A stretch of 64,000 nt of DNA, from positions 1 to 64,000 of the forward strand of contig JADLEQ010000019.1 in assembly GCA_020846005.1 (NCBI GenBank), read 5' to 3'. This stretch comes from Polyangiaceae bacterium (GTDB lineage Bacteria; Myxococcota_A; Polyangia; Polyangiales; Polyangiaceae). The position numbers and the translations under genes were made by a program. Positions 1 to 64,000 of the stretch are shown one piece after another; the first letter of the stretch is position 1; each line of letters starts with the position of its first letter. The notes below the pieces were generated by a model. The model was given only the letters and a program-made list of their open reading frames with translations, was not told the DNA's origin and ran no database searches.

Positions 1-1256
1 ACTGCGACGGCACGGCCGACAACGGCTTCAACAAGCAGACGAACCCGAACCACTGCGGGAGCTGCAACAACGTCTGCAGCTTCCCCAACGCCATCGCCGG
101 CTGCAGCGCCGGCGCGTGCACGATCGCGGCGTGCGAAGCGGGCTACGGCAATCCGAACGGCATCGTGGCCGACGGCTGCGAGCGCGCGTGCGAGGTGTGG
201 CCGGTCGGCGTCGAGGTGTGCGACGGCAAGGACAACGACTGCGACGGACTGACCGACGAGGGCTTGACGGCCCCGCCCGGCCTGACGTGCGTGCAGACGG
301 GCCCCTGCCTCGGCGCCGTGCCAGCGTGCGCCGGCGCGCTCGGGTGGCGGTGCAACTACCAGGTGCTGGACGCTCGCATCGAGGTGCAGCCGAACGGCAC
401 GCTGGCGATCACCGAGACACGCTGCGACGGCTTCGACAACAACTGCAACACGCAGAGCGACGAGACCTTCCCGACGCTCGGCGCCGCCTGCGACGACGGA
501 GGCGTCGGCGTGTGCCGCGACGTGGGCGTCATCGCCTGTGATCCGGGGAACGACGGCGCCACGATCTGTGATCTGGCGGCTCCCCCGGACGCAGTCGCGC
601 CGGGTCCGGAGCAGTGCAACGGCCTCGACGACGACTGCAATGGGTCGACCGACGACGCCATCGCCTGGGACATGGTCCACGTCACCGGGGGCGGCTACGA
701 CTTCTGGGTCGACCGCTACGAGGCCTCGCGCATCGACGCGACGGCCACCGAGTCCGGAGCCGGCGCTCCCCTCGCGTGCACGACCGGTGGCGTGCTCCCG
801 TGGACGAGCGCCACGTGGGCTGCGGCGAAGGCCGCCTGCGAGGCGCGCGGCGGGTCGCACCGGCTGTGCACGGCCGCCGAGCTCGCCTATGCCTGCGCGG
901 GCTCTGCGGGCAGGACGTACCCCTACGGCTCGACGTACGCCCCGCTCACGTGCAACGGCGCCGACTACGACGGGATCCCCGGAGGCACCGACGACGACGT
1001 GCTGGTCGCCGCGGGCGCGCGCGCCGCCTGTCAGACGCCGACCACACAGATCCACGATCTCTCGGGCAACGTCACCGAGTGGACCAGCACGCAGACCGGC
1101 AGCGTCCCCGGGAGCCCGCCCACGCCGATCTACCAGCTCCACGGCGGATCGTATCTGTCCCCGGCGGGCGGGCTGATGTGCACCATCGGCCTCGCGCCGC
1201 GGGCGGCCGCCAACGCCGTGCTGGAGAACGTCGGCTTCCGGTGCTGCCGCAACTGA
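1..1256 (+). CDS. MopE-like metal-binding repeat protein with C-terminal sulfatase-modifying-factor-like domain (5' partial)
   Basis: The reading frame is open from base 3 and runs off the left edge, so the N-terminus is missing. The visible protein is Cys-rich and carries three copies of an Asp/Asn-rich motif (CDGKDNDCDG, CDGFDNNCN, CNGLDDDCNG) typical of the putative metal-binding repeats of MopE-like surface proteins. The last ~190 residues resemble the formylglycine-generating enzyme/SUMF1 fold: a WVDRYEAS start, CTAAELAYACAG, a DLSGNVTEW core and a terminal GFRCCR. I infer a secreted, disulfide-rich surface protein. The C-terminal domain may be a structural or binding version of the fold rather than an active oxidase. 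It ends 12 nt from the convergent VWA lipoprotein gene. Confidence 0.75.
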   Translation, partial: CDGTADNGFNKQTNPNHCGSCNNVCSFPNAIAGCSAGACTIAACEAGYGNPNGIVADGCERACEVWPVGVEVCDGKDNDCDGLTDEGLTAPPGLTCVQTGPCLGAVPACAGALGWRCNYQVLDARIEVQPNGTLAITETRCDGFDNNCNTQSDETFPTLGAACDDGGVGVCRDVGVIACDPGNDGATICDLAAPPDAVAPGPEQCNGLDDDCNGSTDDAIAWDMVHVTGGGYDFWVDRYEASRIDATATESGAGAPLACTTGGVLPWTSATWAAAKAACEARGGSHRLCTAAELAYACAGSAGRTYPYGSTYAPLTCNGADYDGIPGGTDDDVLVAAGARAACQTPTTQIHDLSGNVTEWTSTQTGSVPGSPPTPIYQLHGGSYLSPAGGLMCTIGLAPRAAANAVLENVGFRCCRN

Positions 1257-1268
1257 GCGCGCCACCCG

Positions 1269-2522
1269 CTAGCGGCAGGTGCTGCAGCGAGCGCGCCGCC
1301 GACGCGGGACGCGCCCGGCCGTGGGCGGCGCGGCTCGGCGGACGACGACCGTGGGGCAGCCGAGCTCGATGGTGATCGAGGCGCGGTAGTCCGCCTCCAG
1401 CGAGTCGCAGGCGGCCGGGCACAGCTCGATGCGAGTCGGGGTCGTCGGGTCGTCGTAGCGCCAGCCGTCCGCGCTGGCGCAGCTCGCCGACTGCTCGAGC
1501 GTCGATGGAATCCCGCCGCTCGGCGTGACGATGACGTTCACCTCGTCGTACGCGAACTGCCCGTTCACGACCTTCGGCGGGAGCTCGAGGTCGCACGGGA
1601 GCGCCTGGCCCCGGATCTTGAGGAACGCGTCGCGGAACTCCTGCTCTGCGTTCGCCGTCCCGATGACGATGGCCTGGCCCGTCCCGCCTGCGGCAGCCAC
1701 CGCGTTCGCGAAATCGGCGGGCACGCCCGGGACGGCGATGACGTACGTCGGGACACCGCTCGCGAGGCCGACCGCGGCCAGATCTGCGATCGTCTGCGTG
1801 AGCTCCGGATCCACCCCGGCGCAGGTGGGCGCGGGGCCCTGCGGAGCGCCGTCCGTGACGAGCAGGACGGCGGTGGCGTCGTTCGGGTAGGCGGCCTGGG
1901 TGTCGAGCGAGCGCAGGATGGCGCCGCCGAGCGCGGGGTAGGTGGGCGTGGAGAGGCCGTTCGGCACCTCGGCGTTGATGGCGTCCACGAGCGGCTGCGA
2001 GTTCCCGGGGAGGACACCGTACGCCACCGTCGGGTTCTTGTACGCCGTCTGGTCGCACCCGGGCGTGCCGTCCGGCACGCGCGGGAAGAACCTCAGCGCC
2101 ACGTCGATCCCGGCAGACTCCGCGTCCTCGGCGAACGCGATGAAGCCGTTCTTCGCGTAGTCCCACTTGCTGGTGCCGGGGTTGCCGGCCATGCTGTTCG
2201 ACTTGTCGAACATCACGTAGAGGTGGAGCGGGGTCGTCGTCGCCTGCTCCGTGATGGACCCGCACGAGCGCTCGCCCCCGGTGTCCGACGCGGCGTCGAG
2301 CACGATCCCGCCTCCGCCCCCCGACGCCGCCGAGCCGCCCGCCCCGGCGCCACCACCGCCGCCCACGCCGGCGCGCCCCGAGACGCCGCCGCCCGTCCCT
2401 CCGGCCGCGGTCCCCCCATCTCCGCCGAAGCCCGCGGGCGGGGGCTCGGACGCCGCGGTGCCGCAGGCCGCCGCCGCGCAGAGCGAGGTGACCGCGAGGA
2501 GCGGGGCGAGGTGGGAGCGCAT
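1269..2522 (-). CDS. VWA-domain lipoprotein
   Basis: The 417-residue product starts at an ATG with a lipoprotein signal peptide (MRSHLAPLLAVTSLCAAAAC, acylation Cys at residue 20). A ~75-residue Gly/Ala/Pro-rich linker follows. A von Willebrand factor A domain then begins near residue 100 with the MIDAS motif DKSNS in LYVMFDKSNSMAG and a later LLVTDGAPQG segment. The C-terminal part contains several Cys residues. Such proteins are abundant in myxobacteria and are thought to be surface adhesion or scaffold proteins that bind a divalent cation through the MIDAS; the ligand cannot be read from sequence. It starts 31 nt after the end of the OPT transporter gene on the same strand, so it could be co-transcribed. 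Confidence 0.8.
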   Translation of the reverse strand: MRSHLAPLLAVTSLCAAAACGTAASEPPPAGFGGDGGTAAGGTGGGVSGRAGVGGGGGAGAGGSAASGGGGGIVLDAASDTGGERSCGSITEQATTTPLHLYVMFDKSNSMAGNPGTSKWDYAKNGFIAFAEDAESAGIDVALRFFPRVPDGTPGCDQTAYKNPTVAYGVLPGNSQPLVDAINAEVPNGLSTPTYPALGGAILRSLDTQAAYPNDATAVLLVTDGAPQGPAPTCAGVDPELTQTIADLAAVGLASGVPTYVIAVPGVPADFANAVAAAGGTGQAIVIGTANAEQEFRDAFLKIRGQALPCDLELPPKVVNGQFAYDEVNVIVTPSGGIPSTLEQSASCASADGWRYDDPTTPTRIELCPAACDSLEADYRASITIELGCPTVVVRRAAPPTAGRVPRRRRARCSTCR

Positions 2523-2553
2523 GGCGCCCGCACCCCAGCACGGCGCCCCGCCG

Positions 2554-4377
2554 TCAGCGGGCGAGCGCCAGCAGCCCCATCACGCCGACCGCCAGCGCGT
2601 AGAGCGACTCGCCAGCGATCAGCCCGCCGCCGACGAGCGAGGTGGCGCTCATGTCCTCGGGGACCTGGGAGTCCTGTTCGCGCTTTGGCCTGGAGGCCTG
2701 CCACGTCTGCACGAGCGAGGTGAAGCACCCCCCCGCGGCGAACCACGCCGTCGTGCCGAGATCGACGAACCCGCCGAACGACAGCGCGTACGGGCTCGAG
2801 AGCAGCACGGCATCCAGGAGCCAGCCGGTGACGAAGCCGCCGCGCCCGCTGGCGAGGAACGCGCGATACCGCGCGCTCGCGCGCAGCAGCTTGCGCGCGA
2901 CCTCCGTCACGAAGCCGAACCCGAGCCCGATCCCCAGCGCGGCGAGCTTGTAGCCCTCGAGGTGCCCCAGCCCGCGGATCGCGCCCACGAACTTGAACGT
3001 CATCGCGCTCTGCCACTGGCCCACGTCGGCCTCGGGCCGATCGAAGCTGTTGATCGTGAGGACGGGATAGGCCTTCATGAACGTGTTGGCGAGCACGACG
3101 GCCAGCACCGACCCCATCAGGATCCCGACGACCTGGTACCGGAACTGGATGTCGCGGTTCGTGCCGAGCCGGGCGCCCGTCGAGCGGTCCTGCTGCATGT
3201 CGACGCCGACGGCGCACGCCACGAGGAGGACACTCGCGGCGATGATGCCGGTGATCGGATCCTTTAGCCCGAGCGCGCTCATGAGGAACACGCAGATGAC
3301 GAACGCGCTCGAGATCGGGTTCGAGTCGCTGATCCCGGTCGAGATGCCGTTGATGAGCACGAAGACCAGCGAGAGCGCGATCGCGAACGACAGGAACCCG
3401 ACGGGTTGCCCGAGCACGAGCGCGCCCACGCCCACCACGCCGAGCCCCCAGAAGACGACCCACGCCGCGAGCGGCTTCACGCCGAGCGGTCGCTGGGTCC
3501 CCTGCCCCTCGCGCGCCGCCACCTCGGCGTACTCGTCGGCCGCGCCGGCCTCGGCCGCCGCCTGACGCACCCGCTTCAGCGCCTGCCACGCGATGATCGC
3601 GAGATCGACGACCGCCGCGCCCAGGATCATCGCCAGCCCGATCAGGAACCCGATCTTCCGGAACGGATCCTTCTCACCTAGCCAGCCGGCGTCACGCAGC
3701 GCGGGCGTCACGAGGTGACCGAGCACCCCGCCGACCAGCCCGGGCACCGCGATCCGAGACGCGACCACGATCCCCGCGCCGACCGTGGAGACGCTGAGCC
3801 CGAGCGCGGCGACCGCCTTCACGTGCTCGGCGAGGTAGGCGCCCGCGATCCCGAGCCCCGTGCCCCCTCCGAGCTGGCCGATGGATCGCTTGAGCAGCGC
3901 CTTGTCGGTGAGCGCGCGGAGGATGTTGGCGACCGCCCACCCCGACGGGTAGGTGAGCTTCAATCGATCGACCAGCACCGGGGTGTACAGCATCCCGATG
4001 CCGACCCCGAACATCCCGATGCAACAGAAGAAGATCATGAGCTGCCAGGCGGGCGGCTGCGGCATGCCGAGCCAGACCATCGCCTGCACGAGGACCCCCA
4101 TGCCCGCCATGCTGGCGACGCTCGCCGCCATCGTCTGCATGTAGTTCGCGCCGTGCTTGCCGCTCGCGCCGTAGCCGTAGGTCACCGCGCTGCCCAGGAT
4201 CCCGGCCAAGACCTGGCCGCCGACGAAGAACCCGAGGGAGAAGTTCATGTAGGCGGCCGCGATGCCACCGAGCGGGCCCAGGACGAAGATCGCGACCAGG
4301 GAGAGCAGCAGGTGGAACTTCCACGTGCCGACCGGCGGCAAGAAGCCCTTCGCTGACGTCTCGTTCGTGCTGCTCAT
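2554..4377 (-). CDS. OPT-family oligopeptide/metal-chelate transporter
   Basis: A 607-residue polytopic membrane protein with at least 12 hydrophobic segments. It matches the OPT/YSL family, which imports small peptides, or metal chelates in some members, by proton coupling. Diagnostic stretches are GGIAAAYMNFSLGFFVGGQVLAGI near residue 35, YPSGWAVANILRAL near residue 145 and the large C-terminal membrane block. The length is close to that of bacterial OPT proteins. The ATG start is supported by a strong AGGAGG ribosome site 6 nt upstream. That site abuts a 20-bp perfect palindrome (4388-4407), suggesting control at the promoter or the ribosome site. Substrate specificity is not evident. Confidence 0.85.
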   Translation of the reverse strand: MSSTNETSAKGFLPPVGTWKFHLLLSLVAIFVLGPLGGIAAAYMNFSLGFFVGGQVLAGILGSAVTYGYGASGKHGANYMQTMAASVASMAGMGVLVQAMVWLGMPQPPAWQLMIFFCCIGMFGVGIGMLYTPVLVDRLKLTYPSGWAVANILRALTDKALLKRSIGQLGGGTGLGIAGAYLAEHVKAVAALGLSVSTVGAGIVVASRIAVPGLVGGVLGHLVTPALRDAGWLGEKDPFRKIGFLIGLAMILGAAVVDLAIIAWQALKRVRQAAAEAGAADEYAEVAAREGQGTQRPLGVKPLAAWVVFWGLGVVGVGALVLGQPVGFLSFAIALSLVFVLINGISTGISDSNPISSAFVICVFLMSALGLKDPITGIIAASVLLVACAVGVDMQQDRSTGARLGTNRDIQFRYQVVGILMGSVLAVVLANTFMKAYPVLTINSFDRPEADVGQWQSAMTFKFVGAIRGLGHLEGYKLAALGIGLGFGFVTEVARKLLRASARYRAFLASGRGGFVTGWLLDAVLLSSPYALSFGGFVDLGTTAWFAAGGCFTSLVQTWQASRPKREQDSQVPEDMSATSLVGGGLIAGESLYALAVGVMGLLALAR

Positions 4378-4387
4378 CGGCGTCCTC

Positions 4388-4407
4388 CTCGCGCCTCGAG
4401 GCGCGAG
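4388..4407. promoter_or_regulatory. 20-bp perfect palindrome next to the OPT ribosome binding site
   Basis: CTCGCGCCTCGAGGCGCGAG is identical to its reverse complement. On the minus strand it directly precedes and partly shares bases with the AGGAGG site of the OPT transporter gene. It could be a dimeric repressor operator or, in RNA, an 8-bp hairpin with a UCGA loop covering the edge of the ribosome site. Confidence 0.5.
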
Positions 4408-4475
4408 CGGCCGACGCTAGCAGCGCGCCGGGCCGCGGGGAGGGGCACCGTGGCGACGCCGGCAGGACCCACCCT

Positions 4476-5333
4476 TCACGGCGCCCGCTCCTCGAAGAGC
4501 GCGGCTCCCGGGACGAACCGCAGCGGCACGACCCCGCCCGACCCGCGCGAGTTCGCCACTACCACGAGGTCCACCTTCCGCGCCCCGAGCGCGGCCAGGT
4601 CGTCCGGGGGGGCGAGCGGCCCGCCGGACGGGACGGCGCGCAGCTCGGCGACGACGTGGGCCGCCGTCGCGACGTGCGGCAATGCGCCCGCCCCGCAGGT
4701 GACGACGACGGCCGCGCCGCGGTCTGCGAGGGCAAAGAGCTCGTGGCTCACCCGCACGAGCGCGGCCTCGTGGGACGCTCCCGCGCCCGCGGCGAGCGCC
4801 TCGATCCCGTCGACGACGATCGCGGCGCGCTCCTGCCGCGACCAGAGGCGCTCGGCGGCCGCGGCGAGCGCCGACGCCGAGTCGCCGGGCGCGAGGCGCT
4901 GGACGTGGAGGGACGGACCCACCTTGCGGAGGACGGTCTCCAGTGCGTGCGTCACCTGAGCCCGATCGTCGGCGGTCGACCACGCCGCTCCCGCCAGGAT
5001 GTCCCCGTACGAGAGGCGCGCGAGCGGCCGCTCGCGATGCAGCGCGCGCGCCGCGTACCGCGCGAGCACCTCGGCGGGGTCGAGCGTCGCGCCCGCGACC
5101 AACGCGGCGACGCGGGCGCGAGCAGCCATGTAGGCGAGCGCGAGCGCGAGCGCTGTGCGCCCGCTCCCGGGCTCGCCGCCGAGCGCGAAGAGCGTGCCGC
5201 TCCGCAGCCCGCCCTGCAGCATCGCGTCGAGGCGCGCGAGCCCCGTCGAGAACGGCGGCCGGAGCTCGCCGAGTCGATTGGTGAGGTCGACCTGCATGCT
5301 GGCGAGCGAGCTGGGTTCGCGCGGAGGTTCCAT
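4476..5333 (-). CDS. RecA/DnaB-superfamily ATPase, orphan
   Basis: The product of about 285 residues has one RecA-like ATPase core. It opens with FSTGLARLDAMLQGGLRSG, followed by the Walker A GEPGSGRT and the Walker B strand AAIVVDGIEAL. The C-terminal strands VDLVVVANSRGSGGVVPLRFVPGAALFEE resemble the end of the DnaB helicase C-terminal domain, where a nucleic-acid-facing arginine-rich segment occurs. The N-terminal domain of replicative DnaB is absent. It may be a KaiC/DnaB-like regulatory or DNA-processing ATPase; the role is unknown. The start is uncertain: an ATG at 5333, an ATG at 5297 or a GTG at 5363 all fit, and none has a convincing ribosome site. It is divergent from the YhhN gene. 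Confidence 0.6.
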   Translation of the reverse strand: MEPPREPSSLASMQVDLTNRLGELRPPFSTGLARLDAMLQGGLRSGTLFALGGEPGSGRTALALALAYMAARARVAALVAGATLDPAEVLARYAARALHRERPLARLSYGDILAGAAWSTADDRAQVTHALETVLRKVGPSLHVQRLAPGDSASALAAAAERLWSRQERAAIVVDGIEALAAGAGASHEAALVRVSHELFALADRGAAVVVTCGAGALPHVATAAHVVAELRAVPSGGPLAPPDDLAALGARKVDLVVVANSRGSGGVVPLRFVPGAALFEERAP

Positions 5334-5416
5334 GGGAGGAGATGGTACCCGGTCCTCACGCACGCGGCCGCCCCGCCGAGCGCCTCGCCGCAGGCAGCGC
5401 GTGCTACGGAGCCGGG

Positions 5417-6061
5417 ATGTTCACGATCGGTGCCGCCGTGACGCTGGTCGGGCTGCTGGCGCACCTGGGGGCCGAGCGCGCGGGCTCGTTCGCCGCGCGG
5501 GCGGCGACGAAGCCAGTCGCGTCCACGGGCTTCTTGATCGCCGCCTGGGGTTCTGGCGCGGGCGAGACGCCGTGGGGCCAGGCGGTGCTGGCGGGCCTCG
5601 CGCTGTCGTGGGTCGGCGACGTCGCGCTCCTCGGGCGCGGGCGCGCAGCGTTCGGCGCGGGGCTCGGGAGCTTCCTCCTCGGCCACGTGGCGTTCGGCGC
5701 GGCGTTCTGGCTGCGCGGGATCGAGTGGACTGCGGCGGCCGCGGCGGCGCTCGTGCTCGCGGGCGCCGGGGCGGGGCTCTGGCGGTGGCTCTCGCCGCGC
5801 GTCACCGGCGCGCTCCGGCCGGCGGTGGCGGCGTACATCGTCGTGATCCTCGCGATGGTCGCGCTGGCGACGGGGACGACGGCGTGGAGCCCGACGGCCT
5901 GGCTCCTGGCCGGCGCGGTCGCGTTCGCCGTCTCGGACGTGGCCGTCGCACGCGACCGCTTCGTCGCGCCGGGGTTCCGCAACCGCGCCTGGGGCCTGCC
6001 GCTCTACTACGGGGCCCAGCTCCTGCTGGCGTGGGGCGCCGGCGCGGCGCGGGTCGGCTGA
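5417..6061 (+). CDS. YhhN/TMEM86-family membrane protein (lysoplasmalogenase-like)
   Basis: A 214-residue integral membrane protein with about eight hydrophobic helices. It shows the family signatures in order: TKPVAS near residue 34, LALSWVGDVALLGRG near residue 62, AVSDVAVARDRF near residue 176 and LYYGAQLLLAWG at the end. Characterised eukaryotic and Legionella members hydrolyse the vinyl-ether bond of lysoplasmalogens. Myxobacteria make plasmalogens and ether lipids, so a lipid-turnover role is plausible but inferred. The ATG at 5417 has GGAGCCGGG just upstream. It is followed 66 nt later by tRNA-Leu on the same strand, which appears to have its own promoter. Confidence 0.75.
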   Translation: MFTIGAAVTLVGLLAHLGAERAGSFAARAATKPVASTGFLIAAWGSGAGETPWGQAVLAGLALSWVGDVALLGRGRAAFGAGLGSFLLGHVAFGAAFWLRGIEWTAAAAAALVLAGAGAGLWRWLSPRVTGALRPAVAAYIVVILAMVALATGTTAWSPTAWLLAGAVAFAVSDVAVARDRFVAPGFRNRAWGLPLYYGAQLLLAWGAGAARVG

Positions 6062-6086
6062 GGGGCTCGCCGGCGGTCGAAGCGGG

Positions 6087-6116
6087 TTGCGCGGAGCCGG
6101 GCCCGTGCGCTAGGAA
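6087..6116 (+). promoter_or_regulatory. predicted sigma70-type promoter of tRNA-Leu
   Basis: TTGCGC at 6087-6092, an 18-nt spacer, and TAGGAA at 6111-6116. Initiation 6-8 nt downstream would start transcription just before the mature tRNA 5' end at 6127, leaving a very short leader. The CCGTGCG directly before the -10 also occurs before the predicted rnpB -10 element. Confidence 0.4.
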
Positions 6117-6126
6117 GCGCCTCCCC

Positions 6127-6210
6127 GCGAAGGTGGCGGAACTGGCAGACGCGCTGGATTCAGGTTCCAGTCCCAGCAATGGGGTGGAGGTTCAAGTCCT
6201 CTCCTTCGCA
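6127..6210 (+). tRNA. tRNA-Leu(CAG)
   Basis: A class II tRNA of 84 nt. The acceptor stem GCGAAGG pairs with CCTTCGC at 6203-6209, and the discriminator base is A. The anticodon stem CTGGA/TCCAG encloses the loop TTCAGGT, giving anticodon CAG, which reads CUG, a very common Leu codon in this DNA. A long variable arm of the leucine type follows, then a T-arm with TTCAAGT. The 3' CCA is not encoded (ACCC follows). Confidence 0.95.
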
Positions 6211-6223
6211 CCCGTCGACGCCG

Positions 6224-6255
6224 CGCGGGGGGAGCCGTGACCGGCTCCTCCCGCG
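6224..6255 (+). terminator. strong hairpin downstream of tRNA-Leu
   Basis: A 14-bp stem (6224-6237 with 6242-6255, one G-T wobble) closes a TGAC tetraloop, 13 nt after the tRNA end. No T-tract follows, so it is either a terminator of the type common in high-GC genomes or a stable 3' end that limits exonuclease trimming. Confidence 0.5.
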
Positions 6256-6468
6256 TGAGCTGACGTGCGCTCCAGCAGCCCGCAGCCGAGCTCGACGGGC
6301 GCGACGCTGTCCGCTCGGGTCCCGGCGTCCAGACGCTCGGCCGATACCGACTTGGGCGCAGCTCGCCTTACATTGCCCGCGGAAATGGCGTGGTAGCCCG
6401 CACCGCGCCTTGGCGCGCGACCGGCCTCACGGCACAATGCCGCAGCCACAAGAATCATTCTTGGAGTC

Positions 6469-7746
6469 GTGTCCGTGCTGGTCGGTGGGGCTGCGGTCGC
6501 GTGCGCGGCCGGGGGTGATCTCGACAACGCTCCCCGGTCGTCGACCGGCGGTGGTGCGGGCGTGGACGCCGGCGACGGGGGCGACCCGGACGGCAGCGCG
6601 GGCGCGAGCGGCACGGGCGGCTCCGCCGCGTCGGGCGGCACCGGCGGCTCGGGCGGCTCGGCCGCCGGCGGGGGCGCGAGCGGTGCCAGCGGCGCCGCCG
6701 GCTCGAGCGGCGCGGGCGGCGCAGCCGGCGCGAGCGGCGGTGGCGGCACCAGCGGGGCCGCGGCCACGGGCGGGCAAGCCGGCGCCGCGGCGAGCGGCGG
6801 TTCGGGCGGGACGGGCGGCGGCGGGTCGAGCTGCCCGGCGGGCTACTACGACATCGACAACAACCCGCTCACCGGCGCGCAGGGCTGCGAGTACGCCTGC
6901 ACCAAGACCAGCGACGACGACCCGATCGATCCGAGCTTCACGGACGCCAACTGCGACGGGAGCGACGGCGTCGTCGAGCAGTGCGTGTACGTCTCGAAGG
7001 CGGGCAGCGATCTGCTGGGCGACGGCACCCGGCAGAGCCCGAAGGCGACGATCGCGGGAGCGATCGCGTTCGCGCAGTCGAACGGCGTCCCCGCCGTGTG
7101 CCTCTCGGGCGAGACGTACGAGGAGGCCGTCACCATCGTGAGCGGCATCAGCCTCTACGGCGGCTTCGACCAGGCCGACGCCGACTTCGAGTTCCGGCGC
7201 AAGGCCGGCGTAACGTCGACCGTGCGCGCCGCCGGCACCGTGATCCACGCCCCCCAGATCAACGCAGAGACCCACGTCGAGGGCATGAAGATCGAGGCGA
7301 CGACGCCGGGATCCGGCAAGAGCACCTACGGTGTCCGCCTGGCGAGCGGGCTCGCGACGCTCTACGTCCGGTACAATGTGATCGAGGCGGGCGCGGGCGC
7401 GGACGGCGCCGCGCCGAACCCGCCGACGGCGCCCGACGGTGGAGGCGGCGGCGACGCGAGCGGCTCCGCCGGGGTGGGCACCGGGGGCGGCGGGTTGAAC
7501 GACAGCGGCGGCCCGGGCGGCCCCGGCGGCCTGGGCGGCGGCGGCGGCCCCGGCGGCGCCGGCGGCGGGGGCGGCGGCGGCCCGAGCGCGTGCGCGGCAG
7601 GCAAGCTCGGCGGCATCACCTTCCAGAACAACCAGTGCTCGACCAACGCCCCGGGCTTCGGCGGGTTCGGCGGGACCTCGCTCGCGAGCGGGAGCGGCGG
7701 CAACGGCTCGAACGGCGTCTCGGGCGAGCTCGTGCAGGTGAACTGA
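6469..7746 (+). CDS. Gly-rich surface lipoprotein with DUF1565-like beta-helix domain
   Basis: The product of about 425 residues has a short lipoprotein signal (VLVGGAAVAC) and a ~100-residue Gly/Ala/Ser collagen-like linker. A domain beginning CVYVSKAGSDLLGDGTRQSPKATIAGAIAFA follows, typical of DUF1565/parallel beta-helix proteins (pectate-lyase-like). The C-terminus returns to long Gly runs. I infer an outer-surface carbohydrate-binding or structural protein. The start is awkward: GTG at 6469 gives a signal peptide without the usual basic residues. A second GTG at 6475 has better spacing from GGAG (6463-6466). The upstream in-frame codons would encode TRIILGVV but contain no ATG, GTG or TTG, and a stop lies at 6391-6393. 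It converges with the TPR gene, 7 nt away. Confidence 0.7.
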   Translation: MSVLVGGAAVACAAGGDLDNAPRSSTGGGAGVDAGDGGDPDGSAGASGTGGSAASGGTGGSGGSAAGGGASGASGAAGSSGAGGAAGASGGGGTSGAAATGGQAGAAASGGSGGTGGGGSSCPAGYYDIDNNPLTGAQGCEYACTKTSDDDPIDPSFTDANCDGSDGVVEQCVYVSKAGSDLLGDGTRQSPKATIAGAIAFAQSNGVPAVCLSGETYEEAVTIVSGISLYGGFDQADADFEFRRKAGVTSTVRAAGTVIHAPQINAETHVEGMKIEATTPGSGKSTYGVRLASGLATLYVRYNVIEAGAGADGAAPNPPTAPDGGGGGDASGSAGVGTGGGGLNDSGGPGGPGGLGGGGGPGGAGGGGGGGPSACAAGKLGGITFQNNQCSTNAPGFGGFGGTSLASGSGGNGSNGVSGELVQVN

Positions 7747-7753
7747 CGCCGGC

Positions 7754-10700
7754 TCACCCGCCGAGCAGTCGGCGGCGGACCGCGAACGCGGCGTCCGTCA
7801 CCCAGAAGCGGAGCAGGTCGTGCACCTGCCGCATGGCGAGCGCGAGCGCCACGCCCTTCACGCCGCCGAGGTCGCCCTCGAGCCGCCGGACGACGTCGAC
7901 GGCGGCGGGCAGATCGTCAGCGAGGAGCAGGCCTGCGCGCGCCGCGACGAGGCGCTGATCGGCCGCGAGCGCCGCGAAGTCGGCGCGAGGCTGGCGGACG
8001 TAAGCCGGCACGAACTCCTCCACGGCACGGCGCCCGCGCCGCGACAGCGCCTTCGTGATGCGGCGTGACTGCTCCGCCAGCCACGCCTCGTCGGCCCACC
8101 CTACCCCCCAACGGGGCTCGACGGCGCGGACGGCCGCGGTCACCAGCTCCTCGACGCGCTCCGGCGGGAGCCGCTCGAAGGCGTGCAGGCGCCTCGCGAC
8201 CAGCGCGAGGCTCCGAGCCACGAGGAACGCCAGCGCGGGCTCGCTCAGCGTGAGCAGCGCGGCCGGCACGAGCAGCGACGGCGGGTCCCCGGGCTCCACC
8301 TCGACGGCCCCGGCGTGCGCGCGGTGGACGTACACCTCGAGCTCGTCGATGCCGAGCGACACGGCGATGCGATCCGTGAGGACGCGCAGGGGGTGCCCGC
8401 CACGGGCCGTCAGCTTGTCCTTCGACGCCAGGCCGTAGCGGGCCAGATCCCGAGGCTCGAGCTTGTGGAGCGTCTCGGCCAGCGCCGCCACCAGCTCGAT
8501 CGCTGGATCCCCGGGCCGCGCGAGATCGAGCACGCGAAACACCGGGCCGTCGAACGTGCCCGGCCGAGCGCGCGCGACCGCGGGCGGCGTCGCGGCGAGG
8601 GCCGCGCGCTCTTCGGACGTGGCCACGCCCAACGCGACGAGCGGGCCGAGCGCGTGCGCTGCCTCGACCGGCCCCCGCGCGCCGAGCAGCGCCTGGTGGA
8701 GCTCCCGCCAGGCGGCCGCCCGCGTCACGTCGTGGTCGAGCACCCGCCGGAGCTCGTCGGCGGCCGCCGCCGCGTGCCCGGCGCGCAGCAGCCGCGTCGA
8801 CAACTGTGCGCGGAGCTCCAGCTCCTCCGGCGCGAGCTCCACCGCCCGCCGGAGCGCCGTCAGCGCCTCCGACCCCCGACCGAGCTCGTCCTCGAGCGCG
8901 CGCGCGAGCTCCCCGAGCGCCCCGGCCGTCTCCCGCGGGCCGCCGCGACCGGACGCGATCCAGGCTGCGAGCGCCTCGGCGTACGCCGCGAACCCCGCTG
9001 CGCGCTGCGCGGACTGCTCGCCGGCGAGCAGCTCGGCGAGCTCCCGCCCCTCAGCGCCGTAGCCGAGATCGCCGACCGCGCCCGCGTACGCCGTCACCGC
9101 GGCCGCCAAGTCGCCGCGCCGCCGGGCGACCCGGGCCACCAGCGTGAGCGCCCGACCGCGCTGCGTGGCGTCGGTGGCGACCCGCGCCAAGCGCTCCGCG
9201 GTGGCGGCGGCCGCGTCGAGCTCGTCGCAGCGCACCTGGAGCGCGAGCAGGCGCTCGAGCGCCTCCCGCTGCTCGGGGTCGAGCGCGAGCACGGCGTCGA
9301 GGCTCTCCCGCGCGCGATCGGGATCCCCGAGCCGCTCGTCGCGCAAGGACGCGAGGCGCAGGTGCGCGCTGATCGCCTCCTCCTGGGTGGGCTCGCAGGA
9401 CAGCGCCTGCGTGAGCCGGTCTACCGCCTCCGGGATCTGCCCGTCCCGCGCGAAGAGATCCGCGATGGCGAGCAGCGCAGGGACGTCGGTGGGCGTCTCC
9501 TTGAGGACGCGACGCAGCGTCGCCAGGGCGGCGGGGAGGTCGCGGCGCGCGTCGGCCTGGAGTCGGGACAGCTCGACACCGAGCGCGCTCTTCCGGCCTC
9601 GCGCGCGGGCGCCCTGCTCGGCGCCTGCGATGGCGTCGACAGCGCGGTCCACCTCGCCGCGCGACAGCGCCAGCCGGACGAGCGCCGTGGCCACCCCCGG
9701 ATGCTCGGGCTCCAGCGTGAGCGCGCGCTCGAGCGCCGCGAGCGCCGCGCCTTCATCGCCACGGAGCCGAAGCACCTCCGCGGCGCGCCCCATGAGGTCC
9801 GCCGCGCGCGTGCGGTCGCGGGCCGCGTGGGCCTCCGCCGTCGCCGCTGCGAGGAGCAGCTCCGGATCGGCGGCTCGCTCCGCGAGCACGGAGAGACCCC
9901 GCGCCGCCGCGATGCTCTCCGGATCGCGAGCGAGCGCGACGCGCATCACGTCCAGCGCCGAAGCGTCCCCGGCGGACTCGAGCAGCCACCCGAGCCGGGC
10001 GTGGTGAGTCGCTGCGGCGACGCCGTCCGGCGCAGACGCGCCCCTGCGCGCCAGCACGTTGGCGAGGAGCGCCCGATCGCCCCGCCCGCCAGCGAGACGC
10101 TCGAGCCGCGCCAGCGCGGTCTCGTCCGTAGGATCAATCTGGAGCACCTGATGTGCCGCCGACTCGACGAGCGACTCGAGGCCGCTCGCCGCCTCGGCGG
10201 CGCGCGCGGCCTCGCTCGCGTGCACGGCTCGGTACGTCGGATCGGCGACCGTGGGCGCGAGCGCCATCAGGGCGCGCGCGCGCTCGGCGTCGTCGCTCGC
10301 GAGCGCGCTCGCCGCCAGGAGGGCCCCGCGGTGCGTCGGATCCCGGGTGAGCGCGACCTCGTAGCAGCGCTTGGCGTCCGCCGGGCGCTCGAGGCGGTCG
10401 CGCCAGATCTCCGCGGCGTCGAGGAGCGCCGCGACGGCGACCGCGTCGTCGCGAGTCGCCTTCGCCTCGTCCTCGAGGTGGCCGGCGAGCGCGTCCCACC
10501 GCCCGGCCTCGCCGAGGAGCCGCGCCCGCGCTTCGAGCGCCTCGCGGAGCTGCGGACGGAGCGCGAGCGCTTGCTCGTACGCAGCCAGCGCGCGCTCGCG
10601 CTTGCCGAGGTGGGCCTCCAGCACGTCGCCGAGGCGCAGCGCGACGCGGACCCGGGTGGCGGCGTCCCCGGGCCTCCCGAGCTCGAGCTCGAGCAGGTGC

Positions 10701-13258
10701 ACCAGCTCCTCCCACTGGTGACGCTCACCGAGCTTGCGGCCGAGCGCGGCGAGCGCGCCAGCATGCAGCGGATCCCGGCTGAGCGCCGCGCGCCACCGCT
10801 CGACGGCGTCTACATCTCGCGCCAGCCGCTCCTCGAAGAGCAGCCCCACTTCGTAGAGCAGGTCCGCGGCAGCGCGCGCGTCGGCGGTCACCGTGACCTT
10901 GCGCGCGAGCAGCGCGACCAGCTCCTCCCACCGACCTTGCGCGCGAAGGGCGGCTGCCAACGCGGCATGCACGTCGTCGTGCTCGGGCACGGCCGCGAGC
11001 GCCGCTTCCCAGTAGGGGACCGCCGCGGCCGGGTCGCGGCCGCGCTCAGCGAGCATCCGGCCGGCACGGTGGAGCAGCGCCGCGCGCTCCGCAGGGGCTG
11101 ACGCGACGCGCGCCTCCGCCTCGAGCGCCTGCGCCGCAGCCGGGAGGTCTCCCGCGCGCTCGAGCGCCCGCCCGAGCCCCTGGAGCGCCGGGAGCGTCCC
11201 CGGCGGCGCCTCGAGCGCGCGAGCGTAGAGGCTAGCGGCCCGCGCGGGCGCGGCGAGCACCCCCTCGTACAGCTCGGCCGCGCGAAGCCACCAGGCGACG
11301 CGCGCCGCGGCGTCGCTCGCCAGCCCCGCGGCGTGCTCGCACAGCTCCGCGAGCTCACGATGGCGTCCGCCCTCCGTATAGAGCCGCACGAGCGCGTGGA
11401 CGGACTCGGAGAGCGCCGGCTCGTGGGCGGCGGCACGTGCGTGATGCACGATGGCGAGATCGGGCCGCCCGAGCTCGCGCTCGAACACCTCGGCTGCGCG
11501 CGCATGAGCTCCCGCGCGCCGATGCGGCGAGACCTCATGCTCCGCCTGGCGGAGGAGCGCCGCAACGACTGCCTCCCAGCGGCCCTCCTTCGCCAGGAGC
11601 GGTACGAGGAGCGCGATCGCCGCCGGGTCGGCCGGCGCTTGATCCAACGCGCGCCCCGCCCATGTCACGGCGCCGGCCCGATCGTCGAGCAGGCTGGCCT
11701 GCACCCGCGCGATCCGAGACGCGAGCGCGCGGGCCTCTTCCCGTGCCTCCTCGCGCGCGGCGATCTCGTGCAGCCGCTCGAGCGCTCGCACTAGCTCGGT
11801 TGGGCGACGACGCTGCTCATACAGCCGGACCAGCTCAGCGAGAGGCAGGCGATCAACGGGCACCTCCGCCGCCGCTCGCTCGAGCAGCGAGCACGCGTCA
11901 TCCGCGCGCTCCAGCCTCGACTCGAGCACGCGCGCGGCCTCGCCGAGCAGCGCGGCGCGGTGACGCGGGTCGGCGGCGAGCTCGGCCCGGCGCTCGAGCG
12001 CCTGCGCCACCTCGCTCCACCGCCCCTTCGCGCGGGCGAGCCGCTCGATCGCGCGGAGCGGACCGGGCGCGCCGACGTCCAGCGCGTGCGCCTCGCGGTG
12101 GGCCTCGATCGCCTCCTCCGCGCGGTCGAGCAACTCGAGGAGCCGCCCGCGTCGCGTGAGCAGCGCAGCGCGCACGCGATCGTCGTTCAACGCCGCGGCC
12201 AGCCTCCCGAGAGCACGCTCCAGCTCCTCTGCGCGCCCGCCTCGCTCTGCGTTGCCGCACCACGCGGCCAGGGCTGGGATGGACTCGGGGTCATGCTCGA
12301 GCGCCGCGAGGTAGGCCTCGCGAGCCGCGGGCGCGTCGCCCAGGCGGCGCTCGAGGACGGCGCCCTTCTCCACGAGGAGGCTGGCGCGCCGCCGCGGCTC
12401 GGTGCACATCGCGACCTCGGTGTCGAGCGCCGCGACCGCGGGCCCCCAGGCACCGCGCGCCTCGTGGACGCGTCGGGCGACGTGCACGTACGGCGCGCAC
12501 TCCGGCTGGAGGCGGACGGCGTGCCTCAGGTAGTCCGCGGCGCGATCGAGCTCCCCGAGCGGCCACTCCGAGGCGCGCGCGAGCTCGTAGTACAGGCGCC
12601 CGGCCCGGCGCTCGTCGGGGCTCCGCTCGAGCTCCGCTTGGCACGCCACGACGAGCGCGCGAGCGGCCGCGACGTGAGCCGGCTCTGCTGGCGGCTGCTC
12701 GCGAGCCTCGGCGCCCTGGACCGGCGACGCCGGCGCGACCGCCGCCATGGGCGCCGCGGTCGGCGGAGCCGGCGTCACCGGCGCTCCGGGCGCGGTAGCG
12801 AGCCGCGCGGGAGGGGGCGCGGGTGTGGCACCGCGGCGGGGAGCCGGAGCGGGCGGCGGGACGACACGCGGCGGCGCGCCCGCGCGCGGGGGCGGCGCAG
12901 GCGGCGCGGCCCGCACCGGAGGGGGGGGCGGCGTCGAGCGTCGGGCGGGGGACGGCGGAGGGGCCGCGCCCGGACGGGAGGGCGGGGGCGGCGGCGTCGA
13001 CGCGGGCCGCGCAGGTGGGGGCGGCGGCGTGGACGCGGGCCGCGCGGGAGGGGGCGGCGGCGTGGACGCGGATCGCGAGGGAGCGGGCGGCGGCGTCGAC
13101 GCGGGCCGCGCGGGAGGGGGCGGCGAGCCCGGCTTCGCGGTGGGACGCGGCACCGGCGCTGCCGGGCGAGGGGCGGGGCGGGGCGGGGCGGGGCGCGCAG
13201 GCGCGGCGCCGGCCGGCGGCCGCGCGGGAGGGGGCGAGGGATCGTCGTCGTCAGCCAT
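7754..13258 (-). CDS. giant TPR-repeat protein with Pro-rich N-terminus
   Basis: The 1834-residue product begins at an ATG (MADDDDPSPPPARPPAG). Residues ~5-190 are a low-complexity Pro/Ala/Arg region with tandem 11-residue units. From ~200 to ~1550 there are many helical hairpin repeats with the TPR pattern (for example ALERDPESIPALAAW, ALALRPQLREAL, LALDPEQREALERL). The C-terminal ~250 residues form a separate conserved domain (VFRVLDLARPGDPAIELVAALAETLHKLEPRDLARYGL) without recognised catalytic motifs. No signal peptide is visible, so a cytoplasmic scaffold is likely. Proteins of this architecture recur in Polyangiales but their function is unknown. The gene is divergent from hutG, with 39 nt between start codons. 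Confidence 0.75.
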   Translation of the reverse strand: MADDDDPSPPPARPPAGAAPARPAPPRPAPRPAAPVPRPTAKPGSPPPPARPASTPPPAPSRSASTPPPPPARPASTPPPPPARPASTPPPPPSRPGAAPPPSPARRSTPPPPPVRAAPPAPPPRAGAPPRVVPPPAPAPRRGATPAPPPARLATAPGAPVTPAPPTAAPMAAVAPASPVQGAEAREQPPAEPAHVAAARALVVACQAELERSPDERRAGRLYYELARASEWPLGELDRAADYLRHAVRLQPECAPYVHVARRVHEARGAWGPAVAALDTEVAMCTEPRRRASLLVEKGAVLERRLGDAPAAREAYLAALEHDPESIPALAAWCGNAERGGRAEELERALGRLAAALNDDRVRAALLTRRGRLLELLDRAEEAIEAHREAHALDVGAPGPLRAIERLARAKGRWSEVAQALERRAELAADPRHRAALLGEAARVLESRLERADDACSLLERAAAEVPVDRLPLAELVRLYEQRRRPTELVRALERLHEIAAREEAREEARALASRIARVQASLLDDRAGAVTWAGRALDQAPADPAAIALLVPLLAKEGRWEAVVAALLRQAEHEVSPHRRAGAHARAAEVFERELGRPDLAIVHHARAAAHEPALSESVHALVRLYTEGGRHRELAELCEHAAGLASDAAARVAWWLRAAELYEGVLAAPARAASLYARALEAPPGTLPALQGLGRALERAGDLPAAAQALEAEARVASAPAERAALLHRAGRMLAERGRDPAAAVPYWEAALAAVPEHDDVHAALAAALRAQGRWEELVALLARKVTVTADARAAADLLYEVGLLFEERLARDVDAVERWRAALSRDPLHAGALAALGRKLGERHQWEELVHLLELELGRPGDAATRVRVALRLGDVLEAHLGKRERALAAYEQALALRPQLREALEARARLLGEAGRWDALAGHLEDEAKATRDDAVAVAALLDAAEIWRDRLERPADAKRCYEVALTRDPTHRGALLAASALASDDAERARALMALAPTVADPTYRAVHASEAARAAEAASGLESLVESAAHQVLQIDPTDETALARLERLAGGRGDRALLANVLARRGASAPDGVAAATHHARLGWLLESAGDASALDVMRVALARDPESIAAARGLSVLAERAADPELLLAAATAEAHAARDRTRAADLMGRAAEVLRLRGDEGAALAALERALTLEPEHPGVATALVRLALSRGEVDRAVDAIAGAEQGARARGRKSALGVELSRLQADARRDLPAALATLRRVLKETPTDVPALLAIADLFARDGQIPEAVDRLTQALSCEPTQEEAISAHLRLASLRDERLGDPDRARESLDAVLALDPEQREALERLLALQVRCDELDAAAATAERLARVATDATQRGRALTLVARVARRRGDLAAAVTAYAGAVGDLGYGAEGRELAELLAGEQSAQRAAGFAAYAEALAAWIASGRGGPRETAGALGELARALEDELGRGSEALTALRRAVELAPEELELRAQLSTRLLRAGHAAAAADELRRVLDHDVTRAAAWRELHQALLGARGPVEAAHALGPLVALGVATSEERAALAATPPAVARARPGTFDGPVFRVLDLARPGDPAIELVAALAETLHKLEPRDLARYGLASKDKLTARGGHPLRVLTDRIAVSLGIDELEVYVHRAHAGAVEVEPGDPPSLLVPAALLTLSEPALAFLVARSLALVARRLHAFERLPPERVEELVTAAVRAVEPRWGVGWADEAWLAEQSRRITKALSRRGRRAVEEFVPAYVRQPRADFAALAADQRLVAARAGLLLADDLPAAVDVVRRLEGDLGGVKGVALALAMRQVHDLLRFWVTDAAFAVRRRLLGG
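12978..13130. repeat. tandem 33-bp coding repeat (Pro-rich linker of TPR protein)
   Basis: Four to five imperfect copies of a 33-bp unit encode repeats of PPPPPARPAST (variants with SRS and SRPG). Such in-frame repeats change length easily by slippage or recombination while keeping the reading frame. Confidence 0.65.
13170..13193 (+). repeat. five consecutive GGGG runs with 1-nt loops (G-quadruplex candidate)
   Basis: The plus strand carries GGGG five times, each separated by a single C, within the N-terminal coding region of the TPR gene (which is read from the other strand). Four-G runs with single-base loops are the pattern expected to form very stable quadruplexes. Confidence 0.6.
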
Positions 13259-13297
13259 GTCGCCCGGCGCCCGGTGAGGGTAACACGACCCACGCCG

Positions 13298-14260
13298 ATG
13301 CTCGCGCCCCACCTCGTGCCCACCCGTCCGCCCGCGGCTCCCCCGGCCGATCCTCTGGACTCCCGACTCCGCGATCGCCTGCGCCCCTGGGACGGCACCC
13401 CTCGGGAGGTCCTCTTCCTGGGTATCCCGTCCGACGACGGCGTCGTGGCCGGCGGCGGCCGCGCAGGCGCGGCGGAGGGGCCGCGGGCGTTCCGTGAGGC
13501 GGTCCTGCGATACGGGACGACGTGGGACGCCGAGCACGAGCTCGATTGGAGCGACCTCACCGTCGCGGACGCTGGCGACGCCGAGGTGGTAGCCGGCGAC
13601 GTGGCCACGACCCATGACCACGTGACGGCGTGCGCGGCGTCGCTGTTCGAGCGCTGCGATCGGCTCGTGGTCGTCGGTGGCGGGAACGACGCGACGTTCG
13701 CGACGCTGCGCGCGCTCGGACCGGGCACCGCCACGGCCGTCATCAACGTCGACGCGCACCTGGACGTGCGGCGCGTGATCGACGGACGCATCACGAGCGG
13801 GACACCGTACCGCCGGCTCATCGAGGAGCACCGCCTGCCGGGTCGCAACCTCGTCGAGTTCGCCGCCCACCCGCACGTCAACTCCCGCTCCCACCACGAC
13901 TGGGTCCGCTCGCGCGGCGCGGCCTGCCACACGCTCGACGCGGTGCGCAGCGCGGGCGCCGGGACGCTCACCGCGCGCGAGCTGGACCGCTTGTCGTTGG
14001 CGGCGCCGAAGCTCGCGGTGTCGATCGACCTCGACGTGTTCGCCGCCGCCTACGCGCCGGGGGTGTCCGCCCCGGGCGTCGACGGCCTGACGCCGGAGGA
14101 GGGTCGGCAGATCGCCTGGGCCGCGGGCCTCCAGCGGCGGGTGCGCCTCTTCGAGCTGGTGGAGCTCTCGCCTCCCCATGACCTCGACGGAAGGACCGCG
14201 AGACTCGCCGTGATGCTCGCGTGCTCGTTCCTCGCGGGCGTCGCCGCCGCGCGCGGCTGA
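13298..14260 (+). CDS. hutG: formimidoylglutamase-like arginase-family hydrolase
   Basis: A 320-residue member of the arginase/agmatinase superfamily, placed in histidine utilisation by its neighbours hutI and hutU. HutG hydrolyses N-formimidoyl-glutamate to glutamate and formamide using a di-manganese centre. Five of the six classical ligands are visible: Asp152, His154 and Asp156 in NVDAHLD, and Asp244 and Asp246 in SIDLDV. The first ligand position (His in the GGDHS/GGGHE motif) is Asn130 in VVGGGNDAT. The fold is otherwise complete to the C-terminal ELVELSPPHD. The ATG at 13298 is preceded by GGTGAGGG, about 18 nt away. The gene points toward the hutU-hutI unit and ends 14 nt from the GMC oxidoreductase stop, so it is a separate transcript. 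Confidence 0.75.
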   Translation: MLAPHLVPTRPPAAPPADPLDSRLRDRLRPWDGTPREVLFLGIPSDDGVVAGGGRAGAAEGPRAFREAVLRYGTTWDAEHELDWSDLTVADAGDAEVVAGDVATTHDHVTACAASLFERCDRLVVVGGGNDATFATLRALGPGTATAVINVDAHLDVRRVIDGRITSGTPYRRLIEEHRLPGRNLVEFAAHPHVNSRSHHDWVRSRGAACHTLDAVRSAGAGTLTARELDRLSLAAPKLAVSIDLDVFAAAYAPGVSAPGVDGLTPEEGRQIAWAAGLQRRVRLFELVELSPPHDLDGRTARLAVMLACSFLAGVAAARG

Positions 14261-14274
14261 GCCGGCGCTGTGCC

Positions 14275-15813
14275 TCAGCTCGCGTGCGCGCGGCGCCCGG
14301 CGAGCCGCTCCGCGGCGAGCCACGCGATCGAGCAGATGGTGTGCTGGGGGTTCACGCCCAAGTTCGTCGGGAACACGCTGGAGTCGACGACGTGGAGCCC
14401 GGCGAGCTCGTGGGTCTCGAAGCTCGGGGCCACCACGCTGGTCGAAGCGTGGCGCCCCATCACCGCGGTGCCGAAGAGGTGCGCCATGATGCAGTGGAAG
14501 CGGCGGGGGTCCGGCGGGATCCGCTCGAGCGGCGCGAGCTCGTCGAGGCTACGGATCGCCTCGGGGACGCCGTGGACCCCTGGCCAGACCTCGCGCGCGC
14601 CCGCCGCGAAGCCGACCTCGCAGAGCCGGCGGATCCCGAGGCGGAGGACCTGGAGATCGTCGTCGGTCATGTCGTAGCGGACCCGCGTCCCGAACAGCCC
14701 GCGCCCGACCGAGCCGTGCGCCCGCGCGCGCACCTGCACCCCCCAGATCGCCGTGTGCGCGTGCTCACCGAGCTCTCGCATCCCGGCGGGGCCGACGCCG
14801 GGGAAGCGCGCGGCGGCGAACTCGAGCGGCATGCCCACCGCCTCGAACTTCATGCGCTCGGCGTAGTAGTGCGTGCTCTCGTAGCCTTGGGTCGCGCCGA
14901 ACCATGGCCGCACCGGGCGGTCGAAGACGGCCACGACCCCGGCGCCCGGGTGCGCCTGGAGGCGGGCCCCGACCAGCCCCGAGCGCCGCCCGACGCCGCT
15001 CGCCGCCAGCAAGAGCGGCGTCTGGATCGCGCTCGCCGCCAGCAGCACGGCCCGCCGCGCCCGCGCGCGCATCGCCGGCCCTCGCGCGCCGCCCCGACTC
15101 GCGAAGCGACCGACCACGCCGGTCGCGCGGGCCCCGGAGACCATGACCCGCGTCGCCTCGCACTCGGCGTACACGCGCGCCCCGCCGGCGACCGCGCGCG
15201 GGACGTAGGTCACCGTCATGCTCTGTTTGGCGCCGGTGGGGCAACCCTGGTTGCAGTGCGCGCTGCCCCGGCAGCCGCGGACATTGCGCCGGATCTCGTT
15301 GCCGGTGACGCCCAGCCGGTGGAGGCCCTCGCGGAGCAGACGGTTGTTCTCACCCAACACCTCCTCGGGTGCCGGCGCCACCGAAAGCTCGCGGTCGAGC
15401 GTGTCCCAGATGCGCTCGAGCTCGGCGTACGGCAGGACGCCCGCGAGCCCGTGCTCGGCCTCCCACGCGCGATGCACGACCTCGGGCATGCGATGGATGA
15501 TCGCGCCGTTGACGAAGGTCGTCCCGCCGACGCAGCGCCCCTGCAGCACCGGGGTGAAGGCGCGCCCCTCCGCGGCCTGCATCCCCAGGCCACGCCAGGT
15601 GCGCTTCATCGAGGTGTACATGTCGGAACGGAGCGCGTGACGCCGCGGATCGGGCCCCTCCTCGAGCACGATCACGTCGAGCCCCGCATCGACGAGGACG
15701 CGGGCCGCGGTCGCGCCCGCCGCGCCCGATCCGACGATCACTACGTCGGCTACGTCGTCCACGACGTCGCGACCGACGACGTCGCCTGCGTCGAGCACGG
15801 CGCCCTCGCTCAC
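14275..15813 (-). CDS. GMC-family oxidoreductase, long-chain alcohol oxidase-like
   Basis: A 512-residue flavoprotein. The FAD-binding Rossmann motif GSGAAGATAARVL is at residues 28-40, followed by VIVLEEG. The GMC family segments GRCVGGTTFVNGAI and the C-terminal HLFGTAVMG / HVVDSSVFPTNLGVNPQHTI complete the fold. A Cys-rich insert (CRGSAHCNQGCPTGAKQS) and the YVPRAVAGGARVY segment resemble long-chain fatty alcohol oxidases (FAO) more than choline dehydrogenase. The GTG start at 15813 overlaps the stop of the upstream small gene by 4 nt (GTGA), so the two are translationally coupled. I infer a two-gene oxidase acting on an alcohol; the substrate and electron acceptor are unknown. Its place downstream of hutI is unexpected. 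Confidence 0.8.
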   Translation of the reverse strand: MSEGAVLDAGDVVGRDVVDDVADVVIVGSGAAGATAARVLVDAGLDVIVLEEGPDPRRHALRSDMYTSMKRTWRGLGMQAAEGRAFTPVLQGRCVGGTTFVNGAIIHRMPEVVHRAWEAEHGLAGVLPYAELERIWDTLDRELSVAPAPEEVLGENNRLLREGLHRLGVTGNEIRRNVRGCRGSAHCNQGCPTGAKQSMTVTYVPRAVAGGARVYAECEATRVMVSGARATGVVGRFASRGGARGPAMRARARRAVLLAASAIQTPLLLAASGVGRRSGLVGARLQAHPGAGVVAVFDRPVRPWFGATQGYESTHYYAERMKFEAVGMPLEFAAARFPGVGPAGMRELGEHAHTAIWGVQVRARAHGSVGRGLFGTRVRYDMTDDDLQVLRLGIRRLCEVGFAAGAREVWPGVHGVPEAIRSLDELAPLERIPPDPRRFHCIMAHLFGTAVMGRHASTSVVAPSFETHELAGLHVVDSSVFPTNLGVNPQHTICSIAWLAAERLAGRRAHAS

Positions 15814-16271
15814 GGCGCCCCCCCGGCGCCCGTCCCCTGGGCCCACTCGGGCAGCGTCGCGTCGCGTGGCTCGAGGTCGAGCGATCCCTGCACCTCGGGC
15901 AGCCCGCACACAGCGAGGCACGCGACCATCTTGAGGAGGAGCGGGAGCTCGCGGACCACGTACGAGGGGCTCTCACGCAGCGCGCTCAGCACCCGCAGCC
16001 GCTCGGCAGGAGTCAGGCCGAGGAAGGTCGTGAACCGCGCCCCACAGAACACCGGGCACAGCATCAGGACCCAGACACACCCGCGCAGCCCGAGCACGAA
16101 CTCCAGCGGGGCGCTCACCAGCAGATCGTCGACGAAGGCACGCGCGGGGACGTCCGCGGCGCCGAACCGGGCGCGGGGGTCGGCCCCGGAGGGCACGACC
16201 ACCGCGAGCAGCTCGACCAACCATCGGCGCTCGAACTCGAACGGCAGCCACCAGCTGCCCGCGGCGCTCAT
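15810..16271 (-). CDS. small partner protein of the GMC oxidase
   Basis: A 153-residue protein from the ATG at 16271, which lies 13 nt after the hutI stop; an earlier start at 16310 would overlap hutI. The centre is hydrophobic (FVLGLRGCVWVLMLCPVFCG). The segment FTTFLGLTPAERLRVLSALRESPSYVVRELPLLLKMVAC recalls the helical N-terminal region fused in front of the flavoprotein domain in plant long-chain alcohol oxidases. Here it is a separate gene ending in a GTGA overlap with the oxidase. I infer that it is a membrane-associated subunit needed for the oxidase. The assignment rests on a remembered family pattern and gene coupling, not on a search. Confidence 0.5.
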   Translation of the reverse strand: MSAAGSWWLPFEFERRWLVELLAVVVPSGADPRARFGAADVPARAFVDDLLVSAPLEFVLGLRGCVWVLMLCPVFCGARFTTFLGLTPAERLRVLSALRESPSYVVRELPLLLKMVACLAVCGLPEVQGSLDLEPRDATLPEWAQGTGAGGAP

Positions 16272-16284
16272 CGCGGCGTGCAGC

Positions 16285-17601
16285 CTAGCCGGGCGCGGGT
16301 CGCGTGTCACCGGCGCTCGCGCGATCTCGAACGACGCGGCCCCCCGCGATCACGGTGCGAACCGGGTTCCAGCCGAACGAGTAGCCGAGCCATCGGTGGT
16401 CCGGTACGTCACACACGAGGACGTCGGCGCGCCGACCTCGCACCAAGCTCCCGCGGTCGGCGCCGCGACCGACGGCGTGCGCCGCGTTGCGGGTGGCGGC
16501 CACGATGCACTCCGCCACGCTGAGCCCCAGCGTCCGCGCGCCGAGGGCGATACAGGCGGGGATCGACGGCGTGAACGACGATCCCGGGTTGAAGTCGGTG
16601 GCGATGGCGACCGGCACGCCTGCGTCCACGAGGGCTCGCCCCGGCGCATGCCGCTCCTCCCCCAGGTGGAAGGCTACGCCCGGCAACAGCACGGCCACCG
16701 GCGGCCGCGCCGCGGCGCCCAGCGCCCGACAGGACGCCTCGCTCGCGTGCTCGAGGTGGTCGATCGACACGGCGCCGAGGCGCGCACCCAGCGCGGCGGC
16801 GCCGGACGCCGTGAACTGCTCGGCGTGGAGCTTCAGCCCGAACCCGAGACCCGCGGCGTGGCGGAGCAGACGCTCGGCTTCGTCGACGGTGAACGCCTCC
16901 TGCTCGCAGAACACGTCGACGTACTCGGCGAGCCCGGTGCGGGCGATCTCCACGTGCAGCTCCTCGAGCAGCTCGAGGTAGCCGTCGCGTCGCTCGCGGT
17001 GTTCGTCAGGCACGACGTGCGCCCCGAGGAAGGTCGAGACCAGCTCGATCGGCACCTCCGTGCGCAGCGCCTCGATCACGCGGAGGAGCCGGAGCTCCGT
17101 CGCTCGCTCGAGGCCGTACCCGCTCTTCGCCTCGAGTGTCGTCGTTCCGTGCTCGACCGCGCGCGAGAGCCAGCGGCGGGCGTGCAGGAGGAGCGTCTCG
17201 AGGGACGCCGCGCGCGTCGCCCGCACGGTGCTACGGATCCCGCCGCCGCGCGCGAGGAGCTCCAGGTAAGGTACGCCCGCCATGCGCGCCTCCCACTCGG
17301 CCGCGCGATCACCGGCGAAGACCAGGTGCGTGTGCGCGTCGACGAAGCCCGGCAGCACGACGCCTCCGCGAGCGTCGACGATCCGCCGGGCGTGGCGGCC
17401 GTAGGCGCGCTCGAGGCGAGCGCGAGCGCCCACCTCGACGATTTGACCACCGTGGATCGCCACGGCGCCGTCCCGGACCGCGCCGACGTCGGCCTGCGCG
17501 GGGCCCCGCGCGGGCCCCGCGTCGGTCCCGCCGCAGGTGAGCACCTCCGCGGCGCCGACGACCAGCAGGTCGACGCACTCCGCCTCCGCCCCGGCCGTCA
17601 C
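16285..17601 (-). CDS. hutI: imidazolonepropionase
   Basis: A 438-residue amidohydrolase that opens 4-imidazolone-5-propionate to N-formimidoyl-glutamate, the third step of histidine degradation. Visible motifs are the metal-binding DAHTHLVF, GGGIRSTVRATRAAS, TLEAKSGYGL, KLHAEQFT, SIDHLEHAS and the catalytic/metal ATDFNPGSS, ending with the composite TIM-barrel domain (GWNPVRTVIAGGRVVRD). The GTG start at 17601 overlaps the hutU stop as GTGA, so translation is coupled to hutU. The length matches the family, with a slightly extended N-terminus. Confidence 0.92.
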   Translation of the reverse strand: MTAGAEAECVDLLVVGAAEVLTCGGTDAGPARGPAQADVGAVRDGAVAIHGGQIVEVGARARLERAYGRHARRIVDARGGVVLPGFVDAHTHLVFAGDRAAEWEARMAGVPYLELLARGGGIRSTVRATRAASLETLLLHARRWLSRAVEHGTTTLEAKSGYGLERATELRLLRVIEALRTEVPIELVSTFLGAHVVPDEHRERRDGYLELLEELHVEIARTGLAEYVDVFCEQEAFTVDEAERLLRHAAGLGFGLKLHAEQFTASGAAALGARLGAVSIDHLEHASEASCRALGAAARPPVAVLLPGVAFHLGEERHAPGRALVDAGVPVAIATDFNPGSSFTPSIPACIALGARTLGLSVAECIVAATRNAAHAVGRGADRGSLVRGRRADVLVCDVPDHRWLGYSFGWNPVRTVIAGGRVVRDRASAGDTRPAPG

Positions 17602-19358
17602 GGCAGATCTATGCCGTGGTGCGCCACGGTCTCCCGCGCCTCCGCGTACCCGGCGATCGCGTGCCGCACGACGCCGATCCCGGGGTCGACGGTGAGCACG
17701 CGCTGCAGGCGCTCGGCCCGGGCGCTGGTGCCGTCCGCGACCACCACCATCCCGGCGTGCAGCGAGTTCCCGATGCCGACGCCGCCACCGTGGTGGAAGC
17801 TCACCCAGGACGCCCCGGCCGCGATGTTGAGCGCGAAGTTGAGCAGCGGCCAGTCCGCGATCGCGTCCGAGCCGTCTCGCATCGCCTCGGTCTCGCGATC
17901 GGGTGAGGCCACGGAGCCGCAGTCCAGATGATCGCGCCCGATCGCCACCGGCGCCGAGACCCGGCCGTCCGCCACCAGGCGGTTCATCGCCTCGCCGAAG
18001 CGCGCGCGATCGCCGTATCCGAGCCAGCAGATGCGAGTCGGCAGACCGAGGAACGGGACTCGCTCCCGCGCGAGGCGGATCCACCGCGCGAGCCCGGCGT
18101 CCTCGGGGAACAGGCGCAGCGCCTCGTCGTCCAGCGCGTGGATGTCTGCCGGATCGCCGCTCAGCGCGGCCCAGCGGAACGGCCCCAACCCGCGCGCGAA
18201 GAGCGGACGGATGTAGGCCGGCACGAAGCCGGGGTAGCGCCACGCCCCGGCCTCGTCGCGCGCACGCACCCCGGCGCTCTCTGCCTGCGCGCGCAGGTTG
18301 TTGCCGTAGTCGAACGCGATGGCGCCGCGCTGGGCGAGCGCGAGGATGGCCTCGACGTGGTGCCCGGCCGTCTCGCGCGCGCGGCGGTGGTACTCGGAGA
18401 GGTCGGTCACACGGAGCGCGTCGAGCTCGCCCAGCTCGCCCTCGGGGAGGTAGGCACCCAGGTCGTGGGCGGAGGTCTGATCGGTGACGACGTCGGGGAC
18501 GACGTCGCGGCGAACCAGCTCACGGAGCACCGCGACGACGTTCCCGACCAGCCCGATCGAGAGCGCGCGCCCGGCGCGGACCGCCTCGTCGACCCACGTC
18601 AACGCTTCGTCCAGCGAGGTCGTCATCCGATCGAGGTAGCGCTCCTCGACCTTGCGGCGGACACGCTCCGCTCGCACCTCGACGCAGAGGGCCACGCCCT
18701 CGTTCATCGTGACGGCGAGCGGCTGGGCGCCGCTCATCCCGCCGAGCCCCCCGGTGACGACGAGCTTGCCGCGGAGCGTCGGTGCGCCGAAGTGTCGCTC
18801 GGCGAGCGAGAGGAACGTCTGGTAGGTGCCCTGCAGGATCCCCTGGGTGCCGATGTAGATCCAGGAGCCCGCCGTCATCTGCCCGTACATGGTGAGCCCG
18901 GCACGATCGAGCGCATCGAACGTCGCCTGGTTCGCCCACCTCGGGACCAGGTTCGAGTTCGCGATGAGGACCCGCGGCGCCTGCTCGGACGTCCGCGCGA
19001 CGTACACGGGCGCGCCGGACTGCACGCACAGCGTCTCGTCCGGCGCGAGGCGCTCCAGCGCCGCGACGATCCGGTGGTACTCGCGCCAGTTGCGCGCCGC
19101 GCGCCCGCTGCCACCGTACACGACGAGGTTACGCCAATCGACGGCGACCTCGGGATCGAGGTTGTTCATCAGCATCCGCTTCGCGGCCTCGGCGTCCCAC
19201 GAGCGCGCCGTGCGCGCCGCACCTCGGGCGGCCCGGATCGGGCCCTCCGGGCGCGCGGCCTCGTGCAGCGGGCGCCCGTGCCGCTCGAGCTCCTCACGCA
19301 CGCCGTCGGCGGTCCCGTGGCGATCTCGCTGCAGCTCCAAGATTCGATCGTCGTCCAT
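17598..19358 (-). CDS. hutU: urocanate hydratase
   Basis: A 586-residue enzyme that converts urocanate to 4-imidazolone-5-propionate using tightly bound NAD+. Conserved blocks include AAKRMLMNNLDPEVAVDWRNLVVYGG, CVQSGAPVYV, the NAD-binding GLGGMSGAQPLAVTMNEG, DQTSAHD, FDYGNNLRAQA and CWLGYGDRARFGEAMNRL, ending near SWVSFHHGGGVGIGNS. It is somewhat longer at the N-terminus than the usual ~555 residues. It is the first gene of a minus-strand unit hutU-hutI-small protein-GMC oxidase. No hutH or hut regulator lies within the window, so the pathway is incomplete here. Confidence 0.95.
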   Translation of the reverse strand: MDDDRILELQRDRHGTADGVREELERHGRPLHEAARPEGPIRAARGAARTARSWDAEAAKRMLMNNLDPEVAVDWRNLVVYGGSGRAARNWREYHRIVAALERLAPDETLCVQSGAPVYVARTSEQAPRVLIANSNLVPRWANQATFDALDRAGLTMYGQMTAGSWIYIGTQGILQGTYQTFLSLAERHFGAPTLRGKLVVTGGLGGMSGAQPLAVTMNEGVALCVEVRAERVRRKVEERYLDRMTTSLDEALTWVDEAVRAGRALSIGLVGNVVAVLRELVRRDVVPDVVTDQTSAHDLGAYLPEGELGELDALRVTDLSEYHRRARETAGHHVEAILALAQRGAIAFDYGNNLRAQAESAGVRARDEAGAWRYPGFVPAYIRPLFARGLGPFRWAALSGDPADIHALDDEALRLFPEDAGLARWIRLARERVPFLGLPTRICWLGYGDRARFGEAMNRLVADGRVSAPVAIGRDHLDCGSVASPDRETEAMRDGSDAIADWPLLNFALNIAAGASWVSFHHGGGVGIGNSLHAGMVVVADGTSARAERLQRVLTVDPGIGVVRHAIAGYAEARETVAHHGIDLP

Positions 19359-19469
19359 CGGCGCGCAGCGTACACCGGGCGCGGCGGTCGTCATCGGCGC
19401 GGCGTGGGCCACCGCCCGCGCCCGTGCTAGCGGACGCGCACGTCGCCCGCCGGGCGCGTCCCCTGCGCC

Positions 19470-20042
19470 ATGTCCCGCCCCCGCGCGCCCTCGCTCCCTC
19501 GCGCCCAGGAAGGCGACGCCGAGCTGCTCGCGATCCTGGCAGAGCGCGTGCGCAGAGCCAGGGCCCGGGCCCCGGGCCGGTCGCCCGCGACCGTGGGGGA
19601 GCTGCTCTCCGGCGCTCGAGAGGCGGCGCGCCGGCAGAGCGGGCGCGCGCTCGACCGGGAGCGCTGGAGAGCGCTCGTGGGCGACCGTATCGCCGAGCGA
19701 TCTTCGCCCACGCGGCTCCAGGGGCGGACGCTGCTCGTGCTCGTCGCGTCCAGCGCCTGGGCCGAGGAGCTCTCGCTGCTCTCGCCCGAGATCGTGCGTC
19801 GCCTGCAGAGCGTCGGGCTAGAGGTGAACGAGCTCAGGTTCCGCGTAGACCGGGAGGCGACCCGCGCCGGCCCACCCGCCCCCGACCCGGCGCTGCGGGC
19901 GCTCGTGCTGAGCGCGGCTAGCGAGCGGAAGCCAGGCGCTCGAGTCCCTCGAGACGCTGGAGGAGGAACCGCTCCGCCGGCCCCATCGAACCCGCCAAGC
20001 CACGGAGCAACGCGACGTACTCCCGGAGCTGGGCGACGTTGA
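19470..20042 (+). CDS. dciA: DciA-like (DUF721) helicase-loader protein
   Basis: A 190-residue protein whose middle (about residues 35-130) shows the DUF721/DciA pattern: WRALVGDRIAERSSPTRLQGRTLLVLVASSAWAEELSLLSPEIVRRLQSVGLEVNELRFRVD. DciA loads or activates the replicative DnaB helicase in bacteria lacking DnaC or DnaI. The C-terminal ~55 residues are Pro/Arg-rich, probably disordered, and coded in the 125-nt overlap with the 3' end of the convergent FHA gene. The ATG is preceded by the upstream GTGCTAG element near 19424-19430, which may be part of a promoter. Confidence 0.7.
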   Translation: MSRPRAPSLPRAQEGDAELLAILAERVRRARARAPGRSPATVGELLSGAREAARRQSGRALDRERWRALVGDRIAERSSPTRLQGRTLLVLVASSAWAEELSLLSPEIVRRLQSVGLEVNELRFRVDREATRAGPPAPDPALRALVLSAASERKPGARVPRDAGGGTAPPAPSNPPSHGATRRTPGAGRR

Positions 20043-20757
20043 TCTCCGTGACGTTGCGGAGCACCGTGTAGAGTTCGTCCACGACGGGCCCCGGCAACGT
20101 CCGGCGCGCCGCGGCGTAGAGCGCCACGCAGTAGTCGATCCAGCTCCCCTTGCCCGTCCCGACGGCGAGCTTCATCGCGTACTTCACGGCCTTCTCGGCC
20201 TGCTCCGCGTCCAGAGTCCCCTTGGAGCGCGCGGTCGCGAGGAGCGTGTTGAGGTAGGTAGCGAGGATCCGCTCCGCTTCGTCGCCGCGCCCGAGCGCGA
20301 GCACCTTGTCGGCTACCCCTCCCAGGAGGTCGAGCGAGTCACCCTTGCGCGTCCCCTCCTCGGCGCGCTCCATGCCGAACCGCGCCGGGTCGACGCCGCT
20401 CAGCGTCTCCGCCGTGTAGCGCTGCATCGGCTTCTCGCCGCCGCCGGGCCGCGGCCCTGTGCGCAGGACGAGCTCCTCGTTGCCGACGAGCACGCGGTCA
20501 CCGGGGCGCAGCGGCGTCGGCCCGGTGATGCGCGAGCCGTTCACGTGAACGCCATTCACGCTGCCCAGATCCTCGACGGTCGGCACCCCCTGGATCAGAC
20601 GGACCTGCGCGTGACGCCGGGAGACGAGCGCGTCGTCGAGCACGAGCTGGCACGCGGTGCTGCGACCCATGACGAGCGGCGCGTCCCGGAGCTCGAGCGC
20701 GTGGCCGCGATAGTCGAGCCACGCCGCGGACGGGTCGTGCCCACCCGCCGCGGCCAT
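19918..20757 (-). CDS. FHA-domain protein (FHA1)
   Basis: A 279-residue cytoplasmic protein. Residues ~15-95 are a forkhead-associated phosphothreonine-binding domain: VMGRSTACQLVLDDALVSRRHAQVRLIQG, then VEDLGSVNGVHVNGSRI and PGDRVLVGNEELVLRTG. The conserved Gly-Arg, Ser-Arg-Arg-His and Asn-Gly-Val residues are all present. The C-terminal ~150 residues are helical (DKVLALGRGDEAERILATYLNTLLATARSKG) with no recognised family. It probably reads Ser/Thr kinase signalling, common in myxobacteria. A related FHA gene lies immediately upstream on the same strand (164 nt away). Its 3' end overlaps dciA by 125 nt in convergent orientation. Confidence 0.8.
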   Translation of the reverse strand: MAAAGGHDPSAAWLDYRGHALELRDAPLVMGRSTACQLVLDDALVSRRHAQVRLIQGVPTVEDLGSVNGVHVNGSRITGPTPLRPGDRVLVGNEELVLRTGPRPGGGEKPMQRYTAETLSGVDPARFGMERAEEGTRKGDSLDLLGGVADKVLALGRGDEAERILATYLNTLLATARSKGTLDAEQAEKAVKYAMKLAVGTGKGSWIDYCVALYAAARRTLPGPVVDELYTVLRNVTEINVAQLREYVALLRGLAGSMGPAERFLLQRLEGLERLASAR

Positions 20758-20921
20758 GCGGGGCGCTGTGCGGCGCGGATCGGAGACGGACAAGCTCGCC
20801 CATGATAGTGGGCCGGGCCCAGCTTCGTCGAGTCCCCGGAGCGCCCGGGCGGCGCGCCAGCGCTCGGGGCAGCGGCTGGCTGCTCGCCGAGCCGCACCGC
20901 TCCTCTCCGTGAGAGGCCGGC

Positions 20922-21770
20922 TCAGTCGGCGGCGAGCGCCTTCAGACGCTCGAAGGCGAGCTCGTAGCCGGGCGGCGGCCCCCCGGCCGTCGCGACACGC
21001 TCGACGAGCGCGCCTGCGTGCGGCTGGACGGCGATCTTCGCCTCGGGCGGCAGGCCAGTCAGCTGCCGCGACACCTCCACCTCCGGCACCAGCCCGAGCG
21101 CCCGGTGGAGCGCGAGCACCCAGCCCGCCCACGACGGGCGCCCCGTCGCGGCGGCGACGCGAGCGGCGGCCACCGCGACGCGATCGACCTGCGCACGGTC
21201 GACCGGCCCCCCCGCCGCGACTTGCTCCTCCAGGTTGGCGCGGACGCGCTGCAAGACGCGCTCACCGTCGTCCCAGCGCTCGAGCGAGCACGCGCGCTCG
21301 AGCACCTCGACCAACAGCTCGAGCGACCAGCTCCGCCCCTTCGCGCCGGCGCCCGACAGGGTGTCCTCCCCGGCGCGGCGCTCGGAGCCGCACGTGGGGC
21401 ACTCGCGGAGCTCCTCCGGGTAGGGGTGGCCGCACTCCGCGCAGTGGCACATGAAGCCCGTCGACCGCGCGGAGGACCTCGCCTCCTGCTGAGCCACCGT
21501 GAACACCATCTCCTGGGTGCCGATCCGGATCCGATCGCCGTGCGCGAGCTCTCGCGACCCCTGCAGCAGGGAGCCGTTCAACGTGACGCCGTTGCGTGAG
21601 CCCAGATCCACGACGCTCGCGTGGCCGCCCTGCACTCGGATGGCCGCGTGCCGCCGAGAAACCAGGGGATCCTCGATCGTGACCTGGCAGTCGGAGCCGC
21701 GACCGAGCAGCGTCTCGCCCTCTCGCAGGTCGATCTCCTGGAGCAGAAACCGAAGCCGAAAGCGCACCAC
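20922..21770 (-). CDS. FHA-domain and zinc-ribbon protein (FHA2)
   Basis: A 282-residue protein with an N-terminal FHA domain (LLGRGSDCQVTIEDPLVSRRHAAIRVQGG, VVDLGSRNGVTLNGSLLQGSRELAHGDRIRIG). A four-Cys zinc ribbon follows (CAECGHPYPEELRECPTCGSE, residues ~111-131), then a helical C-terminal half. It looks like a paralogue of the downstream FHA1 gene, with an added ribbon and the same kind of helical tail (ERWDDGERVLQRVRANLEEQV against GDEAERILATYLNTLLATA). The product begins MVRFRLRFLL from a GTG (GTG-GTG pair) at 21770. A role in phospho-dependent assembly with Ser/Thr kinases is inferred. Confidence 0.8.
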   Translation of the reverse strand: MVRFRLRFLLQEIDLREGETLLGRGSDCQVTIEDPLVSRRHAAIRVQGGHASVVDLGSRNGVTLNGSLLQGSRELAHGDRIRIGTQEMVFTVAQQEARSSARSTGFMCHCAECGHPYPEELRECPTCGSERRAGEDTLSGAGAKGRSWSLELLVEVLERACSLERWDDGERVLQRVRANLEEQVAAGGPVDRAQVDRVAVAAARVAAATGRPSWAGWVLALHRALGLVPEVEVSRQLTGLPPEAKIAVQPHAGALVERVATAGGPPPGYELAFERLKALAAD

Positions 21771-21826
21771 GACGGCTCCACCCTACCGCGCCGGACTCCG
21801 TGCGCAACCTGCCGACCTGTCCGAGG

Positions 21827-22300
21827 TCAGTCCGGCCTCCTCACGAGGACACGCAGGAGGCGGAGGACGAGCCGAGGGTGCGACCAGAGTCCGTAGATCT
21901 CCAGCCGCCGCGTGGCGAGCGCCCGCGCGAGCCCGCGCAGCACACCGCCACGTTCGCGCCCCGCGCCCGCCCCCGTAGCGTCGAGCGAGCGCCCTGGGAG
22001 GCGGAGTCGACCCAGATCTCTCAGATCCTCGAGCGCGCCGCGGACGGAAATCTCCGGGACGCCGACGAGCCCCTCGTGCACCACCAGGCGGCCCAGGTCG
22101 AAGCGGAGCGTGAGGGTCGTGTTCGCGTCGGTGGCGATGAGCGCGACCGAGCCGCGCAGCTCCTCGAAGGCGGCGCGGGCGTCCGAGTCCGTCACGTTCC
22201 GGCGCACCAGCTCGGCGAGCTCCACCGCCAGCGCGTCCCGGTCGGCACCGGGCCCGAGATCGACCATCGCGCGCACGTCGGACCCAACCCGGCATAGCAT
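21827..22300 (-). CDS. hypothetical protein, possibly SCP2-like lipid-binding fold
   Basis: A protein of about 157 residues from the ATG at 22300 (MLCRVGSDVRAMVDLGPGADRDALAVELAELV); an alternative start is the internal ATG at residue 12. It alternates charged and aliphatic strands (GSVALIATDANTTLTLRFDLGRLVVHEGLVGVPEISVRGALEDLRDL) in a way reminiscent of sterol-carrier-protein-2-like domains, which bind lipids. No catalytic residues are evident. It is divergent from the proline-rich membrane protein gene, with only 41 nt between the two start codons, so their promoters must overlap. Confidence 0.5.
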   Translation of the reverse strand: MLCRVGSDVRAMVDLGPGADRDALAVELAELVRRNVTDSDARAAFEELRGSVALIATDANTTLTLRFDLGRLVVHEGLVGVPEISVRGALEDLRDLGRLRLPGRSLDATGAGAGRERGGVLRGLARALATRRLEIYGLWSHPRLVLRLLRVLVRRPD

Positions 22301-22306
22301 GCGGGC

Positions 22307-22335
22307 TTCCGGAACCGGAGGCGCCGTTGTATCGA
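22307..22335 (+). promoter_or_regulatory. predicted promoter, leaderless arrangement
   Basis: TTCCGG (22307-22312), a 17-nt spacer and TATCGA (22330-22335). The -10 ends exactly 6 nt before the GTG at 22342, so transcription would start at or next to the start codon. The -35 match is weak. Confidence 0.35.
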
Positions 22336-22341
22336 GGCTCC

Positions 22342-23097
22342 GTGCGCAGGACATCGTGGGTCGTCGCCGTCGGGACGTTGGCGGTCTCGGCGGCCGCACA
22401 GCCCGGTGTCACCGTCGCGCCGTCCTCCGCGCCGTCCTCCGCGCCGTCCTCCGCGCCGCCGGCCTCGGCGTCGGGCGCCGCGCCGCCGCCGCCCGCGGAC
22501 TCGCCACCACCGCCGGCGAGCGCCGCGCACACCGGCGAGGACGAGGAAGCCCGCGAGCCCGCGCCGCGCCGCGATCGGCGGGCTCGCGTGTCCGCAGCGG
22601 CGACGCGAGAAGAGCGAGGGGAGGCACGGCTGCACGTCGCGGTCGACCGGCGCGGCGGGTGGCTCGAGGCCCGATCGTGGGTCGACGACGGCGAGTGGCG
22701 ACGCGTGTGCGCGATCCCGTGTGGGCGCGTCCTGCTCGTCGACGGCCAGCAGTTCCGCGTGGTCGCGCCCGGGATGGCGCCGTCCAACCCGTTCCGCGTC
22801 GAGCCCGGCGCGGGGACGGCTCGCATCAAGGTGAGCGGCGGCTCCGAATCGGCGCGACGCTGGGGCACCATCTCGCTCGCCGCCGGCATCCCGGTGAGCC
22901 TGCTCGGGATGGCCGGCTTCGCCTACGGCCGGGTCCGGGGGCGCGAGGGGGTCGAGCTCGCCGGCGCCGGCGCCCTCGCGCTCGGGGCCGCGGCGGTGGT
23001 CGTCTCGTTCCCGCTGCTGAACTCCGGCTCGACGGTCGTCCGCAACTCGCGCGGCCGGACGATCGGGCGCGCCTCGACGCCGGCCGCGCGACGCTGA
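22342..23097 (+). CDS. exported membrane protein with Pro/Ser-rich linker, function unknown
   Basis: A protein of about 251 residues from the GTG at 22342 (MRRTSWVVAVGTLAVSAAAQ, a signal peptide); a TTG at 22327 is possible. After the signal comes an Ala/Pro/Ser linker with three exact 12-bp DNA repeats (APSSAPSS). A globular part follows with a PEGA-like look (VCAIPCGRVLLVDGQQFRVVAPGM). Two C-terminal hydrophobic segments follow (WGTISLAAGIPVSLLGMAGFAYG and GVELAGAGALALGAAAVVVSFPLL). Similar small proteins occur next to lipoprotein genes in Polyangiales. It ends 3 nt from the convergent serC stop. Confidence 0.65.
   Translation: MRRTSWVVAVGTLAVSAAAQPGVTVAPSSAPSSAPSSAPPASASGAAPPPPADSPPPPASAAHTGEDEEAREPAPRRDRRARVSAAATREERGEARLHVAVDRRGGWLEARSWVDDGEWRRVCAIPCGRVLLVDGQQFRVVAPGMAPSNPFRVEPGAGTARIKVSGGSESARRWGTISLAAGIPVSLLGMAGFAYGRVRGREGVELAGAGALALGAAAVVVSFPLLNSGSTVVRNSRGRTIGRASTPAARR
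22417..22452. repeat. three exact 12-bp tandem repeats
   Basis: GCGCCGTCCTCC is repeated three times without change at 22417, 22429 and 22441, encoding the repeat APSS in the linker of the exported protein. Confidence 0.8.
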
Positions 23098-23100
23098 AGC

Positions 23101-24180
23101 TCACGCGTGGAAGCGGCGCAGCAGCCCGGCCAGCGCCTCGACCCAGGCGAGCTCGGCGGCGTTGTAGATCGACGCGCGGAGCCCGCCGACGGAGCGGTGG
23201 CCCTTCAGTCCGACCATGCCCTCCTTCTCGGCCGCCTTCACCAGCTCGGTCTCCAGCTCCTCCGTCGGGAGGGTGAAGACGACGTTCATCGTCGAGCGGC
23301 TGCCCCGCTCGACGGGGCAGCCGTAGAAGTCCGGGCGAGAGTCGAGCGCGGAGTAGAGGACCTCGGCCTTCGCGCGGTTCGTCCGCTCGATCGCGGCGAG
23401 CCCGCCGAGCTGCTCGTATACGGCGAGCACGTTGCGCAGCAGGTAGACGGAGAAGGTCGGCGGGGTGTTGTAGAGGGAGCGGTTCTCCGCGTGCGTCCGG
23501 TACTGGAAGATGACCGGGATGTCCTTGCGCCCCGCGGCGACGAGCTCCTTGCGGACGATGACGAGCGTGAGACCGCTCGGGCCAAGGTTCTTCTGCGCGC
23601 CGGCGTAGATGAGGCCGAAGCGCGACACGTCGATCGGGCGCCACATGATGTCGCTCGACATGTCGGCGACGAGCGGGACGCCGCCCACGTCCGGGAACTC
23701 GTGCCACTGCGTCCCGAAGATGGTGTTGTTGCTCGTCAGGTGCACGTACGCGGCGCCAGCGTCGAGCGCCAGCTCGCCCGGCGTGGGCACCCGCGCGTAC
23801 TTCTTGCCGGCCTCCGTCGTAGCGGCCACGCGGGCCGTCCCCAGCACCTTGGCCTCCTTCAGCGCCTTCTCCGACCACGCGCCCGTCAGCACGTAGTCAG
23901 CGCTCCTCCCCGCGGGGAGGAGGTTCATCGGCACCACCGCGAACTGCTGGCTCGCGCCTCCCTGGAGGAACAGCACGTCATAGTCGTCCGAGACGCCCAG
24001 CAGACGCCGCACGAGCGCGATCGCCTCGTCGTGGATCGACTCGTACGCCTTTCCCCGGTGGCTGTGCTCGATGACGCTCATCCCCGTCCCGCCGAGATCG
24101 AGCAGCTCGTCGCGAGCGCGCTCGAGCGCGGCGGCGGGGAGCGCAGCGGGGCCAGCGTTGAAGTTCATCGTCCGTGCCAT
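23101..24180 (-). CDS. serC: phosphoserine aminotransferase
   Basis: A 359-residue PLP enzyme that converts 3-phosphohydroxypyruvate and glutamate to O-phosphoserine and 2-oxoglutarate in serine synthesis; it also serves pyridoxal biosynthesis in some bacteria. It starts [15 protein letters not shown] and keeps the family's [65 protein letters not shown] (PLP lysine at ~197), [10 protein letters not shown] and the final [18 protein letters not shown]. It has the normal family length. It lies 50 nt downstream of tsaC on the same strand and may belong to the purD-tsaC transcript. Confidence 0.96.
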
Positions 24181-24230
24181 GTGGGATCCCTCGACAATTC
24201 AGGTCACCGCGCCGACGCGGCTCGCGCCGC

Positions 24231-24860
24231 CTACCGCTCGCGCTCCGGGTCGTCAAGCAGCGCGCGCCGCACCTCGTCCGCGCCCACCGCGCCCTCACGC
24301 ACGACGCGCGCGGCGGGTGCCACCACGACGACGATCGTCGACGGGGGCCCCCCGGGCGCGACGTCACCGACGACGACGAGATCGCCGGCCTCGAGCTGCC
24401 GGGCGAACGCCGCACGGACCTCGGCGGCCGCGAGCAGCGGCGGCTCCCCGGGAGGGTTCGCGCTGGTGGCCGTGAGGGGCCGCCCTACCGCGCGCGCCAG
24501 CTCGGCCGCGAGCGAGGGCCCGGGCAGGCGGACGGCCACGGTGGCGTCCAGCGTCACGCGCGGATCGAGGTCTGGGCGCGCGGGAGTCGCGATCGACAGG
24601 CGCCCCGGCCAGAGTCGATCGGCCAGCCGTCGCGCGTCGGGGAGCGGAGGGAGCGCTACCTCCAGCCAGGCTGCCCGATCGGGCAGGATCAACGGGACGC
24701 CCTTCTCGTGACCGCGCGGCTTGACCCCGAACAAGCGGGGCAGCGCGGCCGGGTCGAGAGTGGCCAGCAGCCCGAAGGAGGACTCGGTCGGCGCGGCGAC
24801 GACGCGCCCGGCCCGCAGCGCCGCGACCGCCGCCTCGAGACCGGCGCTCGCGTCCGTCAT
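24231..24860 (-). CDS. tsaC: L-threonylcarbamoyladenylate synthase (TsaC/Sua5/YrdC)
   Basis: A 209-residue YrdC-domain protein that makes threonylcarbamoyl-AMP from threonine, bicarbonate and ATP for the t6A37 modification of ANN-decoding tRNAs. It shows VVAAPTESSFGLLATL, the KPRGHEKGVPLIL substrate-binding segment, RLWPGRLSI, DATVAVRLPGPS and the PLTATSANPPGEPP signature. It has only the catalytic YrdC domain, without the C-terminal Sua5 domain. Its ATG overlaps the purD stop (ATGA), so translation is coupled to purD. Confidence 0.88.
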   Translation of the reverse strand: MTDASAGLEAAVAALRAGRVVAAPTESSFGLLATLDPAALPRLFGVKPRGHEKGVPLILPDRAAWLEVALPPLPDARRLADRLWPGRLSIATPARPDLDPRVTLDATVAVRLPGPSLAAELARAVGRPLTATSANPPGEPPLLAAAEVRAAFARQLEAGDLVVVGDVAPGGPPSTIVVVVAPAARVVREGAVGADEVRRALLDDPERER

Positions 24861-26131
24861 GGCTGGGGGAGCGCACGAGCGGCGATGTCACGGCGGAGCT
24901 GGCGCCCCTCGAGCGTGACGCGATCGGCGGCCTGGTAGGCGCGCGCGTGCGCCTCGCGGAGGCTCGCTCCGCACGCGGTCACGGCGAGGACGCGCCCGCC
25001 GCTGCTCCTCACCTCGCCCTGCTCGAGCGCCGTCCCTGCGTGGTAGACGCTCACGCCGGGGACGCGGGCCGCTTCGTCAAGGCCACCGACCCGGTCCCCG
25101 CGCCGCGGGACGCCCGGATAGCCGGCAGCCGCCACGACGACGCACACGGCGTGCCGGGCAACGGGGAGCGTGGCGGCGTCCGGCAGGCGGCCGCGAGCCG
25201 CGCCCGCGAGCACCTCGAACAGATCTCCGTCCGTCGCCGCCATCAGCACCTCCGTCTCCGGATCGCCGAACCGAACGTTGAATTCGAGGAGGACGGGATC
25301 CCCGGTCGGCCGGATCATGAGCCCCGCGAAGAGCGCGCCACGGAACGGCGCCCCGACCTCTCGCAGCGCGCGGAGCGCCGGCCCGACGACGCGGGCACCG
25401 ACGGCCTCCGCCAGCGCGGGCGTGACGAGCGGAGCGGGCGCGTACGCGCCCATGCCGCCAGTGTTCGGCCCGCGATCGCCGTCGCCGAGCCGCTTGTGGT
25501 CCTGCGCGGCCGGCAGCAGCACGAAGCGCTCGCCGTCGGCGACGGCGTGCACGCTCGCCTCCTCGCCCTCGATCCGCTCCTCGAGCACCACCGTACGGCC
25601 GGCGTCGCCGAAGACCCCCCCCTCGAGCATCTCGCGCGCGGCGGCGAGCGCCTCGGAGCGCGACTCCGCGACCACCACACCCTTGCCCGCGCAGAGGCCG
25701 TCCGCCTTGACCACGGGCGCCGCGGCGAAGCCCTCGATCGCGCGCTCCGCGCTCGCCAAATCGCGCACGACCACGTGCCGCGCCGTCGGGATGCCGGCGG
25801 CGGCCGCGATCTGCTTCATGAACGCCTTAGAGCCCTCGAGGCGCGCCGCCGCCGCCCCCGGACCAAAGGCGAGGATCCCCGCCGCCGCGAGCCGATCGAC
25901 GATGCCGTCCACGAGCGGGGCCTCAGGCCCGACCACGACGAGATCGGGCTGCAGGCTCCGCGCGAGCTCGAGCGGCTCGCCAGCCACGTTCCTGATCCGG
26001 GCCGGATCGTGGAGGGCGGTGCCGGCGTTCCCCGGCGCGACGAGCACCTCGGTGACCCCAGCCGATTGGAGCAGGCGCGCCGCGAGCGCGTGCTCGCGAG
26101 CTCCCGAGCCGAGGACCAATACTCGCGCCAT
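24857..26131 (-). CDS. purD: phosphoribosylamine-glycine ligase
   Basis: A 424-residue ATP-grasp enzyme catalysing the second step of purine synthesis: phosphoribosylamine + glycine + ATP to GAR. The N-terminal MARVLVLGSGAREHALA, PDLVVVGPEAPLVDGIVD, the grasp loop VVKADGLCAGKGVVVA, LEERIEGEEASVHAV, DGDRGPNTGGMGAYAP, LEFNVRFGDPETE and the C-terminal domain are all present. The ATG at 26131 is chosen because the protein then begins exactly at the family's N-terminus. It is followed without a gap by tsaC. Confidence 0.96.
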   Translation of the reverse strand: MARVLVLGSGAREHALAARLLQSAGVTEVLVAPGNAGTALHDPARIRNVAGEPLELARSLQPDLVVVGPEAPLVDGIVDRLAAAGILAFGPGAAAARLEGSKAFMKQIAAAAGIPTARHVVVRDLASAERAIEGFAAAPVVKADGLCAGKGVVVAESRSEALAAAREMLEGGVFGDAGRTVVLEERIEGEEASVHAVADGERFVLLPAAQDHKRLGDGDRGPNTGGMGAYAPAPLVTPALAEAVGARVVGPALRALREVGAPFRGALFAGLMIRPTGDPVLLEFNVRFGDPETEVLMAATDGDLFEVLAGAARGRLPDAATLPVARHAVCVVVAAAGYPGVPRRGDRVGGLDEAARVPGVSVYHAGTALEQGEVRSSGGRVLAVTACGASLREAHARAYQAADRVTLEGRQLRRDIAARALPQP

Positions 26132-26206
26132 GCAGCGACGGCTATCACGTCGCCGAGACGGGTACAGCCCCGGCGGCGCGCGGGTCGCCCGGCGGGTGGA
26201 ACAGGA

Positions 26207-26236
26207 TTGACGAGCGGTCCGCGGAGGGGCGATGCT
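26207..26236 (+). promoter_or_regulatory. predicted promoter of the PilZ-like gene, leaderless arrangement
   Basis: TTGACG (26207-26212), an 18-nt spacer and GATGCT (26231-26236). Six bases (CTCGAG) separate the -10 from the GTG at 26243, so the mRNA would begin at the start codon. Confidence 0.4.
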
Positions 26237-26242
26237 CTCGAG

Positions 26243-26755
26243 GTGTCGGAGCCGGTCGTCTTGAAGGTCGTGCGGCCCTACGCCTCGGAGGCGGAGCTCG
26301 TCGACGCAGAGGGGTGGACGCTGGGCCAGAAGGGGGTCCTGCTGATCGGCACCGAGCCCCTCGACCCGGGATCGCTCGTGCGCTTCGAGCTCGCGCTCGC
26401 GACGGGGGCGAAGCTGATCGTCGCCGAGGGCAGGGTCGCGCGCCAGGTGCCCGCGACGAGCGAGCGACCGGCGACGCTGGACGTCCGCTTCCGGCGCTAC
26501 GGCGCTTCGACGAAGGCGTTCCTCGATCGAGTCGCGGCGAGCGGCGGGCGTGACGAGCCGTCCGCCCTCGAGAGCGCGCCGCGACACGAAGCGCCCAGCG
26601 GTCCGGGCGTCGCGTCAGCGAGCGCGCCGGGCTCCGACGCGCCCCCCGCCGACGAGCCGAGCGGCGTCCACCTGCGGCGCGTCGCGCCCATCGTCGCGCC
26701 GTCGAACCGCGACCAGCTGCTCGCGCGGCTGCGCTCGCGGCCGAAGTCCGGCTGA
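26243..26755 (+). CDS. PilZ-like domain protein
   Basis: A 170-residue protein from the GTG at 26243 (MSEPVVLKVVRPYASEAELV). The middle contains a PilZ-type beta-barrel pattern (GTEPLDPGSLVRFELALATGAKLIVAEGRVARQV, then LDVRFRRYGASTKAFLDRV). The classical RxxxR and D/NxSxxG c-di-GMP-binding motifs are not clearly seen, so it may be a non-binding PilZ-like adaptor of the kind frequent in delta-proteobacteria. The C-terminal tail is Ala/Pro/Ser-rich and ends in basic residues (NRDQLLARLRSRPKSG). Translation from other in-frame starts further upstream would read into sequence antisense to purD, so they are not used. Confidence 0.6.
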   Translation: MSEPVVLKVVRPYASEAELVDAEGWTLGQKGVLLIGTEPLDPGSLVRFELALATGAKLIVAEGRVARQVPATSERPATLDVRFRRYGASTKAFLDRVAASGGRDEPSALESAPRHEAPSGPGVASASAPGSDAPPADEPSGVHLRRVAPIVAPSNRDQLLARLRSRPKSG

Positions 26756-26768
26756 GCGCGCCGGGCGG

Positions 26769-27953
26769 TCAGCAGCCGCAGCCGCTCGTGGTGCACGTGA
26801 GCTCGACGCGGAGCGAGTAGCTGCCGCTGTCGTCGAACGCCAGCGGCGCGGTGCGACCGTCGACCACCAGGAAGTACCAGTTGGCGGCAGGCGCGACGAA
26901 CGTCCGCGTGAAGGTCCCGGACCCGACCGACCAGCAGCCCGCGCCGAGGCCACACTCCGCCATCGAGCAGGTCGTGCTCTCGTGGATCTTGAACACGGCG
27001 TCCCAGCTCGTCGCGCTGGCGCACTTGCTCCCCAGCGTCAGCGTGACGTCGATCTGATCGCCCGCCTTCAGGAAGATCCGGTACGTCCGATCGCGACCGA
27101 AGTCCCACCCGCAGCTCCCCCCGTACTCGGGTGCGGTGTCGTCCGCGGAGCAGGTGTTGGTCGACTCGAAGAAATCTGTGACCGAGGCGATGAGCCGGCT
27201 GATCGTGCGCGCCTGTCCGCAGCCGGCACGGCTCTCCGAGCCGGCGCTGCACGCCGACGACGGCATCGCGCAGGTGGGGCCGCCGCCGCTGCCGCCGCTC
27301 CCCGAGGTCCCGCCGGACGCGCCGCTCCCGCCCGTGCCGGCGGTGCCTCCGGCGCCGCTCGTGCCGCCGCTGCCGCTCGCGCCTCCGCTGCCGCTCGTGC
27401 CCCCCGCACCGCTCGCGCCCCCGCTGCCGCTCGTACCCCCGCTGCCGCTCGTGCCCCCCGCACCGCTCGCACCGCTCGCACCGCCCGCACCGCTCGCACC
27501 GCCCGCACCGCTCGCTCCACTCGTGCCACTCGTGCCGCCGCCGCTCCCGCCGAGGCCGCTCGCGCCACCCGTCGTGCCGCCAGTGCCCCCTGGGGCTCCA
27601 CCGGCGCCTCCGGGCGCGCCGCCCGTACCCCCGAGCGATCCACCCGCGCCGCCCGTCGCGGAGCTGCCGCCTCCGCTGCCGCTCGCGCCTCCGGTACCTC
27701 CTGGGGTACCGGAACCGCCGCCGCTCCCGCCGCCGCTCCCCGCACCCGCGTCTCCGCCCGTCCCCGCGGCGCCCGCAGCCGCAGCGATGCCACCGCCGCC
27801 ACCCGAAGCACCGGCGCCTCCCGCCGCGCCCCCGCCGCCTCCCACCTGAGGCCCGGGACCGGTCGGCGGCTCGTCAATCAACGTTCCCTGCGCGCAGGCC
27901 GCGACGCCGAGCGCCGCCCCCAGCAGGAGCGTCGAGCGGACAGGGGACCTCAT
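26769..27953 (-). CDS. collagen-like Gly-rich lipoprotein
   Basis: A 394-residue protein with a lipoprotein signal (RSTLLLGAALGVAACAQG). About 190 residues of Gly-X-Y-like repeats follow (GGASGSGG, GGTSGSGG, GASGAGG units). The C-terminal domain of ~170 residues is Cys-rich, with a beta-sandwich look (DRTYRIFLKAGDQIDVTLTLGSKC, WYFLVVDGRTAPLAFDDSGSYSLRVELTC) resembling bacterial pre-peptidase C-terminal domains. I infer a surface stalk carrying a binding domain. A GGAG ribosome site precedes the ATG by about 9 nt. No enzymatic motif is present. Confidence 0.7.
   Translation of the reverse strand: MRSPVRSTLLLGAALGVAACAQGTLIDEPPTGPGPQVGGGGGAAGGAGASGGGGGIAAAAGAAGTGGDAGAGSGGGSGGGSGTPGGTGGASGSGGGSSATGGAGGSLGGTGGAPGGAGGAPGGTGGTTGGASGLGGSGGGTSGTSGASGAGGASGAGGASGASGAGGTSGSGGTSGSGGASGAGGTSGSGGASGSGGTSGAGGTAGTGGSGASGGTSGSGGSGGGPTCAMPSSACSAGSESRAGCGQARTISRLIASVTDFFESTNTCSADDTAPEYGGSCGWDFGRDRTYRIFLKAGDQIDVTLTLGSKCASATSWDAVFKIHESTTCSMAECGLGAGCWSVGSGTFTRTFVAPAANWYFLVVDGRTAPLAFDDSGSYSLRVELTCTTSGCGC
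27277..27843. repeat. Gly-rich coding repeat tract
   Basis: Nearly 570 nt of imperfect short repeats, mainly variants of the 9-nt unit CCGCTCGCA/CCGCTCGTG read from the minus strand as Gly-X-Y triplets. The tract is likely prone to length change by slippage or recombination. Confidence 0.7.
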
Positions 27954-28059
27954 GCGATTGAACTCCGTAGGTTCGACTTCCTACCAGCTAGCACGCCGCG
28001 AGGCCAGGGTGTCGCCCCCGGCCACGGCGGGCGCCCGTGCGAACCCTGGACGCGCCGCG

Positions 28060-28926
28060 TCAGAGGCGGTCGTCGACCCGCCGCCAGCGGCGGAGAGCCT
28101 CGAGCGCGGGCGTCGCGCGAGGCGCGCTCGGTGCCAAGAGCTGGCGGAGGGCGGCGCGGTGCGCGGTGACCGCCGCGACCTCCCGTGCCCCGGGGCGCGG
28201 GGGCGCCACCCACGGCCGCGCGCCCGCGGGCGCCGCCCGGACCACCGCGTCGTCGACGAGCGCCTCGCCCTCGGCGAATAGCGCCTCAAGCCCGAGGCAA
28301 GACGCGCGGGCGCGCGGCGGCGACACGGCGACGAGCTCACACCAGCCGCTCGCGTCCGGTGCGCCGTCGGCGTCCGCGAGCGAGACGTCCGGATCGTCGC
28401 CGTAGTCGCAGGCGAAGAGCTGCGTCGAGAGGTCGAGGCAGCGCGCGCCCGCCGGCGGGCGCACCCACACGCTCGCCACGACGGGCCCGGACGACGGCGA
28501 GACCCCGATCGCGGCGATGCGCTGGTTGGCGGTCATCACGCCGCACTTCATGCCGCTCCTGCACTCGGGGCCGACGCGCACCTGGTCGAAGCTCCCCTGC
28601 ACGACGAGGCTCGCGGTGTTCGCCCAGCCGTACTGCGCGGCGAACGCGGTGTGCCACTCGAAGTCGCCGTCCCACAGCAGGTTGTCGCTGGCCGCGACGT
28701 TGCCGAACGGCACGCGCTGGATCATCGTGCGCTTGGGCGGCGCCGCATCGACCCCCGCGTCCCCGCCGGCGCCGCCGCGCCCCGCCGCCCCATCCGCGGC
28801 CCCGCCGCCACTCGCGTCGACCGCCACACGGGCGCCCATCGGTTCGTCGGTGCCGCAACCGACCGGCAGCCCCAGCGTCGCACCGACGACCAGCGCACCG
28901 ACGGGCCAGCGCCACGCGCGCGTCAC
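28060..28926 (-). CDS. surface lipoprotein coupled to S41-like peptidase
   Basis: A 288-residue lipoprotein. The GTG start at 28926 gives MTRAWRWPVGALVVGATLGLPVGC, a clear lipobox, then a short Gly/Ala-rich linker. The remainder includes NLLWDGDFEWHTAFAAQYGWAN and VVASVWVRPPAGARCLDL, which read like a carbohydrate-binding-module beta-sandwich. This similarity is weak. The start overlaps the stop of the S41-like gene upstream as GTGA, so the two products are made together. The protein probably acts with that peptidase homologue at the cell surface. Confidence 0.6.
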   Translation of the reverse strand: MTRAWRWPVGALVVGATLGLPVGCGTDEPMGARVAVDASGGGAADGAAGRGGAGGDAGVDAAPPKRTMIQRVPFGNVAASDNLLWDGDFEWHTAFAAQYGWANTASLVVQGSFDQVRVGPECRSGMKCGVMTANQRIAAIGVSPSSGPVVASVWVRPPAGARCLDLSTQLFACDYGDDPDVSLADADGAPDASGWCELVAVSPPRARASCLGLEALFAEGEALVDDAVVRAAPAGARPWVAPPRPGAREVAAVTAHRAALRQLLAPSAPRATPALEALRRWRRVDDRL

Positions 28927-30959
28927 GGCTGCAGCTCCGATCGCACCCACGCGAGCGCCGCGGCGTGCACGGTGTCACGCCCGGCGAGCAGATCGCTCTG
29001 GCGCGGCACCACGATCTCGTCCGGCGCGACGCCCTGACCGTTGATCGTCTCGCCCGTGTGGAGCAGCGTGTCTCCGACGGCGATCGAGTAGCCGACGCCG
29101 AACCACCAGCCGAAGTTGAAGAGCGTCGAGAACGCCCCGGCGGTCTCGTACGGCCCGAAGATGCGTACCCGCGGCGCGCCCTTCATCCCAAGCGGGAGCC
29201 AGTCGCTCGCCGAGCCGTCGAGGGTGAGCAACAGCGCGACGGGCACATCGACGCGCGGCGAGGGACCGCCCGCGAGCTCCACCTGGCCGGCCGCGGCGAG
29301 CGCGTCGAACGCCGCCTTGCCCTCCGCGAGCGAGGGGCGCGCCTCGTCGCTCGTCGAGCGGAAGCGAAAGAGGTCGAGCGGGAAGGGCGTCCGCACGAAC
29401 TCCCAGAGGATCGGGGGCCCAAGGTTCGTCCCACCGAAGCCGGTCCGGTGGTCGAGGACGACGCCGCGCGCGCTCGACCTCCACAGGGCGACGGCGTCGC
29501 GCAGCGGCGGGCCGTCGTCCCCCGGCTGCCCGCTCACGTTGAGCCCGCTCCACTCAAGGCCGTAGATGGCCTCGGTTGCGTCGCTCTCGACGAGCAGCCC
29601 GGACACCGTCGCCCGCCGCGAGTGATTCTCAGGCGACTCCGGCAGATGCCGGAACGGGCGGTTGTCGCAGCCGACGCTCGCCCGCGTCCCGTCGGGGGCG
29701 TACGGCAGGGCGTGGACCTCGATCGTCTCCGGCGCGGCGGCGCACGTCCCCGCGGTCGCGTCGCAGCGGAGCACGGTGACGGTGCGCGCGAAGCGCGAGA
29801 TGAGCTCGGGGAGCCGCGACACGTCCTCGGCGAACGTCCGCGGGTTGGAGGCCGTCCAGTGGTCGGCGTCCCGCCCGACCAGCGACCGTGTCCACTGGAC
29901 CGGCGCGAGCCCGTCCACCTCGACCAGCCGATCGCCCCGCGCGAGCGCGAGCGGGTTCGGCTCCCCGACGTGCGAGACCAGCACGTCGAGCCCCGCGGTG
30001 GCGGGCGGCGGGCCGCCGGGGACGTCGGCCACGCCCTCGACGAAACAAGCCGCGATGGGGCGAGGGTCCTCCACCAGGAAGCCGGAGAGATCGGTGGCGC
30101 GCGTGTGCCAGTCGTGCAGGCGCTGGATCGCCGTCCGATAGTGTCGCCAGAAGGCCCCTGCGTCCGTCGCGACGTCCATCGCCGCGATCTCGGTGAGCGC
30201 GCGGGGCAGGTCGCGCTCGCGATTCTGGAGCGGGCCGTACAGGTAGCGCAGCCGCGCGTCGAGGTAGCGCACGAGCTCGGCGCGCCACGCGACCGGCGGC
30301 AGCGCGGGCAGGCGCGCGTCGACGTTCCGGCAGCGCCCCCACTCGCACGCCTGGCCTGCGCCGCAGCTCGCCGGGTCCGCCACCCCAGCGCAGCTGACGG
30401 ACTCAGGCGCGTCGCCGACCGGCACGACCTCGATCGCGTCGACCTCGGCCCCCGCGAGCGAGAAGAGCCCGAGCCCGACCCGCTCGGCGCGCACGCCGTC
30501 GATCGGGACCCGTTCGGCCGCGAGCTCGTACCAGCCGTCCGAGGTCATCCGTCCGGTCGGGTAGAGGACGGCGAAGTCACCACCGTCGGCGTCGGCGAAG
30601 CCCACGTCGACGGTGCCGACCACCTCGCCGCGGGCCCACACGCTCACCCGGTACGAGCGCCGTTCACCCGTCAGCGGCAGCGGGAGGTCGACACCGTCGA
30701 AGCGCGCGACGGAGAGCACGCGACGGCCCTCGAGCGCCGTGTCGGTGTCCGTCCCGTCAAGCGACGCGCCTCCATCCACGGCGCCCGCGTCCTCGTCGCT
30801 CTCGAAGCCGTACGTGAACACGGCCGACGCCGCGAACACGACCTCGCCGGCGGCGTCGAGCTCGGTCGCGGCGGCGACGCGAGGCGCGGCGAGGGCCGCC
30901 ACGAGGACGGCGGCGCCCGCACAGCAGCAGCGCGGGCGCGGAACGGCGCGGGAGGACAT
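28923..30959 (-). CDS. exported S41-family peptidase homologue
   Basis: A protein of about 678 residues from the ATG at 30959 (MSSRAVPRPRCCCAGAAVLVAALAAPRVAAA, a signal peptide). Residues ~30-150 look like a beta-sandwich similar to the partner lipoprotein (YRVSVWARGEVVGTVDVGFADADG). A Cys-rich EGF-like piece follows (CAGVADPASCGAGQACEWGRC). The C-terminal half carries an S41 (tail-specific protease/tricorn) core: DHRTGFGGTNLGPPILWEF, VALLLTLDGSASDWLPLGMKG with the candidate nucleophile Ser in GSASD, and a final GQGVAPDEIVVP. An internal PDZ-like part (DRLVEVDGLAPVQWTRSL) agrees with the family. The general base is not identified, so activity is unproven. Confidence 0.65.
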   Translation of the reverse strand: MSSRAVPRPRCCCAGAAVLVAALAAPRVAAATELDAAGEVVFAASAVFTYGFESDEDAGAVDGGASLDGTDTDTALEGRRVLSVARFDGVDLPLPLTGERRSYRVSVWARGEVVGTVDVGFADADGGDFAVLYPTGRMTSDGWYELAAERVPIDGVRAERVGLGLFSLAGAEVDAIEVVPVGDAPESVSCAGVADPASCGAGQACEWGRCRNVDARLPALPPVAWRAELVRYLDARLRYLYGPLQNRERDLPRALTEIAAMDVATDAGAFWRHYRTAIQRLHDWHTRATDLSGFLVEDPRPIAACFVEGVADVPGGPPPATAGLDVLVSHVGEPNPLALARGDRLVEVDGLAPVQWTRSLVGRDADHWTASNPRTFAEDVSRLPELISRFARTVTVLRCDATAGTCAAAPETIEVHALPYAPDGTRASVGCDNRPFRHLPESPENHSRRATVSGLLVESDATEAIYGLEWSGLNVSGQPGDDGPPLRDAVALWRSSARGVVLDHRTGFGGTNLGPPILWEFVRTPFPLDLFRFRSTSDEARPSLAEGKAAFDALAAAGQVELAGGPSPRVDVPVALLLTLDGSASDWLPLGMKGAPRVRIFGPYETAGAFSTLFNFGWWFGVGYSIAVGDTLLHTGETINGQGVAPDEIVVPRQSDLLAGRDTVHAAALAWVRSELQP

Positions 30960-31099
30960 GGGCGCGGCATCATCGACCCACTCGGGACGCGCAGGCAACC
31001 GCGCTTCGCGCGACGGCGGCCACTCCCAACCTCCGGGTGAAGGGCCTGCGCGGGCAGCCCGCTTGTCACCCGTGGCCCCGCGGCGCTAGAGGCCGAAGT

Positions 31100-32185
31100 A
31101 TGCGATACGACGACTCGATCCGGATCACGCGCTTCGCCAGCTCGGGCGGCTGAGCGGCGAAGGTAGGTCCGGCGGACCTACGCGCGCTCACGTCCGGCCT
31201 CGTGACTGGCGCGGGGAAGGACGTGGTCGTCGGCCTCGACACGGCCGACGACGCGGGAGTGGTGCGCCTCGCGGACGACATCGCGGTCGTCACCACGGCC
31301 GACTTCATCACCCCGCCGTTCGACGATCCGCGCGGGTTCGGCGCGATCGCGGCGGCGAACGCGCTCTCCGACGTCTGGGCGATGGGAGGCGAGCCGATCG
31401 CCGCGATCAACCTGTGCGCGCTGCCGCGGGAGGTGCCGACGGAGATCGCGCGCGAGATCCTGGCCGGCGCGGCGGACAAGGTGCGTGAGGCGGGCGCCGC
31501 CACGGTCGGCGGGCACACCGTCGTCGGGCCGGAGCTGCTCTTCGGGCTGGCCGTCACGGGCCGGGTGCACCCGGGCCGGGTCTGGCGCAACGGGGGGCTC
31601 CGCCCCGGCGACGCGCTGGTGCTGACGAAGCCGCTCGGATGTGGGCTCTACGTCACCGCGGCTCGAGCCGGGCGGCTGGCTGCTTCCGAGGTGCAGCGGA
31701 TCTCGGAGACGATGATGCAGCTGAACGCTGTCGCGAAGCGCACCCTCGAGCGGTTCGCGCCGTCGGCGGCCACCGACGTGACCGGCTTCGGGCTAGCCGG
31801 CCACGCGCTCGGGATGGCGCGCGCGAGCGGGGTCCGAGTTCGCCTCGACCTCGCGTCCCTGCCACTCCACCCGGAGGCGCTCCGGCTCGCCGAGGAGGGG
31901 TCGACGTGCCGGGGCGAGCGCGAGAACCGGGCCTGCCTGGCGGGCGAGGTGCGAGTGGCGAGCGGCGTCGAGGGCGCGCTGGCGCACTCGATCCCGTTCG
32001 ATCCGCAGACGTCCGGGGGCCTGCTCGTCGGCCTCGACGCGCGCGCCGCCGCGGAGGCGGTACGCGCCCTGCGGACAGCGGGAGTCGAGTCGGCGTGCGT
32101 CGTCGGCCGGGCCGAGGCGTCCGCGACGCCCGAGGTGCTGCTCGATCGCAGCGAAGGGGCGGGCTGGCCACCCCACGGCTCCTGA
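31100..32185 (+). CDS. selD: selenide, water dikinase, itself a selenoprotein (Sec18 read from TGA)
   Basis: A protein of 361 residues that makes selenophosphate from selenide and ATP, the selenium donor for selenocysteine and selenouridine. The true start is the ATG at 31100, with AGAGG 7 nt upstream. Codons 1-17 read MRYDDSIRITRFASSGG. Codon 18 (31151-31153) is an in-frame TGA, and codons 19 onward read AAKVGPADLRALTSGLVTGAGKDVVVG. The TGA falls where SelD enzymes have their catalytic Cys or Sec, three residues before the essential Lys (Lys21 here). A stem-loop fitting a bacterial SECIS follows. The rest of the protein is canonical (DFITPPFDDPRGFGAIAAANALSDVWAMGG, VGGHTVVGPELLFGLAVTG, DVTGFGLAGHALGM, DPQTSGGLL). 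Calling from the ATG- or GTG-like codon near 31202 removes the active site. Confidence 0.9.
31163..31181 (+). promoter_or_regulatory. bacterial SECIS element in selD
   Basis: A perfect 8-bp stem (GTAGGTCC with GGACCTAC) closes a GGC triloop. The loop starts 17 nt after the TGA and has G in its first two positions, as described for bacterial SECIS hairpins bound by SelB. It lies entirely inside the coding sequence for VGPADL. Confidence 0.8.
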
Positions 32186-32192
32186 CTTATGC

Positions 32193-32212
32193 TCCTCCAG
32201 TCCCCAGGAGGA
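32193..32212 (+). promoter_or_regulatory. hairpin covering the erpA ribosome binding site
   Basis: TCCTCC (32193-32198) is complementary to GGAGGA (32207-32212), the Shine-Dalgarno sequence of erpA, with an 8-nt loop. Folding would hide the whole ribosome site. Confidence 0.4.
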
Positions 32213-32222
32213 ACCGGCGAAC

Positions 32223-32546
32223 ATGATCACGATGACGGAGCTCGCGGCCGAGAAGGTGAAGGAGATCGCTCACGCGGAGGGCCTCGAGGGCCAGGGGCTG
32301 CGCCTGCGGGTCATCGGGGGCGGGTGCGCGGGGTTCCAGTACGATCTCTATTTCGAGGACAAGCCGACCGCGATGGATGAGCAGTTCGAGTCTCGCGGGA
32401 TCCAGCTCTTCATCGATCCGCTGAGCTATCAATACCTGGACGGCACCGAAATCGACTACGTCGACGGCGTGCACGGCTCCGGCTTCAAGTTCGGGAACCC
32501 GAACGTCAGCGGCTCGTGCGGGTGCGGGTCGTCGTTCTCGGCCTGA
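32223..32546 (+). CDS. erpA: A-type iron-sulfur carrier (ErpA/IscA family)
   Basis: A 107-residue A-type carrier that receives and delivers [Fe-S] clusters to apo-enzymes. The three invariant cysteines are present: Cys35 in IGGGCAGFQYDL, and Cys99 and Cys101 in GSCGCGSSF. The pattern FIDPLSYQYLDGTEIDYVDG...GFKFGNPNV is typical of ErpA. The strong AGGAGGA site is 10 nt upstream of the ATG and can be masked by a hairpin. It lies 37 nt after selD on the same strand, so the two could be transcribed together, although no functional link beyond selenium/sulfur chemistry is obvious. Confidence 0.9.
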   Translation: MITMTELAAEKVKEIAHAEGLEGQGLRLRVIGGGCAGFQYDLYFEDKPTAMDEQFESRGIQLFIDPLSYQYLDGTEIDYVDGVHGSGFKFGNPNVSGSCGCGSSFSA

Positions 32547-32757
32547 TCTACGGCTGCGTGGGGCGGTGCCGGCGCAGAGCCCGGGCCGCCAGGCAGGGGT
32601 AGGCCCGCTCCCCGGGAGGGTGCGTGCGGGGGCGGTGCGCCCGCCGGCTGGGGCTCGCGGCCAGGCGAGGCCCGGCCCGGCCGGCCGCGGCGAGGGCAGA
32701 CACGACCGGCGATCCACCCAGGTGCGCCCGGGAAACCGGAGCGGGCGGGCGCCCGTA
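32547..32757. other. gene-free GC-rich stretch between erpA and the rpoH promoter
   Basis: No reading frame with coding character, no RNA gene and no clear terminator with a T-tract were found. A short palindrome CGGGCGCCCG sits at 32746-32755, just before the predicted -35 element of the sigma-factor gene. Confidence 0.5.
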
Positions 32758-32787
32758 TTGACGCCACCGAAGTTTAGATTGAATCTA
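32758..32787 (+). promoter_or_regulatory. predicted promoter and 13-bp palindrome upstream of the sigma factor
   Basis: TTGACG (32758-32763) followed 17 nt later by a weak -10 GAATCT (32781-32786). The -10 lies inside the palindrome TAGATTGAATCTA (32775-32787), in an AT-rich island unusual for this DNA. The palindrome could be an operator overlapping the -10. Confidence 0.4.
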
Positions 32788-32877
32788 GCTTCAGAAAGAA
32801 CCGCAGGCTTTCCAGAAACTTTGTCCTGGACAGATGCGTTTCCCGAGTTGCCAGCCCGAAAGAATCCCGGAGGCAGC

Positions 32878-33756
32878 ATGGCCAGCGAAATCGACCCGTC
32901 CGTCTCGCGCTACATCACCCTCGTCCAGTCCTATCCGCAGCTCGATCGCGAGGATGAGCTCGCCCTCACCCGCGAGTGGATCGCGAGCGGCTCGCCCCGC
33001 GCGGCCGACGCCATCGTTCGGGCGCACCTCCGGTACGTCGTCTCCATCGCGCTCAAGTACCGGCGGTACGGCATCCCGCTGTCGGAGCTGATCGCCGAGG
33101 GCAACTTCGGCATCGTGCACGCGCTGAAGAAGTTCGAGCCCGAGCGAGGGAACCGCTTCGTGACCTACGCGGCTTACTGGATCCGAGCCTACATCCTCAA
33201 CTACATCATCCGGAGCTGGAGCCTGGTCGGGGTCGGCTCCGGCGCGCTGCGCTCGAAGATGTTCTTCAAGCTCCGGCGCGAGCGGGTCCGCGTGGTGAAC
33301 CAGCTCGGCGAGGGCGAGGAGGCCGAGAAGGCGCTCGCCGAACGACTGGGGCTGCCCCGCGAGCAGGTGATGGCGATGCTCCGGCGCCTGGAGGCCCGTG
33401 ACGTGTCGCTCGACACCCGCGTGTACGACGACTCTGCGACGACCCTCGGCGACACCCTCGTCTCGCCCGATGTGGACCAGGAGTCGCAGCTCGCGTCCGA
33501 CGAGCTCGGTGACTACGCGATCGAGGCCGTCCGCGCCGCGGTCGGGCAGCTCGACGCCCGCGAGCGGTTCATCGTCGAGAAGCGCCTGCTCGCCGACGCG
33601 GCCGATGAGCTGTCGCTCGCCGAGATCGGGCGGCGCCTGGGCGTGTCGCGCGAGCGGGCGCGCCAGCTCGAGGCGCGCGCGAAGCGGAAGCTGAAGTCGA
33701 GCATCGTCGAGCTGTCCGACGCGAACGGCGGGTGGCTCCAGGCGCGGGCCGCCTGA
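32878..33756 (+). CDS. rpoH: RNA polymerase sigma factor, RpoH (sigma32) type
   Basis: A 292-residue group 3/4 sigma70-family factor that directs RNA polymerase to stress promoters. It begins MASEIDPSVSRYITLVQSYPQLDREDELALTREW. Region 2 includes AHLRYVVSIALKYRRYGIPLSELIAEGNFGIVHALKKFEPERGNRFVTYAAYWIRAYI. Region 4 ends with the helix-turn-helix LSLAEIGRRLGVSRERARQLEARAKRKLK. The R-Y-G-(I/L)-P-x-x-(D/E)-L-I-x-E-G-N and YWIRA motifs are those of RpoH and its myxobacterial relatives (SigB/SigC type). Myxobacteria have several paralogues, so the exact stimulus is uncertain. The ATG has GGAGG 5 nt upstream. The stop codon lies in the loop of a hairpin that is repeated 38 nt later. Confidence 0.85.
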   Translation: MASEIDPSVSRYITLVQSYPQLDREDELALTREWIASGSPRAADAIVRAHLRYVVSIALKYRRYGIPLSELIAEGNFGIVHALKKFEPERGNRFVTYAAYWIRAYILNYIIRSWSLVGVGSGALRSKMFFKLRRERVRVVNQLGEGEEAEKALAERLGLPREQVMAMLRRLEARDVSLDTRVYDDSATTLGDTLVSPDVDQESQLASDELGDYAIEAVRAAVGQLDARERFIVEKRLLADAADELSLAEIGRRLGVSRERARQLEARAKRKLKSSIVELSDANGGWLQARAA

Positions 33757-33806
33757 GGGCGGCCGGCGAGCTGAACCACGCGCGGGCCGCCTGAGGGCGG
33801 CCGGCG
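33742..33806 (+). repeat. 27-bp direct repeat, each copy a hairpin, at the rpoH 3' end
   Basis: Two exact 27-bp copies (33742-33768 and 33780-33806) separated by 11 nt. Each contains GGCCGCC-TGAG-GGCGGCC, a 7-bp stem with a 4-nt loop. In the first copy the loop contains the TGA stop codon of rpoH. No T-tract follows; the pair may act as a terminator or RNA-stability element before rnpB. Confidence 0.7.
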
Positions 33807-33835
33807 CGGAAACGGCTGCGAGCAGGCGGAAGTGC

Positions 33836-33863
33836 TTGCCAGGGCGTCGGGCCGTGCGAGGAT
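33836..33863 (+). promoter_or_regulatory. predicted rnpB promoter
   Basis: TTGCCA (33836-33841), a 16-nt spacer and GAGGAT (33858-33863). Initiation 4-7 nt downstream coincides with the 5' strand of RNase P helix P1. The preceding CCGTGCG is shared with the tRNA-Leu promoter. Confidence 0.4.
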
Positions 33864-33866
33864 GCG

Positions 33867-34250
33867 GCGGTCCGAGCAGAGCAGGTGATCGCTCGCCCCC
33901 AGGGCGAGAGGAAAGTCCGGGCTCCACAGGGCAGGATGCCGGGTAATCCCCGGTGAGGGTGACCTCGAGGAAAGTGCAACAGAGAGCAGACCGCCCGCGC
34001 GGGCCACGTGCCCCGCGGGCAAGGGTGAAACGGTGGGGCAAGAGCCCACCGCGCGACCGGTGACGATCGCGGCACGGCAAACCCCATCCGGAGCAAGGCC
34101 ACATAGAGGGGCGTTCGAGGGCTGCCCGCCCGAGCCCCAGGGTAGGCCGCACGAGGCCCGCGGTGACGCGAGTCCCAGAGGAATGATCGCCACGCGCCCC
34201 CGAGCGATCGGGGCCGCGACAGAACCCGGCTTACGCGGTGCTCGGGCCGC
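33867..34250 (+). ncRNA. rnpB: RNase P RNA, bacterial type A
   Basis: The catalytic RNA that cleaves 5' leaders from tRNA precursors. Ends are set by the 12-bp P1 helix: GCGGTCCGAGCA (33867-33878) pairs with TGCTCGGGCCGC (34239-34250), allowing one G-U. The near-invariant AGAGGAAAGTCCGGGCTCC follows P4's 5' strand at about 33907. GGGTGAAACGGTGGGGCAAGAGCCCACC, the AGAGGAATGATCGCCAC block and the ACAGAACCCGGCTTAC 3' signature are all present. The length of ~384 nt is typical. It lies 110 nt after rpoH with its own predicted promoter. Reading frames crossing this region on either strand are not genes. Confidence 0.95.
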
Positions 34251-34296
34251 GGCGCGGGGGACCCGATCCCCCGCGGCGCGCTTCACCCAACCGAGT

Positions 34297-35886
34297 TCAC
34301 TGGGCGACGAAGACGAACGGCACGTTGGTGTTGGTCGTCCCGCCGCTCGCCGGGAACTGCCACCCGCGCACGCGACCGACGATGCAGCTCGCGAGGCCTG
34401 GATACCCCTTCGGATCGCCGCTCGAGCTGACGCTCTGCACGCTTCCCGTCGGCCCGATCGCGATCGAGACGGAGACACGCGCCGAGGACGCTGCGTCCGA
34501 CGCGCGGGCCGCCAGCGCCGGCTGCCAGCAGCTGCGCTGCACGCTCGTCCGGTAGCGAGCGACGGTGCTGCTGATTTGGGCGCTGTCGAGCTGCCCGCCG
34601 CCGCCCGCGGCGCTGCTCGGCCCCTCGCCGGCCGGACCGAGCGGACGCGGCCCCGTGCCGCCCGGGTCCAGGCCTCCGAGGTTCAAGCCGGACTTCGGCG
34701 GGTCGCCGGGCTTGTCGCCCGTGGTCTTCGCTGGCAACGGGCCGCCGCCGCGGGCGACCTTCTGGCCGGGATCGCTGGCCGACGCCGCCGGGAGGGTGTC
34801 CCCACCGGACGCCGTGGCGGCGGGAGTCCCAGGCTGCCCGGGGCCCGCCACCTCGACATACTTGATGATGGGCTCCTTCGGAGAGTCCTTGAAGACCACG
34901 AACCCGATCGTGAGCCCGAACAGCAGCGCCATACCGACGGCGACCCAGGCCCACGCCGGAGAGCGCCCGCGCTGCGGCAACCCGGCGAAGTCGTCGGTGT
35001 CGCTCACCACGGCGGCGCCGGTCGTGGGCGCGAGCACCGCCGGCGATGCGAGCGCCGCGCCGTTGGACCCGTTGGCGCCGAGCGCCGCCACCGGCGAGCT
35101 CGGGAGCGCCTCGTCGATCACCGCCATGAGCTCCGGGAAGGAGCGCAGCGGCTTCCACTCATCGAACCCGGGCCGCCACACGAGGCTCTCGGGCGTGATG
35201 GCGCCGACGGCGGCCTTGGAGCGGATCTCGCTCAGGCGGAGCGGCCCCACGGGCACGCCGTTGATGCCGACGTGCCAGTCCTCGAAGCTCGTGGCGAGCA
35301 CGCTGTCTCGGGCTGGCGCCGGCGTGCCGAGCCGCTCGCTCGCCGGCGCCGCGAGCATGGCGGAGAGCGCGCCGGCGAGAGCGCCGCCCCCGACGAACTG
35401 CGTCCGCGCCTCGTCCGTGTCGTCGTAGGTCGCCGCGGCCGGTGACGAACGCTCCGGCGCGGCGGGCGCGGCCGGGCGAGCAGGTGAAGGCTGCGCGGCG
35501 ACAGGCGCCGCCGGGATCGGCCGCGCAGGCGGGGCGGGGCGGGCTGGGGGCGGCGCGCTGGGCCGACTTCCGAGGGGCGCGCGCGGCGGCGGAGCGCCGG
35601 GCCGACTCCCGAGCGGAGCACGGGGCGGCGGCGCGGCCGCCCTCGCCGGCGCTGGCGACTTCGCCTGCGCGGCGCGCGCGGCGGGCGCAGGAGACGGCGC
35701 CGGCTCGGCGGCGGGCGGGGGCACCGACGCCGCCTCGCCCTCGGCTGCGTCGCCGGTCGCCGCGGCCGGCTTCGAGATCTGGATGTCGAAACCGCACTTG
35801 CGGCACTTCATCCGTACCGAGCGGCCCGACACCTTCTCATCGGCGATCTGGTACTTCGCCTTGCAGCTAGGGCAGATGAACTTCAT
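34297..35886 (-). CDS. GltJ/AgmX-like zinc-ribbon, GYF and TonB-like protein
   Basis: A 529-residue single-span membrane protein. Residues 1-40 are a zinc ribbon (CPSC at 5-8, CRKC at 28-31). A ~150-residue Pro/Ala linker follows. A GYF_2 domain lies at about 230-285 (WHVGINGVPVGPLRLSEIRSKAAVGAITPESLVWRPGFDEWKPL), then a transmembrane helix (WAWVAVGMALLFGLTIGFVVF). The last ~100 residues form a TonB/AgmX-like periplasmic domain (VSVSIAIGPTGSVQSV, WQFPASGGTTNTNVPFVF). This is the layout of Myxococcus GltJ, whose zinc ribbon and GYF domain bind MglA in the gliding motor. The rest of a glt cluster is not seen here, so it may be an orphan paralogue with another envelope role. The ATG at 35886 is fixed by the zinc ribbon. 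Confidence 0.8.
   Translation of the reverse strand: MKFICPSCKAKYQIADEKVSGRSVRMKCRKCGFDIQISKPAAATGDAAEGEAASVPPPAAEPAPSPAPAARAAQAKSPAPARAAAPPPRAPLGSRPGAPPPRAPLGSRPSAPPPARPAPPARPIPAAPVAAQPSPARPAAPAAPERSSPAAATYDDTDEARTQFVGGGALAGALSAMLAAPASERLGTPAPARDSVLATSFEDWHVGINGVPVGPLRLSEIRSKAAVGAITPESLVWRPGFDEWKPLRSFPELMAVIDEALPSSPVAALGANGSNGAALASPAVLAPTTGAAVVSDTDDFAGLPQRGRSPAWAWVAVGMALLFGLTIGFVVFKDSPKEPIIKYVEVAGPGQPGTPAATASGGDTLPAASASDPGQKVARGGGPLPAKTTGDKPGDPPKSGLNLGGLDPGGTGPRPLGPAGEGPSSAAGGGGQLDSAQISSTVARYRTSVQRSCWQPALAARASDAASSARVSVSIAIGPTGSVQSVSSSGDPKGYPGLASCIVGRVRGWQFPASGGTTNTNVPFVFVAQ
35531..35550 (+). repeat. G-run cluster in the GltJ-like linker
   Basis: GGGG, GGGG, GGG and GGGGG runs within 20 nt on the plus strand, complementary to the Pro-rich coding strand. 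It is a second quadruplex-forming candidate in a Pro-rich linker. Confidence 0.5.
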
Positions 35887-36134
35887 CAGGCGGGGCCGTC
35901 GCAGCGGGGCCGCCGCAGCATAGCGCGATGCCCCCTCGATCGCGAAGCGACTTTCCGAGGGCGCCGCCGACACGCGCCGGCTCTCGGCCGGGGGGGGACC
36001 CGCGGGGGCTCGGAGGCGTTGGCCGCGGCCGAGAGGGCCCGCCGCCCCCAGGGCGCGTGGCCGGGTCCGCGGCGGTGCGACCGCGCCCCCCGACGACGGC
36101 GCGACCGCACGTCCGGGGGCGGAGAGGGCGACCG

Positions 36135-37649
36135 TCAGAGCAGGTCGAGCAGGTGCTGCCGGATCGACTGCCGGGTCTCGTCGTCCGGCGCCAGCTTGAG
36201 GGCGCGCTCCCAGGCCTCGGCCGCCTTGTTCCGGAAGCCGGCCTTCTGGTACAGGATGGCGAGGTTCTTCACCGCTGGGAAATGGCCGGAGTTGATCTCG
36301 ACGGCGGTCTCGAGTTCGCGGATGGCCTCGAACACCTGGCCCTTCTTGCCGTAGAGCAGCCCCAGGTGGAAGTGGAGGCGGTACGCGAGCGGATCGATCC
36401 CGATCCCGCGCTGCAGGTGCCCGACGGCCTCGTCGATGCGCCCGGCCTTGTACGCCGCGACGCCGGCGTTGAGCGCAGCTTCGGCGTCACCCGAGACGTC
36501 CGCGGCAGCGGACTCCGGCGCGGCCGCTGCGACGCCGCTCGCCAGGCATGCCTCGACGGCCTGGAGCACCTCCGCGATCTTGAAGGGCTTCTCGATGTAG
36601 TGGTCGACCCCGCAGCTCTGCTTGAGGTCCTCGGCGTAGCGCCAGCCACGATAGACGGCGCTCACCATGATGATCGGCGTCTTCCCGTAGCGCTGGCTGC
36701 CCTTGATGCGACGCGCGATGTCGAACCCGTGCACCTCGGGGAGCATCGCGTCGAGCACGATCAGATCGGGCGAGTGCTCCTTCACCATCCGTAGCGCGAG
36801 CATCCCGCGGTCCGCCTCCAGCACGCGGTGCCCGCGCGAGGTGAGCAGGCGCTTCAGCATGCGGCGGATATCGGGCTCGTCGTCGACCACCAGGATGGTG
36901 CGACCCGTCGTCGCCGTGGGCGACGACGAAGCCCCGGCCCCGGAGAGATCCGACACCACGCTGAGCTCACGCGAGGTGTCGCCGAAATCGGAGTCCTCGA
37001 CCTCGTCGGCCCGCGACACCCGGCCCACCGCGTCGTCGACGACGACGCCGGGCTCCTCCAGCGGCCGCGCGTCGGCGACCGGCGCCTCAGCGGGCTCCGC
37101 GCCGGCAGGCGCCGTAGAGGCGCCCCCCTCCTCGCCCTCGCCCTCGACGGCGAGCCCGACCTTTCGCAGCACCTCGGGCGGGCAGCGCGGACCGACGAAG
37201 TACGCCTCCCCGCGCACCTTCAGCGCGTACGCGGCCTCGATCACCGCCTCGAGCGCGGCCTCGAGCGCGATGTACGGGTACACCTTCTTACCGGTGACGA
37301 ACTCGAGCTCGTCGATCACCTTCGTCTCGCGCGGGTTGGCCATCGCGAGGAAGAGCCGGTCGTCCCGCACCAGGACGGGCAAGATCAGGTGCTTCTCGGC
37401 GATCTCGCGCGGGAGCAGATCGAGGTCCTCGAGCCGGAGACAGAGCTGGGACAGGTCGATCCCGGGGATCCCGTGCTGCTCCGACAACGCCTTCAGCGCG
37501 GCGACGTCGGTGATCGCCCCTTGCTCCGCCAGCCGCGAGGCGAGCCGACCACCGCCCTTCTCGCCGAGCGCGCGCTCGAGCTGCTCGGCCGTCAGAGCGC
37601 GCTGCTGGAGCAAGATGCGGCCGAGCTGCTTCTTGGGTGCGTCGGTCAT
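36135..37649 (-). CDS. MshEN-receiver-TPR regulatory protein
   Basis: A 504-residue cytoplasmic protein with three modules. Residues 1-~150 match the type II secretion ATPase N-terminal/MshEN domain (QLGRILLQQRALTAEQLERAL, then DLLPREIAEKHLILPVLVRDDRLFLAMANPRE). Some members of this domain family bind c-di-GMP. An acidic linker precedes a response-regulator receiver at ~255-375 (ILVVDDEPDIRRMLKRLL; phospho-acceptor Asp in DLIVLDAMLPEVHGFD; MVSA; conserved Lys in YIEKPF). The C-terminus has TPR units (AYRLHFHLGLLYGKKGQ, FPAVKNLAILYQKAGFRNKAAEAWERALKLAPDD). It probably links second-messenger and phosphorelay signals to protein partners. No kinase is adjacent. A predicted promoter lies just upstream, and GAGGA precedes the ATG. 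Confidence 0.8.
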   Translation of the reverse strand: MTDAPKKQLGRILLQQRALTAEQLERALGEKGGGRLASRLAEQGAITDVAALKALSEQHGIPGIDLSQLCLRLEDLDLLPREIAEKHLILPVLVRDDRLFLAMANPRETKVIDELEFVTGKKVYPYIALEAALEAVIEAAYALKVRGEAYFVGPRCPPEVLRKVGLAVEGEGEEGGASTAPAGAEPAEAPVADARPLEEPGVVVDDAVGRVSRADEVEDSDFGDTSRELSVVSDLSGAGASSSPTATTGRTILVVDDEPDIRRMLKRLLTSRGHRVLEADRGMLALRMVKEHSPDLIVLDAMLPEVHGFDIARRIKGSQRYGKTPIIMVSAVYRGWRYAEDLKQSCGVDHYIEKPFKIAEVLQAVEACLASGVAAAAPESAAADVSGDAEAALNAGVAAYKAGRIDEAVGHLQRGIGIDPLAYRLHFHLGLLYGKKGQVFEAIRELETAVEINSGHFPAVKNLAILYQKAGFRNKAAEAWERALKLAPDDETRQSIRQHLLDLL

Positions 37650-37665
37650 CGTGCTGTCCTCGGCC

Positions 37666-37694
37666 AGTATCCCACGCGTCGCCGCCCGCTCCAA
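37666..37694 (-). promoter_or_regulatory. predicted promoter of the MshEN-REC-TPR gene
   Basis: On the minus strand, TTGGAG (37689-37694), a 17-nt spacer and GATACT (37666-37671). The ATG is at 37649 with GAGGA just upstream, giving a very short leader. Confidence 0.45.
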
Positions 37695-37715
37695 ACGGCG
37701 GCTCGTGGCGCCGCG

Positions 37716-39719
37716 TCAAGGGGCATCCGGGAATGTGCACGGACCGGAGCAGGTCGCCTCGACGCGACCGGTGCGGAGGAAGGTGTCCGTCTGCAGCTGG
37801 TTCTCCGAGAGCTTCCGGATGTCGCCGTGGACGTCGTTGTCCCCGACCGGCGTCTCGTTCGTCTCGGGGGGCGGCGTGCGCTGCAGGTCCCAGTAGACCA
37901 TGGCGAGATCCCCTCCCCCCGGGGTGGTCTCGAGGCCCCACACCTCGCGCGCGGAGGGCACGAGCAGCGGTGTCCCCAGCGTCCTCGCCTGGATCTCGGA
38001 GCCGAGGTTCGGCACCTGCGAGTCGCCGACGGCGATCTGGAAGAGCAGCGCCTTGCGCGGGACGCCGGGCAGCGGATCGTGGGTCCCTTGCGCCCACGCA
38101 GTGCCCGCGCCCTCCGCGTGGTCGAACAGGGCCTGCCAGAGCGCCAGCACGACCTGCTGGTCCACGCGGTCCGGATAACCGTTGCGGATGGCGGGGAAGA
38201 ACTCGTTCCAGTTCACGCTCCGCTGCACGAACAGGCTGAAGCCCGAGCCCCCCACCTGGAGCACCCCGCGCGCGACGTCCGGAGAATACCCGAGGAAGCT
38301 CGCGCCGAAGATGCCCCCCTGGGAGATGCCGTAGTACTGCGTGGCGAGGGAAGGATCGTGGGCGCTCCGCGTCCCACCCGGCGTGTCCACGAACGTGCGC
38401 GGATCGGCCAGGATGGCGCGCGCCGCGCGCACGAGCACCAGGGTGTTCACGAGCGCCTGCTGCATCCGATCGGTGAGCCACGGCAGCTTGCTCACGTCCT
38501 TGATCGCGTCGAGCGCCGCCGCGTTCGATCCGACGCCCGCGGCCTCCGCCTCGGAGAGCCCGATGAAGTCCGTCCCGATGCACACCCACTGCTTGTCGTT
38601 GCAGAACTGCCGTACGTGCCCGCTGAAGCCGTCGAGCGCGCTGCCGAGCAGCCCGTGGCCGTAGATGAGCAGCGGCATCGCGGGGGAGGTGGCGGCGCTG
38701 GCCGGAATGATGAGATCGAACGGGAATTGTCCTGGGCCGCGCGCCTGGGGCGTCCCGTCGACGTCGCGCTGCAGCACGGCCTCGGGCTCGGTCCGCGAGT
38801 CCGTGGTGAGGAAGCTCGTGACCGTGTACGTGCCGCGGACGCGCTTCCACACCTCCGGGCGCGGCGCGTCCTCCACCGTCTCGATGACGTACCCGGTGCC
38901 GGACTCCCCCGCCGCGGCGAGCGCGACGTCCCGCATCGCGAGGACGGGCGCCGTGATGGCGGCCAGGCTCGCGGTGCGGAACGTCCAGGCGAGGAGGAGG
39001 TCGTCCCGGCCGACGCCAAACGGAGCGAACGCGTCGGCCGCTTCTCGCGCGTCGGCGAGCGCGGCGCGCACGGCGGGGTCGCTGCTCTCGGCGCCACGGA
39101 GCGCCTGCTGGAAGCCTTCGGGCGACGTGGGCTCGCCCCCGCCCAGCGCCCGCACGCGCCGGGTGACCGCGACGGCGTAGCGCGCTCCCGGCGTCAGGTG
39201 GCGGGCTGGACGGATCATCATCGGCTGCCGCTCGTCGTCGACGATGTCGGCCGACATGTCGAGCTCGGCGAAGTGCGGCAGGAGCTCCCCGGTGTCGAAC
39301 TCGAGCAAGAGCGTCGCGCTGGTGCCGCTCTGGCTCGCCGGGAGGTCGCGCTGGGACGGCAGCGAAGCGACGTCGAGCCGCTCCGGGAACCAGGCGACGA
39401 TGGGTGTGGCGGGCGAGAAGCCGTCGAGGCGATTCCACGGGCCCACCTCGAGCGGTCCCCCCGCCGCCGAGGCCGGCATGCCCTCGGGTGCCAGCGCGAC
39501 GCGATACCCGGTGGCCGTAGTCGGATCCTCGCGGAGCGCGTGGGCCGAGGGCCACGGCACGGAGCAGGCCCCGGCGGATCGGAGCGGGTGACACGCCGCT
39601 GGCAGGCCGTCGGCGGGCGGCGCGTAGGCTGGCGCGGGCGCGGCGCCGTCCTCTCCACCGCCACACGCGACCGATAGGACGAGGAGCGCGCCAGGGGCGA
39701 GCCGGGATCCGATGCGCAT
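37716..39719 (-). CDS. large alpha/beta-hydrolase-fold lipoprotein
   Basis: A 667-residue lipoprotein (MRIGSRLAPGALLVLSVACGGG). The N-terminal third contains FPERLDVASLPSQRDLPASQSGT and ARYAVAVTRRVRAL, a beta-rich region seen in bacterial Ig-like lipase/esterase proteins of myxobacteria. The C-terminal half is an alpha/beta hydrolase: oxyanion strand LLIYGHGLLGS, nucleophile elbow GISQGGIFG and late acidic/His candidates (GDNDVHGD). I infer a surface esterase or lipase; the substrate is unknown. Two Cys near the end (CSGPC) may form a disulfide. The ATG at 39719 is chosen because the signal peptide begins there. Confidence 0.7.
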   Translation of the reverse strand: MRIGSRLAPGALLVLSVACGGGEDGAAPAPAYAPPADGLPAACHPLRSAGACSVPWPSAHALREDPTTATGYRVALAPEGMPASAAGGPLEVGPWNRLDGFSPATPIVAWFPERLDVASLPSQRDLPASQSGTSATLLLEFDTGELLPHFAELDMSADIVDDERQPMMIRPARHLTPGARYAVAVTRRVRALGGGEPTSPEGFQQALRGAESSDPAVRAALADAREAADAFAPFGVGRDDLLLAWTFRTASLAAITAPVLAMRDVALAAAGESGTGYVIETVEDAPRPEVWKRVRGTYTVTSFLTTDSRTEPEAVLQRDVDGTPQARGPGQFPFDLIIPASAATSPAMPLLIYGHGLLGSALDGFSGHVRQFCNDKQWVCIGTDFIGLSEAEAAGVGSNAAALDAIKDVSKLPWLTDRMQQALVNTLVLVRAARAILADPRTFVDTPGGTRSAHDPSLATQYYGISQGGIFGASFLGYSPDVARGVLQVGGSGFSLFVQRSVNWNEFFPAIRNGYPDRVDQQVVLALWQALFDHAEGAGTAWAQGTHDPLPGVPRKALLFQIAVGDSQVPNLGSEIQARTLGTPLLVPSAREVWGLETTPGGGDLAMVYWDLQRTPPPETNETPVGDNDVHGDIRKLSENQLQTDTFLRTGRVEATCSGPCTFPDAP

Positions 39720-39765
39720 GCGCCCATCGTGCCGAAGCCGCGAGCCGCGCACAAGCGGCAGCCGG

Positions 39766-40884
39766 CTAGGCGTCCAGCGGCGCGGGCCCCCGCTCGTCGC
39801 CGAGGCGGGAGCGCGCCCAGCCCTCGACCTCGCCCGCCACGATGGCCGCACGCCCCTCGCGGACCAGCTCCTGGTAGTGGTGGAGGTTGTGCAGCGTGAG
39901 GAGCCGGTGCGCGAGGATCTCGCCCGCCTGGAACAGGTGGCGAAGGTAGGCGCGGCCGAAGCCCCCGGCGCACGCCGGGCAGCCGCACCCGGGCTCGATG
40001 GGCGAGGGATCGTCCTTGTAGCGGGCGTTCTTGATCACCAGCCGCCCGCCGCGGACGAACGCCTGCCCGTTGCGCGCGTTCCGAGTCGGCATCACGCAAT
40101 CGAACAGATCGACGCCGCAGCAGATCGCGCGGACCAGATCGCTTGGTGTCCCTACCCCCATGAGGTACCTGGGCCGCGCGGCGTCGACGTTGGGGACGAC
40201 GGCGGCGAGCGTCTCGTGCATGCGGGCGGGCGCCTCACCGACGCTGAAGCCGCCGAGCGCCAGGCCGTCGAGCGGGAGCGCCGCGAGCTCCGCCGCGTGG
40301 CGCAACCGGAGCTCCACGTCGGTGCCGCCCTGAACGATCCCGTAGAGCACCTGGCCGTCCGGACGCGCCGCCAGGCTGCGCTTCGCCCAGGCGGTGGTGC
40401 GCTCGAGGGCGCGCTCGACGTCACGCCGCGGCGCGCCTGCGGGGGGGCACACGTCGAGCTGAAGCGCGATGTCCGTGCCGAGGAGCACCTGGACGCGCAG
40501 GCTCTCCTCCGGCGTGAGCAGCCGACGCGAGCCGTCCAGGTGGGACGACAGCTCGAAGCCGTCCGGGGTCTCGCGAAAGCGCTGCGCGATGGAGTAGGCC
40601 TGGAACCCTCCGGAGTCGGTGGCGATCGCGTGCGGCCACCGGGCGAATGAATGGAGCCCCCCGTGCGCGTGTACGATCTCCGGGCCCGGGCGGAGCCACA
40701 GGTGGTACGTGTTCATGATGACGAGCCGGGCGCCCGTGCCGGCGACCTCGGCCGGCGAGAGCGCCTTCACCGACGCCTGCGTCGCGACCGGCATGAACGC
40801 TGGCGTGTCCACCTCGCCGTGCCGCGTCGTGAGGGTCCCGGCGCGAGCGTGGCCGGAGGTAGCGACGACCCGGAAGTGGCTCAC
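39766..40884 (-). CDS. tgt: queuine tRNA-ribosyltransferase
   Basis: A 372-residue TIM-barrel transglycosylase that exchanges guanine 34 for preQ1 in tRNAs with GUN anticodons. Conserved blocks: GHARAGTLTTRHGEVDTPAFMPVAT, NTYHLWLRPG, ATDSGGFQ (catalytic Asp), LYGIVQGG, GGFSVGE, LMGVGTP, the nucleophile Asp in GVDLFDCVMPTRNARNG, and the zinc ligands in CGCPAC plus His (LHNLHHYQ). The GTG start at 40884 overlaps the queA stop as GTGA, so the two tRNA-modification genes are coupled. Confidence 0.96.
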   Translation of the reverse strand: MSHFRVVATSGHARAGTLTTRHGEVDTPAFMPVATQASVKALSPAEVAGTGARLVIMNTYHLWLRPGPEIVHAHGGLHSFARWPHAIATDSGGFQAYSIAQRFRETPDGFELSSHLDGSRRLLTPEESLRVQVLLGTDIALQLDVCPPAGAPRRDVERALERTTAWAKRSLAARPDGQVLYGIVQGGTDVELRLRHAAELAALPLDGLALGGFSVGEAPARMHETLAAVVPNVDAARPRYLMGVGTPSDLVRAICCGVDLFDCVMPTRNARNGQAFVRGGRLVIKNARYKDDPSPIEPGCGCPACAGGFGRAYLRHLFQAGEILAHRLLTLHNLHHYQELVREGRAAIVAGEVEGWARSRLGDERGPAPLDA

Positions 40885-41930
40885 GATCCCCGCTCCGGGA
40901 ACCACATCGCGTCGCCGTACGAGAGGAAGCGGTAGCGCGCGGCGACGGCCTCTCGGTACGCGGCGCGGACCGCGTCCAGCCCGCCGAACGCGGCCACGAG
41001 CGCCAGCAGCGTGCTCCGCGGCTGGTGGAGGTTCGTGAGCAGCGCGTCGATCACCGCGAAGCGGTGGCCGGGCTGCACGAGGAGGCGCGTCTCGCCGGGC
41101 CCGGGCAGGACGACGCCACCGCCCGCCGGGTCCGCCGCGCTCTCCAGCGCGCGGACGACCGTCGTCCCGGCCGCGACGACCGGGCCGCCTCGAGCACGCG
41201 CGCGACGGATCGCCTCGGCGGCCTCGGCGCCGATCTCGAAACGCTCGGCGTGCATCACGTGCTCGGACAGTTCCTCGACGGTCACGGGACGGAAGGTACC
41301 GAGCCCGACGTGCAACGTCACCCGCGCGATCTCGACGCCGCGCGCGACGAGCCGCTCGAGGGCGGCCTCCGTGAGGTGGAGCCCGGCAGTGGGCGCCGCC
41401 GCGGAGCCGGCCGCCGCTGCGTAGACCGTCTGGTAGCGGACGCGGTCGTCGGGCTCGTCCGGCCGCCCCAGGTACGGGGGCAGCGGCACGTGACCGCTGC
41501 GTTCGAGGGCCGCGCCGACGCCGCCCGCGGCGACGAGCTCGATCTCGAGCGAGCCGCCGGCGCCGCGCGAGCCGACCGTGACCCGGAGCTCGCCCGCGTC
41601 GATCTCGGCGCCGGGGCGCAGAGGGCGGTTGGCGTGGCCGATCGCGCGCCATCGCTCGCGCTCGCCCGCCGCACCCAGCCGCTCGAGGAGCAGGAGCTCG
41701 ACCCGACCACCGCCGCCGGCGCGCCGCCCGAGGAGACGCGCCGGCAGGACGCGGGTGTCGTTCAGGACCACGAGCGCGCCGGGGGGAACGAGCTCCACCC
41801 ACTCCCTCACCCGCCGGTGCTCGAGCCCCCCCCGCCGAACCACCAGCATGCGCCCGCCGTCGCGCTCCGCAGGCGGTCGCCGCGCGATGAGGTCGTCGGG
41901 GAGATCGTAGTCCAGGAGAGCGGTGCGCAC
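40881..41930 (-). CDS. queA: S-adenosylmethionine:tRNA ribosyltransferase-isomerase
   Basis: A 349-residue enzyme that converts preQ1-tRNA to epoxyqueuosine-tRNA using SAM as the ribosyl donor, the step after Tgt. It begins at a GTG (MRTALLDYDLPDDLIARRPP) and keeps LVVLNDTRVLPARLLGRR, GHVPLPPYLGRPDEPDDRVRYQTVYA, SAAAPTAGLHLTEAALERL, VTLHVGLGTFRPV, HAERFEIG and the final FLSYGDAMWF. Its stop overlaps the tgt start. The length is normal for the family. Confidence 0.95.
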   Translation of the reverse strand: MRTALLDYDLPDDLIARRPPAERDGGRMLVVRRGGLEHRRVREWVELVPPGALVVLNDTRVLPARLLGRRAGGGGRVELLLLERLGAAGERERWRAIGHANRPLRPGAEIDAGELRVTVGSRGAGGSLEIELVAAGGVGAALERSGHVPLPPYLGRPDEPDDRVRYQTVYAAAAGSAAAPTAGLHLTEAALERLVARGVEIARVTLHVGLGTFRPVTVEELSEHVMHAERFEIGAEAAEAIRRARARGGPVVAAGTTVVRALESAADPAGGGVVLPGPGETRLLVQPGHRFAVIDALLTNLHQPRSTLLALVAAFGGLDAVRAAYREAVAARYRFLSYGDAMWFPERGS

Positions 41931-42012
41931 GGCGTTCCGGAGCTCGCGGGGAGGGCGCCGGAGCCTAGTGGAGAGCGGCGCGCACGAGCGGCGAATCCCG
42001 AGCCTGCGGGGC

Positions 42013-42909
42013 TCAGAGCGCGAACCGCGCGTCGCCAGCGACGAGCCAGGGCCAGGCACGCCGTACGGCGGCGAACAGCTCGCCCCCGTAGGTGTGCCCC
42101 ACGGGCCGGCTCACCACGTCGACGTCGGCCCACGCCCCGAGCCGCCCCGCGAGGCGCCTCGCCTTCTCCGTGCACGCCCACTGGCCACACGCGTAGAGGA
42201 GCCGCGGGAGCGAGCGCTCGCGCGCCGCCGCGGGCGACGCGAACGGCGCCTGCTCGTACCCGCCCTCGACGAACACGACCGCCGAGAAGCGCGTGGGGTC
42301 TCGCGCGAGGAGCTCCCGCCCCCAAACGGCGCCCAGCGAGAACCCGGTGAGGAGCGGCCGCACCGCGTCTACGTGCTCCGGGAACGCCGCGCCCAGCGCC
42401 GCGAGCGACGCATCGACGGCCTCGGCGAGGTGAGCCGCGCTCCGCCAGGTGTAGCCGCCGCCGGCGGCGAGCGCGCCGCGCGGGCAGAGCACGAAGAAGC
42501 GGCGCTCCACCAGCGCGCCCCAGGCCTCGCACTCCCATTCCGGAGAGTCGCCCCAGCCGTGCAGGGCGAGGAGCACCGCGTGTCGCGCGCGGGAGCCGGG
42601 CGGAACCGCGACGATGGCGCCGCCGGAGGCGGTGTCCAGCGCCGCGAGCGCGACCTCAGGGAGCACCGGCACGGGCGGCGACGCCGCGTCGGCCCCGGCG
42701 TCGGGATGCGCGCCGGACGGATCGCCGCGGGGATCGGCCGCTGGCCGTGGCGCTGCCGTCACCCCTGCGTCGGCTTGCGCAGCGTGCTGCACGGTTTGCG
42801 GCGGTTCCCCAGCGGCCGGGCGGCAGCCCGGCCCGGCCGCGACCAAGGCCGCCAGCACCGCCGTCCAGGCCGCAGCCGCCCCCGTCCGCCGAGTCCAGCG
42901 CCGAGGCAC
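42013..42909 (-). CDS. alpha/beta-hydrolase lipoprotein
   Basis: A protein of about 298 residues from the GTG at 42909 (MPRRWTRRTGAAAAWTAVLAALVAAGPGC, lipobox Cys at ~29). The frame is open further upstream but has no better start near the signal peptide. After an Ala/Pro-rich linker comes an esterase fold: ALLALHGWGDSPEWECEAW, nucleophile elbow TGFSLGAVWG (Ser), and a candidate His in PVGHTYGGEL. It resembles phospholipase/carboxylesterase-type hydrolases exported to the envelope. It is divergent from the desaturase gene, with 69 nt between starts. Confidence 0.65.
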   Translation of the reverse strand: MPRRWTRRTGAAAAWTAVLAALVAAGPGCRPAAGEPPQTVQHAAQADAGVTAAPRPAADPRGDPSGAHPDAGADAASPPVPVLPEVALAALDTASGGAIVAVPPGSRARHAVLLALHGWGDSPEWECEAWGALVERRFFVLCPRGALAAGGGYTWRSAAHLAEAVDASLAALGAAFPEHVDAVRPLLTGFSLGAVWGRELLARDPTRFSAVVFVEGGYEQAPFASPAAARERSLPRLLYACGQWACTEKARRLAGRLGAWADVDVVSRPVGHTYGGELFAAVRRAWPWLVAGDARFAL

Positions 42910-42978
42910 CTCGCAGCCGTGGCCGAAGGATGTCCGCTCCGTGACGCAATCCTGACGTGAGTACGCAAGAGATGCGCC

Positions 42979-43911
42979 ATGCCGTCGGCTTCCCTCACCC
43001 GCGCGCCGGACGAGCGGGTCGCCCCGCTCGCCTCCATCCCCTTCTGGCTCCTCCACCTCGCGCCGCTGGCGGCCATCTGGACGGGCACCCGCTGGCAGGA
43101 CTGGGTGCTCTGCGGCGTCCTCTACTACGCGCGGATGTTCTTCATCACCGCGGGCTACCACCGCTACTTCGCCCATCGCGCGTACGAGCTCGGGCGGGGG
43201 ATGCAATTCGTGATGGCCGCCGGCGGCTCGACGGCCATGCAGAAGGGCGTGCTCTGGTGGGCGGGTCACCACCGCCACCACCACCGGCACTCCGACGACG
43301 CGATCGACATCCACTCGCCCCGGCGCGGGTTCTTCTGGAGCCACGTCGGGTGGTTCCTCTGCACCAAGCACGACGCGACGCCGCTCGATCGCATCAAGGA
43401 CTTCGCGAAGTACCCCGAGCTCCGCTGGCTCGATCGTCACCCGCTCGTCCCGGCGAGCGCGCTCGCCCTCGCGTGCTGGGCGTGGGGCGGCACCAGCGCC
43501 GTGTTGATCGGGTTCGTGCTCTCCACGGTGCTCCTCTACCACGGCACCTTCACCATCAACTCGCTGGCGCACGTGTGGGGCGCTCGCCGGTACGCGACCC
43601 GGGACGACAGCCGGAACAACTTCTGGCTCGCGCTGCTCACGCTGGGCGAGGGCTGGCACAACAACCACCACTACTACCAGTCCACGGCGAACCAGGGGTT
43701 CTTCTGGTGGGAGGTGGACGTGAGCTACTACCTCCTCCGGCTCCTCTCGTGGGTGGGGCTGGCGCGAGGGCTCCGGACACCGCCGGCGCACGTCCTCGGC
43801 GCGAACCGGGTGAACGGCGCGCCCGAGGCCCCGCTCGCCGAGCGCGTGCTCGGCCTCGCCCACACCGCGCCGCCGGACGGCGCGCTGGTCGCGCCGCCGC
43901 TCGACGCCTGA
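42979..43911 (+). CDS. fatty-acid (acyl-CoA) delta-9-type desaturase
   Basis: A 310-residue membrane di-iron enzyme that introduces a cis double bond into an acyl chain. The three histidine boxes are complete: HRYFAH (61-66), HHRHHHRH (97-104) and EGWHNNHH (near 220). Four hydrophobic helices flank them (LLHLAPLAAIW, WVLCGVLYYARMFFITAG, ALALACWAWGG, VLIGFVLSTVLLYHG). The length and the NSLAHVWGARRY segment match bacterial acyl-CoA/acyl-lipid desaturases. It probably adjusts membrane fluidity. The MlaE permease genes are convergent with it. Confidence 0.92.
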   Translation: MPSASLTRAPDERVAPLASIPFWLLHLAPLAAIWTGTRWQDWVLCGVLYYARMFFITAGYHRYFAHRAYELGRGMQFVMAAGGSTAMQKGVLWWAGHHRHHHRHSDDAIDIHSPRRGFFWSHVGWFLCTKHDATPLDRIKDFAKYPELRWLDRHPLVPASALALACWAWGGTSAVLIGFVLSTVLLYHGTFTINSLAHVWGARRYATRDDSRNNFWLALLTLGEGWHNNHHYYQSTANQGFFWWEVDVSYYLLRLLSWVGLARGLRTPPAHVLGANRVNGAPEAPLAERVLGLAHTAPPDGALVAPPLDA

Positions 43912-43938
43912 GCCTCGCGTAGCGCGAGAGCGCGGCGC

Positions 43939-44766
43939 TCAGCCGAAGATCAGGTAGCAGGCCCCGGAGATGAAGAAATCCAGGACGACGACCGAGAGGG
44001 ACGAGCTGACGACCGCGCTCGTGGTCGCCCAGCCGACGCCCTCCGAGCCCCCGTAGGTCACGAGGCCGCAGTAGCCGCTCACGACCGGGATGGCGGCGCC
44101 GTACGCGACGCACTTGGTGAGGAAGCTCACCGCGTCCCCCACGCCGACCAGGCTCAGGTTGATGAACGTGTTCGGGGTGATCTGGAAGAACGTCCCCGCC
44201 GTGAGCATGCCGGCGACGTAGGCGACCGTGCCCGCGATGGTGGAGAGCACCAAGGTCATGACGACGCTCGCCACGAAGCGCGGCTTGATGAGGTAGTCGA
44301 CTGGATCGGCCGCGCACATGCGGAGGGCGTCGACCTGCTCCGTGACCACCATGCTGCCGATCTCGGCAGCGATCCCCGCGCCGACACGCGTCGCGAGCAT
44401 GAGCGCGCAGATGCTCGGCACGAGCTCGCGGACGAGGAGGTCGACGAAATTGGCCCCGAGCATCCCGAGGTCAGGGACCACACGCTGGAGCTGGAGACCC
44501 GTCTGGTAGACGACGATCATCCCGAGGAAGCCCATGACCACGCACAAGAAGACCAGCGACTCGTTCCCGATCGCGTACATCTGGCGAGCCACGGCCCCGG
44601 GCTGGCGTACGCCGCGGAGGAGGTAGTAGAGCGTCTTGACCAGGACGGAGTAGACGCCGAGGGCCGCCCGCGCTCCGGCGAGCGCCCCCGCCCCGACGAG
44701 CTGGGCGAGCCCCGGGCGCTCGGGCGCGGGTGCGGTGGGCTCCTCCGTGCGAGGCGCGGCGGTCAC
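43939..44766 (-). CDS. MlaE-family lipid transport permease 2
   Basis: A 275-residue permease of the MlaE type, the membrane subunit of MCE lipid transporters that move phospholipids between the bacterial membranes. It has a cytoplasmic N-terminal amphipathic stretch, then FLCVVMGFLGMIVVYQTGLQLQ, MLATRVGAGIAAEIGSMVVTEQVDALRMCAADPVDYLIKPRFVA and several further helices. The conserved V-T-E-Q-(I/V)-D-A-L motif is present. The GTG start lies 52 nt after the first permease gene, so the two likely form one transcript. No ATPase (MlaF) or MCE (MlaD) gene is adjacent. Confidence 0.9.
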   Translation of the reverse strand: MTAAPRTEEPTAPAPERPGLAQLVGAGALAGARAALGVYSVLVKTLYYLLRGVRQPGAVARQMYAIGNESLVFLCVVMGFLGMIVVYQTGLQLQRVVPDLGMLGANFVDLLVRELVPSICALMLATRVGAGIAAEIGSMVVTEQVDALRMCAADPVDYLIKPRFVASVVMTLVLSTIAGTVAYVAGMLTAGTFFQITPNTFINLSLVGVGDAVSFLTKCVAYGAAIPVVSGYCGLVTYGGSEGVGWATTSAVVSSSLSVVVLDFFISGACYLIFG

Positions 44767-44818
44767 GGGGTCGCACCTGTCGGCACGGACGCCGGAACCG
44801 TGAAGGCGGCGGGCGAGC

Positions 44819-45613
44819 TCATGCGATGGCGAAGGAGACGAAGTAGTCGACGACGAAGATGCCGGCGGCGCTCACCACGACAGCCGCGTTGACGCTCCGG
44901 CCGACGCCAGGCGCTCCCCCGGTGGTGGACATCCCGAACTGGCAGCTCGTGATGCCGATCATCACCCCGAAGACGACCGCCTTGATCAACCCGTGCATCA
45001 CGTCGCCGAGGCCGAGCAGCCCGCCCGTCAGGCCGTTGAAGAAGACCTGCGGCTCCACACCCAGGATCGCCCACCCGCCATACGCAGCCCCGATCAGCGA
45101 CACGGCGTCCGAGAAGATGGTGGAGAGGAACAGCGTGACCACGATGCCGAGGAAGCGTGGCGTCACGAGGTAGCTCACCGGATCGATGGCCAGCGCGCGC
45201 AGCCCGTCGACCTGCTCCGTCACCATCATCGTGCCGAGCTCGGCGGTGTTGTTGGCGCCGATACGCCCGGAGAGCATGAGCGCCGTCAGGAGCGGGCCGA
45301 TCTCGCGCAACACGCTGAAGCCGGCGCCCCAGCCGAGCAGCGCCTGGGCCCCGTACTTCTGCACGATCGGCGCCGCCTGGATGACCATGATCCCGCCGGT
45401 GAAGAGCGCGGTGACCACGACGATGGGGAGCGATCGGACGCCCATCTTCTCCAGGTTGCGCCAGAGCTCGGAGCCATCCCAGTCCAGGCGCACGATGCGG
45501 CGCGCGATCGCGCCGGCCAGCACCCCCATGCCACCCACGGTGTGGGCCAGATCGAGGAAGGCCGCCCCGAGCACCCGGAAAGGCGAGCCGAGGTGGTGGG
45601 CGACGGACTCCAC
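44819..45613 (-). CDS. MlaE-family lipid transport permease 1
   Basis: A 264-residue permease with the same fold: VVVTALFTGGIMVIQAAPIVQKYG, LTALMLSGRIGANNTAELGTMMVTEQVDGLRALAIDPVSYLVTPRFLGI, and C-terminal helices ending FVVDYFVSFAIA. It is paralogous to the downstream permease, and both keep the V-T-E-Q-V-D motif. Having two different permeases suggests either a heterodimeric core or two systems sharing an ATPase encoded elsewhere. It starts at a GTG at 45613, 115 nt downstream of the lipoprotein gene. Confidence 0.9.
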   Translation of the reverse strand: MESVAHHLGSPFRVLGAAFLDLAHTVGGMGVLAGAIARRIVRLDWDGSELWRNLEKMGVRSLPIVVVTALFTGGIMVIQAAPIVQKYGAQALLGWGAGFSVLREIGPLLTALMLSGRIGANNTAELGTMMVTEQVDGLRALAIDPVSYLVTPRFLGIVVTLFLSTIFSDAVSLIGAAYGGWAILGVEPQVFFNGLTGGLLGLGDVMHGLIKAVVFGVMIGITSCQFGMSTTGGAPGVGRSVNAAVVVSAAGIFVVDYFVSFAIA

Positions 45614-45728
45614 GCGGCGAGCGTCGCACGGTCCCTGCGCGCTGGCGAGTCACTTCGGGCCCGCCACGCCCCGCGCTCGCTTCGCGTTCCATGCCGGCGC
45701 GCCGTCGCGACGCCGCGACGACGGCCGC

Positions 45729-47471
45729 TCACCGCCGGAGGGCGAGGCGCGCGGCGACGCCGAGCGTCTCCCTCGCGACCTCGATCCGCAGCACGGCCGC
45801 TCCCTCCGCGCTCCTCCCGAGCGTGATGAGCGAGGGCGCGTCCGACGTCCCGAGCCCGACCCGGGCAGGGCGGACGAACAGCGCGAGCACCACCGGGTGC
45901 CCGACCCGCCCGAGCACCGCGCGCGCCGGCGAGTCCGCGCCAAGCGCCGGTGACGCGCCGGACGCCGCGCCGTGGACCGCGCGCAACAAGGGCTCCACGA
46001 CCGGACCCAGCGCGGCGTAGCCCTCCTCTGGCTTCGCCGCGACCCAGCCGAGCTCGTACGATCTCTCCTTGGGCCCGGACGCCGGCGGCGTCGCGCCGGG
46101 CGGCGCGCCGAGCGTCACCGTCACGCGCTCGAACCTCCCGAGCGGCGGAGCGCCGTTCAGCGTGGCGTGGCGAACGCGCCGGAGCCCTGCCCACCGCTCG
46201 AGCGGAGACGCGAGCGCCCGCACCGCCGCGACGCGCGGGACGCCACGGAACGCTGCGGAGGCCGCCGCCGAGTCGGTCGTCGCGACGACGCCGACGAGCC
46301 CGGGGGCCTGCTCGTCCGCCAAGAGCGCCCACGCCGCGTGATCGCCACGCGCGCCGAACCACGGGCGCAGCAGCGGCTCGAGCGTGGCCGCGTCCTGCTC
46401 GGACAAGCGCTCGCCGAACAGCCGCCGCAGGCGCGTGATCCACGCGCTCGCGTCGGCGGCGTCCGGACGCGAGCGCCAGAGCACGGCGAGCGCCGAGGCT
46501 GCCGGCAACCGGAGGAGCGGCGCTGTGTCCCCGACGACCATGGCCTGGACGGCGTCGTGCGCGGCCCCCGACGCGGCGGGGGTCGCGACGACCCTCACCT
46601 CCGCGTACTCGGCACGCGGCTCGAGCGCGATCGCGACCTCCGTGGTCGACTCGAGCCAGGCCGCCGCGTCTGCCGCGAGCTCCCCGGCCGCCGCGAGCGC
46701 CGCGGCGGGCTCGGCGAAATCCGGAGCGCCCTTCGCTGCTTGCTGGCCGCGCGCGAGCGTGTCGAGCGCGCCCCGCCGCGCCTGCCACTCGCGCCGCACG
46801 GCGGGCGCGACCACGCCGCGCAGCGCGGGCTCGCGCAACAGCGCGACGAGCGACTCGGACCGCGCGGGCGCGCGCGGCAGCGTCCGCGCGACGAACGGCC
46901 CGGCGTGGACGAGCGCCCTCTCGCTCGGGCCCGCCAGCAGATAATTGCCGACCACCCCGAGCGCGAATCCGGTCGCCGCGCGCCCGGGCCGCGGCACGAG
47001 CACCTGCACGCCACTCGCGGTGTCCGCCCGCGCGTCGTAGCGGGCGTCCGCGCCGAGCGAGAGCTTGGCCACCAGCTCGGCCCCGCTGCGCACGTGGACC
47101 CCAGCGACCCAGGCGATCTCGCCCTCGAGGTCGACGAGGGCAGCGTGCGCTGCGATCGCGCCGTCGACGTCCACGGCCGCCGTGGGCGGGAGGCCGAGCA
47201 GCGTCCCGACGAGGAGCGGGAACGTCGACGGCATCAGGAGCGCGGGACCTCCGATGAGCTCCCGGGCGCGCGCCCAGAGATCATCCGGCTTGGGCGCGTG
47301 GACCTCCGCGATCAGACCAGCCGGCGCCGGGACGGGCGAGAGGTCGACCGCCGCCGCGCTGGCGGAGGGAGCCGCCGAACCGCCCCCCCGATCGCACCCC
47401 GCGACGGCGAGCGCTGTCACCACACCGGCGATGACGGCCCAGCGGCGCCGCCACTCAGAACGGGATGTCAT
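45729..47471 (-). CDS. DUF3352-like lipoprotein
   Basis: A 580-residue lipoprotein (MTSRSEWRRRWAVIAGVVTALAVAGC, then an Ala/Ser linker). The body is a long alternation of beta strands and helices (AGLIAEVHAPKPDDLWARARELIGG, FALGVVGNYLLAGPSERAL, SALAVLWRSRPD, WALLADEQAPGLVGVVATTDSAAASAAFRG). This resembles the DUF3352/LolA-like proteins in which domains of this type recur twice. No catalytic motif is seen. The ATG lies inside the last 17 nt of ssb, so it is probably co-transcribed with ssb. The function is unknown. Confidence 0.55.
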   Translation of the reverse strand: MTSRSEWRRRWAVIAGVVTALAVAGCDRGGGSAAPSASAAAVDLSPVPAPAGLIAEVHAPKPDDLWARARELIGGPALLMPSTFPLLVGTLLGLPPTAAVDVDGAIAAHAALVDLEGEIAWVAGVHVRSGAELVAKLSLGADARYDARADTASGVQVLVPRPGRAATGFALGVVGNYLLAGPSERALVHAGPFVARTLPRAPARSESLVALLREPALRGVVAPAVRREWQARRGALDTLARGQQAAKGAPDFAEPAAALAAAGELAADAAAWLESTTEVAIALEPRAEYAEVRVVATPAASGAAHDAVQAMVVGDTAPLLRLPAASALAVLWRSRPDAADASAWITRLRRLFGERLSEQDAATLEPLLRPWFGARGDHAAWALLADEQAPGLVGVVATTDSAAASAAFRGVPRVAAVRALASPLERWAGLRRVRHATLNGAPPLGRFERVTVTLGAPPGATPPASGPKERSYELGWVAAKPEEGYAALGPVVEPLLRAVHGAASGASPALGADSPARAVLGRVGHPVVLALFVRPARVGLGTSDAPSLITLGRSAEGAAVLRIEVARETLGVAARLALRR

Positions 47472-47940
47472 CGTCGCCGCCGCCGTAGTCGGCGTCGTCG
47501 TAGCCGCCGGAGGCGGCCGGACGGGCAGGCGCCCGCGAGCGCGACTCGTGCTCGTCCGGCGGCCCGCCGTGGTCGTCGGACGCCGAGCCGCCCGCGCCGC
47601 GCTCGCCTCCCCGCCCCCCGAGGATCACATTGCTGGCGACCACCTCGGTGCGCCAGCGCTTCTGGCCTTCCTTGTCCTCGTAGCTGCTCGTCCGAAGGGA
47701 GCCCTCGACGAAGAGGCGGGAGCCCTTCGACAGGAAGCGCCCGAGCGCCTCGGCGCGCTTGCCCCACACCACCACGTTGTGCCACTCCGTGCGCTCCTGG
47801 CGAACCCGATCGCGATCCAGGTACGACTCGGTGGTGGCCAGGCGCATCTTGAGGACGGACTGCCCTCCGCTGGTCGTCCGCAGCTCGGGATCGGCGCCGA
47901 GGTTCCCGAAGAGGAGTACGCGATTCAGTCCGTCGGCCAT
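47455..47940 (-). CDS. ssb: single-stranded DNA-binding protein
   Basis: A 161-residue SSB with an N-terminal OB fold (MADGLNRVLLFGNLGADPELR, TEWHNVVVWGKRAEALGRFLSKGSRLFVEGSLRT, KRWRTEVVASNVILGG), a Gly/Ser/Arg-rich linker and the acidic partner-binding tip DDDIPF. It protects ssDNA and recruits replication and repair enzymes through that tip. The ATG has AGGAG at optimal spacing, and a predicted promoter lies upstream. The 3' end overlaps the DUF3352-like gene by 17 nt. Confidence 0.96.
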   Translation of the reverse strand: MADGLNRVLLFGNLGADPELRTTSGGQSVLKMRLATTESYLDRDRVRQERTEWHNVVVWGKRAEALGRFLSKGSRLFVEGSLRTSSYEDKEGQKRWRTEVVASNVILGGRGGERGAGGSASDDHGGPPDEHESRSRAPARPAASGGYDDADYGGGDDDIPF

Positions 47941-47961
47941 GTGAGTCTCCTGGAAGCGGCT

Positions 47962-47990
47962 CAGATGAACACGCCGCCCGCGGGCGTCAA
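47962..47990 (-). promoter_or_regulatory. predicted ssb promoter
   Basis: On the minus strand, TTGACG (47985-47990), a 17-nt spacer and CATCTG (47962-47967), about 21 nt before the ssb ATG, which also has AGGAG. The -35 match is strong and the -10 weak. Confidence 0.4.
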
Positions 47991-48001
47991 GCCACGGCCG
48001 G

Positions 48002-48409
48002 TCAGCCTGCGTCCGTCCGCGATCGGTGCCCCTCCGCCGCCGCGCTCGGCGGCTCCAGCGTCTCCAGGAGCTCGACCACGTCTCGCCGCACCGACTCGAG
48101 CGCGGCGCGCAGCTGCTCGGCCTGCCGCTCGGGGCGAGGCTGGCTCGCCTGCGCCGCCTCCTCCCGCAGGCGCCTCCGCGCACCGGCGAGCGTGAACCCC
48201 TGCGCGTAGAGCAGCTCCTTCACCCGCAGGAGCTTCTCCACCTCACGCCGCGAGTAGATTCGGTGACCGGTCCGCGACTTCTGCGGACGGAGCGAGCGGA
48301 TGCCCTTCTCCCAGTAGCGGAGCGTGTGCGTCTCTACTCCGACGATGTCCGCGACCTCGCCGATGCGGTAGTAGAGCTTTACCAGCGGCACGCCGCCGCG
48401 ATCGTTCAT
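48002..48409 (-). CDS. MerR-family transcriptional regulator
   Basis: A 135-residue MerR-type regulator. The N-terminal winged helix-turn-helix is complete (YYRIGEVADIVGVETHTLRYWEKGIRSLRPQKSRTGHRIYSRREVEKLLRVKELLYAQGFTLAGARRRL). A short dimerisation coil follows. No C-terminal effector-binding cysteines or drug-binding domain are present. The ATG overlaps the ihfA stop (ATGA), giving the coupled pair ihfA-merR found next to each other in many proteobacteria. The target genes are unknown. Confidence 0.9.
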   Translation of the reverse strand: MNDRGGVPLVKLYYRIGEVADIVGVETHTLRYWEKGIRSLRPQKSRTGHRIYSRREVEKLLRVKELLYAQGFTLAGARRRLREEAAQASQPRPERQAEQLRAALESVRRDVVELLETLEPPSAAAEGHRSRTDAG

Positions 48410-48771
48410 GGATCGCCGACGCTCCGTGCGGCCCCGCCGACCGCGACCGCGACCACGGCCGGCGCCGCCGCGCGCTGCTCGTCCTCGACGTCGCGATCGT
48501 TCAGCGCGGCCTTGAGGAGCGGGCTCGCCTTGAAGCTCAGCACTCGCCGCTCGGTGATCAGGATGGGCTCGCCCGTCTGCGGATTGCGCCCCTGCCGCTG
48601 GCGCTTGTCTCGGAGCACGAAGTTCCCGAAGCCGGAGATCTTGATCTTCTCGCCGCGACCGAGCGTCTCCTTCATCGTCTCGAAGACGAGCTCGATGAGA
48701 TCGGCCGACTCCTTCTTCGAGAAGCCGCCGAGCCTCGCGTAGACCGACTGGACGATTTCTGCCTTGGTCAT
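48406..48771 (-). CDS. ihfA: integration host factor alpha-type DNA-bending protein
   Basis: A 121-residue HU/IHF-family protein: MTKAEIVQSVYARLGGFSKKESADLIELVFETMKETL, then GEKIKISGFGNFVLRDKRQRQGRNPQTGEPILITERRVLSFKASPLLK, with the Pro-bearing DNA-intercalating arm (RNPQTGEP). The C-terminal 25 residues are an Ala/Val-rich extension absent from E. coli IHF-alpha. It bends DNA as a heterodimer with an IHF-beta subunit. The ATG at 48771 is chosen because the family N-terminus starts there. It is followed by merR in a 4-nt overlap. Confidence 0.92.
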   Translation of the reverse strand: MTKAEIVQSVYARLGGFSKKESADLIELVFETMKETLGRGEKIKISGFGNFVLRDKRQRQGRNPQTGEPILITERRVLSFKASPLLKAALNDRDVEDEQRAAAPAVVAVAVGGAARSVGDP

Positions 48772-48799
48772 GCCCCCGGACGCTCCAGGACGTGGCGCC

Positions 48800-48828
48800 A
48801 TTCTACCGACCCGACCGCCGAGGTCCAG
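48800..48828 (-). promoter_or_regulatory. predicted promoter of ihfA-merR
   Basis: On the minus strand, CTGGAC (48823-48828), a 17-nt spacer and TAGAAT (48800-48805, five of six consensus bases), about 28 nt before the ihfA ATG. Confidence 0.5.
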
Positions 48829-48912
48829 GGTCGGGGCGCCGGGCGCGCCGCCCCGCGGGGCCGACGGGCGCTCGCGCCCGCGGGCCCGGGCCCGGCGGCG
48901 CCCGCCGGCGCC

Positions 48913-50424
48913 TCAGGCCGCGCGCGGCAACGACGCCTCGGCGACCGCCTCGGTCTCGCCGCTCGGGCGCTCCCCCGCCGCCGCCGCCTCACGCCGCCGC
49001 TGGGCCTGCTCGAGCAGCACGAGGACGGCCACGTACGCGTAGCCCGCCGTGAACAACACGGCGAACGGCGTCGCGAAGAGGTGGCCCGTCTGCAGCGAGG
49101 TGACGGAGGTGAGGAAGCAGACGATGGTGAGCGCCATCTCCGACCAGGGGAGCTGCGCGCGCTGCCGGTAGCGGCCGAGCATCGAGCCGCGCTTCGGCGT
49201 GCGGACGAACTCCCCCGTGCGCGAGCTCATGCCCTCGAAGACCGCGCGGGTCTGGTTGGGCGCGAGGCCCGCGCCGAGCGCGATCACGGCCGGGAGCCTC
49301 ACCAGCGCGGACCAGGCGCTCCGGCCCTGCGACACCTCGGCGAGGACGTAGAAGGTAGCGAGCGATCCCGTCGAGCCGATGCACAGCGGCAGGTCGATCA
49401 GCAGCATCGTGTGCGCCTCCGACGCCGGCAGCATCAGCAGCGCAGGGAGCATCAGGACGCTGAGGAGCAGGATGAGCGGGTACGCGAAGTGCGGCGTCAT
49501 GTGGAAGACGGCCTCGACGCGCTGGCTCGTGGTCACCGGAGCGCGCAGCACGCGCCCGAGCAGCTTGCGCGCCGTCTGGACAGTGCCCTTCGCCCAGCGG
49601 AACTGCTGGGCGCGGAACGCGGAGAGATCCTCGGGCAGCTCGGAGGGCGTGAGCACGTCCGGGCGGTAGATGAACTTCCAACCCGCCAGCTGGGCACGGT
49701 AGGAGAGGTCGAGGTCCTCGGTCAGCGTGTCGTGCTGCCAGCCGCCGGACTCCTCGATCGCCCGGCGGCGCCAGATGCCGCCGGTGCCCGAGAAGTTGAA
49801 CATGTAGCCGCCGGCGAAGCGCGCCCGGTTCTCGATCAGGTGGTGGCCGTCGAGCATCAGCGCCTGCACGCTGGTCAGGACGTTGTAGCCGCGGTTCATG
49901 TGGGCCCAGCGGGTCTGCACCATCCCCACGCGCGGATCGACGAAGTGACCGACGACGGCGCGGAGGAACTCCGGCTGCGGGACGAAGTCGGCGTCGAAGA
50001 TCGCGACGAGCTCGCCCTTCGCCGTCCGCAGCCCGTACTCGAGAGCGCCCGCCTTGAAGCCCTCGCGCGTTGGGCGCCGCACGTACGCGGCGTCGATGCC
50101 ACGCCGCCGGAGCTCGGCGACGCCCTGCTGCGCGAGCTCGCGGGTCTCGTCCGTGGAGTCGTCGAGGACCTGGATCTCGAGGAGGTCCGCGGGGTAGTCG
50201 ATCCGGCCCGTGGCCTCGATCAGCCGAGCCACCACCGTCGCCTCGTTGTAGAGGGGGAGCTGGATCGTCACCCGAGGCAGCGCCTGGGCGAGCGCGGGGC
50301 TCTCCGCGGCCTCGAAGCGACGGCGGTGCTTCAGGCAGAGGAGGACCAGGTGCGCGCGGTGCACGCCGTACGTGCAGAGGACGGTGAGGACGAGGAAGTA
50401 GAGGCCGACCAGCAATGCGAGCAT
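48913..50424 (-). CDS. membrane glycosyltransferase, GT2 (cellulose-synthase-like)
   Basis: A processive-type glycosyltransferase of about 503 residues. Helix 1 is MLALLVGLYFLVLTVLCTYG. The catalytic GT2 domain shows the D,D,D,QxxRW signature: LPLYNEATVV, LDDSTDETRE, FDADFVPQPEFL, TEDLDLSYRAQLAGW and QQFRWAKGTVQ. Four or more C-terminal helices follow (FAYPLILLLSVLMLPALLML and others). It may polymerise or transfer a hexose for a surface polysaccharide or glycolipid. No BcsB-like partner or cyclase is adjacent, and no PilZ domain is fused. The start is ambiguous between ATG 50424 and GTG 50442. Confidence 0.85.
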   Translation of the reverse strand: MLALLVGLYFLVLTVLCTYGVHRAHLVLLCLKHRRRFEAAESPALAQALPRVTIQLPLYNEATVVARLIEATGRIDYPADLLEIQVLDDSTDETRELAQQGVAELRRRGIDAAYVRRPTREGFKAGALEYGLRTAKGELVAIFDADFVPQPEFLRAVVGHFVDPRVGMVQTRWAHMNRGYNVLTSVQALMLDGHHLIENRARFAGGYMFNFSGTGGIWRRRAIEESGGWQHDTLTEDLDLSYRAQLAGWKFIYRPDVLTPSELPEDLSAFRAQQFRWAKGTVQTARKLLGRVLRAPVTTSQRVEAVFHMTPHFAYPLILLLSVLMLPALLMLPASEAHTMLLIDLPLCIGSTGSLATFYVLAEVSQGRSAWSALVRLPAVIALGAGLAPNQTRAVFEGMSSRTGEFVRTPKRGSMLGRYRQRAQLPWSEMALTIVCFLTSVTSLQTGHLFATPFAVLFTAGYAYVAVLVLLEQAQRRREAAAAGERPSGETEAVAEASLPRAA

Positions 50425-50467
50425 CGGGGCCCTGGCTATCACCGGGACGGGGGCCGATTGTCACCCG

Positions 50468-50495
50468 ATCGTAATTGATCGCACTCCGTTGTCGG
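50468..50495 (-). promoter_or_regulatory. predicted promoter of the GT2 gene
   Basis: On the minus strand, CCGACA (50490-50495), a 16-nt spacer and TACGAT (50468-50473) in a locally AT-rich patch (GATCGTAATTGATC). The start codon lies 25-43 nt downstream. Confidence 0.4.
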
Positions 50496-50557
50496 CGCAG
50501 CGGGGCGACCGTCACGGGATGTCCGGCGCCGTCCCGCCGGGCCCGGTCGCGCAGGCC

Positions 50558-51916
50558 TCACGGGACGTCTGGCCCGAACTCGAACTCGCCACCGACCCCG
50601 AGCGACACCACGCCGTGGCTCGACTGCTCGTCCTTCGGGATCGCCGTCGTGGCCGTCACGCCCGCGGTGCAGGTGCTCTCCTCCTCCACGCTCGTGAACG
50701 TCCCGATCGTGAGCTGGGCGTACGGCGCCACGACGAGGGCGCGAGAGACCGGGACGCGGACGCCCCCGCCGAGCTGGAGCGCCGTACCGCGAAAGGTCGC
50801 GGCGAACCGGCAGTCCCCCGCCGTCGGACGCGCGATGTCCTGCGTGATCGTGAACGCGTGGCTCGGGAGGATCAGGAGCTCACCGAACCCGCCCAGGCGG
50901 TCGCGGTCGGACGCCACCATCACGCCCAGCCCCCACGCCGCCAGGCTCACGGTCGTATCGATCTCGGCTGTCCCGAGCGTCGTGTCCGGCTGCTCGAGCT
51001 CGCGCCCCGGGCGCAGCACGTAGCCCTGCAACGAGAGCACGCCGGTGAAGTACCTCATGAAGCGGACGCCGCCGCGCAGCTCGCCGCCTCCGCCGGGCTG
51101 GAAGTAGTCCGACATGAAGAGCGCCTCGGTGCCACCGGCGCCCGGCTGCGCCGAGACGGAGGATTTCGCGATGTCTCCGAACGGGACGCTGCCGCCGAGG
51201 CGGAGCCCGAGCATGAACCCGACGGGGCCGGACTCCTCGGCTGTGGGCCGCGCGCCGCCGGCTCCACCCTTCGCTGCCCCGGTCGCGCCCGCCTGACCCG
51301 GCGCCGGCCCGCCCGCGCGCGCCTCGGGCACGAGCTTCAGCTCGACCCGCTGCTTCTGACCGGCGCGGAGCTCGACCTCGGCGCGGGCCGACCGGTGCCC
51401 GGGGGCGGACGCCTCGACCACGTGACGACCCGGGTTGATCGGTCGCTCGACCCCGATCGCGGCCGCGCTGACCGCCGCGCCGTCGATCCGGAGCGCTACG
51501 CCCTCGGTCTTCGCCGGGGCGACCACCACCGTCACCGCCGGCACCCGCGGCTCGACGGCCTTCAGCTCGGGGCCCGCAGCGGCGACGGCGTCCTCGAACG
51601 CCTGGCTCGCACCCGGCGGGAGGCGCACGCGAGCGAGCTGGCGGTAGGTCTCCGCGCCCTCCACCAGCTTGCCGAGCTCGACCTGACAGCGCGCGATGTA
51701 GAGCAGGTGCACCGGCGCGTCGAAGAGCGCCTGAGCACGCTCGAGCTTCTCGAGGGCCTCGGGGAACTTCCGCTCGTTGAAGCGCTCGATGCCGTCCGTC
51801 GCCAGCTTGCGCGCGGCGGCCTTGTCCGCCGCGGACTGCGCGAGTGCCGGTCGCGGGGCCAGCGCGCTCGCCGCAGCCGCCACGATGCAGGTCACCGTCG
51901 CCATCGAGACGCGCAT
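50558..51916 (-). CDS. TPR/PEGA outer-membrane beta-barrel protein
   Basis: A 452-residue exported protein (MRVSMATVTCIVAAAASALAPRPALAQ, signal peptide). Residues ~30-110 hold a TPR-like helical segment (ATDGIERFNERKFPEALEKLERAQALFDAPVHLLYIARCQVELG). Next is a PEGA-type beta domain (GVALRIDGAAVSAAAIGVERPINPGRHVVEASAPGH), then a Gly/Ala linker. The C-terminal ~200 residues are alternating strands, probably a beta-barrel (GLRLGGSVPFGDIA, GELRGGVRFMRYFTGVLSLQGYVL). The type is widespread in Polyangiales with unknown role. It lies just downstream of the Ser/Thr kinase gene but has its own good promoter, predicted to be leaderless. Confidence 0.65.
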   Translation of the reverse strand: MRVSMATVTCIVAAAASALAPRPALAQSAADKAAARKLATDGIERFNERKFPEALEKLERAQALFDAPVHLLYIARCQVELGKLVEGAETYRQLARVRLPPGASQAFEDAVAAAGPELKAVEPRVPAVTVVVAPAKTEGVALRIDGAAVSAAAIGVERPINPGRHVVEASAPGHRSARAEVELRAGQKQRVELKLVPEARAGGPAPGQAGATGAAKGGAGGARPTAEESGPVGFMLGLRLGGSVPFGDIAKSSVSAQPGAGGTEALFMSDYFQPGGGGELRGGVRFMRYFTGVLSLQGYVLRPGRELEQPDTTLGTAEIDTTVSLAAWGLGVMVASDRDRLGGFGELLILPSHAFTITQDIARPTAGDCRFAATFRGTALQLGGGVRVPVSRALVVAPYAQLTIGTFTSVEEESTCTAGVTATTAIPKDEQSSHGVVSLGVGGEFEFGPDVP

Positions 51917-51922
51917 GTCGAC

Positions 51923-51952
51923 CTGATACGGTCCCGCGCCGGTGGCGGTCAA
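51923..51952 (-). promoter_or_regulatory. predicted strong promoter, leaderless arrangement
   Basis: On the minus strand, TTGACC (51947-51952), an 18-nt spacer and TATCAG (51923-51928). The -10 ends exactly 6 nt before the ATG at 51916, so transcription would start at or next to the A of ATG. No Shine-Dalgarno sequence is present. Confidence 0.5.
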
Positions 51953-51989
51953 GCGCCGTGGATCGACCCCGCCGAGCGGCCCGTTGAGA

Positions 51990-53486
51990 TCAGTACCCGG
52001 GATCGACGGCCGGCGGCTTCGGCCGGACGCTGGGCGGGGTGGCCGCGGGCGACGTCGCCGCGGGGCTCGCCCCCACGGGGACGGGCTTCCCGGTCGATCC
52101 GCGCGAGGTGCTCTCGGGCCGCCGCGCGGGCGGCGGCGCCTCACCCGAGGCGGACGCCGGCGGGGGCGACGCCGCGACCGCGGCGCTCCTCGCGTCGACC
52201 GCCGGCTCCACGGTGGGCTCGCCCGACCGGGTGTCGGCCGCCGCCGCCGCCGCGCTGGAGCCGAGGTCGCCGGACTCGGCCGCCGGCGCGTCGGGCGTGC
52301 GGACGCCCCCGAACCCGACCACCGCCGCCGCCGCGCCGCCCACCACGACCACCGCGCCGACCCCGACGAGCGCGAGCGGGCTGCGCGCGCGGGAGCTGAC
52401 GCGGGGCACCGACTGCGTGATCGGGGAGTGGGTCTGCGCAGCGGACGGGTGCTGGCCGGCGCTCCCTGGCGACGCGCCGGACGCCGAGACGCTCGCGGGC
52501 GCCTGGTCCGCAGACACCGCCGCGACTCCCGCCGACGCCGCGACGGTCGCGCCGAGGTGCGACGCCGAGTCGGCGGCAAGAGATCGCACGGCGAGGCCCG
52601 CGCTCGCGGCGAGCGCCTCGGCGAGCTCGATCGCCGACGCGTAGCGGCGCGCCGGATCGCGCTCGAGCGCACGCACGAACCACGCGTCGAAGGCCGCCGG
52701 AACGCCCGGCGCGACCTGGCTCGGGACCGGGAGCGGCGCGGTACAGATCTTCACGAGCAGATCGCCGACCGCCTCACCCTCGAACGGCAATCCGCCCACC
52801 ACGCACCGGTAGGCGATCACGCCGACCGACCACAAGTCGCTGCGCACGTCGATCGAGCGCAGCCCACGGGCCTGCTCCGGGCTCATGTAGTACGGCGTGC
52901 CGACGACGCTCCCGGTGCGGGTCGCCCCCGAGGAGCTCGCGGCGACCGGGTCGGTGAACTTCGCGATGCCGAAGTCCACCACCTTCGCGATGTCCGCGTG
53001 GTCCTCTTCGTCCCACACCAGGAAGACGTTCTCCGGCTTGAGATCTCGATGGATGATCCCCGCCGCGTGCGCCTTGGTGAGCGCGCGGCAGACCTGCTGC
53101 ACGATCCCCGCGGTGTCCTGCAGGCTGAGCCGCCCGACCCGCTCGAGTCGGCGATCGAGCGGCTCGCCGGCCAGGAACTCCATCACGATGTAGGGGCGTC
53201 CGTCCTCCATCAGCCCGTGGTCGTGGACCTGGACGACGTGCTTGCTCCGCAGCATCGCTGCCGCCCGCGCCTCGTTGACGAACCGCACTCGTGCCTCGGG
53301 GCTCGCGGCGTGCTCGGCGTCGATGAACTTGACGGCCACGCGAGTCCCGAGCGTGGCGTGCACGCCCTCCCAGACGGACCCCATGCCCCCGCGCCCGATG
53401 AGGCGGGTCAGGCGGTACTTCCCCGCGACGAGCTCGCCGGGGGTAGCGTCTTGGCTCGGGGGCGGCGCAGGGGGGACGGGCGTCAC
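51990..53486 (-). CDS. membrane Ser/Thr protein kinase
   Basis: A 498-residue eukaryotic-type kinase. The kinase domain (~23-290) is intact: the P-loop GRGGMGSVW (31-39), Lys53 in VAVKFID, the catalytic loop HRDLKPEN with Asp148 and Asn153, DFGIAKF with Asp171, and GTPYYMSPEQARG. A ~90-residue Ala/Ser-rich linker leads to one transmembrane helix (SPLALVGVGAVVVVGGAAAAVVGF) and a Pro/Ala/Ser-rich extracytoplasmic tail without a sensor domain. It phosphorylates Ser/Thr of unknown substrates; the FHA proteins in this window are possible readers. The start is GTG 53486 with GGAGCGAGG upstream. It is divergent from polA. Confidence 0.93.
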   Translation of the reverse strand: MTPVPPAPPPSQDATPGELVAGKYRLTRLIGRGGMGSVWEGVHATLGTRVAVKFIDAEHAASPEARVRFVNEARAAAMLRSKHVVQVHDHGLMEDGRPYIVMEFLAGEPLDRRLERVGRLSLQDTAGIVQQVCRALTKAHAAGIIHRDLKPENVFLVWDEEDHADIAKVVDFGIAKFTDPVAASSSGATRTGSVVGTPYYMSPEQARGLRSIDVRSDLWSVGVIAYRCVVGGLPFEGEAVGDLLVKICTAPLPVPSQVAPGVPAAFDAWFVRALERDPARRYASAIELAEALAASAGLAVRSLAADSASHLGATVAASAGVAAVSADQAPASVSASGASPGSAGQHPSAAQTHSPITQSVPRVSSRARSPLALVGVGAVVVVGGAAAAVVGFGGVRTPDAPAAESGDLGSSAAAAAADTRSGEPTVEPAVDARSAAVAASPPPASASGEAPPPARRPESTSRGSTGKPVPVGASPAATSPAATPPSVRPKPPAVDPGY

Positions 53487-53501
53487 GCAACCTCGCTCCG
53501 A

Positions 53502-53531
53502 AGCCTACACGACCGCCCGCGACGTCGCCAA
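53502..53531 (-). promoter_or_regulatory. predicted promoter of the kinase gene
   Basis: On the minus strand, TTGGCG (53526-53531), an 18-nt spacer and TAGGCT (53502-53507), about 15 nt before the GTG start. Confidence 0.35.
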
Positions 53532-53588
53532 CTCACGCCCGCGGGCCGGCGGCGCCCGCGCCGTGGTTCCCGCGTGCGGGCGCCGCGG

Positions 53589-53594
53589 TATACG
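53589..53594 (+). promoter_or_regulatory. polA -10 element, leaderless arrangement
   Basis: TATACG ends 6 nt before the polA ATG, the same spacing seen at three other genes in the window. The -35 region is weak (TTCCCG near 53567). Confidence 0.35.
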
Positions 53595-53600
53595 CGGCAG

Positions 53601-56348
53601 ATGGCGACCAGCCTCCCGCCGCCCGGCGCCGACGACGTGCTCTACGTCGTCGACCTCAGCGGGTTCGTGTTCCGCGCGTTCCACGCCACGCCGCCGCTCA
53701 CGAGTCCGTCCGGCGAGCCCACCAACGCGACGCTCGTCACGGTGACGATGCTGGAGCGACTGGCCCGCAAGGTCCGGCCGGCGATGCTCGCCGTCGCCAT
53801 GGACTCGAAGGGGCCCACCTTCCGTACCGTCCGGTACCCCGAGTACAAGGCGCACCGGCCGCCCCCCCCGCCCGAGCTCGGGGTGCAGATGAACCGGGTC
53901 GGGGAGCTGGTGCGAGCCTTCGCCATCCCGGTGCTCCAGCAAGACGGCGTCGAGGCGGACGATCTCATCGCGACGGCCGTCCGTCACGCCCGCGCCGAGG
54001 GCATCCGCGTCGTGATCGTGAGCGCGGACAAGGACCTCATGCAGCTGGTCGGCCCCGACGTCACGATGTGGGACACCATGCGCGAGCGGGTCGTCGGGGT
54101 GCCGGAGGTGGAGGAGCGCTTCGGCGTACCGGTCGCGCGAGTCCGCGACGCGCTCGCGCTCATGGGCGACGCCAGCGACAACGTCCCGGGCGTGCCGAGC
54201 GTCGGGCCCAAGACGGCCAAGGACCTGCTGGTCGCGTTCGGTGACCTCGAGAGCGCGCTGGCCGCCGCCCGCGACGGCCGGATCCAGCGCAAGAAGCTCG
54301 CCGAGGCGCTGGTCGCGCACGCCGCCGACGCGCTCCTCTCCTTCGAACTCGTGACGCTGAAGGACGACTGCCCGATCGAGTTCGATCGCGCGCACCTCGC
54401 CTGGGGCGGCCGCGACGTGCAGGCGCTCGATCGACTGTACCGCGAGCTCGGCTTCCTGCGCCTGGCCGAGCAGCTCGAGGCCGAGCGCTCGGCGCCCGGG
54501 GCGCAGGCGCCGGCCGCGACGCGCGACCCGGCGCCTGCCGCGTCGCCAGCGCCCGCGCCGCCGGCGGCGCCGACGCTGGTGACGACGGAGGCGGCCCTCG
54601 CGCGGGTGTGCGAGCGGATCCGAGAGACCGGCCGCGTGGGACTCTCCCTGCACGCCGCCGCGCGCGGCCCGCTCTCGCCGCTCGTCGGCCTCGCGCTCGC
54701 CCCAGCCCCCGGGGAGGTCGCGTACGTCCCGTTGCTACATCGGGCGCTCGGCGCGCCCCCCCAGCTCGCCGTCGCAGCGGGCGTCCGCCTGTGCGGACCG
54801 CTGCTCGCCGATCCGTCACTGGCGAAATGCGTGGTCGACTCGAAGTCGGCGCGGGGGCTGCTCGAGCCGCTGGGCATTGCGCTGCACGGCGTGCGGCTCG
54901 ACCCCGCGATCGCGAGCTACCTGCTGGATCCGGAGCGCGCGCACGACGTGAGCGCGATCGCCCAGCGCGAGCTCGGGCTCACGCTGGGCGCGGCGGCGGC
55001 GCCGCCACGCCGCGGCCGCGAGGCGCTCGGCTTCGACGAGCTCCCGATCGAGGAGGCCGCCGCCCACGCCGGCGCGCGCGCCGATGCCGCCCTCCGCCTG
55101 CTCGATCCGCTGAGGTCCAAGCTGGTCGAAGAGCGCCTCGCCTCGCTCCACGACGATCTCGAGCTGCCGCTCGGCGCCGTCCTGGCCCGGATGGAGCGTG
55201 AGGGCGTGCTGATCGACGTTCGTGCGCTGGCGGCGCTCGGCGCCGAGCTCCGCCGCCGGATGGCGGAGCTCGAGTCCCGTGCGCACGCGGTGGCGGGGCG
55301 ACCGTTCAACGTAGCGTCACCTCGCCAGCTCGAGACGCTCCTCTTCGACGAGTTCGGCCTCGCGCCGCGGAAGCGGACGAAGACCTCCCGCTCGACCGAC
55401 GCCGAGACGCTGGAGGCGCTCGCGGAGGAGCACGAGCTGCCGGGGATCGTCCTCGAGCATCGCCAGCTCGCGAAGCTGGAAGGGACGTACGTCGAGACGC
55501 TCCCCCGCCTCGTCGACCCGCGGACGGGTCGAGTGCACACCCGGTGGGAGCAGACCGTGGCCGCGACGGGGCGACTCTCCTCGGTCGATCCGAACCTGCA
55601 GAACATCCCGGTGAGGAGCGAGCTCGGCCGCTCGATCCGCGCAGCGTTCGTCGCGCGCCCGGGGCACGTGATCCTGAGCGCGGATTACTCGCAGATCGAG
55701 CTCCGCGTGCTCGCTCACCTGTCGGGGGATCCAGTGCTCGTGGAGGCGTTCCAGACCGGCGACGACGTCCACCGCCGGACGGCGATGGAGATCTTCGAAC
55801 TGCGGGCGGAAGACGTCACGGCCGAGCACCGGCGCCGGGCGAAGGCGGTGAACTTCGGCGTGATCTACGGGCAGGGCGACTCCGGGCTCGCGAAGAGCCT
55901 CGGCATCAGCCGGCTGGAGGCGGGCAACTTCATCGCCGCATACTTCCGTCGCCATCAGGGGGTCCGACGCTTCATGGACGCGACCCTGGAGGCCGCCGGG
56001 GCCAGCGAGAGCGTCCACACGCTGCTCGGGCGTCGGCGCCTCGTGCCGGACATCCGCAGCCCGAACCGGGCACGCCGCCTGGCGGCGGAGCGAGTCGCGA
56101 TGAACACCCCGATCCAAGGCACCGCCGCCGACCTGCTCAAGCTCGCGATGCTCGCGCTGGCCGATCCACCGAGCCCCGGGGCGAGGATGACGCTGACCGT
56201 CCACGACGAGCTCGTCTTCGAGGTGCCGGAGGCGGAGGTCGAGGCCGCCGCGGATCGCGTGCGAGCGGCGATGGAGGGCGCGTACTCCCTCGCCGTGCCG
56301 CTCGTCGTCGACGTGCGGCACGGCCGCTCCTGGGCCGACGCGCACTGA
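53601..56348 (+). CDS. polA: DNA polymerase I, proofreading domain degenerate
   Basis: A 915-residue family A polymerase for Okazaki-fragment processing and repair. The N-terminal 5'-nuclease (1-~300) is intact: FRTVRYPEYKAHRP, DGVEADDLIAT, SADKDLMQLV and GDASDNVPGVPSVGPKTA. The polymerase palm and fingers are complete: motif A LSADYSQIELR (Asp ~695), motif B RRAKAVNFGVIYGQG and motif C VHDELVFE (near 868). The middle 3'-5' exonuclease fold (~345-510) has lost its acidic residues: the FDTET position reads GLSLHAA, and FDTMLESYIL is LDPAIASYLL. It therefore probably lacks proofreading, as in Taq polymerase. It ends 24 nt from the convergent hrpB. Confidence 0.95.
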   Translation: MATSLPPPGADDVLYVVDLSGFVFRAFHATPPLTSPSGEPTNATLVTVTMLERLARKVRPAMLAVAMDSKGPTFRTVRYPEYKAHRPPPPPELGVQMNRVGELVRAFAIPVLQQDGVEADDLIATAVRHARAEGIRVVIVSADKDLMQLVGPDVTMWDTMRERVVGVPEVEERFGVPVARVRDALALMGDASDNVPGVPSVGPKTAKDLLVAFGDLESALAAARDGRIQRKKLAEALVAHAADALLSFELVTLKDDCPIEFDRAHLAWGGRDVQALDRLYRELGFLRLAEQLEAERSAPGAQAPAATRDPAPAASPAPAPPAAPTLVTTEAALARVCERIRETGRVGLSLHAAARGPLSPLVGLALAPAPGEVAYVPLLHRALGAPPQLAVAAGVRLCGPLLADPSLAKCVVDSKSARGLLEPLGIALHGVRLDPAIASYLLDPERAHDVSAIAQRELGLTLGAAAAPPRRGREALGFDELPIEEAAAHAGARADAALRLLDPLRSKLVEERLASLHDDLELPLGAVLARMEREGVLIDVRALAALGAELRRRMAELESRAHAVAGRPFNVASPRQLETLLFDEFGLAPRKRTKTSRSTDAETLEALAEEHELPGIVLEHRQLAKLEGTYVETLPRLVDPRTGRVHTRWEQTVAATGRLSSVDPNLQNIPVRSELGRSIRAAFVARPGHVILSADYSQIELRVLAHLSGDPVLVEAFQTGDDVHRRTAMEIFELRAEDVTAEHRRRAKAVNFGVIYGQGDSGLAKSLGISRLEAGNFIAAYFRRHQGVRRFMDATLEAAGASESVHTLLGRRRLVPDIRSPNRARRLAAERVAMNTPIQGTAADLLKLAMLALADPPSPGARMTLTVHDELVFEVPEAEVEAAADRVRAAMEGAYSLAVPLVVDVRHGRSWADAH

Positions 56349-56372
56349 CCCGGGGCGCGCGCTGGCGCTTCG

Positions 56373-58931
56373 TCACGGACGGCGCGGCGGGCGCGGCGCC
56401 GGAGGCGTGGCGCTCGCGCCATCCTCCGGCCACGCGTGCCGCGGATACCGGCGCATCAGCTCGCGCCGCAGGGACGGGTAGTGGCGTGCCCAGAAGCCAG
56501 CCAGATCGGTCGTCACCTGGACGGCGCGCTGGTTCGGCGCGAGCAGGTGGAGGACGACCGCGACGCGCCCCCTCGCGATCCGCGGGCCGTCCGCCATGCC
56601 GAAGAAGTCCTGGAGCCGGGACTCGAGCCACGGAGGCCGGCCGGGCTCGTAGTGCACCGCCACCGTGCGACCGCCCGGGAGTCCCATGCGCTCGGGCGCG
56701 TCCTCGCGAAGTGCGCGCTCGCCCGCGGCACCGAGGCGGGCGACCAGCCGAGCCTCGAGCCCGACCGCGTCGAGCTCGGCGAGCGAGGTGAGCCCGTCGC
56801 ACGCGCCGCCGAGCAGGGCGTCGAGCGCCGCCTCGTCCGGCGCGTCGAGGCCGAGCTCCGGGATCGAGCGCGCGAGGAACGCGACGCGAGCCACCAGGCC
56901 CGCGAGCGCGTCGCCCTCCCGACCCCGCGCGCGCTGGGCCGCGGCCACGGCGAGGAGCTGCGCGGCCTCGGGCGAAGGCGGCGCCGCGCGGACCGTCGCG
57001 TCGAGCACCACCGCGCCGTACGTCGCCCGCGTGACTCGATCCACCCGACCGAGGCGCTCGTTCCACTCGAGCGCCGCGGTCTCTCGGATGCGGTCCGCTG
57101 CCAACTCGAGCAACCACTCCGGCTCGATCGCGCTCGCGAGGCGGACCTGTGCGCCGCGCGTTCCGCCACGCTCGCCGACGTCGAGCGTGGTGAGCAGCGC
57201 CGCCCCAGTGACCACCGAGGTCTCCGCGAGCCCAGCCGTCGCCCCGCTCGCCAGCACGAGCTCCCGTGAACCCGCCTTTCTGCGCCTCGCGACGCGATCC
57301 GGAAACGCCGCGAGGACCGCGAGCCCGAGGGCCTGCTCGTACGCTGCCTCGTCCGCGGGCGCGGGCGCCTCGTCGCGCACGAGGCGCGCGAGGCGTCGGC
57401 GCGTCTCCTCGACCGCGCGCGCGATGCGCTCGTCGAGCCCGGCAGCCCGGAGCGCCCGCCCGTCGAACGACAGCGAGGCCGCCTCGTCGAACCGCTCGAT
57501 CAACTCGAGGACGTCCGACGGCCCGCTGTGGCGCGCGGCGGCGCGACTCGACACGCTCGGACCCAGACCAGCGCCGCGCGCGTCGAGGCGCAGGTCACGC
57601 TCGGCGAGGAGCGCCGCCGCGGTGCAGGCCGCGTCTGCGACCCCGCGGCGCGCTCCCTCGAGCGCGAGGCGCGCGAGGCGGGGGGGGACCGGGAGCGCCG
57701 CCATCCGGCGTCCGATCTCGGTGGCGCTCCCCGCGGCGTCGAGCGCGCCGAGCGCGCGCAGCACCTCCTCGGCGGCCGCGACGGCCGCAGCCGGCGGCGG
57801 ATCCAGCCAGGCGGGCGCGCGCGCCCCCCACCGCCCGAGCGTCGCCAGCGACAGCACGACCTCGGTGAGATCGGCGCGCTGGATCTCGGGCACGTCGCGC
57901 TCCGGGCGCGTACGGAGCTCGCCGCTCGAGTAGAGCCGGTACACCCGCCCGCTCCGTGTCCGGCCGGCGCGCCCCGCGCGCTGGGTCGCGCTCGCGCGGC
58001 TGATCGTCGCCACCTCCAGCCGGGGAAGCCCGGACCACGGCGAGTGGCTCGCCACGCGGGCGAGCCCGCTGTCGACGACGATCGCGACGCCTTCGACGGT
58101 CACGCTCGACTCGGCGACGTTGGTGGAGAGCACGACCTTCCGCTGGCTCCCGCGCTCGAGCGCGCGCGCCTGGACGTCGAGCGGCAGATCCCCATGGAGG
58201 GGGAGGACCCGGACGCGCTCGGCGTCGGCGAGGCCCGCGAGCGCGTCGCTCGCGCGTCGGATCTCGGGCGCTCCCGGCAGGAACACCAGCACGTCGCCGT
58301 CCGGTTCCTCGCGCAGCCCCTGGCGAACCGCCGACGCGACGCGCTTCTCGAGGGGGCGGTCGTCGAGACCCTCCTGATGCGTGATCGCGAGCGGGTGCAG
58401 GCGGCCCGGGCAGCGAACGCGCCGAGCCCCCCCGAGGAACCGCGCGAGCGGCTCGGCATCGAGCGTCGCGCTCATGACGACCAGCGCGAGCTCGGGCCGC
58501 TCGCGACGAAGCTCCGACACCAGGGACAGCACGAGGTCCGTCTCGACGTGTCGCTCGTGCACCTCGTCGACGACCACGGCGACCACGTCCGCGAGCCGTG
58601 GGTCGCGGGCGAGCCTGCGGAGCAGCACGCCCTCGGTCACATAGAGCAGCCGGGTGGAAGGGCCGGACCGCTCGTCGAACCTCACGCTGTAGCCGACGAG
58701 GCCGCCGAGCGGCTCGCCCCGCTCCTCGGCCACCCGCCGGGCGGCCAACCGCGCCGCGATCCGGCGGGGCTCCGTCACCACGACCGAGCCGTGCGACGCG
58801 GCCTCGAGCAGGGCGGCCGGCACTCGCGTCGTCTTCCCGGCGCCCGGCTCAGCCTCGACGACGACGACCCCCGCCTCCGCCACGGCGCGTACGATCTCCG
58901 GGACGACGGCGTCGATGGGCAGCGGCTGCAC
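56373..58931 (-). CDS. hrpB: ATP-dependent helicase HrpB
   Basis: An 852-residue DExH-box helicase of the HrpB family. From the GTG at 58931 ([17 protein letters not shown]) it shows Walker [11 protein letters not shown] (Lys33), [16 protein letters not shown], the DEVH box (122-125), [43 protein letters not shown] and [19 protein letters not shown]. The HrpB-specific C-terminal domain ends [11 protein letters not shown]-like ([21 protein letters not shown]) and [12 protein letters not shown]. The family length and termini are standard. Its cellular role is poorly defined; RNA remodelling is assumed. Confidence 0.95.
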
Positions 58932-59067
58932 GCGCCGACTCTGCCACGGCCCGCAGACTCGCGGCACGCGCGCGCGCCAGTGCGGAGACCGGGGTGCAAC
59001 GTCGGCCTCCGGCCCGCGCCCGGGAGCCGCGGCGGACGCCCCGGGGGGACCGCTGCGCCGCGCTGGT

Positions 59068-59784
59068 CTAGCCGCGCACGCGGATCGCCCACGTGAGGCG
59101 GGCCACGCTCTTCAACACGTTCGGGACGCGCTTGAACAGGTTGATGCTCGGCGGGCGCTTCTCGATGACGCGCACCGGGATCTCGACCACGCGGACGTTC
59201 GCGCGGTACGCGCGGATCACGAACTCGCTCGCGAACACGTCGCGATCCACCACGCACGCCTCGACGAGTGGGACGAGCGTCGCTCGGCGAAACGCCTTCA
59301 GGCCGTGGGTGTCCGTCCCCTGGAAGCCGAGGAGCACCCGGAGCAGCCCGGTGTAGAACAGGCTGGCGGCGTGGCGCAGGAGGGGGCGCTCGTCCTCGGC
59401 GCCGCCGATGAGCTTCGACCCGATCACGAGATCCGCCTCGCCGGCGTCGAGCAGCTCTACGGCCCGCCGGTGGAAGTCGGTGTCGCAGAGGTCGATCTCG
59501 TCGCACAGCACGAGCTCGCCGCGCGCCTCCAGGATCCCACGCCGGAGCGCCTTGCCGTAGTTCGGCTCGCCGGTCGAGAGCGTCCGCACCTCTGGGTACC
59601 GCGCCGCGAGCTGGCCGGCGATCTCGACCGTCCGGTCCCGCGAGCCGTTCTCGGCGAGGATCACCTCCCACTGCCAACCGAGCGGCGCGAGCCGCTCACG
59701 GAGGTCGACGACGGCGGCGTGGAGGATCGCCTCCTCGTTGTAGACGGGGATGACGATGGAGATGCGAGGAACCGGCGCCGACAC
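59068..59784 (-). CDS. family 2 glycosyltransferase (DPM1/polyprenyl-phosphate type)
   Basis: A 238-residue soluble GT2 domain: [57 protein letters not shown] (DxD-like), [33 protein letters not shown] and [20 protein letters not shown]. It has no membrane helices of the GtrB type, so it resembles dolichyl-phosphate mannose synthase or related lipid-linked sugar transferases. The GTG start at 59784 is set by the family N-terminus. It is divergent from the flavoprotein gene across a short minisatellite, and the two may act in the same surface-glycan pathway. Confidence 0.85.
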
Positions 59785-59864
59785 GGGGCGCGCAGCTTAC
59801 ACGACGCGGAACCGCCGCGCGACGCCCGGCGGCCGCCGGCGCGCCTCGCCCGCGGAGCCCGCCC

Positions 59865-59943
59865 GACGCACCTCCCCGACGCACCTCCCCGACGCACCCC
59901 TCCCGACCCACCTCCCCGACCCACCTCCTCGACCCACTTCCCC
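59865..59943. repeat. minisatellite, six ~13-bp tandem units
   Basis: Six adjacent units of GACGCACCTCCCC or GACCCACCTCCCC (starts at 59865, 59878, 59891, 59905, 59918, 59931; one unit is 14 nt) lie in the intergenic region between the GT2 gene and the flavoprotein gene. Units 1-2 are identical; later ones drift (GACGC to GACCC). Confidence 0.85.
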
Positions 59944-59982
59944 GCGGTTGCGCGGCCCCGCCAGCCGGGGAAGGCTCGCCCC

Positions 59983-61281
<1,299 letters not shown>

Positions 61282-61341
61282 ACCGGGCTAGCGCGCGCCG
61301 CCGGCCGCGATCGCCGCGGCCGCGCGCCGCTCACCTGCCGC

Positions 61342-63960
61342 TCACAGCCGGGCCTTCAGCTTGGCGAGCAGCGCCAGCGCGTCGAGCGGGCTCGTGCGAT
61401 CGAGATCGACGACGCGGAGCGTCTCCAAGATCTCGCGCGCGCCGGCCGACTCGGCGGGAGGCGCACCGAACAGCGAGAGCTGCGGCGTGGGCGCCGCCGC
61501 GCCGCTGTGGACCCGGTCACCCGCGGTCGAGCCGTCCCCCTCGAACTCGGTGAGGAGCGCGCGCGCGCGCGCGAGCACGCTCTCCGGGAGGCCCGCCAGC
61601 TTGGCCACGGCGATCCCGTAGCTCCGGCTCGCGGCGCCGGCGACGACCCGATGGAGGAACACGACGTCGTCCCCGACCTCTCGCGCGCTCACCGAGTGGT
61701 TCTCCGCGGAGGCGCTGCGCTCCACGGGCTGGGTGAGCTCGTGATAGTGCGTGGCGAACAGGGTCCGGCAGCGCACGACCGCGTCCAGGTGCTCGGCCAC
61801 GGCCCACGCGATCGCGAGGCCGTCGAACGTGCTCGTCCCGCGCCCGACCTCGTCGAGGATCACGAGGCTCCTCCGGGTCGCCGCCCGCAAGATCTCAGCC
61901 GTCTCGCGCATCTCGACCATGAACGTGCTGGCGCCGCGCGCGAGGTCGTCGCTCGCGCCGACGCGCGAGAGCACCCGATCCACGACGCCCACGCACGCGC
62001 TCCGCGCGGGGACGTAGCTGCCCATCTGCGCCAACACGACGAGCAGCGCGGTCTGGCGCAGGAAGGTGCTCTTGCCAGCCATGTTCGGGCCGGTGACCAA
62101 CCAGAAGCGCACCCCCGCCGCGTCCAGCGCCACGTCGTTGGGCACGAAGCGCTGGGTGCCCAGGCGCTCGACCACGGGGTGCCGCCCCTCACGGATCGCG
62201 AGTCGCTCGCTCGCCTCCACCTCGGGGCGCGTCCAGTCGCTCCGGTGCGCCACCTCGGCCAACGCCATCGCAACGTCGACGCGCGCCAGCAGCCCAGAGA
62301 GCGCCCTCACGCGCTCCGCGGCCGCAGCCGCCAGCTCGACCAAGCCGCGTAGGACCTCCAGCTCCCGCTCCCGCTGCCGCTCCTCGGCGTGCAGCAGGCG
62401 ATCGGCCAGCTCGTCGAGCTCGACCGTCGTGTACCGCTCACCGGTCGCGACCGTCTGCTTGCGACGGAACTCGGCCGGCACCTTCGCTGCCTGCGCGCGC
62501 GTCACCTCGACGTACCAGCCGAACACGCGCGTGAAGCGGACCTTGAGCGAGCCGATCCCCGTCCGCTCGCGGAGACGCGTCTCGATCGCGACCATCTGCT
62601 CGGCCCCGCCGCGCGCGAGCGCACCCAGCTCGTCGAGCTCGGCGTCGAAGCCCTCTCGAAATACCGGGCCGTCCGCCACACGCGGAGCCGGGCGCTCGAC
62701 GAGCGCGCGCGTCAGCGCATCCCGCACGTCCGCCACGGGATCGACCTCGGCGCCGCCGAGGCCGAAGAGCGCGCGGTCGGCAGGCTCGGGGAGCGAGCCG
62801 AGCACCTCGAGCGTCGCGCTGCCCGCGGCGAGCCCGTCCCGCAACAGGCCCAGCTCACGCGACGTGATCTCGCGCATCGACGCGCGGGTCGCGAACCGTT
62901 CGAGGTCGCCGACGCCCCGCAGGGCCTCGCGCGCGTCCTCCCGCACGCGCGCGTGTACGACGAAGCACGCCACCTCGTCCTGTCGCCGGCGGATCGCGGC
63001 CACGTCGAGCAGCGGGGACAGCAGTCGCCGGCGGAGCAGGCGCGCGCCCGCCGGGGTCACCGTCGTGTCGATCGTGGCGAGCAGCGTCGTGCGCGGCTCG
63101 CCCGCCAGCGACGCGACCAGCTCCAGATGAGCCTGCGCCGCCGGGTCGAGGCGGAGCACGTCGCTCGACTCCCAGCGTCCCACGCGGCGGACGTCGAGCT
63201 CGAGCCCCGGCGTGCAAGCGCGCGCGAAGCGGAGCGTCCGCGCCGCCGCGCGCACCGCGAGCGGCGGCAGCACAGCGCAGTCCGCGCGCAGAGCGGGGCC
63301 GAGCGCAAGCTCCGCCTCCGCGTCGGAGAGCGCCTCGTCCGCTCGAATCGCGCACGACCGCGCGACCCCGGCGACGAGCCCGCGCAGGCGCGCCAGCGCC
63401 GCAGGGTCGGCTCGCGCCAGGCCCTCGTCCACGGAGACGAGCAGTTCGCGCGGCGCCGCCCGCGCGAGATCGCCCAGCCAGGAGGCCGCGTCGTCGACGG
63501 CCGCGGCGCAGAGCTCGCTCGTGGAGACGTCGAGGAACGCCAGCCCGGCCCCCCGCTCGCTCAGCTCCAGGGCGCCCAGCCAGCCGTTCTGCGACGGCGC
63601 CACGTGCTCTGGGTCGGTGACCGTCCCCGGCGTGAGCACCCGGACGACCTCGCGCGGGACGATGCCGCGCGTCTTCGCCGGATCGGCCATCTGCTCGGCG
63701 ATCGCGACGCGGTGCCCGCGCTCGAGCAGCTTCGCTACGTGCAAGTGCACCGAGACCACCGGGACGCCGCACATGGGGACCTCGTCGGGCTTCCCCTTGT
63801 TGCGACTGGTGAGCGTGAGGTCGAGGAGCCGCGCGACCTCGATGGCGTCCTGCTCGAAGAGCTCGTAGAAATCGCCCAGCCGGAAGAACAGATACGCCTC
63901 GGGGTGGGCGCGCTTCAGCCGCGACCACTGTTCCATGAGCGGCGTGTCCCTCGCGCTCAT
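61342..63960 (-). CDS. mutS: DNA mismatch repair protein MutS
   Basis: An 872-residue MutS1 protein, complete. The mismatch-recognition motif is GDFYELF (Phe-x-Glu) near residue 30. The connector, lever and clamp domains follow. The ATPase has Walker A GPNMAGKSTFLRQ (near 623), LVILDEVGRGTSTFDGLAIAWAVAEHL and the final ATHYHEL and helix-turn-helix region. It recognises base mismatches and small loops and passes the signal to MutL. The ATG at 63960 is the natural family start (MSARDTPLMEQWSRLKRAHP). The upstream gene on the same strand ends 7 nt away, so mutS is likely part of an operon. Confidence 0.97.
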   Translation of the reverse strand: MSARDTPLMEQWSRLKRAHPEAYLFFRLGDFYELFEQDAIEVARLLDLTLTSRNKGKPDEVPMCGVPVVSVHLHVAKLLERGHRVAIAEQMADPAKTRGIVPREVVRVLTPGTVTDPEHVAPSQNGWLGALELSERGAGLAFLDVSTSELCAAAVDDAASWLGDLARAAPRELLVSVDEGLARADPAALARLRGLVAGVARSCAIRADEALSDAEAELALGPALRADCAVLPPLAVRAAARTLRFARACTPGLELDVRRVGRWESSDVLRLDPAAQAHLELVASLAGEPRTTLLATIDTTVTPAGARLLRRRLLSPLLDVAAIRRRQDEVACFVVHARVREDAREALRGVGDLERFATRASMREITSRELGLLRDGLAAGSATLEVLGSLPEPADRALFGLGGAEVDPVADVRDALTRALVERPAPRVADGPVFREGFDAELDELGALARGGAEQMVAIETRLRERTGIGSLKVRFTRVFGWYVEVTRAQAAKVPAEFRRKQTVATGERYTTVELDELADRLLHAEERQRERELEVLRGLVELAAAAAERVRALSGLLARVDVAMALAEVAHRSDWTRPEVEASERLAIREGRHPVVERLGTQRFVPNDVALDAAGVRFWLVTGPNMAGKSTFLRQTALLVVLAQMGSYVPARSACVGVVDRVLSRVGASDDLARGASTFMVEMRETAEILRAATRRSLVILDEVGRGTSTFDGLAIAWAVAEHLDAVVRCRTLFATHYHELTQPVERSASAENHSVSAREVGDDVVFLHRVVAGAASRSYGIAVAKLAGLPESVLARARALLTEFEGDGSTAGDRVHSGAAAPTPQLSLFGAPPAESAGAREILETLRVVDLDRTSPLDALALLAKLKARL

Positions 63961-63967
63961 CGCCTCG

Positions 63968-64000
63968 TCAGAAGTAGAGCCGCGACGCCGTGACGCTCGT
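63968..64000 (-). CDS. 3' end of an upstream gene (partial)
   Basis: On the minus strand, a frame entering from the right edge reads TSVTASRLYF and stops with TGA at 63968-63970. Only 10 codons are visible. A terminal Phe after RLY is common for outer-membrane beta-barrels, but this is too short to assign. Confidence 0.3.
   Translation of the reverse strand, partial: TSVTASRLYF

Follow-up and report, generated by a model that had tools for sequence, protein, structure and literature searches.

According to Zhang et al. (2006, PMC1794560), no bacterial selenoproteins are more widespread than FdhA and SelD. Selenocysteine (Sec) is encoded in 19% of SelD genes and invariably occupies one and the same site (Mariotti et al., 2015, PMC4561486). 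Sec-containing SelD is thus counted among the commonest bacterial selenoproteins (PMC1794560, PMC4561486, PMC13188914). In the bSECIS model, the hairpin that accompanies the UGA has a loop of 3-9 nt and a stem of 4-16 bp and lies 16-37 nt from the UGA, and the model also asks for a G within the first two loop bases and an MFE at or below -7.5 (PMC13188914).

Here, we analyzed a selD gene in a 64,000-nt stretch of DNA from a Polyangiaceae bacterium, the whole of which is called the window. The first-pass annotation of the window had read this gene as a selenoprotein and pointed out that some SelD proteins contain Sec, in line with the published surveys (PMC1794560, PMC4561486). Considering the sequence, its homology, the hairpin, the complete Sec machinery and the co-occurrence with SelA, all of which were observed directly, the gene almost certainly encodes a Sec-containing selenophosphate synthetase. 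Descriptions of Sec-SelD go back to 2006 or earlier, and the window SelD shares no more than 49% identity with the SelDs compared. It is therefore a new, divergent member of a described group, and the arrangement is well known and common to many bacteria.

The selD Gene and Its Reading Frame

The features at the selD locus were as follows.

31088..31092, forward strand: AGAGG, a weak Shine-Dalgarno-like motif 7 nt 5' of the ATG, with a putative function judged from sequence only
31100..32185, forward strand: selD, selenide water dikinase (selenophosphate synthetase), 361 aa with predicted Sec18, assigned by TIGR00476, AIRS domains and alignment
31151..31153, forward strand: TGA codon for the predicted Sec18, in the catalytic Cys/Sec column of the SelD alignment
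31202..32185, forward strand: truncated ORF of 327 aa with a GTG start, without Sec18 and Lys21, the output of a stop-respecting gene caller
32223..32546, forward strand: erpA-type iron-sulfur insertion protein (NF010147 ErpA, 117.9 bits against a cut-off of 117)

The ATG at 31100 opens a selD frame of 361 codons, which closes with the stop codon TGA at 32183-32185. The first 17 codons (MRYDDSIRITRFASSGG) run into the TGA at 31151-31153 and the frame continues as AAKVGPADL, as the first-pass annotation had read it together with the upstream AGAGG, while the remaining 343 codons are open and all invariant residues are present. The window SelD scored 330.7 bits with TIGR00476, the SelD equivalog, for which the curated cut-off is 125, and both AIRS and AIRS_C domains were found in it with Pfam. 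The window SelD was aligned with 20 SelD proteins of its GTDB family, 21 sequences in all. U18 fell in the invariant Cys/Sec column and Lys21 followed three residues on, which confirmed the proposed catalytic position of the TGA. Moreover, K21, D51, D68, D91, GGH 137-139 and other residues were aligned and invariant in the window SelD.

The mechanical ORF list started the gene at GTG 31202 and gave 327 aa without U18 and K21, so the truncation predicted for automatic calling did occur. That this ORF exists leads to the proposal that GTG 31202 is the true start, with non-coding DNA upstream and the TGA as the ordinary stop of a short leader. This is highly improbable, as such a start would remove the catalytic residue, the invariant Lys21 and an N-terminal block conserved in the homologues. 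The correction of annotation is the main use of reading the gene as a Sec-SelD, since standard calling would truncate selD and miss a 70-aa SelW-like gene elsewhere in the genome.

The erpA-type gene starts 37 nt downstream of selD and has Cys, not Sec. It is possibly co-transcribed with selD. Two further features of the window were recorded, and upstream of one of them, the RNase P RNA gene, is a gene for an RpoH-like sigma factor (32818-33756).

33873-34248, forward strand: Bacterial RNase P RNA class A (261.7 bits)
26769-27953, reverse strand: predicted secreted protein, in which a long stretch of low complexity is rich in Gly, Ser and Ala (GGASGAGG repeats)

A SECIS-Type Hairpin Follows the TGA

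The TGA is followed by one further feature.

31163..31181, forward strand: bacterial SECIS apical hairpin, with an 8-bp stem and the loop GGC at 31171-31173, in agreement with the bSECIS model

The hairpin GTAGGTCC-GGC-GGACCTAC has a perfect 8-bp stem, the spacing from the TGA to the loop is 17 nt, and the MFE of the 50-nt stretch starting at the selD TGA was -23.5 kcal/mol. The structure described in the first-pass annotation was therefore found at its place, and it agrees with the bSECIS model in loop, stem, distance and energy. In the window, Rfam at gathering scores returned only the RNase P RNA and a tRNA, and no SECIS family.

The energy of the hairpin was unexceptional for GC-rich DNA, with a z of -1.3 against dinucleotide shuffles and -0.8 against synonymous codons. 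A perfect stem of at least 8 bp with the right loop was also obtained in 476 of 20,000 synonymous recodings of the window selD (2.4%). Energy-only tests on this one gene, by shuffles or synonymous recodings, were weak and were dropped as proof. The comparison between genes is the stronger evidence. Across 101 selD genes, correctly placed stems had a mean of 7.1 bp in the 70 TGA-type genes compared to 4.3 bp in the 31 Cys-type genes (p = 8e-11, a value that ignores relatedness). The exact register of the window hairpin was found in 2 of the 31 Cys genes, compared to 23 of the 70 TGA genes, which belong to several phyla. Counted from the U of the UGA, the SECIS loop lies at about position 31 in the family's main SelD clade (L026-L037) and at position 21 in the window gene. 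The loop is thus about 10 nt further downstream in that clade, and the hairpin register differs between SelD lineages. A hairpin energy within the shuffle range and a register unlike that of most family members count against reading the window gene as a Sec-SelD.

The Sec Machinery Is Encoded in the Same Genome

The host genome (G000; 5.70 Mb, 99% complete, assembled in 119 contigs) contains the following genes.

G000, contig C25, 106686-106781: tRNA-Sec, 67.2 bits against the Rfam cut-off of 47, ARAGORN anticodon TCA
G000, contig C28, 121263-122297: selB, 247.3 bits against a cut-off of 242.25
G000, contig C34, 32883-34208: selA, 467 bits against a cut-off of 267.9

The tRNA-Sec is the sole copy above the Rfam cut-off in the genome and has a UCA anticodon. 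Its acceptor arms are complementary (GGAAGCGC...GCGCTTCC-G-CCA), with G as the discriminator and an encoded CCA. The three genes are on different contigs, and with all of them in the genome the Sec machinery is complete. The expectation that selA, selB and selC would be found elsewhere in the genome was correct, and a genome without selB and tRNA-Sec, named in advance as evidence against Sec, is not what we observed.

Distribution and Co-occurrence of SelD and SelA

Among 60 genomes sampled from the same GTDB family, 23 had a SelD above the cut-off and 14 had a TGA-containing SelD. Thirteen of these 14 were read, with the G027 locus left out, and all of them had the TGA at the catalytic codon. 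SelA was above the cut-off in 20 of the 23 genomes with SelD and in none of the 37 without it. It was present in all 14 genomes with TGA-SelD, above the cut-off in 13 and only as a fragment in G027. The sample included one further genome of the genus, G033, which had neither a SelD above the cut-off nor SelA. Across phyla, the 80 best-scoring named SelD loci of public genomes had TGA (57/80) or Cys (23/80) at the catalytic codon. The TGA in the window is aligned with Cys or Sec in the homologues, which is one of the criteria for a selenoprotein decoded through a bSECIS.

Separately, G027 apparently has a pair of SelD genes (L023, G027:C245:468-1388), of which one is of Cys type and the other has TGA. 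This may be a real duplicate or the result of contamination, listed as 8% for this genome.

TGC and TGT are each one substitution away from TGA and the assembly is in 119 contigs, so we considered a Cys-type selD that was misread, or that carries a nonsense mutation as a decaying pseudogene. An error or mutation would need to strike exactly the codon where relatives have TGA, and in a gene with a SECIS-type hairpin right after it, which is mostly absent from Cys-type genes. The genome also has the full Sec machinery, and the other 343 codons are open with the invariant residues all there. We regard this explanation as very unlikely, and a Sec-SelD is the preferred reading.

Relationships of the Window SelD

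A quick tree was built from 101 SelDs. The window SelD was outside the 12-member clade of its own family and outside the pair formed by G036 and a Myxococcota MAG, a placement that is weakly supported. No fewer than 12 switches between Sec and Cys are needed on the tree, and well-supported branches force 7 of them. This suggests that several SelD lineages may exist within one family, through exchange or loss. A search of plasmids returned only SelDs below 60% identity.

Other Selenoproteins and the Use of Selenium

In-frame TGA codons were screened in 2.66 Mb of sequence from the same genome, overlaps included, which is under half of the 5.7 Mb. A screen by codon usage returned mostly adjacent gene pairs in the same frame, and its strict form missed selD itself. 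A motif-aware screen, which looked for a TGA beside a redox-type motif and for coding signal to either side of it, yielded nine candidates in the 2.66 Mb, of which the SelW-like gene was clear and selD was again unlisted. Since both screens failed to list selD, absence from them is weak evidence.

The codon-usage screen also bears on a general reassignment of TGA to Trp or Gly, which an in-frame TGA within a conserved gene could reflect. Widespread in-frame TGA was not found in the 2.66 Mb, the column in the 21-gene alignment contains only Cys codons or TGA and never Trp or Gly, and TGA is also the terminal stop of selD itself. Reassignment is thus exceedingly improbable, even more so than a start at GTG 31202, and decoding as Sec remains the favored interpretation.

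The search for other TGA-containing selenoproteins, recommended in the first-pass annotation, yielded a second gene and a further candidate.

G000, contig C14 (L226:17819-18031), reverse strand: SelW/Rdx-like selenoprotein gene, 70 aa, GTG start, CHAU motif, PF10262 63.3 bits
G000, contig C80, 59082-59378, forward strand: AhpC/TSA (peroxiredoxin-like) match containing a single in-frame TGA, from the family search

The SelW/Rdx-like protein reads VSIVIRYCHAUNYRPRAARLAAEIEREKGVAAQLEVGRPGQFDVLVDGAVIFSKAEAGRFPEHEEILGKL, and its gene carries its own perfect 8-bp hairpin. Of the 30 family genomes searched, 16 have a TGA-form Rdx/SelW gene, and SelA is present in 15 of these 16. Most of the readable TGA genes have a hairpin at the same place. 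The Rdx genes of G002 and G028, which lack SelA, are without TGA. G031 has a TGA-type SelW-like gene (L288, G031:C330) and a Cys SelD, and SelA was not found in it, possibly owing to an assembly gap. The AhpC/TSA-like match is a third selenoprotein candidate. Among the molybdopterin enzymes of G000, the matched parts of an Fdh-alpha homologue, a NarG homologue and a NasC/Fdh-like protein had no in-frame TGA, and the selenouridine synthase MnmH (MnmH/YbbB) was not found in this genome. The CMD/AhpD and thioredoxin families gave no TGA members.

Since neither an in-frame TGA in formate dehydrogenase nor a selenouridine synthase was found, Sec seems to be reserved for SelD and small redox proteins, as judged from a partial genome screen. 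On the same partial screen, a Sec-SelD without a detected Sec-FdhA or selenouridine synthase is a slightly unusual combination. If true, it would mean that Sec is retained on account of SelD and SelW-type proteins. We put forward only tentatively, and with more doubt than confidence, that in this lineage the whole Sec trait is maintained for a selenoproteome of very few members, namely SelD, a SelW/Rdx-like protein and perhaps a Prx-like protein, neither Sec-Fdh nor a selenouridine synthase having been detected, and that Sec-SelD was replaced or exchanged more than once in the family.

Proposed Mechanism

We infer that the UGA is decoded and that the window SelD is active. SelB-GTP with Sec-tRNA-Sec would bind the hairpin just 3' of the UGA, and Sec would be delivered at codon 18, so that the ribosome reads through. 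Sec18, predicted to lie in a flexible N-terminal loop three residues before Lys21, may then help to convert selenide and ATP into selenophosphate, from which SelA would make Sec-tRNA-Sec. Because SelA needs selenophosphate for this step, SelD would need its own product pathway to be made. The uses of selenophosphate found in the genome are only SelD itself, the SelW/Rdx-like protein and possibly the Prx-like protein.

Comparison With Known Systems

These results describe a GC-rich bacterium in which the Sec system is complete and selenium use is apparently limited to SelD and small redox proteins, and the general understanding is unchanged by this Sec-SelD. Compared with the Cys-type SelD, as in E. 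coli, the window SelD belongs to the same enzyme family and has the same domains, but the gene has UGA/Sec instead of Cys at codon 18. In Sec traits maintained by SelD (Zhang et al., 2006, PMC1794560), a Sec-SelD is likewise present, and here too no Sec codon was found in FdhA. Most such organisms have the selenouridine trait, whereas MnmH/YbbB was not found here and a SelW-like selenoprotein is present in the genome. With the known Sec-SelD family (PMC1794560, PMC4561486), the window gene shares the catalytic TGA, the downstream SECIS hairpin and the presence of selA, selB and tRNA-Sec in the genome, while it differs in being at most 49% identical to the SelDs compared and in lying, by a weakly supported placement, outside the 12-member clade of its own family.
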